In this document: positions 1 through 37,090 of the stretch, in pieces | Numbering within the stretch: position 1 is the stretch's first letter | Layout: every line of letters starts with the position of its first letter | Source: a virus | Length of the DNA stretch: 37,090 nucleotides | Direction: 5' to 3' (one strand) | IMG/VR virus record: IMGVR_UViG_3300037882_004002 | Span: 1-37,090 of that record | Position numbers and translations under genes: made by a program | The notes under the pieces: model-generated | What the model saw: only the letters and a program-made list of their open reading frames with translations | Databases searched by the model: none | What the model was told of the DNA's origin: nothing

Positions 1-2
1 GG

Positions 3-2495
3 GGTTTCATATTATCAGCTATTTCGGCAATAGCAGTTGCTTATGTAATGTTTAAAGACAATGTAGAAGTTGCTTCTGAAGTACAAAAAGAGTTTGCTAA
101 TATTCATAACGAAGCAACTAAAAGCATTGCTAAGCAAAAATCAGAATTAGATCTTCTTACTAAAGTAGCTCAAGATAATTCTGTTGCTCAAGAAAAAAGA
201 GTTGAAGCTATAAAAAAACTTAATCAAATAATCCCTGACCATATAGGAATACTTACCCTTGAAAACATTAAAAATCAAGAAGGACTTAATATACTTAAAG
301 CTTACACCGATGAAATTTATAAAAATGCAAGGGCTAGGGCAGTTAAAAGATCTTATGATAAATTAGTGGAAGAACAGGTTAGCGTAGAGGGAAAATCATT
401 AGGAAGTTATAGAAGCGGTACAGGTGAATTTTTTAAAGGAAAAGTAAACCCCAATTTAAAAAGCGATGATGATATTAAAAATTGGGCTAATGAATTTACT
501 AAAGAACTAAAGGACAAAGATGGTAACTTGATGCAAGAAGGCACCGCAATATTTTATAAGTTCAGGGATTTGCATTATAATAATATGAAAGCAAAACTTT
601 CTGGATTATTAGATGATAAAAACCAAGAACTTTCTATAATTAATGCTAAAATAAAAGCATTAGAACCTGAAGTAACCAAAAACACAATTAAAGATTTAGG
701 CAATAAAGATGGCAGTGTCATTTCTAATTATAATCCGATAGGCGGTACAAATAAAGTAGGCAATGGGAAAGGAGGTTCAGCTAAAAAAAACGACAATAGC
801 TATATCAATGATGAATTAAAATTAACCGAAGAGTTATACAACATTCGCAAAAAAGCCGAAGAAGTGCGAATTTCTATGATGGCTGATGGCTACGAAAAAG
901 ATTTAGCATTAGAAAAACTAAATGGCGCCGCTAAAATTCAAGAGTTAACTTATCAAAATACTTCGTTCCAAAAGCTTCAAACAAAATTAAACGATGATTT
1001 ATTAGCAGCTCAAAAAGTTGGCGATACTAAAAAAATTGCATCAATAAAAAATCAACAGGCTTTACTTACTGAAAAACAAAAAGCCAATAATGAATTGATT
1101 TGCTATGAAGAGGAAATGCAAAATAAACGCATTGGAATTATTACTGAAAAAGCCGCCAAAGAATCTATTACCAAAAGTAAAGAAGCATTCGACCAAGCTA
1201 AAATACTTCGTGAAACCAAATTTAACGAAGAATATGTAGCACTCGGAAACAACAAACGTGCTAAAGAAAAACTTAAAAATGAATTTGAAGCCAATGAACT
1301 AGAGCAAGAAACTATTTTCTTAAACGAACTTATTGCCAAATTCAACACCATTGTAGGCAAAGGAAAAATAGACGGAATTGATTTAACCTTACTTAGTCCA
1401 GAGCAAGTCGCCTCGTTTACTGCCGAAGCTGCGAAAGTTGGATTGTCTTTATCAGAGTTAATCAAAAAGAAAAACGAATTAGCAGGTAAAACATCAGGAT
1501 CTGATTTTGGAATTCTACAAGGACAAGGCACAGATATATTCGGTTTTTCTCCCGAGCAATGGTCTTCGGCTTTCAATAATTTTGACACAATGGAAGAAAA
1601 GATTGGAGCCGTTTCAACTGTGTTGGGTGGTTTGCAAAATGCTTTTTCTATGTATTCTAGTTTCGTCGAAGCCAACTCAAAAAGAGATCTCCAAAACCTA
1701 GATAAAAAACAAACTGCCGAAAGAATCAAACTCAAAAACCAATTAGACAGAAAGCAAATTACTCAAGCGCAGTATGACAAAAAAGTTGCGAAACTAGATG
1801 CAGATAAAGAAAAGGCACAAGCAAACGCTGATTACAAACGCGCCAAAAATGAAAAAATAGCCGCGCTATTTAGTATCGCAGTTAATACTGGTATTGGTGT
1901 AATGAAAGCAGTTGCCGCTTCTCCGCTTACTGGTGGTTTACCTTGGTCAGCTATTATTGGCGGTTTGGGTTTATTGCAAGCGGGCATGGTTCTAGCGCAA
2001 CCACTACCAGCCAAAGGTTATGAAGCTGGATTATACCAAGACTACGTTACCAGAGAGCAAGACGGCAAACGTTTCAAATCTTCCTATCAAGGCAAAACAC
2101 GTTCAGGATTAGTAAGCAAAACCAGTCACTTTCTCGTTGCCGAGAATGGACCCGAAATGGTCATCGATGCAAAAGCATGGAGACAAATGAACCCAGAAGT
2201 AAAGGATTCATTAATCCGGGAACTCCGTGGCGTGAAAGGTTTTGAGCAAGGCTTATACAATCAAGCCGTGCAACGCTATGAAGTTCCAGCATCATCAGCA
2301 CCAACACCATCAGGAAACGACCAAATGATGAATCAAATGATGATGTCAATAATGGCGGAGAATCTAGCAGTACTCAAAGAAATTAAACAATCTGGAATTA
2401 TTGCTATTGTTACCAATAAAGATATGCCTTCGATGAAAAACCTGAAAGAAGGAATCGAAGATTACAACAATTTAAGAACTAAATCTAAAAAATAA
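3..2495 (+). CDS. Phage tail tape measure protein, C-terminal part (5' truncated by window edge)
   Basis: The frame is open back to base 3, so the true start lies outside the window; the first internal ATG is at 48. Long charged, Lys/Glu-rich helical stretches (probable coiled coils) fill most of the visible 831 residues. A hydrophobic Ala/Gly-rich segment follows (about residues 605-655 counted from the ATG at 48, with GLPWSAIIGGLGLL), then a short basic tail containing GPEMVIDA. This helix-rich body with a late hydrophobic segment is typical of tape measure proteins, which set tail length and enter the host envelope during DNA delivery. It is followed after 4 bases by the next tail gene. 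The 5' third is richer in AT codons than the 3' half, suggesting a mosaic gene. Assignment rests on architecture and position, not on a catalytic motif. Confidence 0.75.
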   Translation, partial: GFILSAISAIAVAYVMFKDNVEVASEVQKEFANIHNEATKSIAKQKSELDLLTKVAQDNSVAQEKRVEAIKKLNQIIPDHIGILTLENIKNQEGLNILKAYTDEIYKNARARAVKRSYDKLVEEQVSVEGKSLGSYRSGTGEFFKGKVNPNLKSDDDIKNWANEFTKELKDKDGNLMQEGTAIFYKFRDLHYNNMKAKLSGLLDDKNQELSIINAKIKALEPEVTKNTIKDLGNKDGSVISNYNPIGGTNKVGNGKGGSAKKNDNSYINDELKLTEELYNIRKKAEEVRISMMADGYEKDLALEKLNGAAKIQELTYQNTSFQKLQTKLNDDLLAAQKVGDTKKIASIKNQQALLTEKQKANNELICYEEEMQNKRIGIITEKAAKESITKSKEAFDQAKILRETKFNEEYVALGNNKRAKEKLKNEFEANELEQETIFLNELIAKFNTIVGKGKIDGIDLTLLSPEQVASFTAEAAKVGLSLSELIKKKNELAGKTSGSDFGILQGQGTDIFGFSPEQWSSAFNNFDTMEEKIGAVSTVLGGLQNAFSMYSSFVEANSKRDLQNLDKKQTAERIKLKNQLDRKQITQAQYDKKVAKLDADKEKAQANADYKRAKNEKIAALFSIAVNTGIGVMKAVAASPLTGGLPWSAIIGGLGLLQAGMVLAQPLPAKGYEAGLYQDYVTREQDGKRFKSSYQGKTRSGLVSKTSHFLVAENGPEMVIDAKAWRQMNPEVKDSLIRELRGVKGFEQGLYNQAVQRYEVPASSAPTPSGNDQMMNQMMMSIMAENLAVLKEIKQSGIIAIVTNKDMPSMKNLKEGIEDYNNLRTKSKK

Positions 2496-2499
2496 AGTT

Positions 2500-4311
2500 A
2501 TGCCAGCACAATCGTGGTTACCCGTAACAAATTCCAAAACATATACTCTTAATAATGGCAGTCTTAGTCCATCGATTACAAACGTAGATGTAACGATAAA
2601 TGATTATGCCATGTATTTGAACTATGTTTATTCTGATTATCGTTTGCAAAAGGTTTCAAACTATATCAATTATGTTACAAATTGGATGAACATTGCAGCC
2701 TTTCCAGACTTTACAGTTCCTTACACTCACGGAATGGCATACAGTTACACGCCAGTGTTTCAAAACCAAAGTTTCTTAGTGAATGGCAATTATACTTTTC
2801 GAACAAACTATATTATTCAAGGCTTAAATAATAACACAGGTGAATGGGAAGATGTCGAAACGTATTACTTTGATATAATTTTGAATGTTACCAATGTGGC
2901 TTCAAATCCAACACCAACATTCGCTCCATCAACACTTAGATTCAACCACCAACAAAATCAAACATTACCATCAAATCTCGTGGTAATGAACGGTAACAAT
3001 TGGAAAATCATTGGTAAACCTAATTTTGTTTTGACCTCGCCAACCGTTGGCGTTACAATTGCTTCTACTGGTTCTGGTACATCTGCCTATCAAACCATTT
3101 CAGGTTCTGGCAGTGCTTTTATTTATGTTGCATTAGGAAGTTTCTATGATAGTGAAAGCGTATTTGTTCCCGCTGATCTTACTGGAGATTTTGAAATTCA
3201 AAATAGTAATGTATATTTTGGCCAAGTCAATTGGACTGTCGCTGTAGTTCGCCTTTCCGATTTTCTTACCGTTCCTTATTTATCAGGCGAAAAAGCTTTT
3301 ACATTGGATCAAAAGTATTTTGAATTCAGTTCTCAAAACCTTGGTACTTACTTTCAATTTGACAGTGAAATCAAAACCTATGATTTCTTTAACAACACCG
3401 AAAATGTATTTACGGTTCCTCAAAAAATAGTTTTGTTTCAAGGAAAATCAAAAGTAAATCTAGGACAATTAATTCATCGCCTAATGCGAAAGTTTCCAAT
3501 TGTAAACGAATCTACTTTTCAAAACCAATTGGCTACATTAAACATCAGTTGCAAAGAAATTCTAGCTGCAGACGAAACTGTAGTTCGTGCCGGAACTAAA
3601 TCAAATATAAAATTTGTTGCCGGTCTAAGCCGTGGCATTACTGATTTAGGCTTTCTAGACTTCAATCCATTGCCCAATCGGGGTACAAAAAACGGGTTCG
3701 CCATGCTCAATATTTTGTACCCTACTGGTAATTATGAATTTAGAATATTGAAAAATGGAACTTTGGTTTCGGCTCAGGCGTTGCCAGCATCAAATAATAT
3801 TATTGTTTTCAAAAAAGTATCTTTTGCTGCTTTCAATCAAGGCGATATAATCCAGTGCGTTGTGGACTTCGTTGGTCAGAATAATTCATCAGCACCAAAA
3901 AAGACTTTTAAATTGTTTCCCGTTGGGAATTATTCCAATACCATAGTTTGGGAAAATGAATTTCTATTGCAATCAGTTTTGGAATGCACCGGAACGGCTT
4001 CTATAAAATCGGATTTTGAATTCCTTTCTCAAAAAGTTTATCAAAATTTGGTTGAAGTTATTGAACATTTTTCTTCTTCCAAAGAAGTGAAATTGTTCAT
4101 CAATACAGGTTGGCTTCTTAAAACCGATGTCGATACTATCGAAAGCTTGATGCGTTCGAAACGGGTTTGGCTTTTAAATAACACTGGAAATATTGCATTG
4201 CGACCAGTAGCAAAGCCAATTATTAATGAGGATTTAGAAAGAGAATTAATCGAGTTCAGCCTTGAATTCATCATAAACCGAAACTACGATGAGGAAACTT
4301 ATTCACTCTAA
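2500..4311 (+). CDS. Tail structural protein, probably distal tail
   Basis: A 603-residue protein I do not recognise by motif. It is Thr/Ser/Asn-rich with alternating beta-type hydrophobic patterning and no signal peptide or long hydrophobic helix. Residues about 130-240 look like an Ig-like or fibronectin-like beta domain. It lies directly after the tape measure gene, and its 3' end overlaps the next gene by 23 bases. Genes in this position in siphoviruses encode distal tail or tail-tip components, so that is the inferred role. The start ATG at 2500 lies 4 bases after the tape measure stop, consistent with translational coupling. Confidence 0.6.
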   Translation: MPAQSWLPVTNSKTYTLNNGSLSPSITNVDVTINDYAMYLNYVYSDYRLQKVSNYINYVTNWMNIAAFPDFTVPYTHGMAYSYTPVFQNQSFLVNGNYTFRTNYIIQGLNNNTGEWEDVETYYFDIILNVTNVASNPTPTFAPSTLRFNHQQNQTLPSNLVVMNGNNWKIIGKPNFVLTSPTVGVTIASTGSGTSAYQTISGSGSAFIYVALGSFYDSESVFVPADLTGDFEIQNSNVYFGQVNWTVAVVRLSDFLTVPYLSGEKAFTLDQKYFEFSSQNLGTYFQFDSEIKTYDFFNNTENVFTVPQKIVLFQGKSKVNLGQLIHRLMRKFPIVNESTFQNQLATLNISCKEILAADETVVRAGTKSNIKFVAGLSRGITDLGFLDFNPLPNRGTKNGFAMLNILYPTGNYEFRILKNGTLVSAQALPASNNIIVFKKVSFAAFNQGDIIQCVVDFVGQNNSSAPKKTFKLFPVGNYSNTIVWENEFLLQSVLECTGTASIKSDFEFLSQKVYQNLVEVIEHFSSSKEVKLFINTGWLLKTDVDTIESLMRSKRVWLLNNTGNIALRPVAKPIINEDLERELIEFSLEFIINRNYDEETYSL

Positions 4312-6124
4312 ATTTCAATTGGATTTATCCATTTACAAAATTTCAGATACCGAAGAAAACAATTGGTTTTCGGATGCTTTCTTTACAAAATATTCGTTTC
4401 CTTTTGAAATCGATTTGATAGACGATTTGGATATTGCCTTTGAATTTATCTCGCAATACAATACCAATCCACAAACCTATTACGAATGTCAATACGTTCA
4501 TAATAACAAAATCGAAGATGCTATTTTCGAAATAGAATCGCACCAGGAGAAACTAAGTTGTACGGTTCGTTTTGGTTTTGAACAGTTGCCAAGTTTTGAC
4601 AAAAAGCTATCTGAATTGTCTTTGGAAAAATTCGATTTACCATCTGGAACAACAATTTTTCAGCATGCGCAAACCATAATTACACAATCATTTCCAGCGG
4701 TTAATTACAACTTTCCGCAAATTCATATTGACAAATATGATCCTACGGACGATTTATGGCCCAATTTTCAGAACATCATTAACAATCGTGTTGATGGTAC
4801 TTTTTTGATAAACGAAGTTATAATGGACGAAACGTTTAACAGAAATGTAATGCAGCCTCTATCCTATTGGATTCACATTCTACAACGAGGAATGATTGAC
4901 AGCGGCTATACATTGGCTGGAAAAATAATGAACGACGAGCGTTTGAAAAAAGCTTGTCTCTTTGGCGATGTCGATTATTTTAAAGCTGCAACGGTTCAGG
5001 AAGACATCATCATCACGAAAATGTCCGAAGATGCTATTGAGATTAATTACAACAATAGCCGTGGCGAAAAAGCCTCCAAGTATTATTCAAACACTGTGCT
5101 AACCACACCAGGGAAATACAATATTAGCGGAACTATAAAGTGTTTGAAAGCTGCAAGGTTCTCAACTTACTTTAGAATCAAATATAGAAACACAGTTATT
5201 TGGTCTCAATCATCTAAAAATGTTGGACTTTTTCGAGGTTCTGAATTTGCCGATTATGATGTAGATATTGACTTTGAAACTATTGTAGATGCAAATGCGA
5301 ACGACATTACTATCGAAGGTTACCAATATTTCACCGAAGAAGAAGTTATAATTTCATTATCCATAAGTTGCATCCGTTTGCATGACAATTCAGGAAACGC
5401 AGTGCCAACCGTTATCAATGAAAACAAAGTAGATCTTACTAGAGCTGTGCCCGACATGACTTTTGCAGAATTTGTAAAAGTGGTAAAGAATTGGTTCAAT
5501 TATGACTTGACAATTATTGGCAAACTCGCCATCATGAATCCAATCGAAGAAGAAATCAATTACAATGAACTAGTAGATTTGCAGTTTTCTGAAATCAAAA
5601 GACCGAGGCGAAAGTTCGGTCAAGGTAAATCCTTTTTACTGCAATTTCAAGAAATTGAAAACAAAGATTTCAAATTTCTGCCTGTTTTTCACAATCAATC
5701 TGGAATAGTAAATTCTAATTATGTCACCGATGACAAAACCACCACAATAGAAATTAATGGTTTGCCGTTGCCGTTGTTTACCAGAGAAGGAGTTCAAACG
5801 GCTTATGCATTGGAGCAAAATAGTAGTAAAGCCTATTTGGTTTGCTACGATGGTTTGTATAATGGAAACAATTTGGCTAAGCCAAATGACAACTATCTCG
5901 TTCCAGCGGTTCATATTGCGTACTGGCAAAAATGGTTTAACTATCGCATTAACGCACCGGCATTCAATTGGCAGTTCAAAACGTGGAATGAGTTTGTTAG
6001 TAATTTAAAAGTGAAAACAAAAATCTTTGCTTACAATAGAATCCACATTATCAAAACCATCAACAAAACCGAAGTTAAACCCGATTCGTTTGAGATTGAT
6101 ATAGAAACCGAAGCGTTAGAATAA
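4289..6124 (+). CDS. Tail-tip or baseplate-like structural protein
   Basis: A 611-residue protein, last gene of the left tail operon. The N-terminal 130 residues (MRKLIHSKFQLDLS onward) and a middle beta-rich region around 260-370 suggest a multi-domain structural protein; no enzymatic motif is visible. Its ATG lies inside the end of the preceding gene (23-base overlap). Its last 9 bases overlap the end of the convergent integrase gene, so no terminator can lie between them without being inside coding sequence. Position after tape measure and distal tail suggests a tail-tip or baseplate hub protein; this is inference. Confidence 0.55.
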   Translation: MRKLIHSKFQLDLSIYKISDTEENNWFSDAFFTKYSFPFEIDLIDDLDIAFEFISQYNTNPQTYYECQYVHNNKIEDAIFEIESHQEKLSCTVRFGFEQLPSFDKKLSELSLEKFDLPSGTTIFQHAQTIITQSFPAVNYNFPQIHIDKYDPTDDLWPNFQNIINNRVDGTFLINEVIMDETFNRNVMQPLSYWIHILQRGMIDSGYTLAGKIMNDERLKKACLFGDVDYFKAATVQEDIIITKMSEDAIEINYNNSRGEKASKYYSNTVLTTPGKYNISGTIKCLKAARFSTYFRIKYRNTVIWSQSSKNVGLFRGSEFADYDVDIDFETIVDANANDITIEGYQYFTEEEVIISLSISCIRLHDNSGNAVPTVINENKVDLTRAVPDMTFAEFVKVVKNWFNYDLTIIGKLAIMNPIEEEINYNELVDLQFSEIKRPRRKFGQGKSFLLQFQEIENKDFKFLPVFHNQSGIVNSNYVTDDKTTTIEINGLPLPLFTREGVQTAYALEQNSSKAYLVCYDGLYNGNNLAKPNDNYLVPAVHIAYWQKWFNYRINAPAFNWQFKTWNEFVSNLKVKTKIFAYNRIHIIKTINKTEVKPDSFEIDIETEALE

Positions 6125-7300
6125 ACTATCAATGAGGAATATTTCAGCATTGGCATCAGCCTGAACGATGTGTGAGTAAATCATCGTCTGGTTGATGTCC
6201 GAATGTCCTAACAACAATTGCAATTTTTCGACCTGTCCTCCAGCTCTCAAGAAAGAAGTTGCAAAAGTATGTCTCCCAACATGGAAAGTTACTTTCTTAT
6301 GGATTTTCAAAACTGCCATGATCTTTTTCAGTTCATCATTAATATGTTGGTCGGCAAACTTCTTTTCAAAAAGTAGCGGTTCGTGCTCCAAGATTTCTCG
6401 AGCTTTCATATTCATCTGAATATTTTGATCTTTCTTCGTTTTTTTTGACACAAACGAAATGTAGTTGTCAATAAAATTATTTCTTCTCAAACTCTGAATG
6501 TCTGAAATGCGCAAACCGGTCATACAGCTCACAAGGAAATAACCCAATATCAATCGATACGAATCACTAATATAAGGACTGAAATAATATCCTACACAGC
6601 GTTTCAGTTCTGCTGTGGTTAGGCTGGTTCTGTTGCCTCTTGTGCTTCCAACCTTTATTTCATCAAGATTTACACTTAAACGAATACCAGCCTTTGCGGC
6701 CAATGCTAGAAACTTTTTAATGGCTGCAATGTTTGCCGAAACTGTGGTACTTTCGTTGCCTAATCCTCGATGATGCTTGATGAACCTATCAAACCAACCA
6801 TGGTCAATTTCCTGAAAGGTAACATCGTCATCATAAAGTTTCAACTTTCGCAAAACTGATTTATAGCGTTGGTATGATCCTGGTTCCATCAACACCTTCT
6901 CCTCTTCCAGCATCATATCAAAGAAAGCCGTAAACCGAACACGTGGCATTCCGTTAAGGAATTCTTTCTTCAAAGCTTCGGGCGTGAGTACTCTATCAGC
7001 AAGGCGATAAGAAGTTTTTATTGCTGTCAGTTTAGATTTAATGTTGTCTAAAATCAAGTTGGTATCTTGATTTTCTTTTGACAAAGGAAGCAAACGTTCC
7101 TTCTTTAAATCCCATTCTTTCGGATTCACATTTATATTAAGTGAAATCCTTTCTCGCTTGTAGTCACCAGTCAAATGTAAACTGATTGGCGATTTTCCAT
7201 CCGCATTTTTATAGTTGCGAATACTAAATTTATCTTTCATTGACACATAGATTTTGTTTGTGTCAACGAGTGTGTCAAAAATCCTTTCGGAAGTATTCAT
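6116..7300 (-). CDS. int: Tyrosine recombinase (phage integrase)
   Basis: Catalyses site-specific integration and excision of the phage. Visible order (numbering from the start chosen here): Arm-type DNA-binding region at the N-terminus (FSIRNYKNADGKSPISL, then NVNPKEWD), SAM-like core-binding domain in the middle (LMEPGSYQRYKSVL), catalytic domain at the C-terminus. Catalytic residues seen: Arg in TGLRISDI (about 263), Lys in SKKTKKD, HxxR in HVGRHTF (about 341), LLGHSD and the nucleophile Tyr in MIYSHI (about 374). The reading frame extends to 7333, but those first residues (MFFNFF) are encoded by the T-run of a terminator, so an ATG at 7303 or 7300 is more likely; 7240 is also possible. 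Convergent with and overlapping the tail gene by 9 bases. Confidence 0.95.
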   Translation of the reverse strand: MNTSERIFDTLVDTNKIYVSMKDKFSIRNYKNADGKSPISLHLTGDYKRERISLNINVNPKEWDLKKERLLPLSKENQDTNLILDNIKSKLTAIKTSYRLADRVLTPEALKKEFLNGMPRVRFTAFFDMMLEEEKVLMEPGSYQRYKSVLRKLKLYDDDVTFQEIDHGWFDRFIKHHRGLGNESTTVSANIAAIKKFLALAAKAGIRLSVNLDEIKVGSTRGNRTSLTTAELKRCVGYYFSPYISDSYRLILGYFLVSCMTGLRISDIQSLRRNNFIDNYISFVSKKTKKDQNIQMNMKAREILEHEPLLFEKKFADQHINDELKKIMAVLKIHKKVTFHVGRHTFATSFLRAGGQVEKLQLLLGHSDINQTMIYSHIVQADANAEIFLIDSLF

Positions 7301-7330
7301 CATAAGGCTGTCAATAAAAAAGTTAAAAAA

Positions 7331-7383
7331 CAAAAAAGCGCACTATACTTGGTCTCACGACCTGTATGTGCACTTGTTTTTTA
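7331..7383 (-). terminator. Bidirectional rho-independent terminator between repressor and integrase
   Basis: Bases 7336-7348 pair with 7364-7375 (12 pairs with one bulge and one mismatch), and inside them 7351-7354 pairs with 7359-7362 (GGTC/GACC). T-runs follow on both strands: on the minus strand opposite 7324-7337, on the plus strand at 7377-7382. On the minus strand it would end the repressor transcript, so integrase is probably transcribed separately or by readthrough. Confidence 0.7.
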
Positions 7384-7397
7384 GCTAGTAATAGCCA

Positions 7398-7420
7398 TTT
7401 GTGATCCCAGAAGGATTACC
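7398..7420. other. Candidate phage attachment site core (attP), tRNA-3'-end-like
   Basis: On the minus strand this reads AATCCTTCTGGGATCACA, which looks like the 3' half of a T-stem (CCTTC) followed by a 7-base acceptor strand and discriminator, as in the 3' end of a tRNA gene. No full tRNA can be formed here. Phage integrases often use tRNA 3' ends, and the position beside the integrase start is the usual one for attP. Not proven: the host attB is not in the window. Confidence 0.4.
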
Positions 7421-7456
7421 CACCACACTCGCAACGCACGTATTCATTGACTTATT

Positions 7457-7792
7457 TTATTTTTTGTGGCTAATTTGTGCCAAATATTCCCGTACATTTT
7501 CCACTTTCTTACCTATTAATTCCAATTCCTTATCGATATTCATCTCATTCAATCCGTAAAAAGGCTTTGCTTCTTGCGCTGAATTTACTGTTTCCTCTTC
7601 CGAAAATATATACTGCAAATCTACATCTGGAAACTCCCGAATTAGTGAAACAATAAATTCGGGTCCAAATGAACTTTCTCCACTCCAAAACCTACTAATC
7701 ATTGCGGGCGCATGTCCTAACCTTTTACCAACTTCTTTTTGTGAAAGTCCTTTGTTTTTAAAGAACAATCTTAATTTTTCGTTGTATTCCAT
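7457..7792 (-). CDS. CI-like transcriptional repressor, HTH_3/XRE family
   Basis: About 111 residues with an N-terminal Cro/CI-type helix-turn-helix: LSQKEVGKRLGHAPAMISRFWSGE at about residues 15-38. The C-terminal part is helical and charged, probably for dimerisation; no LexA-type autoprotease domain is present. The frame continues upstream to 7804, but the ATG at 7792 (MEYNEKL) fits the family better. It is divergent from the gene at 7894, with a perfect inverted repeat at 7822-7849 between them, the arrangement expected of a lysogeny switch. Likely role: maintains lysogeny by binding that operator and also represses itself. Confidence 0.85.
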   Translation of the reverse strand: MEYNEKLRLFFKNKGLSQKEVGKRLGHAPAMISRFWSGESSFGPEFIVSLIREFPDVDLQYIFSEEETVNSAQEAKPFYGLNEMNIDKELELIGKKVENVREYLAQISHKK

Positions 7793-7821
7793 ATTTAGAA
7801 TCATTATAAATTAATAATATT

Positions 7822-7849
7822 AGTAAACTTTTATAAGCAAAAGTTTACT
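7822..7849. promoter_or_regulatory. Lysogeny-switch operator, perfect inverted repeat
   Basis: Arms AGTAAACTTTT (7822-7832) and AAAAGTTTACT (7839-7849) are exact complements, separated by 6 bases. It sits between the divergent repressor and Cro-position genes, 18 bases before the -7 box of the rightward promoter, so a bound repressor would block rightward transcription. Confidence 0.75.
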
Positions 7850-7867
7850 TAGAGTAGATTTATTATA

Positions 7868-7875
7868 TACTTTTG
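7868..7875 (+). promoter_or_regulatory. Rightward early promoter, -7 box
   Basis: TACTTTTG matches the Bacteroidetes -7 consensus TAnnTTTG exactly. It lies 18 bases before the ATG at 7894. The place of the -33 element is taken by the right arm of the operator; no clear TTG is seen there. Confidence 0.6.
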
Positions 7876-7893
7876 TTGTGAAATAATAATCTG

Positions 7894-8157
7894 ATGACAA
7901 ATATAATAATAAATAATAAGCAAAAAGATATGCAATTACACATCGATAAAGCCCGATCTATTATCGCCGAGTATCTACCAACTGAATATGTGGACAAAGT
8001 TTTAGAAAAACTGCCCGCAGATGCTAAAGTTTCGAAAGGAACAATTCGAAATGTAAAAAATAAAGCAAGCGACCGATTAGATGTGCTTAATGCTATGGTC
8101 GAAGTAGCATTAGAGCATAAAGCTTTACAAGAAAAATTAATTCAAACAATCACTTAA
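7894..8157 (+). CDS. Small early regulator in Cro position
   Basis: An 87-residue, helical, charged protein. KVSKGTIRNVKNKASDRLDVLNAM (about residues 47-70) can be read as a helix-turn-helix followed by a helix. As the first gene of the rightward operon under the operator at 7822-7849, it occupies the position of Cro or an anti-repressor. An internal ATG at 7930 (MQLHIDK) is an alternative start. Followed after 11 bases by the next gene. No family is recognised with certainty. Confidence 0.6.
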   Translation: MTNIIINNKQKDMQLHIDKARSIIAEYLPTEYVDKVLEKLPADAKVSKGTIRNVKNKASDRLDVLNAMVEVALEHKALQEKLIQTIT

Positions 8158-8168
8158 AAACAAACACC

Positions 8169-8741
8169 ATGACACAAGTTACAACTAACAGACAGTTTCC
8201 TGGAATGGGAGACTCAGGAATCGAATTCTTTATTTCTGAAAAACAAACAAAGTTTATCCAACACGGACAAGTACTTCCGTTTGCAGAACTTCCGATTGCT
8301 ACAGTCAATCTACTTCAAGAGGCCATTAGGCAAGATCCGCAAGTAAACGCTGAATTGCGCGATATGCACCCAAGTTCTCCAATGAAACGCATAGAGCAGT
8401 TCGCTCGTTGCCGTTTTGGAGGATTAGATTTTGTTGGCGATATCGTCGATGGAAAACTACAAGAAGGAGAATACCACGAATGTCCAAAACGTGGTACCTG
8501 CAAGAGCAATGGAATACTTTGCAAACTCCCATCTTATAACGGACAAACTTTATCCACTCTAGATGTTCAGCTAATGCAGCAACTTTCCACTTCAAAAACT
8601 ATCGAATTAATTATCTATGAAATGGAAATTAGACCTGGAACATTTCATAAAGCGCATAATATTTTATACACCAAATTAGGCGTTCAAACGCGGCAAGAAG
8701 TAACAAAAATCGCCTACCGCTTAAATCTCATTCAGTTGTAA
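8169..8741 (+). CDS. Putative phage transcriptional regulator with Cys cluster and LuxR-like C-terminus
   Basis: 190 residues. A His/Cys cluster (HECPKRGTCKSNGILC, about 103-118) may bind a metal. The C-terminal 60 residues resemble a LuxR/GerE-type helix-turn-helix (KTIELIIYEMEIRPGTFHKAHNILYTKLGV), including the usual spacing of a recognition helix before TRQEV. It is the second gene of the rightward early operon and is followed by a strong terminator, so it may control later phage genes, possibly including the TGTCACA promoters. The function is inferred. Confidence 0.6.
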   Translation: MTQVTTNRQFPGMGDSGIEFFISEKQTKFIQHGQVLPFAELPIATVNLLQEAIRQDPQVNAELRDMHPSSPMKRIEQFARCRFGGLDFVGDIVDGKLQEGEYHECPKRGTCKSNGILCKLPSYNGQTLSTLDVQLMQQLSTSKTIELIIYEMEIRPGTFHKAHNILYTKLGVQTRQEVTKIAYRLNLIQL

Positions 8742-8746
8742 AACTG

Positions 8747-8818
8747 GGTAACACGTTCTTACCAATTCTGTATGTGCACTTACATACGCTAAACCACTCC
8801 TTGTGGGCGGTTTTTTTT
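8747..8818 (+). terminator. Early operon terminator with two preceding hairpins
   Basis: The terminator proper is ACCACTC (8793-8799) pairing with GGGCGGT (8805-8811) with one mismatch, followed by eight T. Before it are a 5-bp hairpin (8747-8751/8759-8763) and a 6-bp hairpin GTATGT/ACATAC (8770-8775/8782-8787). Three hairpins in a row suggest a possible antitermination site controlling entry into the replication genes. Confidence 0.7.
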
Positions 8819-8840
8819 AACTAATCCAATTATAAAATTG

Positions 8841-9062
8841 ATGAATACAAATTCAAAACAGTTTCTAAAAACATACTATTATGATGTTATTCATTGGCAA
8901 ATTAAACTTTATGTGTCCTATGTAAAAAACAAAAGTTACCCTGAACAGGAGCAGTATTGGTTAAAAAACCTAAAAGAAAGTTTAGTATTTAGAAATGAAT
9001 ATGCGCTTAGAATTATAAATTTTAAAGAACCATTAGAAAACATACAGTTAGAGTTGTTTTAA
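8841..9062 (+). CDS. Small hypothetical early protein
   Basis: 73 residues, rich in Asn, Lys, Tyr and Leu, not recognised. The start chosen is ATG 8841 (MNTNSKQF); a TTG lies directly before it at 8838. It follows the terminator at 8793-8818 and precedes the replication genes in the same direction. It ends in a Leu/Glu helix (LENIQLELF). Confidence 0.55.
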   Translation: MNTNSKQFLKTYYYDVIHWQIKLYVSYVKNKSYPEQEQYWLKNLKESLVFRNEYALRIINFKEPLENIQLELF

Positions 9063-9081
9063 ACTAAAAATCCAAAAATAT

Positions 9082-9432
9082 ATGTCAAACGAAATCCTTG
9101 CCTCAAAAATAGAATTGCTTAATGAGCAAATAGATAATATAGAAAAATCAGGCTACTTCACAGAGGAAGAAACTTTAACTGCTTCACAACTTCGTATGGA
9201 GCTAGTAAGTCTAAAATCTTTAAAAGCTACAAGAGAAGCTATTGTTGCTATGCAAAATTTAAGTATTGCGTTAGAACATTCCTCCAAAGAATGTAAAGCC
9301 TTCAAAGAAGCAACTCTTGAAAATAAAAATGTAGAGACCCTTTGGGATGTTTTAGACGCTTTTGTCAACCCTGTTTGTGATATCGAAGTTATCGATGCCG
9401 AAATACTAACACCAAATTCCATCAAGGCATAA
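9082..9432 (+). CDS. Hypothetical early protein upstream of primase
   Basis: 116 residues, predicted helical, with Leu/Ile/Glu heptad-like spacing in the first 60 residues (KIELLNEQIDNIEKSG). No enzymatic motif. Its stop codon overlaps the primase-helicase ATG by one base (taATG), so the two are probably translationally coupled; it may be an accessory replication protein. The function is unknown. Confidence 0.6.
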   Translation: MSNEILASKIELLNEQIDNIEKSGYFTEEETLTASQLRMELVSLKSLKATREAIVAMQNLSIALEHSSKECKAFKEATLENKNVETLWDVLDAFVNPVCDIEVIDAEILTPNSIKA

Positions 9433-12302
9433 TGAGCTACGTAAAAGACACTGATATTTTTGATGCCACAAACGGCGGTCTCGAAATCATTACTTCCTAT
9501 TATCCCAATGCGCAGAACGTAATAACCAAAACCGCGCGCCAATTCAAATTGCGTGAATCCGAGAAAACGGCTTCCGCTTCTTTGAAGCTTTTACAAAATG
9601 GAGTTTGGGTAGTAACCGACTTTGGTGGTGATGCTGTTTCTCGCAATGGTGTACAAGTTTGCGCCTTAGAAGAAAACATTTCTTACGGTGAAGCTTGCGC
9701 GCTTCTTGGTGCTCGTTTTCGTGTTGCCGGTGCAGTAATGGAAATCTACAAACCAACAATCGAGAAACGGCCGCTTACGCCAAAGGAAACTCCTGGTACG
9801 TATCATTTCGTTTACAACAAAGAACTATCTGCAAAAGAACTTGCCATTATTGGTCCACGTATCAATCAAAAACATTGCGAAGATTTTAACTTGAAATCCT
9901 GCAAATCGTTTGGCTATTGCAAGGAAAATGAAACTATTGTTACCACTTCAACCGAGGATTATCCAATTCTAGTTTTTGACTTTGGTACTTGGCAAAAAAT
10001 CTACCAGCCTAATTCTTTCGAAAAACAATACCGTTTCCGTTATGCAGGAACAAAACCAGAACGCCACGTTTTCGGGATGGATTTAGTAGAAAAGGAATTC
10101 AAAAAACGCAAAGCCGCACAAGAATCAGAAGACAATTATGATGATGAAGAAGACGAAGACGAACCAACCAAAAAGAAAGATCCTCGATTGGATGCTGTTT
10201 TTATTATTAGTGGCGGTTCTGACGGTATTAACCTATGGTCGTTCGATAAGTATCCAATTTGGTTCAACTCTGAAAGTGAGCATTTGGATTGGGACGAATA
10301 CAAAAAACTAAAAACATGGGCAAAAGAAATCTATTACGTTGCCGATCTTGACAGCACCGGAGTGAAACAAGCTATCGCAATGGGTTTGAAATTCTTGGAT
10401 ATCAAACTGCTTTGGTTGCCTGAGAAGTTAAAAATGTACAAGGACAAACGTGGCAATCCTTGTAAAGATTTTAAGGATTATGTAGAGAAATTGTATCGTA
10501 AAGAAAATGTAAATGCGTTTACCAATGGTTTTGATAAACTAATCCATAACGCTTTACCAATGCAATTCTGGACAGAATGGTTTGGTAACAAAAAAACCAA
10601 TTACAATTTATCGAATACTCGTTTGTATCACTTCTTGGCCAATATGGGTTTCGGTCGTTACGAATCCGAAAACATCAAGGAAGGTTTCATCTATGTTCGC
10701 AAAGAAGGTTCTATCATCAAAACGCTTCGTCCGTACGAAATTGAGAACTACGTTCACTCATTTCTCGAAGAACGACAAATGCATCCAGACCTTCGGGATT
10801 ATGTCTACAACAGCCCGAAATTAAGCGAGCGTTCTTTGTCGAAATTACCAGGACTAAAAGTTGATTTTTCTGCAGCCGATAAACACACACAGTATTTATT
10901 CTTTACCAAAAAAGTTTTGAAAATCACGGCTTCGGAAATTGTCGAATACAAACAAGGCGAAGTTGAAAAATACGTTTGGGAAGATAAGATTATCGATTTC
11001 AATTTTAAGAAAACAGATGCTCATTTCAAAATTGCTCCTGATGCTGATGGTAATTTGGATATCGAAATCCTAAAAAAAGACAATCCGTATTTCAATTTCT
11101 TGATTAATGCCAGCCGAGTACATTGGCGCAAAGAACTGGAAGAATCTTTCGAGAATAAAAAACAGACCGAAGCCGAGGAATATTTCGAGAAAAACAAATT
11201 CAATATTGCGGGTCCAAATCTTTCTGAAGATGAAATCTACGAACAAAAATTGCACATCATCAATAAGATTTACTGCATTGGCTACTTGCTGCACAATTAC
11301 AAAGACGAGTCAAAACCGTGGTGCGTTTTCGCAATGGACAATAAAATATCCGAAACTGGAGAAAGTCACGGTGGTTCCGGTAAGTCAATTGGTTTAGGTT
11401 CGTTGAACCACATTCGCAAACGTAGATTTTACATCAAAGGGCGTGATGCCAATGTGACCAAGAATGATTTTATCTATCACGGAGTGGATGAGAATACCGA
11501 TTTCATCCTGATTGATGATGCCAACCAATATTTGGACTTTGCTTTTTTCTATTCGGAAATTACGGGAAGTTTAAAAGTGAATCCAAAAAACGGACAGCCT
11601 TACGAAATTCCTTTCGAGGATTCTCCAAAGTTCTTGATCACATCCAACTTTACCCTTCGTGATGATGGACCAAGTACTTCAAGACGTTTATTGTTTACCT
11701 CGTTTTCCGATTATTATCACGAAAACAACAACGACGAGTACAAAGAATCCCGCAACATTGCCAGCGATTTCGACAATCGAAATCTATTCACAGGATTCAC
11801 CGAAGCCGAGTGGAACGATTACTATAATTTCTGTGCGCAATGTGTACAATTCTTTCTTTCGCATCCAAAGAAAATAAGTCCACCAATGGACAATGTGACC
11901 AAACGAAGCCTTCGAGCCGAAATGGGAGAAGCTTTCGAAGGATGGGCAGATGGTTTCTTCGCCAATAGAGAACAGACATTGGAAGGAGAAGAAGGATTGT
12001 ACAAATATTTAGATCAGTATTTCTCTAAAGAATTTGCCTTCGAAGAATTCATAAAATCTACAAAGCAAGCAAAATGGTCGCCAAATAAATTCAAAAAAGC
12101 AATGAAAGCCTTTTGCCAGTTGAACGATTACATCCTGAATCCAAAAGACCTTCATACTTCTACAGGTAGAATCCTCCAGAAGATAGACGGAAAAACCCAA
12201 GAGGTTTTCTTCATCCGAACCATCGATAAGCCAGACGTGGCAAAACAAGAAGGGAACGTAACTGAATATAGTAATGAGAATGAAATTTTTAACGAAGAAT
12301 AA
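9432..12302 (+). CDS. Phage replicative primase-helicase (TOPRIM plus P-loop helicase)
   Basis: 956 residues. A degenerate primase-type N-terminal region is followed by an acidic linker (NYDDEEDEDEP, about 235-245). TOPRIM features follow: SGGSDGIN (about 259) and YYVADLDSTG (about 300). The C-terminal half is a superfamily 3-like helicase: Walker A GGSGKS (about 645), Walker B DFILIDDAN (about 690), and FLITSNF (about 733) as the sensor motif. It would unwind DNA and synthesise primers during phage replication. Expressed with its neighbours in the early operon; the MTase gene starts 3 bases after its stop. It is the central replication protein, and no separate DNA polymerase is seen in the window. 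Confidence 0.88.
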   Translation: MSYVKDTDIFDATNGGLEIITSYYPNAQNVITKTARQFKLRESEKTASASLKLLQNGVWVVTDFGGDAVSRNGVQVCALEENISYGEACALLGARFRVAGAVMEIYKPTIEKRPLTPKETPGTYHFVYNKELSAKELAIIGPRINQKHCEDFNLKSCKSFGYCKENETIVTTSTEDYPILVFDFGTWQKIYQPNSFEKQYRFRYAGTKPERHVFGMDLVEKEFKKRKAAQESEDNYDDEEDEDEPTKKKDPRLDAVFIISGGSDGINLWSFDKYPIWFNSESEHLDWDEYKKLKTWAKEIYYVADLDSTGVKQAIAMGLKFLDIKLLWLPEKLKMYKDKRGNPCKDFKDYVEKLYRKENVNAFTNGFDKLIHNALPMQFWTEWFGNKKTNYNLSNTRLYHFLANMGFGRYESENIKEGFIYVRKEGSIIKTLRPYEIENYVHSFLEERQMHPDLRDYVYNSPKLSERSLSKLPGLKVDFSAADKHTQYLFFTKKVLKITASEIVEYKQGEVEKYVWEDKIIDFNFKKTDAHFKIAPDADGNLDIEILKKDNPYFNFLINASRVHWRKELEESFENKKQTEAEEYFEKNKFNIAGPNLSEDEIYEQKLHIINKIYCIGYLLHNYKDESKPWCVFAMDNKISETGESHGGSGKSIGLGSLNHIRKRRFYIKGRDANVTKNDFIYHGVDENTDFILIDDANQYLDFAFFYSEITGSLKVNPKNGQPYEIPFEDSPKFLITSNFTLRDDGPSTSRRLLFTSFSDYYHENNNDEYKESRNIASDFDNRNLFTGFTEAEWNDYYNFCAQCVQFFLSHPKKISPPMDNVTKRSLRAEMGEAFEGWADGFFANREQTLEGEEGLYKYLDQYFSKEFAFEEFIKSTKQAKWSPNKFKKAMKAFCQLNDYILNPKDLHTSTGRILQKIDGKTQEVFFIRTIDKPDVAKQEGNVTEYSNENEIFNEE

Positions 12303-12304
12303 TT

Positions 12305-12817
12305 ATGACTGTAGATAAAAATTTTCAAACACCAGAATGGGTTGCAGAATATATGGTTTCAATGTTGCCTGCAGGAGCAAAAACAATTTTAGAACCAACA
12401 CCAGGAATAAGAACAATTGTAAATGTTTTAGAGAAAAATAATTACACCGTTGTCACTCCAATAGATTACTTCTTACTAGAAAAACAGCAATTTGATGCAA
12501 TCGTTATGAATCCACCATTTTCAAGTAAGACTGCAGATATAACCAATGCGCCAAAAGACACTGATATCAGTGGAATGAAAATAGGATATTTCATTTTAAC
12601 TGATTGTATGAAAATGTCAGATACAATCATTGCTTTAATGCCTTGGTTCACTATTCCAGATAGTGATGTTCGAATGAGAATGATTCGAGATTTTGGACTA
12701 AAATCAGTAACTCCATTACCTCGTAAAACATTTCAATACGCAAGAATTCAAACGGTAATCTTAGAATTACAAAAAGGATATAAAGGGGAAACCGAATTTA
12801 AAACACATTTAATATGA
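12305..12817 (+). CDS. Small N6-adenine DNA methyltransferase-like protein
   Basis: 170 residues. Motif I-like LEPTPGIRTI (about 30-39) and catalytic motif IV NPPF (Asn at about 69, in AIVMNPPFSS) are those of adenine-N6 methyltransferases, in the order expected of that fold. It is short and has no obvious target-recognition domain. Phages use such enzymes to modify their own DNA against restriction. It overlaps the next gene by 4 bases (ATGA). Confidence 0.8.
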   Translation: MTVDKNFQTPEWVAEYMVSMLPAGAKTILEPTPGIRTIVNVLEKNNYTVVTPIDYFLLEKQQFDAIVMNPPFSSKTADITNAPKDTDISGMKIGYFILTDCMKMSDTIIALMPWFTIPDSDVRMRMIRDFGLKSVTPLPRKTFQYARIQTVILELQKGYKGETEFKTHLI

Positions 12818-13149
12818 AAAAAATATACATCGCAGGAAAAGTAACCGGACTACCAAAGGACGAAGTAGTAGAGAAGTTTGCAGCAATGCAAAAGAAAATA
12901 GAAGGCCTTGGTTTCGAAGCCGTGAATCCAATAGAAATAGTAAAAGATTTCAACACACCTTGGAATCAAGCAATGCGATTGTGTATTGCAGCACTAACGC
13001 TTTGTGATGCTATTGTTCTGCTTCCAGATTGGATGAGTTCTAACGGAGCCAAGATAGAATGGGATATTTCAAAACAAGTCAAAATCCCTGATTTCAGAGG
13101 AACAGACTTTGGATTGCAAGACTTGAATTCACACTTTAAAAATAAATAA
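12814..13149 (+). CDS. DUF4406 protein (nucleoside deoxyribosyltransferase-like fold)
   Basis: 111 residues. MKKIYIAGKVTGLP at the start, VNPIEI in the middle and LCDAIVLLPDWMSSNGAKIEW (quoted in part: CDAIVLLPDW, SNGAKIEW) are the signatures of DUF4406, a Rossmann-like relative of nucleoside 2-deoxyribosyltransferases common in phages. The exact reaction is unknown; a role in nucleotide metabolism is the usual guess. It overlaps the upstream MTase gene by 4 bases. Confidence 0.85.
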   Translation: MKKIYIAGKVTGLPKDEVVEKFAAMQKKIEGLGFEAVNPIEIVKDFNTPWNQAMRLCIAALTLCDAIVLLPDWMSSNGAKIEWDISKQVKIPDFRGTDFGLQDLNSHFKNK

Positions 13150-13173
13150 TTAATCAATAAATAAATTTAAAAA

Positions 13174-13449
13174 ATGGAAATCACAGCAGTTATTAAAAGA
13201 ATCGAAGCCACAAGAACCGTAGGCGCAAATCAAGATTTTAAAATTCGTGACCTAATCGTCACCACAGATGAGCAATATCCTCAAACCTTGAACATCCAGT
13301 TCGTTCAAGCCAAGTGCGAGGAACTGGATAAGTTCGCACCAGAACAAAAAGTAAAGATTGACATCAATCTCCGAGGCAAAGAAACCGTAAAGGACGGCAA
13401 AACATTAGTGTTCAACACCATTCAAGGATGGAGAATTCAAGGTGTGTAA
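13174..13449 (+). CDS. DUF3127 protein, probable single-stranded-DNA-binding-like protein
   Basis: 91 residues, recognised as DUF3127 by the pattern KIRDLIVTTDEQYPQ, NIQFVQAKC, GKETVKDGK and WRIQ. These Bacteroidetes proteins are predicted OB-fold-like and usually lie in phage or plasmid replication regions, so an SSB-like role is likely but unproven here. The next gene starts within its stop codon. Confidence 0.85.
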   Translation: MEITAVIKRIEATRTVGANQDFKIRDLIVTTDEQYPQTLNIQFVQAKCEELDKFAPEQKVKIDINLRGKETVKDGKTLVFNTIQGWRIQGV

Positions 13450-13625
13450 TGTATTGCTACAACGAAATAAGAGTAGTTTTTGCCAATTGCAGAAACGATA
13501 TAGAGTTAGAAAAAATCTGCGATGCTTTATTGATGATCATTGACGACGGCGATTTTTCAGAAGGACTAGAAAAATATACAAGATTACAAGCACACGTTAG
13601 ATTCAGACAACTAAAATGTAGTTAA
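13449..13625 (+). CDS. Small hypothetical early protein
   Basis: 58 residues (MYCYNEIRVVFANC onward). The ATG at 13449 overlaps the preceding stop by one base (taATG) and is preferred to an in-frame ATG at 13428 inside the previous gene. It has alternating charged helices (DIELEKICDALLMIIDDGD) and no known motif. The next gene starts 2 bases after its stop, so it belongs to the same operon. Confidence 0.6.
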   Translation: MYCYNEIRVVFANCRNDIELEKICDALLMIIDDGDFSEGLEKYTRLQAHVRFRQLKCS

Positions 13626-13627
13626 CC

Positions 13628-14119
13628 ATGAAACTATTAGAAGTACGCTCGGCACTCAAAAGAGCCGCAAAAGAAGATTTGTTTACTGGAGAAATTTATA
13701 CAATGCACGCAAAACAAGGCATAAAAGACAACAATACCGTTTTCTATAGAGATTTAAAAACAGGACAGTTCCAAGGACCACACACCTTATTTTCCAATGG
13801 TTACTTTGCGGAAGTATACGCCCAAATGTCCTACGGAATGATAGGCGTTATTGTTCCAATGCCAAATGTCGTAACCAATGAAATCCTTTTTGACCTAGTG
13901 CTGCGCGAAGCTTCTATAGATGATCTAAAAGATACGCCACGCCACATCAAACTGAACCGTATTTATTATACGTATGATAGCCACATTCTTCTGGGGCCAT
14001 TCTACACCGACAATAGCACTACAAGTTTATACTTAGAAAACTTAGTCGCAAAGAATCAAATATTTGTCCCGAATGAAAGACAGCATTTTAAGAAAAGGGA
14101 AATGAAGAGAGTGGCTTAA
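13628..14119 (+). CDS. Hypothetical early protein
   Basis: 163 residues, mixed alpha/beta, not recognised. GPHTLFSNGYFAEVYAQMSYGMIGVIVPMP in the middle suggests a compact globular domain; the C-terminus is basic (HFKKREMKRVA). Last gene of the replication operon before the cassette region: its stop codon overlaps the left arm of the first attC-like site, so the insertion point is directly at the gene end. Confidence 0.6.
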   Translation: MKLLEVRSALKRAAKEDLFTGEIYTMHAKQGIKDNNTVFYRDLKTGQFQGPHTLFSNGYFAEVYAQMSYGMIGVIVPMPNVVTNEILFDLVLREASIDDLKDTPRHIKLNRIYYTYDSHILLGPFYTDNSTTSLYLENLVAKNQIFVPNERQHFKKREMKRVA

Positions 14120-14256
14120 CGTTCTCGTGCTTGGCGAGGTTCAAGGAAAGTAAATCCCGATGCTTCGGTTCAAGACCAAAATTAACAAAAACAAACAGAA
14201 TTTTAAATTAATAACTAATCCTTGAATCTTGCCAAACACGTGTTATGTGAGGTTGT
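14113..14256. other. attC-like folded site A (left boundary of cassette 1)
   Basis: AAC at 14118-14120 and GTT at 14242-14244 are the outer cores. Inside, CGTGCTTGGC (14126-14135) pairs with GCCAAACACG (14231-14240) with one mismatch, and TTCAAGG (14140-14146) pairs with CCTTGAA (14220-14226). The outer spacing is asymmetric (5 bases on the left, 1 on the right). The layout resembles an integron attC site of about 125 bases. Cassette 1 begins at GTTATGTGAGGTTGT (14242-14256). Confidence 0.55.
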
Positions 14257-14277
14257 GGGTAATTAAAACAAAATGTG

Positions 14278-14556
14278 ATGAGTATAGGAATGGACGGATT
14301 TGATGCTTATATGCCAAAAGAAGAAATTATAAGTAAATCAGAAGAAATAAAATTAATTAGAAAAGAACTGATTGATAAATATAACATCAAAACAGATAGA
14401 GATTTAATAAAACAATTAGGTATTACAGAAGAAGATAAAGGAAAATTATTTACTTGGATTAGATACCAATGTGCTTTTAGTTATCGAGAGGGTTTTGATA
14501 ACGGGCAAGATGAATTGAGATACGCTCTTAACGACCTATTAACACCAACAAGATAA
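14278..14556 (+). CDS. Cassette 1 gene 1, hypothetical
   Basis: 92 residues, highly charged and Lys/Asp-rich: SEEIKLIRKELIDKYNIKTDRDLIKQLG looks like a helical DNA-binding-like segment, and GFDNGQDELRYALNDLL ends the protein. No family is recognised. The start is ATG 14278; GTG 14275 lies directly before. It is the first gene of the cassette bounded by sites A and B, and its stop overlaps the next ATG (taATG). No promoter was seen within the cassette. Confidence 0.55.
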   Translation: MSIGMDGFDAYMPKEEIISKSEEIKLIRKELIDKYNIKTDRDLIKQLGITEEDKGKLFTWIRYQCAFSYREGFDNGQDELRYALNDLLTPTR

Positions 14557-14792
14557 TGTGCAATATAGTAGTAATAAATAAAGGAGAAAAAGAAATTGCA
14601 ACACCAAGAGAGTTTTTAGAACATTTTGGATTTTATCCCGATTACGACACTTGTTTTAAAATATCATTAGATGAATGTTTATGTAATTGCGATATTGAAA
14701 AAGAATTGAAAAGAAACAATATACTTTTTAAAACGGATTGCGGAGATATTTATGTAGGAATGTTGGAGGATGTTGTCGGTGATGACGATTAA
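14556..14792 (+). CDS. Cassette 1 gene 2, hypothetical
   Basis: 78 residues, acidic, with five Cys (CNIVV at the start; ECLCNCDIE and KTDCGD later) that could bind metal. Not recognised. It overlaps the upstream gene by one base and ends 1 base before the complementary cassette terminus at 14794-14808, so both cassette genes lie tightly between the two attC-like sites. Confidence 0.5.
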   Translation: MCNIVVINKGEKEIATPREFLEHFGFYPDYDTCFKISLDECLCNCDIEKELKRNNILFKTDCGDIYVGMLEDVVGDDD

Positions 14793-14793
14793 A

Positions 14794-14930
14794 ACAATCT
14801 CACATAACGTTATCTCGCTTGGCGAGGTTTGGGGTTGAAACCCTATAATTTCTAATTTAAAATAAAATACGATGAAAAACGATATAAAGGAAAATCCCAA
14901 ATCTTGCCAAGCGAGTGTTAGCGGTTGTAC
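14794..14930. other. attC-like folded site B (between cassettes 1 and 2)
   Basis: The left part, ACAATCTCACATAAC (14794-14808), is the reverse complement of the start of cassette 1 (14242-14256) with one mismatch. The inner stem CTCGCTTGGC (14814-14823) pairs perfectly with GCCAAGCGAG (14906-14915); further in, TTTGGG (14828-14833) pairs with CCCAAA (14896-14901). The right core GTTAGCGG (14917) begins cassette 2. Spacing is 5 bases left and 1 base right, as in site A. Confidence 0.6.
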
Positions 14931-15075
14931 GGGTAATTTTTTAACCGAAGCTGTAAAATCCTTGGTTTATAAAACACCTCAAAAAGTTTTAGAGTATGTG
15001 GAAAAACATAAAAATGATTTTTTAATTAAAAACCCATCTTATGCAGTTTGCGACCGAATTACAAAAAATAACTAA
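14872..15075 (+). CDS. Cassette 2 short open frame, doubtful
   Basis: 67 residues. The first 15-20 residues (KENPKSCQASVSG) are encoded by the right half of attC-like site B and look like translated recombination-site sequence. The rest (TEAVKSLVYKTPQKVLEYVEKHKND) is helical and could be a real small protein. Its 3' end overlaps the start of the MTase-like gene by 35 bases. It may be a leader frame rather than a functional gene. Confidence 0.35.
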   Translation: MKNDIKENPKSCQASVSGCTGNFLTEAVKSLVYKTPQKVLEYVEKHKNDFLIKNPSYAVCDRITKNN

Positions 15076-15748
15076 CCGCCACCACCAAAGTCAAATATTT
15101 GATGACTTTTTGCAAATGGCAGTTTGCGCTTATTCATTAGGGAAAAGCGAAGAACTTTATTTTGATATAGCAAAAAAATACAATGCCGAAGAAATAAAAG
15201 GATTTGCTAACGCACTTGGTGGATTAGTTTTAGACCACGAAAAACAAAACAATTCAGGAGAATGGAAAGACTTTTTAGGAAATTATTTTGAAGAATTTGG
15301 GCAAAATAATGCGAAAATGGGGCAGTTTTTTACACCTGTATCAATTTGCAATCTGATGGCTGATTTCACAAATGACGACCTTAAAGAAGAAAGAATGTCA
15401 GTTAACGACCCTTCTTGTGGAAGTTCACGAAATCTTATTGCACACGCAATGAAAAACCCAAATAACAGAATGAAGTTTTTTTATGTAGGACAAGATTTAG
15501 ACCGAAGATGCTGTTTGATGTCGGTTTTAAATTTCGTAATGTTCGGGATGTCTGGAGTGATAATATATATGAATTGCCTATCGCTTGAAATTTATGGCGG
15601 ATGGAGAATTTATTTACCTGAAACACTATTAGGCGTTCGACCTTTATCAATTAGTGAGTGCAATGAGTTTTTATTTGAACCAAAGCAAAAGCAAGAAGAA
15701 CTACCTGTTTTAATAGAAAAATTTCCATTAACCCTTTTTGACCAATGA
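15041..15748 (+). CDS. N-6 DNA methylase-like protein, cassette 2
   Basis: 235 residues. An N-terminal helical domain (residues 1-85) precedes a SAM-binding fold. GQFFTPVSICNLMA (about 90-103) matches the TPxxIxxLM segment of type I/N6 methylases, and NDPSCGSSRNLIAHA (about 127-141) is motif I. The catalytic NPPY/F motif expected later is not visible; YMNCLSLEIYGGWRIY stands in that region. It may therefore bind SAM and be catalytically altered, or use a divergent motif. It overlaps the next gene by 4 bases. Found inside a cassette, it may be a mobile anti-restriction or defence-linked gene. Confidence 0.7.
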   Translation: MQFATELQKITNRHHQSQIFDDFLQMAVCAYSLGKSEELYFDIAKKYNAEEIKGFANALGGLVLDHEKQNNSGEWKDFLGNYFEEFGQNNAKMGQFFTPVSICNLMADFTNDDLKEERMSVNDPSCGSSRNLIAHAMKNPNNRMKFFYVGQDLDRRCCLMSVLNFVMFGMSGVIIYMNCLSLEIYGGWRIYLPETLLGVRPLSISECNEFLFEPKQKQEELPVLIEKFPLTLFDQ

Positions 15749-16296
15749 CAATAAAAATTTATGATAAGTTTTGGATGGACGAAAATGGAAATGTTTATTC
15801 AGGCGATAGAAAAATAAAACCGTATTTATCGAGAGGTTATTATCAAATTATGATAGGTAGAAAATGCACATCTTATGGAAAATTAATTGCAACCTATTTA
15901 GTTTACAATGAAAACCAATACGAGCGATTAACTTACATTGATGGAAATCCAACGAATTGTATTCCTTCAAATTTAAAATGGGTTTCGGAAGAAGAATATA
16001 ATAAAAAACAATCTCGAACAAAGGCAAGAACTGATTTGAATTTTGTGCCTGATTTTGATTATTTCAACAATGTTTTTCTTGACGCTTATAAAGACATGAA
16101 GGGCGAACGAAAATATTTTTTATCTGGAAAAGTATATTTACAAATGTTTGAAAAATTTGTACGTGGTGGAGTAAAAAATTTAAGAGCAGAAATTTTCATA
16201 ATGTATAAATTTTCTATGGGTCAAGAAAGACGAGAAATGGAAGATAAAAGAATAGTCGATTTAGAAAAATATTTGACTTATGAAAATGTTTGGTAG
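15745..16296 (+). CDS. HNH/NUMOD-like protein with degenerate active site, cassette 2
   Basis: 183 residues. The N-terminus (YDKFWMDENGNVYSGDRKIKPY) looks like a NUMOD-type DNA-binding start. YERLTYIDGNPTNCIPSNLKW (about 59-79) aligns with the HNH core of phage homing endonucleases (usually HHIDGNxxNN..NLxW), but the catalytic His positions are Thr/Tyr, so nuclease activity is doubtful. The C-terminal 90 residues are helical and basic and not recognised. It overlaps the MTase-like gene by 4 bases and ends just before the cassette's complementary terminus. Confidence 0.6.
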   Translation: MTIKIYDKFWMDENGNVYSGDRKIKPYLSRGYYQIMIGRKCTSYGKLIATYLVYNENQYERLTYIDGNPTNCIPSNLKWVSEEEYNKKQSRTKARTDLNFVPDFDYFNNVFLDAYKDMKGERKYFLSGKVYLQMFEKFVRGGVKNLRAEIFIMYKFSMGQERREMEDKRIVDLEKYLTYENVW

Positions 16297-16322
16297 TATA
16301 ACCGCTAACTATTCGCTACACG
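16296..16322. other. Truncated attC-like half-site C (right end of cassette 2)
   Basis: GTATAACCGCTAAC (16296-16309) is the reverse complement of the start of cassette 2 (14917-14930) with one mismatch. A 5-base spacer and a left-arm-like stretch (GCTACACGC) follow, but I find no matching right arm with GTT in the next 250 bases, so the site appears truncated where it joins the phage backbone. Confidence 0.5.
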
Positions 16323-16328
16323 CATAAA

Positions 16329-16547
16329 ATGTATTACAAAATGCCAAAACTACTAACAAAAACAAAGGTTATCCGCATTTCAGAAAGCCAACTAAAAACA
16401 CTTCAAAAAATGAAGTCTTACAATATAGATGTTGGTCAATTTATTCGTGATGCAATCAAAGAAAAAATCAACAGGGAGTATAAAGAATTACTTCCTAAAC
16501 CTAAAAAACAATACTGTCCGTTCAGTAACGGAACAATAGAAATTTAA
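16329..16547 (+). CDS. Ribbon-helix-helix-like small DNA-binding protein
   Basis: 72 residues. KTKVIRISESQLKTLQKMKSYN with IDVGQFIRDAIKEKINREY has the beta strand plus two helices of a ribbon-helix-helix protein (VIRIS strand, F-IRDAI second helix). Such proteins are transcriptional regulators or antitoxin/relaxosome-type DNA binders. ATG 16341 (MPKLL) is an alternative start. The next gene starts after 15 bases in the A-rich context aaaaacacc-ATG. Confidence 0.6.
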   Translation: MYYKMPKLLTKTKVIRISESQLKTLQKMKSYNIDVGQFIRDAIKEKINREYKELLPKPKKQYCPFSNGTIEI

Positions 16548-16562
16548 CTAAAAAAAAACACC

Positions 16563-17276
16563 ATGACAAAAACAAAATTTCGCCCAATATTATTTTCAAC
16601 GCCAATGGTTCAGGCTATTCTTGAAAATAGAAAAACAATGACCAGGAGAACCAAAGGATTAGAAAAATTTAATCAATCTCCCGATGAATGGAGATATGAT
16701 GGTGTTAGTATAGAAGGAGATTATGCTATGGAGCTGCTAGATATCGGAAAACCAAAAGAAATTTATAGAGAGATATTTCCCGCTTACAATCTTGGCGATA
16801 TACTGTGGGTTCGGGAAACTTTTCGACCAATTGAACAAGAATTTGGAAATCCACGATATGAATATAAGGCAACCGAAAACATTAACTTATTGGATAAATG
16901 GAAACCTTCCCTATTCATGCCTAAACAAGCCTGCCGCATCTTCCTTAAAATAAAATCTATCAAAGTCGAAAGATTGCAAGATATTAGTGAGGAAGATATT
17001 AAAAACGAAGGTGTGAAAGTACTTGTCAATAACATCGGAAATGTTTTGTTTGAATTAGGAGAAAAACACGGACCAATTTTTTTTACGAGCAACATAAACA
17101 CGATGTCCATTCACGAAGTATGGCTAGTGCATTGGGCAGCACTTTGGTGCAAAATAAACGGTATACAATCTTGGATAGCCAATCCCTTCGTTTTCGTCTA
17201 TGAATTTGAGCGCATCGAGAAACCTTTAGACTTTATACCCAATGGACAGGAAGCCAAAATACCCAAAAGTTTCTGA
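16563..17276 (+). CDS. ASCH/PUA-fold phage protein
   Basis: 237 residues. Recognised features: RPILFSTPMVQAILENRKTMTRR at the N-terminus, GDILWVRETFRP in the middle, KPSLFMPKQACRIFLKI, ERLQDISEEDIKNEG, and IQSWIANPFVFVYEFERI at the C-terminus. This is the standard pattern of a phage ASCH-like family (PUA-like beta-barrel, putative RNA or modified-base binding). The biochemical role in phages is unsettled. Its 3' end overlaps the start of the small HTH gene by 35 bases. Confidence 0.8.
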   Translation: MTKTKFRPILFSTPMVQAILENRKTMTRRTKGLEKFNQSPDEWRYDGVSIEGDYAMELLDIGKPKEIYREIFPAYNLGDILWVRETFRPIEQEFGNPRYEYKATENINLLDKWKPSLFMPKQACRIFLKIKSIKVERLQDISEEDIKNEGVKVLVNNIGNVLFELGEKHGPIFFTSNINTMSIHEVWLVHWAALWCKINGIQSWIANPFVFVYEFERIEKPLDFIPNGQEAKIPKSF

Positions 17277-17418
17277 AGAAACAAAATCAAAGATCATAGA
17301 CTATTGGCGATTCAATAAAAACAACCAAGCCAGTACTATTGCATCTCTTTTCGGCTGCCATGTGTCGCAAATTCACACTGTAATTGACAAACACCTTTCC
17401 TCTAAAATCCGCTCTTAA
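17242..17418 (+). CDS. Small helix-turn-helix protein (58 residues)
   Basis: Starts MDRKPKYPKVSEETK and ends KHLSSKIRS. The segment NQASTIASLFGCHVSQIHTVI reads as a helix-turn-helix (AxxIAxxFGCxVSxIHxVI), similar to small phage activators or terminase/transposase HTHs. It overlaps the ASCH-like gene by 35 bases in another frame and is the last gene before the terminator and the 490-base regulatory block upstream of the structural operon. That is where late-gene activators often lie, so it is a candidate for controlling the TGTCACA promoters. The role is inference. Confidence 0.6.
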   Translation: MDRKPKYPKVSEETKSKIIDYWRFNKNNQASTIASLFGCHVSQIHTVIDKHLSSKIRS

Positions 17419-17433
17419 ACAGCGGATTTTTTG
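17405..17433 (+). terminator. Rho-independent terminator of the early region
   Basis: AAATCCGCT (17405-17413) pairs perfectly with AGCGGATTT (17421-17429) around a 7-base loop, followed by a T-run. It includes the stop codon of the small HTH gene in the loop and closes the early/cassette transcription unit. Confidence 0.85.
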
Positions 17434-17550
17434 TCTTTACAACAGGCTTATACAAATCATTATAATTTTTCTGCAAATCTCGAAAATACGCACGCATTTT
17501 CTGACACGTTTTTCCCCTTACCCCTTATTTTATATAAACCCTAAAAAAAA

Positions 17551-17772
17551 TGTAACTTTGTAACCATTGCTGGAATGTGCCGTAAACACTACTAAAAAAG
17601 GTTACATTTTACTTTTATTAATGTAACTGTAGTTACAAAAAAAATGTAACTAAAATAAAGGTTACAAAAATACATTTCTCTTTTACCTCTCGGTTACAAA
17701 ACCGTTGTAACTAAACTTTCCTTTGTGGCTTTGGCTTCGCAGTGTTTTTTTTGGTGCGGTTACATAGTTACA
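17551..17772. repeat. Cluster of eleven TGTAAC/GTTACA hexamers
   Basis: TGTAAC starts at 17551, 17559, 17622, 17645 and 17706; its complement GTTACA starts at 17601, 17632, 17661, 17693, 17759 and 17767. Some are paired head to head (17622/17632, 4-base spacer) or in tandem (17551/17559; 17759/17767). No gene is visible in the block 17419-17908. Such clusters are typical of protein-binding iterons, either a replication origin or a control region for the late operon beginning at 17909. Confidence 0.6.
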
Positions 17773-17809
17773 TTTTTTTCTGGACTTTTTGAGTTTTTCA
17801 AATATTTCC

Positions 17810-17845
17810 TGTCACAGTTTAGAATTTTAAATAAATATACTTTTA
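17810..17845 (+). promoter_or_regulatory. TGTCACA-class promoter upstream of tail-fibre operon
   Basis: TGTCACA (17810-17816), 21-base spacer, TACTTTTA (17838-17845, 7 of 8 to TAnnTTTG without counting n against it). The same element and spacing recur at 22517, 24216 and 35850. The start of transcription would be near 17851, giving a leader of about 60 bases. Confidence 0.6.
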
Positions 17846-17863
17846 GTAAATTATTTTACTAAT

Positions 17864-17898
17864 AAAATATACTTTTAGTATATTTTTACCTATATTTG
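17864..17898 (+). promoter_or_regulatory. Palindrome-associated promoter upstream of tail-fibre operon
   Basis: Arms AAAATATACT (17864-17873) and AGTATATTTT (17877-17886) flank a 3-base centre; 4 bases later comes TATATTTG (17891-17898), a perfect -7 box. The identical arms with the same -7 box occur at 33841-33873. The palindrome occupies the -33 position, so the bound protein may activate or repress. An imperfect half copy (ATATACTTTTAGTAAA) lies at 17835-17850. Transcription would begin only a few bases before ATG 17909. Confidence 0.55.
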
Positions 17899-17908
17899 AA
17901 AAACTAAA

Positions 17909-18412
17909 ATGCTTATGGAAGTTCTTGATAGAGTAACGGTTAATCCAAATATTTGCGGTGTAGAGCTAGCCTTTTCTGGCGAGTTGACAGCTGCCAATAT
18001 TCCCGACTGGCAACCTTTCTATAACGCTTCCATGTTTGCCATGGATTTCTCCAAAACCTACATTGGTTTGGGTTCCGTTGCCTTTGCCGAAGAGTCGGAC
18101 GAAAGTCCAGCCGGAACTTCCTATAAACAATCCGTTACCATCCGTTTTCCATCTACGGACAAGAACAGATCCGAACGCATCGCCCTAATGGACAAAGTGC
18201 GTTTTGTAAAACTAAAACTCACCAACGGACTAGATCTAGTTATTGGCCGTAACGATTTTACACAAAACGCCAGACCGAGAATCAAAACAAAAACCAACAT
18301 CAAAACTGCCGAAGCCGTTTTCGAAACCGTTTCTATATTTCCTTCTGGGTTTGTAGATGATGCGCATGCTGTTGGCTTACCTACATTAATCCCTATATCC
18401 TTATACTTATGA
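17909..18412 (+). CDS. Structural protein at start of tail-fibre operon
   Basis: 167 residues, beta-rich, not recognised (VTVNPNICGVELAFSGEL at the start; SIFPSGFVDDAHAVGLP at the end). First gene after the promoter block and overlapping the fibre gene by 4 bases (ATGA), so it is probably a fibre-attachment or tail-tip protein. ATG 17909 is so close to the palindrome promoter that its transcript would be nearly leaderless; ATG 17915 (MEVLDRV) is an alternative start. The promoter at 17810 would give an ordinary leader. Confidence 0.55.
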   Translation: MLMEVLDRVTVNPNICGVELAFSGELTAANIPDWQPFYNASMFAMDFSKTYIGLGSVAFAEESDESPAGTSYKQSVTIRFPSTDKNRSERIALMDKVRFVKLKLTNGLDLVIGRNDFTQNARPRIKTKTNIKTAEAVFETVSIFPSGFVDDAHAVGLPTLIPISLYL

Positions 18413-20964
18413 GTGCTAACTTACCACTTGTTTGGGCTGACAAAAAAAACAGTCCATTACTAGCCGACTTTATTGCAAAACACGGCGCTGAATATTGCAT
18501 GACCGCCGAAGAAATAAACCAACTGCGTGATGCTGTCAATGAAATGGCAGTAGTACAACAATCGGTTTTTATGGGTGTTGTAATTCCAACTGACACGCCA
18601 ACAGGAACGGGCGCTAGGTTTTGGTTCTCCGTTATTGCAGGAACTTACACAAATTTTGGAGGCGTTGTTGTTGCTGCAAATAGTTTAGCGCTTATCTCTG
18701 TAACTGCTGCAGGTGTTTATTCAGTTTCTCAAACAGCGTTTGTTAACGTAAAAGGCGATACTGGAAATACTGGGCCAACTGGTGCAACTGGTGCAACTGG
18801 TGCAACTGGTGCAACTGGTGAAAAAGGAGACACCGGAATAGCTAAAATAGAAACTTGGACGGCTAAAGGATATGCATCTGGAGACCAAGTAAATTATTTA
18901 GGAAAGGATTGGAGAGCGAATGCTGCAACTATTTCAACAGATGTTCCTGGTACAGGTAGTAAGTGGGTTGAACGGTTAGATTACGTAAGTAAATCTACAC
19001 TTTTTGTAACCACGCATCCAGAGTATTTAATTGCATTTATTGATGTCAATGATGTTATTTTATTTGGCATAAAAAAAGATGGCACTTCTTATATACCTAA
19101 AGGATTGTCAAATGATGCTACAATTGAAATAAACAAAAAAAACAATTACAATGTTACAAAAGAAGTTCCTTTAGGAACGGGTGTATACTATAATGATCTT
19201 ACCGCTATAGCTGCTGTACCTGTAGTAATTAGAAAAGTAGGTTTAATACTTAGTTATGCTACAAGTGCTACTAATGTTGTTAATGCTCAATTTATAGGTG
19301 CAGATATAAGTACTTGGAGTAATATTTCTAATTGGAAGAAATTTAATATATCAACAGTACTTGATAATAATGAATTTATTTGGGGAATTACAGACGCTAA
19401 TGACCAAATACTTTTAGGTATTAGATATGATGGGAATTTGTATGCACCTAAAGCAGAGTTTTCTAATGTAACTCAAGCACTACTAGCTTTGCAAACGCAA
19501 AAAGTTGATAAAGATGGTGCAAAGGTGCTTAGTGACATTAATTTTGACACTGCAAAAAATAATAAACTTAACTCTATAGAAGAGGGTGCACAAGTTAATA
19601 CTTTTAATAAAACCGATGTTGTTAGTTTAGTTGCTCAAAATAATGAAGTACCAAGTAATCAAGCCGTATATAATGCGCTTCAAGCCTTAGTACTAAATCC
19701 TACTCCAACAACTTCTTTATTATACAATTATTTTACAGTAGCCGCTTCTGATGCTCCTACTAATGTAAAGTTAGCTTCAATGTATGTTTGTGATGGAACT
19801 AATGACGAAGTTGAGATTAATGCTTGTATTCAAGCTATGCCTAGAAATGGTGGTAAATTAGTGCTATCTGCTGGAAGATTCAATATTGGTAGCTCAATAA
19901 AAATAGATAGAGCTATGACTTTTGAAGGTCAAGGACATTCATTATCCCTAGCACATGATACGCCTTTGCTTAGTAATACACTACTTATAGCATCTAATGA
20001 TGTAAATGTAGTTTCTGTTGAGGCTTCTACAGGTGTACCTGGTGCTGCATCTGAAATAAAAGGTTTGACTATTCGAGATATGCACATATCAGGCATTAAT
20101 AGAAGAATTTCTACTAAGGCTGGTATTTACATGGGAATACAAACAGATATTGCATTGTTTCACAATTTATGTATTGATAACAATTACATAGGTATTTATT
20201 GTCCAGAAGCCTTTTTTTTTGACGCTCCTACTATTGCTTGCTGCTCTATTCAAAGGAATAGATTAGGTATATTTATTGGTAATAGTGCTTTTCCTAAAAT
20301 TCAAAATAATATAATTTTTGATTCTTTGGGTGTAGAAAATTTTGGGTTGCAAGGAACTGTTGGAACTTCAGATGTGGCTAATATCCCTATTCCTGTTTTT
20401 TGTGGCGGTATTATCCTACGGTCGGGGGTTGCATTGATAAAAGGAAACACATTTGGAAGAATGAGTTTTGATGACTCTAGTACTAACTTATTAAGGGGAG
20501 CAAGTGCAATTACTGTTGTAGGTAGTGTTATTGGTACTATTATAACAGGTAATACTTTTAGTCAAAACCACGGGAATCACATTGAAGTAAGACCTTGGAA
20601 TAAATTGTCAAATGATGTTTGGGTAAAATCTACCCCTGAAAAGTTTTCAATAATAGGAAATACTTTTGACAACTTTGGAGATACTACTTTAGATGAAACA
20701 AAACAAAACGCAATCTACCTACATGAATGTAAATCTGTAGTAATATCATCAAATACAGCAATCAAATCTTCGTCTGCTTACGCTTGTAAGAATTTAGTTT
20801 ACGAATCAAATAACATTTCTACAAATGCAGTTTGGAGCGGTAATAATGCAATTACTAACAATGTTATGATAGACTGTGTAGCTAGTATTGGTCACGTTCA
20901 AGGTTCAAAAATTAGAAGTACATTAACTGTTAATCAAAACAATATAACAATATCAACAACTTAA
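18409..20964 (+). CDS. Tail fibre/tail spike with collagen-like stalk and right-handed beta-helix
   Basis: 851 residues. N-terminal domain (1-115, phage-attachment side); collagen-like Gly-X-Thr tract GDTGNTGPTGATGATG... (about 116-145); SGDQVNYLGKDWRANAAT, a carbohydrate-binding-like motif (about 155-175); the segment NFDTAKNNKLNSIEEGAQVN (about 380-400), common in phage fibres; and a parallel beta-helix from about 457 (VCDGTNDEVEINACIQAMPRNGG, then repeated GNTF/NNII turns). This is a host receptor-binding spike; the helix may also cut polysaccharide, but no catalytic residues can be assigned. From about base 18680 the codons become more AT-rich than the flanking genes, which suggests module exchange. 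Confidence 0.85.
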   Translation: MSANLPLVWADKKNSPLLADFIAKHGAEYCMTAEEINQLRDAVNEMAVVQQSVFMGVVIPTDTPTGTGARFWFSVIAGTYTNFGGVVVAANSLALISVTAAGVYSVSQTAFVNVKGDTGNTGPTGATGATGATGATGEKGDTGIAKIETWTAKGYASGDQVNYLGKDWRANAATISTDVPGTGSKWVERLDYVSKSTLFVTTHPEYLIAFIDVNDVILFGIKKDGTSYIPKGLSNDATIEINKKNNYNVTKEVPLGTGVYYNDLTAIAAVPVVIRKVGLILSYATSATNVVNAQFIGADISTWSNISNWKKFNISTVLDNNEFIWGITDANDQILLGIRYDGNLYAPKAEFSNVTQALLALQTQKVDKDGAKVLSDINFDTAKNNKLNSIEEGAQVNTFNKTDVVSLVAQNNEVPSNQAVYNALQALVLNPTPTTSLLYNYFTVAASDAPTNVKLASMYVCDGTNDEVEINACIQAMPRNGGKLVLSAGRFNIGSSIKIDRAMTFEGQGHSLSLAHDTPLLSNTLLIASNDVNVVSVEASTGVPGAASEIKGLTIRDMHISGINRRISTKAGIYMGIQTDIALFHNLCIDNNYIGIYCPEAFFFDAPTIACCSIQRNRLGIFIGNSAFPKIQNNIIFDSLGVENFGLQGTVGTSDVANIPIPVFCGGIILRSGVALIKGNTFGRMSFDDSSTNLLRGASAITVVGSVIGTIITGNTFSQNHGNHIEVRPWNKLSNDVWVKSTPEKFSIIGNTFDNFGDTTLDETKQNAIYLHECKSVVISSNTAIKSSSAYACKNLVYESNNISTNAVWSGNNAITNNVMIDCVASIGHVQGSKIRSTLTVNQNNITISTT
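18772..18816 (+). repeat. 9-base tandem repeat encoding the collagen-like stalk
   Basis: Four exact copies of GGTGCAACT (18781-18816) preceded by one degenerate copy (18772-18780). Each unit encodes Gly-Ala-Thr, so copy-number change keeps the frame and alters stalk length. Confidence 0.9.
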
Positions 20965-20977
20965 TAATTTAAAAAAA

Positions 20978-21949
20978 ATGGAAGCAACAATAATAAAAAC
21001 AACAGGTGTTTGTACAGATACAACACTAAGAAGATTAAACGAAACAATATTTACAGTAGTTGCTCGTGGAGATAAAACTGGTTTCTTAACGGTATCTATA
21101 GAAAAATCACAAACTATAACTTTAAAATTCTTATCAAATACAGGTGAGTTTTTTGATGCCGTAAACGGCACATCTTTAGGTCAAACATTTATTACACCTA
21201 CGACAGGAACTCATAACGTATTTATGAAAGTAAGTGCAGATACTAAAATGTCTGTTTATAACTGTAGAAATGTCTTTGCTTTTGGAGGTGTAACTTTAAG
21301 TAGTAATACTAACTCTCCTGTATTAAGGGTTGAGACGTTTCAATTAGCCAATTTTTATAATGCTTTTAGACTACGGCTTGGAATAAACTCTTGTTTTGGA
21401 GATATTAATTTTCTAGCTGGACTACCTAATTTAATTAGTACACAATTTTTAGATGGAAAATTTAATAATCAATTAGATGTTGTTTGTGGTGTAACGGGTA
21501 ATGTAGCTTCTTTAACAAATAAAGCAACTACAACTAACTTAGAGTTTTATAATACAGCTGTTATAGTTGACTTTTCGCTTTTTACAACTGCTGCTTATCC
21601 TTTGTTGACGACATTAGTTGCTACGGGTTCTAACTTACTTAATTTTGATTTAGTACATCTAGCTAATGATAAAATTGACTTCTTAAATTGTGACACTCAA
21701 GCTACAGGTATTACTTATACAGGTACTACTACTGCTTTTGCTGGTAAAATTTTAAAAGAAATATATGTACAAGGTTGTACATTAATAACTGCTCAAATTG
21801 ACAACTTACTTATAGCTTGTTCAGGAGCGACTTGGCAAGGCGGTAAGAAGTTGTATTTGAAAGGAACTAGAACTTCTGCATCAGATGCTGCAGTGACTAG
21901 TTTAAAAGCTAATGGTGTGGTTGTAAATATTAATGGTGCGACTTTGTAA
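20978..21949 (+). CDS. Fibre-associated protein with LRR-like pattern
   Basis: 323 residues. The N-terminal 115 residues are beta-rich (EATIIKTTGVCTDTTLRRL; TGTHNVFMKVSADTKMSVYNC). The remainder shows spaced Leu/Asn segments (LPNLISTQFLDGKFN; YPLLTTLVATGSNLLNFDLV; KIDFLNCDTQATGI) resembling a leucine-rich-repeat or BspA-like solenoid, often found in receptor-binding proteins. Its codon use is AT-rich like the preceding spike and unlike the following gene, so the two probably travel together as an exchangeable module. It starts 13 bases after the spike gene. Confidence 0.6.
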   Translation: MEATIIKTTGVCTDTTLRRLNETIFTVVARGDKTGFLTVSIEKSQTITLKFLSNTGEFFDAVNGTSLGQTFITPTTGTHNVFMKVSADTKMSVYNCRNVFAFGGVTLSSNTNSPVLRVETFQLANFYNAFRLRLGINSCFGDINFLAGLPNLISTQFLDGKFNNQLDVVCGVTGNVASLTNKATTTNLEFYNTAVIVDFSLFTTAAYPLLTTLVATGSNLLNFDLVHLANDKIDFLNCDTQATGITYTGTTTAFAGKILKEIYVQGCTLITAQIDNLLIACSGATWQGGKKLYLKGTRTSASDAAVTSLKANGVVVNINGATL

Positions 21950-21952
21950 CCT

Positions 21953-22510
21953 ATGTCAGTAGTTCCAATCCTAATACGCCAGCACTTGATTCCTTTCGTG
22001 TTCAAAGAATCCGAAGGCGAGGAATTCAACTATGGCGGAAAACGTGGAAAATCGGTTTTATTTTCGCCAGAGCTGTCCAGTATTGGTTGCATCGTTCGTA
22101 GGTTAATGATCAAGGCGGGAAAACCACTAAAGGTCGATAACTACAATTTGTATCTTTCTATACATGATACTGTATCTGGAAAAACATATCAAGGGCAATT
22201 GTACAAGCACGAGAGCGGTAGGAACTCGTTCCTGATGCTTCCAGAAGAAGCCAATAAGGAAATCAATGATTTGCTAGAAGACATGTTTAGAATGGCGTTT
22301 GTATCTTACGTAAACGGCTGTGTCGAAAATAGTTCTGATGCTGTTGTTACAAAAGCCATAGACCGATGGATAGACAAATATGATCTTTTGGAATTTGGTT
22401 ACACCAACGATACTTTACGCAGATTATACTATCGCGAAAAAGACAAAGGCAAAATATTAGCCCGTTTCCAAACCGTAAAATCTTCAAAAACTTTGAATTA
22501 CTCGGTTTGA
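21953..22510 (+). CDS. Conserved-looking phage protein downstream of fibre genes
   Basis: 185 residues, not recognised. Globular, mixed alpha/beta; the C-terminal 60 residues are helical and basic (KAIDRWIDKYDLLEFGYTNDTLRRLYYREK), possibly binding nucleic acid or a partner protein. It starts 3 bases after the fibre-associated gene, but its codon use returns to that of the tail backbone, so it marks the right edge of the exchanged module. Its stop lies inside an inverted repeat (TTTGATT/AATCAAA, 22506-22529) overlapping the next promoter. Confidence 0.55.
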   Translation: MSVVPILIRQHLIPFVFKESEGEEFNYGGKRGKSVLFSPELSSIGCIVRRLMIKAGKPLKVDNYNLYLSIHDTVSGKTYQGQLYKHESGRNSFLMLPEEANKEINDLLEDMFRMAFVSYVNGCVENSSDAVVTKAIDRWIDKYDLLEFGYTNDTLRRLYYREKDKGKILARFQTVKSSKTLNYSV

Positions 22511-22516
22511 TTTGTA

Positions 22517-22552
22517 TGTCACAATCAAACTGTGTTAGTCAAATTATATTTG
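22517..22552 (+). promoter_or_regulatory. TGTCACA-class promoter upstream of lysis genes
   Basis: TGTCACA (22517-22523), 21-base spacer, TATATTTG (22545-22552), a perfect -7 box. It lies within the inverted repeat TTTGATT (22506-22512) / AATCAAA (22523-22529). Transcription would start near 22558, just before the holin ATG at 22574. Confidence 0.65.
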
Positions 22553-22573
22553 AAAAATATTAATACTCTCGTT

Positions 22574-23011
22574 ATGAAAACTTTCTTTACCTACTTCTTT
22601 GCTTCTATATGTATATTCCTCGCTCCCATTCAAGGCTTGCTCATAGCCGTTGGATGCGCCATAGTTCTTGATACCTTTTTCGGAATATATCGATCGGTCA
22701 AAGTAAGAGGTTGGCAGTTTATTACCAGTAGAAGATTAAGCGAAATCATTTCGAAAATGTTACTTTATCAGCTGTGTATTATTTGCATCTATGCAATAGA
22801 TTTCCATTTGCTTTCCGAAATTTCAAATCATTTTTTATCCGTAAAATTAATGGGTACAAAAATTACGGCAATGCTTTTAATCTTCATCGAAACGGTTTCC
22901 ATAAAAGAAAACTTCGAAAAAGCCACTGGACTTGATGTTTGGCAGTTGCTTAAGAAGGCATTAGGACGCGCAAAAGAAGTAAAAGACAGTATAAACGATG
23001 TTGTAAAATAA
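22574..23011 (+). CDS. Phage holin (Bacteroidetes phage holin family)
   Basis: 146 residues with at least three hydrophobic segments: FFTYFFASICIFLAPIQGLLIAVGCAIVLDTFFGIYRS (two helices, quoted in part as LLIAVGCAIVLDTFFGIYR), MLLYQLCIICIYAIDF, and MGTKITAMLLIFIETV. The pattern of helix, VLDTFFGIYRS turn and a charged C-terminal tail matches the phage holin_4-type family, which makes membrane holes that release the lysin. The frame extends back to 22532, but that start lies upstream of the -7 box at 22545, so ATG 22574 is chosen. The lysin gene starts 4 bases after. Confidence 0.82.
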   Translation: MKTFFTYFFASICIFLAPIQGLLIAVGCAIVLDTFFGIYRSVKVRGWQFITSRRLSEIISKMLLYQLCIICIYAIDFHLLSEISNHFLSVKLMGTKITAMLLIFIETVSIKENFEKATGLDVWQLLKKALGRAKEVKDSINDVVK

Positions 23012-23015
23012 TACC

Positions 23016-23540
23016 ATGGCAAACAAATACAGTTGGTTATCCAAAGAAAAGTCGCCTAGAATCCTAGTCGAAGCTTTCAAACTTATCGGAATAAAAGAAG
23101 TTCCCGGTCAAGCCGATAATATCGAAATCCTGAAATGGGCAGAAACTTTAGGTTTAGAAAAAATCTATCGAAAAGACGATATTCCTTGGTGCGGTTTGTT
23201 TATGGCCTTTGTTTGTCATCAAGCAAAACTCACAGGCGTGAAAGATCCGTTATGGGCGAGGAACTGGATTAATTTCGGTGTAGGACAAAAAGTAGCCATG
23301 TTGGGCGATGTTCTTGTTTTTGTTCGCAATGGTGGCGGACACGTTGGAATCTACGTTGGCGAAGATGAAAAAGCCTATCACGTTCTTGGCGGAAATCAAT
23401 CGGATATGGTTTGTATTACCAGGATCAGAAAAGAGCGATGCATCGCAGTAAGAAGAACAGTTTGGAAAGTTGCACAGCCAGCAAACGTAAGAGTAATTGA
23501 ATTAGAAGCCACAGGAACAATATCTGTAAACGAATCTTAA
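23016..23540 (+). CDS. Endolysin, TIGR02594/CHAP-like cysteine peptidase
   Basis: 174 residues. DDIPWCGLFMAFV carries the likely catalytic Cys (59), and GGGHVGIYVG carries the catalytic His (109), in the order of NlpC/P60-CHAP-type amidases; GDVLVFVR between them is also typical, as is NWINFG. This matches the TIGR02594 family of phage and bacterial peptidoglycan hydrolases. It has no signal peptide, so release would depend on the holin encoded upstream. It is followed after 2 bases by the spanin-like gene, completing a lysis cassette. Confidence 0.85.
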   Translation: MANKYSWLSKEKSPRILVEAFKLIGIKEVPGQADNIEILKWAETLGLEKIYRKDDIPWCGLFMAFVCHQAKLTGVKDPLWARNWINFGVGQKVAMLGDVLVFVRNGGGHVGIYVGEDEKAYHVLGGNQSDMVCITRIRKERCIAVRRTVWKVAQPANVRVIELEATGTISVNES

Positions 23541-23542
23541 TT

Positions 23543-24022
23543 ATGGAAATCATCAAATCATTGTTTTACGACTATTGGAAAAATCTAGTAATCTTTATTC
23601 TATTGCTTTTCGTGTGCTGTTCCTGCGATATTCAAAAAGAAGCCGCTAAAACAAAAACCGACACAGCATTCCAGGAACAAATAGAAACGCAAACTTTTCG
23701 CAAAGGCGATACGGTTCGTTATGAAATTCCGAAGGTAATTTATAAAGACACAACCATCTACAGAACCAACCGTCAGGGAACAACCATAAAGACCGTTTAT
23801 GATCAAGGTGGTAATATTGCATCAATAGATTGTTTCGCCTCTACCATAGCCGAAATCCGAAAAGAAAACAGGGAATTCCAACAATCGCTCAAAGAAAAAG
23901 ATTCTAAAAAGACCGAGGATTTCGATAGTTCGTTTCTGTTGTATATTATTGCTGGCGTTGCCGTTATTGGAATATTGGTTTTGATTGTAATGTTCATGTA
24001 TTTCAAAACTTTAAAGCTATAA
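23543..24022 (+). CDS. Spanin-like lipoprotein with C-terminal membrane segment
   Basis: 159 residues. The N-terminus has a lipoprotein-type signal (NLVIFILLLFVCCSCD) with likely lipidated Cys28. A charged periplasmic helix-rich region follows (RKENREFQQSLKEKDSKKTED), and the C-terminus is a strong transmembrane helix (about 133-152, LYIIAGVAVIGILVLIVMF). An outer-membrane lipoprotein end plus an inner-membrane end in one chain is the architecture of a unimolecular spanin, which fuses the membranes in the last step of lysis. Position after holin and lysin supports this. A generic membrane protein is the alternative. Confidence 0.65.
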   Translation: MEIIKSLFYDYWKNLVIFILLLFVCCSCDIQKEAAKTKTDTAFQEQIETQTFRKGDTVRYEIPKVIYKDTTIYRTNRQGTTIKTVYDQGGNIASIDCFASTIAEIRKENREFQQSLKEKDSKKTEDFDSSFLLYIIAGVAVIGILVLIVMFMYFKTLKL

Positions 24023-24024
24023 CA

Positions 24025-24204
24025 ATGAGCGATTTCAAAAGCATTCTTCTAGGATTGAAACTTAAAAAAGCGATGCTTTTATCTGAAATAGAATATGATG
24101 ATAAAAAAAATGATGATCAGTTTTTACTATTAGGAAAACTAGAACACGAAATTACCATCACTAAAAAAGAAATCCTTCGTGCGACCGAAAACATCTTCGG
24201 ATAA
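24025..24204 (+). CDS. Small helical hypothetical protein
   Basis: 59 residues (MSDFKSILLGLKLKKAML at the start, ATENIFG at the end), almost entirely charged helix with heptad-like Leu spacing, probably a two-helix coiled coil. It starts 2 bases after the spanin-like gene and is the last gene of the lysis unit; a TGTCACA promoter follows within 12 bases. The function is unknown. Confidence 0.6.
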   Translation: MSDFKSILLGLKLKKAMLLSEIEYDDKKNDDQFLLLGKLEHEITITKKEILRATENIFG

Positions 24205-24215
24205 TCGCTATTCCC

Positions 24216-24251
24216 TGTCACACGTATTTAGATTTAATCAAAATAACTTCG
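24216..24251 (+). promoter_or_regulatory. TGTCACA-class promoter upstream of head genes
   Basis: TGTCACA (24216-24222), 21-base spacer, TAACTTCG (24244-24251; one mismatch to TAnnTTTG). The spacing is identical to that at 17810, 22517 and 35850. The expected start of transcription, near 24257, is 10 bases before ATG 24267. Confidence 0.6.
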
Positions 24252-24266
24252 TAAAAAATTACAGCA

Positions 24267-25139
24267 ATGAGAGTAGATAGACTATTAATGGATTTGAACC
24301 GCGGACATTTCGCAATGTCTTTCGAGGGTATTCTCGCTTATATGCCAATGGTTCATAAAATTATGAGTGGCGAAAATGTTCCTATTATCGAAAAGACTCA
24401 TTCACTTATGAGCGTGGTCGATGCCAACGGAAAAACCATTCGTCCTGATAGTTCTGGAAGTATCAACGCTCCCAAAGGTTCTGTTGCTATTATCGATATG
24501 GTTGGACCCGTAATGAAATACGGTGATATGTGTTCTTATGGTGCCGAAGAAATTGTTTCCGCAATGTATGCAGCCGACAAAAATCCAAACATTCTTGGAA
24601 TTGTTTTCAAAGAAGATGGACCAGGAGGCGGAGTAAATGCAATAGGTCCTTTTGTGCAGTTTGCCAAAGACAAAACAAAACCTGTAGTTGCAATCGCTGA
24701 CCAATGTGCTAGTTTGCATTATTGGGCAATGTGCGCCGTTGCCGATCATAAAATGGCCGACAATAATATATCATCTGCTTTTGGTTCTGTGGGTGTCGTG
24801 GCTTCGTTCGCCGATAACAGAAAGTTTCTCGAAGAGAAAGGATATGTTTTCCACGATATTTATCCAAAGGAAAGCGAACATAAAAATCAAGCGATCCAAT
24901 TAGCCTTGAAAGGAAAGTACGATATGATCAAAGCCGAACATCTTTCGCCTTTGGCAATCAAATTTCAAGAAGCTGTTCGTGCAGCTTGCCCAAACCTAAA
25001 AGAAGAAGTTGGCGTATTAACTGGTAAAACTTTTGGAGCAGACGATGCTCTAAAATATGGAATGATAGATTCTATTGGTAGCCTTGACCAAGCCATAAAC
25101 ATGGTACATGTAAAGAGTGAATTGAACCACTATAAGTAA
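24267..25139 (+). CDS. Prohead protease, S49 (SppA/ClpP-fold) family
   Basis: 290 residues. IDMVGPVMKYGDMCSYGAEEI opens the fold; VFKEDGPGGGVNA matches the D(S/G)PGG loop; the nucleophile is Ser149 in CASLHYW; FGSVGVVASF and the likely Lys general base in PKESEHK (Lys206 or nearby) follow. S49 peptidases encoded next to capsid genes process the scaffold or capsid during head maturation. It precedes the capsid gene by 26 bases in the same direction. Confidence 0.85.
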   Translation: MRVDRLLMDLNRGHFAMSFEGILAYMPMVHKIMSGENVPIIEKTHSLMSVVDANGKTIRPDSSGSINAPKGSVAIIDMVGPVMKYGDMCSYGAEEIVSAMYAADKNPNILGIVFKEDGPGGGVNAIGPFVQFAKDKTKPVVAIADQCASLHYWAMCAVADHKMADNNISSAFGSVGVVASFADNRKFLEEKGYVFHDIYPKESEHKNQAIQLALKGKYDMIKAEHLSPLAIKFQEAVRAACPNLKEEVGVLTGKTFGADDALKYGMIDSIGSLDQAINMVHVKSELNHYK

Positions 25140-25165
25140 TTTTTAACCCTTTAAACAAAACTCCT

Positions 25166-27331
25166 ATGAAATGGAACTTAATGGCCGCCACAGCCTTGTT
25201 GCTCAACGCACTATTTGGCACGAAAGAAATTCCAATTGACGCTGTAAACAAACAGCTCAATTTGAGTGAAGAACAAAAGCAAAAAGTGATTGACGCTCTT
25301 GGAAAAGAAGATGCAGAAAAAGCTTTTAAAGGAATGAATGCCGAAATTAAAGCAATGGCAGACGAAAATCTAATTTTGAAAGCGGCACAAGACGAACTTG
25401 ATGCTTTAGTTTTAGAATCAGGACTTTCAGAAGAAGAATTAGCTACTGCTGCGAATGAAGGTAATGGTAACGATAATGTTTTGGCAATCGTCAAAACCAT
25501 TGCGGCCAAGAACAAAGAAATGGCGAGTACAATTGCCAAATTAATCCAAGAGCCAGAAGGCGACAAACCTTTTGCAGTAATCCAAGGAGGAAAACAAAAA
25601 ATGGAACACTCAGCAACACACTTATTCGGTTCTGGTAAATCGTACGATGCCTTTGATGGTGGTCGTTCCTGGAACGCAAGATTGAGAGACGGTGGAATGA
25701 AAGCTACTGATTTCAACACATCAGGAACTATTCCGTTATTGCAATCTGATTTATCTCATTTTGTGGAAGAAAACACAGGGATGTTGGAATCATTATTCAA
25801 TGATTTCCGTGGTTTACCTTCACAATGGTCCACACGTACCGGAGTACTCGACAGAGTTTCAGATGGCTTCATTATGCCTGACGAAATTGTTCAAGGTCGT
25901 GCCAAAGGTTGGTCTCCTAAAAACAAATTCAAAATTGCTTCCGAAAAAGGGCAAGTGTATCGTAAGAAAATCGACATTACTTTCAACGGGTATGAGTTGC
26001 AAGAAATCGAAAACACTTGGATTCGTCAATACAACAAAGCAGACGGTTCTCATCCTTGGAAAATGTCTTTCATCGGTTTCTTATTGGGCGAACTAATCAA
26101 ACAACAAATGTTGGATGATAGAATTGCACAAATCAACGGAATCTTTGTTCAGTCTCCAGAAGGTGACAACATGCCGGGTGCAGCAGTGAACTCTCAAAAC
26201 GGTTTACGTTACTTATGGTATTACTACAGAGATGTTGTGAAACAATATCGTCCGTTTGATATTGGTGCGCCAACAGAATCTAACATTGTAGATTATATCA
26301 ACACAATGATCGAGATGATGCCAGAAATCGAAAGAAAAGAGCAAGGTCTTGAGATTGAATTGTCTTCTAAATGGTTGAAAGCTTATATGAAACGTGCGGG
26401 AGAATTGCGCCCACAATTAGTAAACAACGCAAGCGACCAAGCGAAGTCAATGTATCAAACCAATTCACCTATAGATTATCCTAATTTCATCTTCCAAGAA
26501 TTGGTAGATCAAACCAAAACGGATTTTATTGGTATTACCAAATCTAAAAACGTGGAAATTTTAGAATACAACGTTTCTGAAAAAGGAAAATTCACAATGT
26601 CTCACGAAAAGAGAGATACTCATATTTTCGCCGATTATCGTTTGGGTATTCGTTTGAAACAAGTAGGAACTAAATTGGTAGATGGAGATCCTAGAAAATT
26701 CGAGATTCAAAAAGTATGGTCTAATAATATGCCAGTATTCGGAAACGAAGTTTTTGCTCCTGCATTCGATGATACTTCTGGTATTTTGAAAATTACTTTC
26801 CCTAATGTTGAAGTTCACGAAACTTGGAAAACAAACATCACAGCTATTGAAGGTGCTACCAAAGGTTCTGTTATCCGTATCAAAGGAAACACAGGATTAG
26901 CTGCTGCTAAAAACTTAGTTGATGGTGCCGGATTAGACTTAGCTTCTAACTTCGATTTATCTTCTGGTGGAACGATTGTATTGTTTGCCAAAGAAGATGG
27001 AACGTTCAAAGAATTGTCTAGAACTACAACTCCAGAAGTTGCTACAACTACCGATGTTGATTTCAGCACAGCTGTATTGGATGCAAAAACTGGAACAATC
27101 TTTAGATTCAAAGGAACTGCAGATACTACTATCACCAGCGTAATAAATGGTGTTGAAGGTAAAACTATCAAAATCTATGGTACTGATGCAGTAGATGTAG
27201 AGTTAACTATTGCCGATGTTGCTACTGTAAATGTAGCTAGTTCAGTAGTATTGGCAGACGCTAACGACTACTTACAATTAACAGTTGTTAATGGTATTTG
27301 GGTTGAAACAGGAAAAAGTATAACTGTATAA
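25166..27331 (+). CDS. Major capsid protein with N-terminal scaffold-like and C-terminal beta modules
   Basis: 721 residues. Residues 1-145 are helical and acidic (NLSEEQKQKVIDALGKEDAEKAF; KAAQDELDALVLESGLSEEELA), like a scaffold or delta domain. Residues about 146-520 form the probable capsid domain (GTIPLLQSDLSHFVEENTGML; NKFKIASEKGQVYRKKIDITF). Residues about 530-721 contain two related beta-rich modules (GSVIRIKGNTGLAA... and GTIFRFKGTADTT...). A strong internal Shine-Dalgarno stands before Met146 (separate entry). The adjacent protease suggests cleavage between the first two parts. The assignment rests on size, position and domain order, not on a recognised family motif. Confidence 0.72.
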   Translation: MKWNLMAATALLLNALFGTKEIPIDAVNKQLNLSEEQKQKVIDALGKEDAEKAFKGMNAEIKAMADENLILKAAQDELDALVLESGLSEEELATAANEGNGNDNVLAIVKTIAAKNKEMASTIAKLIQEPEGDKPFAVIQGGKQKMEHSATHLFGSGKSYDAFDGGRSWNARLRDGGMKATDFNTSGTIPLLQSDLSHFVEENTGMLESLFNDFRGLPSQWSTRTGVLDRVSDGFIMPDEIVQGRAKGWSPKNKFKIASEKGQVYRKKIDITFNGYELQEIENTWIRQYNKADGSHPWKMSFIGFLLGELIKQQMLDDRIAQINGIFVQSPEGDNMPGAAVNSQNGLRYLWYYYRDVVKQYRPFDIGAPTESNIVDYINTMIEMMPEIERKEQGLEIELSSKWLKAYMKRAGELRPQLVNNASDQAKSMYQTNSPIDYPNFIFQELVDQTKTDFIGITKSKNVEILEYNVSEKGKFTMSHEKRDTHIFADYRLGIRLKQVGTKLVDGDPRKFEIQKVWSNNMPVFGNEVFAPAFDDTSGILKITFPNVEVHETWKTNITAIEGATKGSVIRIKGNTGLAAAKNLVDGAGLDLASNFDLSSGGTIVLFAKEDGTFKELSRTTTPEVATTTDVDFSTAVLDAKTGTIFRFKGTADTTITSVINGVEGKTIKIYGTDAVDVELTIADVATVNVASSVVLADANDYLQLTVVNGIWVETGKSITV
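25584..25603 (+). promoter_or_regulatory. Internal ribosome binding site and ATG inside capsid gene
   Basis: AAGGAGG (25584-25590) lies 10 bases before an in-frame ATG (25601, Met146), exactly at the boundary between scaffold-like and capsid-like parts. Most genes here lack a Shine-Dalgarno, so the match stands out. It could allow separate synthesis of the capsid part. Confidence 0.4.
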
Positions 27332-27363
27332 CGGTTTTTAGAAAACCTTAATAAAATATAAAA

Positions 27364-28188
27364 ATGTCACAATATATTAGAACAAATGTAGCCAAGCCCG
27401 CAAACTCTGCGGGTGCAGGCTCACCAAAAAAACCAAACGTTACGATTATCGCTGTTGCTGATATTGCAACTTATCCAGCGCGTGACGACAAAGGAGTACT
27501 TATTGCTGGAAACTTTGTTTTGAATACTGGTGCGCAAGCAATCAGTCTTTACATGACTCCGAGTAAAATCAAAGCGGGTTATGAGCCAGAAGGAGACGAA
27601 GACGGACAAACCTTCAAACACAAATTTGAAGGACCACATCCAGGAGATTCTTTGGCTATAAATGAGTATGTTCAAAACAACTCTGGGGAACCTTGCATTA
27701 TCATTGTTGAAAACTGTGACGATGCTTCTAAAAGAGTGTACGGAACTAAATGTGCTCCGATGTATTTGAAACCATCTGGAACAGACGAAAACGAAAATCG
27801 CAATCACATGTTGGTTTTCGAACAATACGCAAAAAGAAATCTTGTGCCTGCTCATTACACTGGTGTGATTCCAACTGTTGCTCCTTTCACAGTAGTTTCT
27901 ACTACTGCATTGGCTCTAAGCCCTGCAAATGGTTATGTGTATCAATTGCCTAGTTTGGGAACTACTGCTTCAATAGCTGTAGCAACAAGCACATTAGAGC
28001 ACGGTGATATTGTAACTTTGATAGGTGGTGGCGGTGCTGCTCCTGCAACATTAACATCTGGCGTTGTAAACATGTCTGCTTTATTGGTGGCATCTGCTGC
28101 ATGGACTGGTTTAGCTGGTGCAGTTATCAACTTGAAAGTATTCAAAGCTGGCAGTGTAACGCTATTTATAGAGCAATCTCGCGGATAA
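27364..28188 (+). CDS. Structural protein after capsid gene (decoration or tail-tube candidate)
   Basis: 274 residues. The N-terminal two thirds (VTIIAVADIATYPARDDKG; HPGDSLAINEYVQNNSGEPC; KRVYGTKCAPMYLKPSG) look like a beta-sandwich structural protein. The last 90 residues (PFTVVSTTALALSPANGYVYQL; HGDIVTLIGGGG) form another beta module similar in layout to those at the capsid C-terminus. It follows the capsid gene after 32 bases and ends in a double terminator. Decoration/head protein or tail tube are both possible. Confidence 0.55.
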   Translation: MSQYIRTNVAKPANSAGAGSPKKPNVTIIAVADIATYPARDDKGVLIAGNFVLNTGAQAISLYMTPSKIKAGYEPEGDEDGQTFKHKFEGPHPGDSLAINEYVQNNSGEPCIIIVENCDDASKRVYGTKCAPMYLKPSGTDENENRNHMLVFEQYAKRNLVPAHYTGVIPTVAPFTVVSTTALALSPANGYVYQLPSLGTTASIAVATSTLEHGDIVTLIGGGGAAPATLTSGVVNMSALLVASAAWTGLAGAVINLKVFKAGSVTLFIEQSRG

Positions 28189-28200
28189 GCCTCACCCCGA

Positions 28201-28284
28201 CCCTCTCCAAAGGAGAGGGAGAAAAGCGGAATTTTTTTAGTTAGTTTTTTTTTCTTAAAAGCCTCGCACTCGCGGGGCTTTTTT
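28201..28284 (+). terminator. Two consecutive hairpins terminating the capsid operon
   Basis: First hairpin: CCCTCTCC (28201-28208) / GGAGAGGG (28212-28219), perfect, followed by a T-run at 28232-28238; it is also a common Bacteroidetes intergenic repeat type. Second hairpin: AAGCCTCGC (28259-28267) / GCGGGGCTT (28272-28280), with one G-T pair, followed directly by T. The second is a strong rho-independent terminator. Confidence 0.8.
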
Positions 28285-28286
28285 GA

Positions 28287-28322
28287 TGTCACAACTTTTT
28301 AGAAAGGTAATTACCAATTTTA
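28287..28322 (+). promoter_or_regulatory. TGTCACA-class promoter (weak -7 box) before terminase region
   Basis: TGTCACA (28287-28293) directly after the terminator. At the 28-base distance where the other copies have TAnnTTTG, the sequence is CAATTTTA (only partial match), so the -7 box is weak. A perfect palindrome GGTAATTACC (28306-28315) lies in the spacer. ATG 28359 follows. Confidence 0.45.
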
Positions 28323-28358
28323 CGGTTCAAAGAAAAACATTCACTAAAATACATTATC

Positions 28359-29327
28359 ATGAAACAAAAAGTAATTGAGTTCTTCCAGAACTTACCCGAA
28401 GCGCCTTATGAGCAGTTTAACAAAGCGTTTGAATTGTACCGACAATCAGATGGAAAGAACATCGCTATCGAAAGAGTTATTAATGCTACTGGTTATACGC
28501 CTAGTGGTTTGCAAAACTTGCTCTATGATTTGCAGAAAATGCACGGGATTACGGATGTGGAGAAAGTTCCACAAGTTGGAAGTTTGAAGTTAGAAGTGGG
28601 AAGTGAAGGCGATGGAGTTTTGCAATTAGATCCTAATTCAGAAATACCAGGTACACTGGAAGAAACTACTGATTTAGATTCTTTGAAGGAAAAAATGAAA
28701 AATTTGGAATGTGAAAGAGACGATTTACAGTACGAAAAAGAAGAACTAGAATCTGAAAATGAAAATTTGCAGGACGAAAACGAAGACTTAAAAACCGAAG
28801 TCGAAACCTTGAAACTCGCTCCGAAATTGGACGCAAAAGCCATTCGTGTTGAGTTTCCTTTCTTGAATGAAAAAGATTGTCCGGATGAATTCAAAATATT
28901 AGTTGCGGACAAAATCACGGCTTGGAATGAGTATCTTGAAACTCAAGAAAGAATTCAAAATTTTGATGAAAAAATATCGGGCAAAGAAGAGATGGCTGAA
29001 TTAGCTAAAAAAGCGATTGAAGATTTCGACGAAAACCAAAAAATCTACGATGAATTGAATTGCTATCAAACTACTGGGAAAGTTTTAGGAGTTCATCCAA
29101 TATTCAAGAAACTACAATTAACCAGGGAAGTCGAAACAATGACTTCCGAAGAGTTGGTAAAATACAAAAGTTCCTCCGCAAAGTATTTTACGGATAACAG
29201 AAAATCATTGGCGAAAGCTGAAAAAGCAAAAGACGAAGCTCGCATTCTTGAAATCAATACTCGTGTTGTAGATCGTGAACTGAAACTTGCTTTGGTAAAC
29301 AAACGATTGGGAATTCCAGTAAAATAA
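28359..29327 (+). CDS. Coiled-coil structural protein, hypothetical
   Basis: 322 residues. The N-terminal 65 residues (MKQKVIEFFQNLPEAPYEQFNKAF...NATGYTPSGLQNLLYDL) form a helical domain. A linker (KLEVGSEGD) has the composition of flavobacterial repeat DNA. Residues about 105-152 are a strong coiled coil rich in Glu/Leu (ECERDDLQYEKEELESENEN). The C-terminal part is helical. It lies between the capsid and terminase genes, so a head-related role is likely, but no family is recognised with confidence. Confidence 0.55.
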   Translation: MKQKVIEFFQNLPEAPYEQFNKAFELYRQSDGKNIAIERVINATGYTPSGLQNLLYDLQKMHGITDVEKVPQVGSLKLEVGSEGDGVLQLDPNSEIPGTLEETTDLDSLKEKMKNLECERDDLQYEKEELESENENLQDENEDLKTEVETLKLAPKLDAKAIRVEFPFLNEKDCPDEFKILVADKITAWNEYLETQERIQNFDEKISGKEEMAELAKKAIEDFDENQKIYDELNCYQTTGKVLGVHPIFKKLQLTREVETMTSEELVKYKSSSAKYFTDNRKSLAKAEKAKDEARILEINTRVVDRELKLALVNKRLGIPVK

Positions 29328-29328
29328 T

Positions 29329-29919
29329 ATGCTGTTTGATTATAGAAAGTTACAAGTTAAAAGTGAGGAGTTAGAAGTTCCAGTAAACGAAAAATTCGTT
29401 TCTAAATATCTAGCTTCTCATTATCAAAAAATAAGTTCCTTAGAAAATGACCTGATGCGGGTTCCTACGACAGAGGAGTTTTTCTTTTTGCAAAGTGATA
29501 CGGCTTTCAACGCTTTTACTTTTATACCATTGGTTGCCAAGTTGTACCCAATAAAGGAACTGCACGCATCAACATACAGCATTTCTCGAAAGGTTATTGA
29601 AGCTTTGATAGAAATGCACGATCGAGGACAAATTGAGCGCGTCACACTACTCGTTAGCGATAGTATGATCAAACGAAATCCGATAGTGATTGAAAACCTG
29701 ATGGCGATGGCAAGCAGTCGCCCAAACGTTACGGTTTTGTACGCTTGGGTTCACGCAAAGGTTTGTTTACTGAAAACCCACGAGCATTTCTTCATCATCG
29801 AAGGTTCTGGGAACTGGAGCGAGAATGCGCATTACGAACAATACACTTTTGCCAATAGTAAGGGATTGTATGATTTTAGAATGAAATTGTTTACTGAGAG
29901 TAAACTTAAAAAATATTGA
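29329..29919 (+). CDS. Phospholipase D-like (HKD-type) protein
   Basis: 196 residues. HAKVCLLKTHEHFFIIEGSGNWSEN (about 143-167; quoted pieces HAKVCLLK and GSGNWSEN) is a single PLD motif: HxK with the downstream GSxN, while the expected Asp is not clear. PLD-like proteins of this size act as dimers; substrates include DNA or lipids. It starts 1 base after the coiled-coil gene. The N-terminal KLQVKSEELEVP is encoded by a flavobacterial-type repeat. A nuclease role in packaging is speculative. Confidence 0.7.
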   Translation: MLFDYRKLQVKSEELEVPVNEKFVSKYLASHYQKISSLENDLMRVPTTEEFFFLQSDTAFNAFTFIPLVAKLYPIKELHASTYSISRKVIEALIEMHDRGQIERVTLLVSDSMIKRNPIVIENLMAMASSRPNVTVLYAWVHAKVCLLKTHEHFFIIEGSGNWSENAHYEQYTFANSKGLYDFRMKLFTESKLKKY

Positions 29920-29944
29920 TCCCCCCAGCCCCCGAAGGGGGAGT
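29920..29944. repeat. Bacteroidetes-type C/G-rich palindromic intergenic repeat
   Basis: CCCCC (29929-29933) and GGGGG (29937-29941) form a short hairpin inside CCCCCCAGCCCCCGAAGGGG. Related in type to the hairpin at 28201-28219; such CCCCAGCCCC..GGGG elements are common between genes in Flavobacteria. It could act as a weak terminator or a REP-like element. Confidence 0.55.
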
Positions 29945-29959
29945 TAAAAAACGAAACCT

Positions 29960-30106
29960 ATGACAAAATTTATTTTTTTACTAATCAAAGCTATAATTGG
30001 AACAATCGCTCTGGTTTTTGGATTTTTAGGAATGGTTGTGATATTTCTTTTGGCTTTGCCATTGGTAGGTTGGAACAAATCGAAATGTATTTTTAAAAGA
30101 ATCTAA
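29960..30106 (+). CDS. Small single-span membrane protein
   Basis: 48 residues: a short basic start (MTKFIF), one long hydrophobic stretch (LLIKAIIGTIALVFGFLGMV...FLLALPLV), then a basic tail (GWNKSKCIFKRI). Its stop overlaps the next ATG by one base (taATG), so it is probably translated with the terminase genes. The role is unknown; a second holin-like or superinfection protein is possible. Confidence 0.6.
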   Translation: MTKFIFLLIKAIIGTIALVFGFLGMVVIFLLALPLVGWNKSKCIFKRI

Positions 30107-30429
30107 TGAACCTACTAGAAAACAGATTTTCCGAAGAAGAAATGACTGCTATTCACGACTTGGCGGGAAACAATTATTCGCCTGAGAAGATTGCTTTGTA
30201 TCTCGATGTGGACAAAAAAGCCTTTTTGCAATTGTGGTCCAATAAAAAAAGTGAAGTTCGTTTGGCTTATGAACGTGGAAAACTCGTGGCAGAATTCAAC
30301 ATAAACAATAAGCAAAAAGAACTGGCCGAAAAAGGAAATATTACTGCAGCACAAATATTCCTGAAAGAATCCGAGAAAAACGAAGTAAACAACATTAGAA
30401 ACCGAATCCTCTTTGGCGATGACTATTGA
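30106..30429 (+). CDS. Putative terminase small subunit
   Basis: 107 residues. The N-terminal HTH-like segment (DLAGNNYSPEKIALYLDVDKKAFLQLW) is followed by a long helix and GNITAAQIFLKESEK, the pattern of small terminases (HTH, then NxTAAQxFLK). Small subunits recognise phage DNA and recruit the large subunit. It lies two genes before the large terminase and overlaps the following gene by 11 bases. The assignment is by pattern and position. Confidence 0.6.
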   Translation: MNLLENRFSEEEMTAIHDLAGNNYSPEKIALYLDVDKKAFLQLWSNKKSEVRLAYERGKLVAEFNINNKQKELAEKGNITAAQIFLKESEKNEVNNIRNRILFGDDY

Positions 30430-31057
30430 TCAAATTAATTTACGAGACATTTACGACTTTATGGAGACTGGCAATGTTGCCAAAGCTCCTGAGCATATAG
30501 TCGCCTATTTGGATTTACTCGATATGGTTCGGGGAATGTTCCTCCGAATGGATAAATGGGGAAGCAAAGAATCCATCATTAAACATTTGATGGTTTCCAG
30601 CGCGCATAAACTTTCACGCTACAAAGCGAATCAGGTTTGCGATGAAGCACAAGAATATTTCTATAGAGATAGCCAAATATCGAAATCCGCTTGGAAAAAC
30701 ATCTATGCCGACAAAATGGAGAAGATGATCAACTTTGCAATGCTCACGGTCAAAGATGTAAACGATGCACAAAAAGTCGTAAAAATGCTTTTGGATGTAT
30801 CGGTTTTGCGTGGTGTGAATGAAGAGGACAAAGAAGACCTTCCTGCAGAAGTATTTCAACCGCCATTTGTAGTGTATACTTGGGATTCCGAAGCTCTCGA
30901 AATGCCAAAAGTCAACCGTCAGAAACTAGCCGAAATGATTGATGCTTACCCAGAACTGACCGAGAAAGAAAAAATTAGAATCAAACAAGAAGCTTTGATT
31001 CCTGGTTTCAAACTAAAAATATTCCCAAATGAGCAGGAAGACCCACGTAAGTCTTAA
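30419..31057 (+). CDS. Hypothetical protein between terminase subunits
   Basis: 212 residues, mostly helical. MTIDQINLRDIYDFMETGNVAKAPEHIV starts at ATG 30419, inside the end of the previous gene; an in-frame TTG at 30413 is less likely. The C-terminal region is acidic then basic (YPELTEKEKIRIKQEALIPGF). It overlaps the large terminase start by 29 bases. It may be an accessory packaging protein; an alternative view is that this, not the upstream gene, is the DNA-recognition subunit. Confidence 0.55.
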   Translation: MTIDQINLRDIYDFMETGNVAKAPEHIVAYLDLLDMVRGMFLRMDKWGSKESIIKHLMVSSAHKLSRYKANQVCDEAQEYFYRDSQISKSAWKNIYADKMEKMINFAMLTVKDVNDAQKVVKMLLDVSVLRGVNEEDKEDLPAEVFQPPFVVYTWDSEALEMPKVNRQKLAEMIDAYPELTEKEKIRIKQEALIPGFKLKIFPNEQEDPRKS

Positions 31058-32729
31058 AGACACGGATGTTGCTGGTCGGTATGCCAATTGGGTAGATACT
31101 ACCATATTCCTGATTTCTCCTAAAAATTTGCGGTTGATAGCAGGTCGAGCAATGGCGAAAACTGCCAGTATCATCGCCAAACGAAGCCAAAACATTATTC
31201 ACGATATGCCTAAAAGCTATCAAGTAATTGTTTCGGACACGTATATCAACTGCCTTAAAAACATCGTTCCAACACTTCTGGAAGGTTGGAACCGTAACGG
31301 ATGGCGAGAGGGAATCCATTATGTTACGGATAAGCGTCCGCCCTCACATTTTAAACTTCCGTACAAACCTGTAGAAACCTACAAGCATACGATTTCTGTT
31401 TTTAATGGATGCTTTTTTAATCTCGGTTCGCTCGATCAACCGGGAGGGTTAGCAGGTGGTTCGTATCAGCATATGTATGGTGACGAAGCGCGTTTACTGA
31501 AATTCGAAAAACTAAAAAAATTAACGCCTGCCATTCGTGGAGAATACACGTTATTTGGGCACTCGGTTTATTATCGGGGAACTACTTTTACTACGGATAT
31601 GCCTAACATCATCGACGGTGACGAAGATTGGATTATGCAGGACGAAAAGAATATGGATTTAGACCAGGTGAAACTTGCTCTTGAAGTGGGTTTGGTGCTG
31701 AATGAAATTAAAAGGGAAATTCTTTCGTACAAACAAGTAGGCGACTTTGAAGCTATTGAAGGACTGAAAGCCAACTTGGTGCGCTGGACAGAACGTTGGA
31801 TTCGTGTCCGCAAGGATTTGACTTTCTTTTATGTAGTTTCTTCCTTGGCGAATGTCGATATTTTGACCGAAGGGTATTTTGCGGACAGTTTGAAAGCGCT
31901 GGGAATTGAAGAATTCAAGAGTGCGATTCTTTCTTTGAAAATCAATTTAAAGAAAGGCGAGAAATTCTACGGAAACCTTGGCGAGCATCATTTTTATGAT
32001 GACGGCGTGATTCAAGAATACTACAACAAATTTTCATTAACGGACGAGATTGAGGAAAGTAGTTTGGCATTGCGATACATCGACCACAATGCGAAACTAG
32101 AATGCGGTGTGGATTTTGGCGATATGTGTAGTGTCGTAACGGCACAGCCTAGAGGGAACTACTTATATTGCCTCAAAGAATTCCACACGTTGGCACCGGA
32201 GAATGAAATCCAATTAGGAAGGAAGTTTACAGACTTTTACAAGCATCACAAGGTTAAAATCCTTGATATGTATTACGACCGTTCGGGGAACCAAAACAGC
32301 AAAACCAAACGAGATTGGGCGAACGCCTTGAAAACAGCTATTGAATATCATAATGGCGTTTCAACCGGTTGGACTGTAAATTTGATGTCATTGAATCAGG
32401 CTACTATTTACCAAGATGAAGAGTTCGCTTTCGCTAAAGCCTTGATGGGAGAAACGACCGCCACACTCATAAAACTAAAGATCGATAAGTTCCAGTGTAA
32501 ATGCCTAAAAAGTTCCTTAGAACTCACGAAAATCAAAATAAAAATTGATGCGAAAGGTTCTAGAACTTTGCACAAGGATAAATCTAGCGAAGCATTGCCT
32601 ATTCTATTGCGGCCAATGTACTCGACAAATTATAGCGATGCGTTCAAATATTTGATTTATCGTAGGAGTTTTGTGGATCAGGTGAATACTCATTCACAAT
32701 ATTCAGGAATGGACCCGAGTGTGAATTAA
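31029..32729 (+). CDS. terL: Terminase large subunit
   Basis: 566 residues. A deviant Walker A GRAMAKTAS (Lys44), Walker B HMYGDEA (Asp152/Glu153), and the nuclease domain acids in CGVDFGD (Asp362), MYYDRSGN (Asp417) and YSDAFKY (Asp537) follow the order of phage packaging ATPase-nucleases. It cuts and pumps DNA into the prohead. The N-terminal ATG lies within the previous gene's end (29-base overlap). The transcription unit ends in a hairpin at 32752-32773. The portal gene, usually next, is instead about 3.5 kb downstream, after an accessory block. Confidence 0.88.
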   Translation: MSRKTHVSLKDTDVAGRYANWVDTTIFLISPKNLRLIAGRAMAKTASIIAKRSQNIIHDMPKSYQVIVSDTYINCLKNIVPTLLEGWNRNGWREGIHYVTDKRPPSHFKLPYKPVETYKHTISVFNGCFFNLGSLDQPGGLAGGSYQHMYGDEARLLKFEKLKKLTPAIRGEYTLFGHSVYYRGTTFTTDMPNIIDGDEDWIMQDEKNMDLDQVKLALEVGLVLNEIKREILSYKQVGDFEAIEGLKANLVRWTERWIRVRKDLTFFYVVSSLANVDILTEGYFADSLKALGIEEFKSAILSLKINLKKGEKFYGNLGEHHFYDDGVIQEYYNKFSLTDEIEESSLALRYIDHNAKLECGVDFGDMCSVVTAQPRGNYLYCLKEFHTLAPENEIQLGRKFTDFYKHHKVKILDMYYDRSGNQNSKTKRDWANALKTAIEYHNGVSTGWTVNLMSLNQATIYQDEEFAFAKALMGETTATLIKLKIDKFQCKCLKSSLELTKIKIKIDAKGSRTLHKDKSSEALPILLRPMYSTNYSDAFKYLIYRRSFVDQVNTHSQYSGMDPSVN

Positions 32730-32751
32730 ATTATTTATACCAATTCTAAAG

Positions 32752-32773
32752 ATGTGCTTATGCACATTTTTTT
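32752..32773 (+). terminator. Terminator after terminase operon
   Basis: ATGTGC (32752-32757) / GCACAT (32762-32767), loop of 4, followed by a T-run. It isolates the terminase unit from the pseudoknot RNA promoter that begins directly after. Confidence 0.75.
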
Positions 32774-32774
32774 A

Positions 32775-32805
32775 TTTGTCATTCTAATTTATATTTGTAC
32801 GTTTG
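32775..32805 (+). promoter_or_regulatory. Host-type promoter for pseudoknot RNA
   Basis: TTTG (32775-32778), 19-base spacer, TACGTTTG (32798-32805): both boxes match the Bacteroidetes consensus exactly. A second -7-like TATATTTG lies at 32790. Transcription would start at about 32810-32812, the first base of the pseudoknot. Confidence 0.7.
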
Positions 32806-32809
32806 CTGA

Positions 32810-37090: not shown

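Follow-up and report, generated by a model that had tools for sequence, protein, structure and literature searches.

The window, a 37,090-nt stretch of the IMG/VR virus record IMGVR_UViG_3300037882_004002, holds two gene cassettes at positions 14117-16309, each with a folded site ahead of its genes, between two backbone genes. The features of the locus are as follows.

13628-14119, + strand, left flanking backbone gene (weak phrog_21169 match)
14117-14245, + strand, attC-like folded site 1 (100 bits with model R1, the site itself being in the training set): TAAC 14117-14120, spacer GTTCT, arm 14126-14147, loop, arm 14219-14240, spacer T, GTTA 14242-14245
14242-14808, + strand, cassette 1 (GTTA...TAAC) with ORFs 14275-14556 and 14556-14792; mobile unit approximately 14117-14808
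14805-14920, + strand, attC-like folded site 2 (77 bits with model R1): spacer GTTAT, arms 14814-14836 and 14893-14915, spacer T, GTTA 14917-14920
14917-16309, + strand, cassette 2 with an N6-MTase-like and an HNH-like gene
15041-15748, + strand, methyltransferase-like ORF, 235 aa (Pfam N6_Mtase 3e-11, phrog_5696 9e-42)
15745-16296, + strand, HNH-endonuclease-like ORF, 183 aa (phrog_59 2.5e-12)
16306-16339, + strand, attI-like block, TAAC followed by TATTCGCTACACGCATAAAATGTATTACAA, at the junction of the last cassette and the right backbone
16329-16547, + strand, right flanking backbone gene (phrog_25647, unknown function), the anchor for comparisons

The cassette ends proposed in the initial annotation were borne out: GTTATGTGAGGTTGT (14242-14256) and ACAATCTCACATAAC (14794-14808) of cassette 1 pair at 14 of 15 positions, and GTTAGCGGTTGTAC (14917-14930) and GTATAACCGCTAAC (16296-16309) of cassette 2 pair at 13 of 14. 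Both end pairs rank in the top three by pairing among all GTTA/TAAC pairs in the window that lie 100-2500 bp apart. The folded sites were likewise recovered with the inner arms listed above, TAAC/GTTA cores and spacers of 5 and 1 nt in both; the stop codon TAA (14117-14119) of the left backbone gene overlaps the left recombination core TAAC. The DNA fold z-scores on the + and - strands were -4.0 vs. -3.0 for site 1 and -5.3 vs. -3.2 for site 2. The predicted cargo is present as two small ORFs in cassette 1 and, with the Pfam and phrog matches listed above, a methyltransferase-like plus an HNH-like gene in cassette 2. The site finder gave 2 matches in the window and 3 in total over 100 dinucleotide shuffles of it, and across 27 phage loci (430 kb) it gave 46 + strand matches vs. 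0-2 per shuffle; a pattern search of the window with a stricter arm design gave no match. As had been claimed, no array-type integrase was detected in the window, and two attC-like sites with no such integrase within 37 kb have the composition of a CALIN.

The window sites share with about 200 others a single hairpin design of 126 nt, comprising a 20-bp covarying stem, a G.T wobble at pair 14 and spacers of 5 and 1. All four Watson-Crick pair types are present at most stem positions, pair 6 is T-A in 105/106 sites and pair 14 is G.T in 102/106; the spacers are exactly 5 and 1 in 108 of 183 sites and close to this in the others. A model built from these sites (R1) recovers the same sites from other phages as well as from Flavobacterium genomes. 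Under neutral scoring that does not favour G.T, the ORF strand carries more G.T than A.C in 38 phage sites and more A.C than G.T in 0; the corresponding counts for bacterial sites are 76 vs. 9. This asymmetry, together with the window z-scores, indicates that, in canonical orientation, the bottom strand has the best predicted fold, as in integrons. Across 203 cassettes, the pairing between a cassette's own start and end averages 10-11 bp vs. approximately 5 bp for a cassette end with its neighbour's start. The sites thus share with the integron system (IntI, attI, attC) complementary own ends (R''/R', pairing when circular), and additionally an inverted-repeat site with inverted R and L boxes and AAC and GTT cores. 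Canonical attC sites (e.g., attC aadA7) have two roughly symmetric unpaired central spacers, whereas the sites described here differ in their 5/1 spacers, uniform 20-bp stem, G.T at pair 14, large loop and end pairing of 9-15 bp.

Cassette 1 and its site are 99.7% identical to positions 1252-1944 of phage L007, with the identity stopping at the borders and the neighbours differing. Folds had been placed at each cassette junction; the folds are present, and comparison with other phages corrects their assignment in that the fold preceding a cassette travels with it. The mobile unit is a fold plus GTTA...ORF...TAAC, and the last cassette abuts the backbone directly. In phages D15, 6H, F7 and 1H, shared cassettes keep their preceding fold and are followed by different sequences. 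Other cassettes occupy the same place in the F. psychrophilum phages, whose left backbone gene, homologous to window 13428-13625, likewise terminates in TAA/TAAC ahead of the first fold. On the right, a different last cassette ends in TAAC before a similar attI-like block in most of the 26 IMG/VR relatives and in Unahavirus phages. Retention of the array sequences as fixed backbone, which the initial annotation had named as a refutation, is not seen in the relatives; the empty site that it had anticipated was not found in exact form among the phages compared, and the left flanking gene as a query returned no relative in the IMG/VR scan. Combined, these comparisons show units that have been swapped intact among phages between conserved flanks. 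Some phage junctions fall inside folds (a hybrid fold in FPSV-D15 and the ctaD junction in 6H), and therefore other recombination also acts at the array.

The proposed search of flavobacterial genomes was productive: the R1 model detected these sites, as chromosomal arrays, in 171 of 199 Flavobacterium genomes and in 0 of 94 Gammaproteobacteria. Over half of the sampled Flavobacterium genomes carry an associated integrase, and an IntI-like recombinase without the IntI-specific domain often lies beside the arrays. In total, 39 sites were located in 11 of 16 integrase loci, and 12 Xer loci from these genomes contained none. The distance between the last cassette and the int stop codon is 50-122 bp in six of the nine loci analysed and 97-107 bp in five more Flavobacterium loci. 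An attI region next to the integrase is therefore seen at many chromosomal loci, where arrays begin some 50-120 bp from an IntI-related gene as in the integron system, and the phage has only the attI-like block and no integrase. The array integrases span 186-191 aa between two aligned landmarks vs. 227-229 aa in IntI, and they fall outside the fully supported IntI clade. TIGR02249 matches them in two stretches with 0 of 48 genomes above the cut-off, and true IntI controls score 418-492 bits in one stretch. By this comparison, the array integrase is shown to be a tyrosine recombinase that is related to IntI, minus the IntI-specific insertion before patch III. Two array integrases tested against NCBIfam NF040815 ("site-specific tyrosine recombinase/integron integrase", XerA-like) scored 213 and 229 bits (cut-off 220), so that annotation pipelines already give some of them that name; no paper tying NF040815 to Bacteroidota cassette arrays or phages was found in open-access PMC. 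IntegronFinder 2 reported one complete integron in Bacteroidetes proper, in Salinibacter ruber (PMC9024848).

Relative to the sites, the ORFs of viral cassettes run in the opposite direction to those of chromosomal cassettes (126:3 vs. 5:61, p = 1e-40). The integron arrangement, in which the ORF reads away from attI and the attC follows it, is seen in 61/66 chromosomal cassettes and in 3/129 viral cassettes, and it is absent from the window. DNA methyltransferases make up about one third of the viral cassette genes sampled; the chromosomal cassettes sampled carry defence and resistance genes, and their best-matched Pfam families differ from the viral ones. These observations bear on the possibility that the phage passively took ordinary cassettes from host chromosomes by accident and has no platform of its own. 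Hosts commonly carry arrays with this kind of site and phage CALINs have been published (PMC9892861), yet such capture is unlikely given the opposite ORF polarity, the differing Pfam families, and the single fixed right junction with a conserved block common to many phages. Additionally, comparison of the window cassettes with 249 Flavobacterium genomes gave fold-like fragments and short matches but nothing full-length.

Homologous recombination between similar folds, swapping modules with no site-specific recombinase, is a distinctly improbable account. Neighbouring folds are indeed similar, and the hybrid fold in FPSV-D15 and the 6H junction within a fold fit it; however, shared cassettes stop at TAAC beside non-homologous neighbours (e.g., window/L007), the D15/6H borders lie at locus positions 1354-1693/1597-1936 with neighbours that lack homology, and the own-end pairing and the integrase beside chromosomal arrays are left unexplained. 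The phage's own tyrosine recombinase (6116-7333, - strand), the only one in the window, is very improbable as the cassette recombinase and was rejected: with its Arm-DNA-bind_5 and SAM_5 domains it belongs to the phage/CTnDOT type of integrase, not to the array type, and the complete array-bearing phage P12002S has no PF00589 protein. A reading of the folds as transcription terminators, or as other RNA structures that separate operon genes and mimic recombination sites, is scarcely credible. The folds do form stable hairpins between genes, but an Rfam search gave no match, the loop of approximately 60-70 nt has no T-run after it as a terminator would, and this reading leaves the fixed cores, the linkage to an integrase and the end pairing specific to each cassette unaccounted for.

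The best explanation, to which a probability of roughly 0.8 is assigned from sequence comparison, is that the locus is a two-cassette integron-like array at a dedicated attI-like site of a flavobacterial phage, served by a host integrase in trans. Excision as a circle would bring the two ends of a cassette together, and their pairing would restore a complete attC-like hairpin on the + strand; circular cassette 1 would carry the junction ...CTCACATAAC joined to GTTCTCG.... The host chromosomal integrase would then recombine this hairpin at TAA^C beside the block at 16306-16339, a role in trans that we infer because the window encodes no array-type integrase. A counter-argument is that IntI requires for attC recombination a domain that is missing from the array integrase, whose use of a folded single strand is presumed. 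The phage block bears a loose resemblance to chromosomal attI regions; homology between them was rejected in favour of a weak resemblance, and the conservation of the block may be due in part to the right gene's start. Given a fixed strand polarity and phage transcription that would run toward attI, a cassette would be useful only if its ORF were flipped, and this requirement would lead to a phage-specific pool enriched in DNA modification genes that evade host restriction.

The integron-cassette logic of the initial annotation stands with respect to own-end pairing, junction folds, variable cassettes between conserved flanks and, in chromosomes, a nearby IntI-like integrase and ORFs directed away from attI. 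The array is not a canonical integron, and we rejected its inclusion in the integron family proper on three grounds: the lack of the IntI domain, a different spacer geometry and, in phages, a different ORF polarity; the viral ORF is flipped and most viral records lack such an integrase. Phage attC clusters were already known, including that of the related Polaribacter phage P12002L, whose attC2 recombines with IntI1/attI1 in E. coli (Qi 2023, PMC9892861). P12002L likewise carries an integrase-less array with DNA methyltransferase cassettes in a flavobacterial phage; our scan places its ORFs and sites on the same strand, and in the sister phage P12002S the array is closely followed by a gene homologous to the right flanking gene of the window (57% identity). 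The text of Qi et al. names no Flavobacterium phages, attributes mixed attC directions to mosaicism, and has no fixed attI-like junction, polarity rule or Bacteroidota integrase (PMC9892861). Among the open-access PMC papers searched, the Flavobacterium platform, the reversed polarity and the domain-less integrase appear undescribed.

On balance, though with more reserve than for the locus itself, the data favour a cassette-exchange network proper to Bacteroidota phages. Its elements would be an attI-like site dedicated to docking and a cassette pool of reversed polarity, confined to viruses and rich in DNA-modification counter-defences, both served in trans by a host chromosomal integrase of a domain-less integron lineage outside IntI that recognises a different hairpin. 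Bacteroidota were previously thought to be nearly integron-free, and most sampled Flavobacterium genomes carry cassette sites. The position of the associated integrase outside the IntI clade raises the question of whether the IntI-specific domain is truly needed for such recombination. The viral use of the same kind of site appears to be counter-defence, with flipped, methyltransferase-rich cassettes whose enzymes could shield virus DNA from host defences. If this reading is true, cassette exchange would be a currency common to both sides of the arms race, and the array sites offer a direct route to mining anti-defence genes.

The window, an IMG/VR virus record of 37,090 bases, is related at the cassette locus to Unahavirus phages that infect Flavobacterium psychrophilum. 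All elements described by the initial annotation were found in the window sequence with agreeing coordinates, confirming its observation of two cassettes with folded sites. The principal features are as follows.

6116-7333, minus strand: the window's only tyrosine recombinase, a phage/CTnDOT-type integrase
14117-14245 and 14805-14920, plus strand: folded sites 1 and 2, both built as TAAC-5 nt-arm-loop-arm-1 nt-GTTA
16329-16547: gene to the right of the array (phrog_25647), with 26 relatives in IMG/VR

The 15-base ends of cassette 1 (14242-14808) pair with each other at all but one position, and the ends of cassette 2 (14917-16309) do so at 13 of 14. A finder for the TAAC-spacer-stem-spacer-GTTA pattern returned two matches in the window versus three in total over 100 dinucleotide shuffles; in 430 kb of sequence from related phages, the count was 46 on the plus strand versus 0-2 per shuffle. 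A 67 aa ORF (14872-15075) whose start lies in the loop of folded site 2 extends into cassette 2, and an ATG inside the fold loop was also seen in several cassettes of other phages. The early region also contains, outside the array, a second and separate methyltransferase-like gene (12305-12817; phrog_799, 2e-10).

A length of 126 nt was the most frequent in a set of 208 distinct sites, of which 106 had 5/1 spacers. Within these 106, the stem comprises 20 bp and all four Watson-Crick pair types occur at most stem positions, which amounts to strong covariation. Pair 6 is T-A in 105 and pair 14 is G.T in 102 of them, with G.T at pair 11 in 60% and C.A at pair 5 in half; both window sites conform to this 20-bp design with its conserved pairs. 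Under a score neutral between G.T and A.C, G.T outnumbered A.C on the strand carrying the long 5' spacer at 38 phage and 76 bacterial sites; A.C outnumbered G.T there at 0 and 9 sites, respectively. Owing to these wobble pairs, the plus (ORF) strand is the better folder, in line with the energies computed for both window sites.

Series of fold-plus-cassette units occupy the same place in F. psychrophilum phages 6H, 1H, FPSV-D15 and FPSV-F7. The cassette beginning GTTAGGGAATCGG is present in all four (with two copies in 6H), preceded by the same or nearly the same fold and followed by different sequences; in one 6H copy, host DNA stands in place of the fold start. The last cassettes of 6H, FPSV-D15 and FPSV-F7 are three different ones, all joined to an identical right backbone (TAAC followed by GTATAGATTTCACTC). 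Positions 14117-14808 of the window (cassette 1 with its preceding fold) are 99.7% identical to 1252-1944 of a compared locus, L007; identity ends at the cassette borders, with different neighbours on either side, and from 16304 on the two match again in the right backbone (91.7% identity). From these shared cassettes and borders, the mobile unit is a fold plus GTTA...ORF...TAAC with its junction at TAA^C, which, read on the other strand, is the integron layout (G^TTA...AAC-hairpin). In a set of 203 cassettes, pairing between the two ends of one cassette extends over 10-11 bp on average, versus about 5 between its end and the start of the next cassette; circularisation, in which a cassette's own ends meet, would thus rebuild a fully paired site.

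In most of the 26 IMG/VR relatives, the right-flank gene is preceded by the end (...TAAC) of some other cassette and then by a block resembling TAYTNGCTAACRCYTATAAATGTATTACAA, whose counterpart in the window is 16306-16339. This attI-like block may represent a fixed docking site for cassettes, and the start of the right gene may account for part of its conservation. Further features of the compared loci were observed as well. In 6H, a fragment of ctaD (cytochrome c oxidase subunit I) of host origin (L003, 2721-3600), with its junction within a fold, has a truncated cassette gene on one side and the second copy of another cassette on the other. In FPSV-D15 (L002, 178-303), the start of one folded site is fused to the middle of another, and therefore recombination within folds happens too. 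An IMG/VR record (L014, 3300020045_010465) bears two arrays, one at the right flanking gene and another, with sites near 4.1-5.8 kb, on the opposite strand.

No tyrosine recombinase was found in the complete genome of phage P12002S or in most array-bearing IMG/VR records, possibly fragments, and only 6 of 49 viral records contain anything close to the array integrase, the tyrosine recombinase found beside chromosomal arrays. Because the array-type recombinase is not carried by the phage, we infer that a host integrase would move the phage cassettes in trans.

Matches of a 21-base site pattern to genome contigs were almost only from Bacteroidota, with a few from other phyla, and a covariance model trained on 48 sites matched 171 of 199 Flavobacterium genomes versus 0 of 94 Gammaproteobacteria. 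The array integrase is encoded in 118 of the 199, sites also being present in 111 of these 118 (the two genome lists compared by reading), and on a Chryseobacterium plasmid, annotated as 'site-specific tyrosine recombinase/integron integrase'. Large chromosomal arrays in Flavobacterium (the L359 region, G117:C1, about 206-231 kb; G221:C2, 152-182 kb) have an int gene or fragment at one end and a spread comparable to sedentary chromosomal integrons. Two very large viral-called IMG/VR contigs with folded sites and a related tyrosine recombinase, G431 (310 kb) and G425 (170 kb), are possibly huge phages or misclassified chromosome.

The array integrase adjoins the arrays: of 16 integrase loci, 11 contained sites (39 altogether), whereas 12 Xer loci from those genomes contained none. 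Where found, the array lies on the 3' side of the integrase gene in one orientation, with one marginal exception (a weak match, L311). The last cassette ends 50-122 bp from the integrase stop codon in 6 of 9 loci analysed and 97-107 bp from it in five further Flavobacterium loci; in other loci the nearest detected cassette is at 0.7-5 kb, short or weak sites in between probably having been missed. Many site-bearing genomes encode a tyrosine recombinase whose match to the IntI model is split into two stretches, the middle part being absent; true IntI controls match in one stretch (418-492 bits), and none of 48 array genomes reached the cut-off of 265. Like IntI, array integrases have an SPxDxL tail and a KGxKDR stretch free of the Xer indel; they lack the IntI-specific insertion before patch III, with 186-191 residues between two aligned landmarks versus 227-229 in five true IntI. 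Phylogenetically, IntI forms a fully supported clade with the array integrases outside it, grouped with IntI apart from Xer at low support (0.53). The sequences thus indicate an enzyme that is IntI-like, yet not IntI. According to PMC9668308 (citing Messier and Roy 2001) and PMC8138268, integron recombination requires the IntI domain; PMC8138268 notes that the insertion is not fully conserved in its integron-like subgroup.

Relative to the fold strand, viral cassette ORFs of at least 60 aa run forward in 126 of 129 cases, whereas chromosomal ones run backward in 61 of 66 (Fisher p = 1.3e-40, an optimistic value because related non-identical cassettes were counted separately). Chromosomal cassettes therefore have normal integron polarity and viral ones are flipped, their genes lying along phage transcription toward attI. 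That the phage simply picked up host cassettes by passive capture is unlikely given this reversal; a search of 249 Flavobacterium genomes also gave no full match to the window cassettes. Regarding cargo, 75 viral cassette proteins include 18 matching N6_N4_Mtase, 3 C5 methylases, 2 MT-A70, 2 Dam and 1 N6_Mtase (the window's own), making about a third of them DNA methyltransferases, and two more match a DNA-glycosylating family. No methyltransferase family occurs among the 25 listed for 61 chromosomal cassette proteins, where the GmrSD restriction endonuclease is the commonest match and Schlafen-helicase, DarT, SLATT, RES, beta-lactamase and nucleotidyltransferase families have one or two matches each. 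Chromosomal cassettes with defence-like families (GmrSD, Schlafen helicase, DarT, SLATT) and beta-lactamase or aminoglycoside/lincosamide nucleotidyltransferase families were seen at L160-L278, L299-L314 and L359-L378. One viral cassette (L128, 3896-5149) encodes a class I tRNA-synthetase-like protein and adjoins a C5-methylase cassette.

Integron components were reported in 21 phages by Qi et al. 2023 (PMC9892861), including a methyltransferase CALIN (an attC cluster lacking integrase) in Polaribacter phage P12002L, whose attC2 recombines with IntI1/attI1; mixed attC directions were put down to mosaicism, and Flavobacterium phages are not mentioned in its text. As in the phages compared here, ORFs and sites share a strand in P12002L, and its sister P12002S has a homologue of the window's right flanking gene after its array. 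IntegronFinder 2 (PMC9024848) lists a single complete integron in Bacteroidetes, in Salinibacter ruber. Within open-access PMC text, no description was found of this cassette system in Bacteroidota, of the integrase that goes with it or of the polarity rule in viruses.

Membership of the IntI integron family was also considered; the integrase domain, spacer geometry and phage ORF polarity all depart from that family, and the region is therefore not assigned to it. Actual recombination of the cassettes, a part for the host integrase in it and a use in counter-defence are proposals. The integron-like cassette reading is supported by comparative evidence, on which the region appears to work like an integron, and the protein families suggest that its viral cassettes may serve counter-defence.
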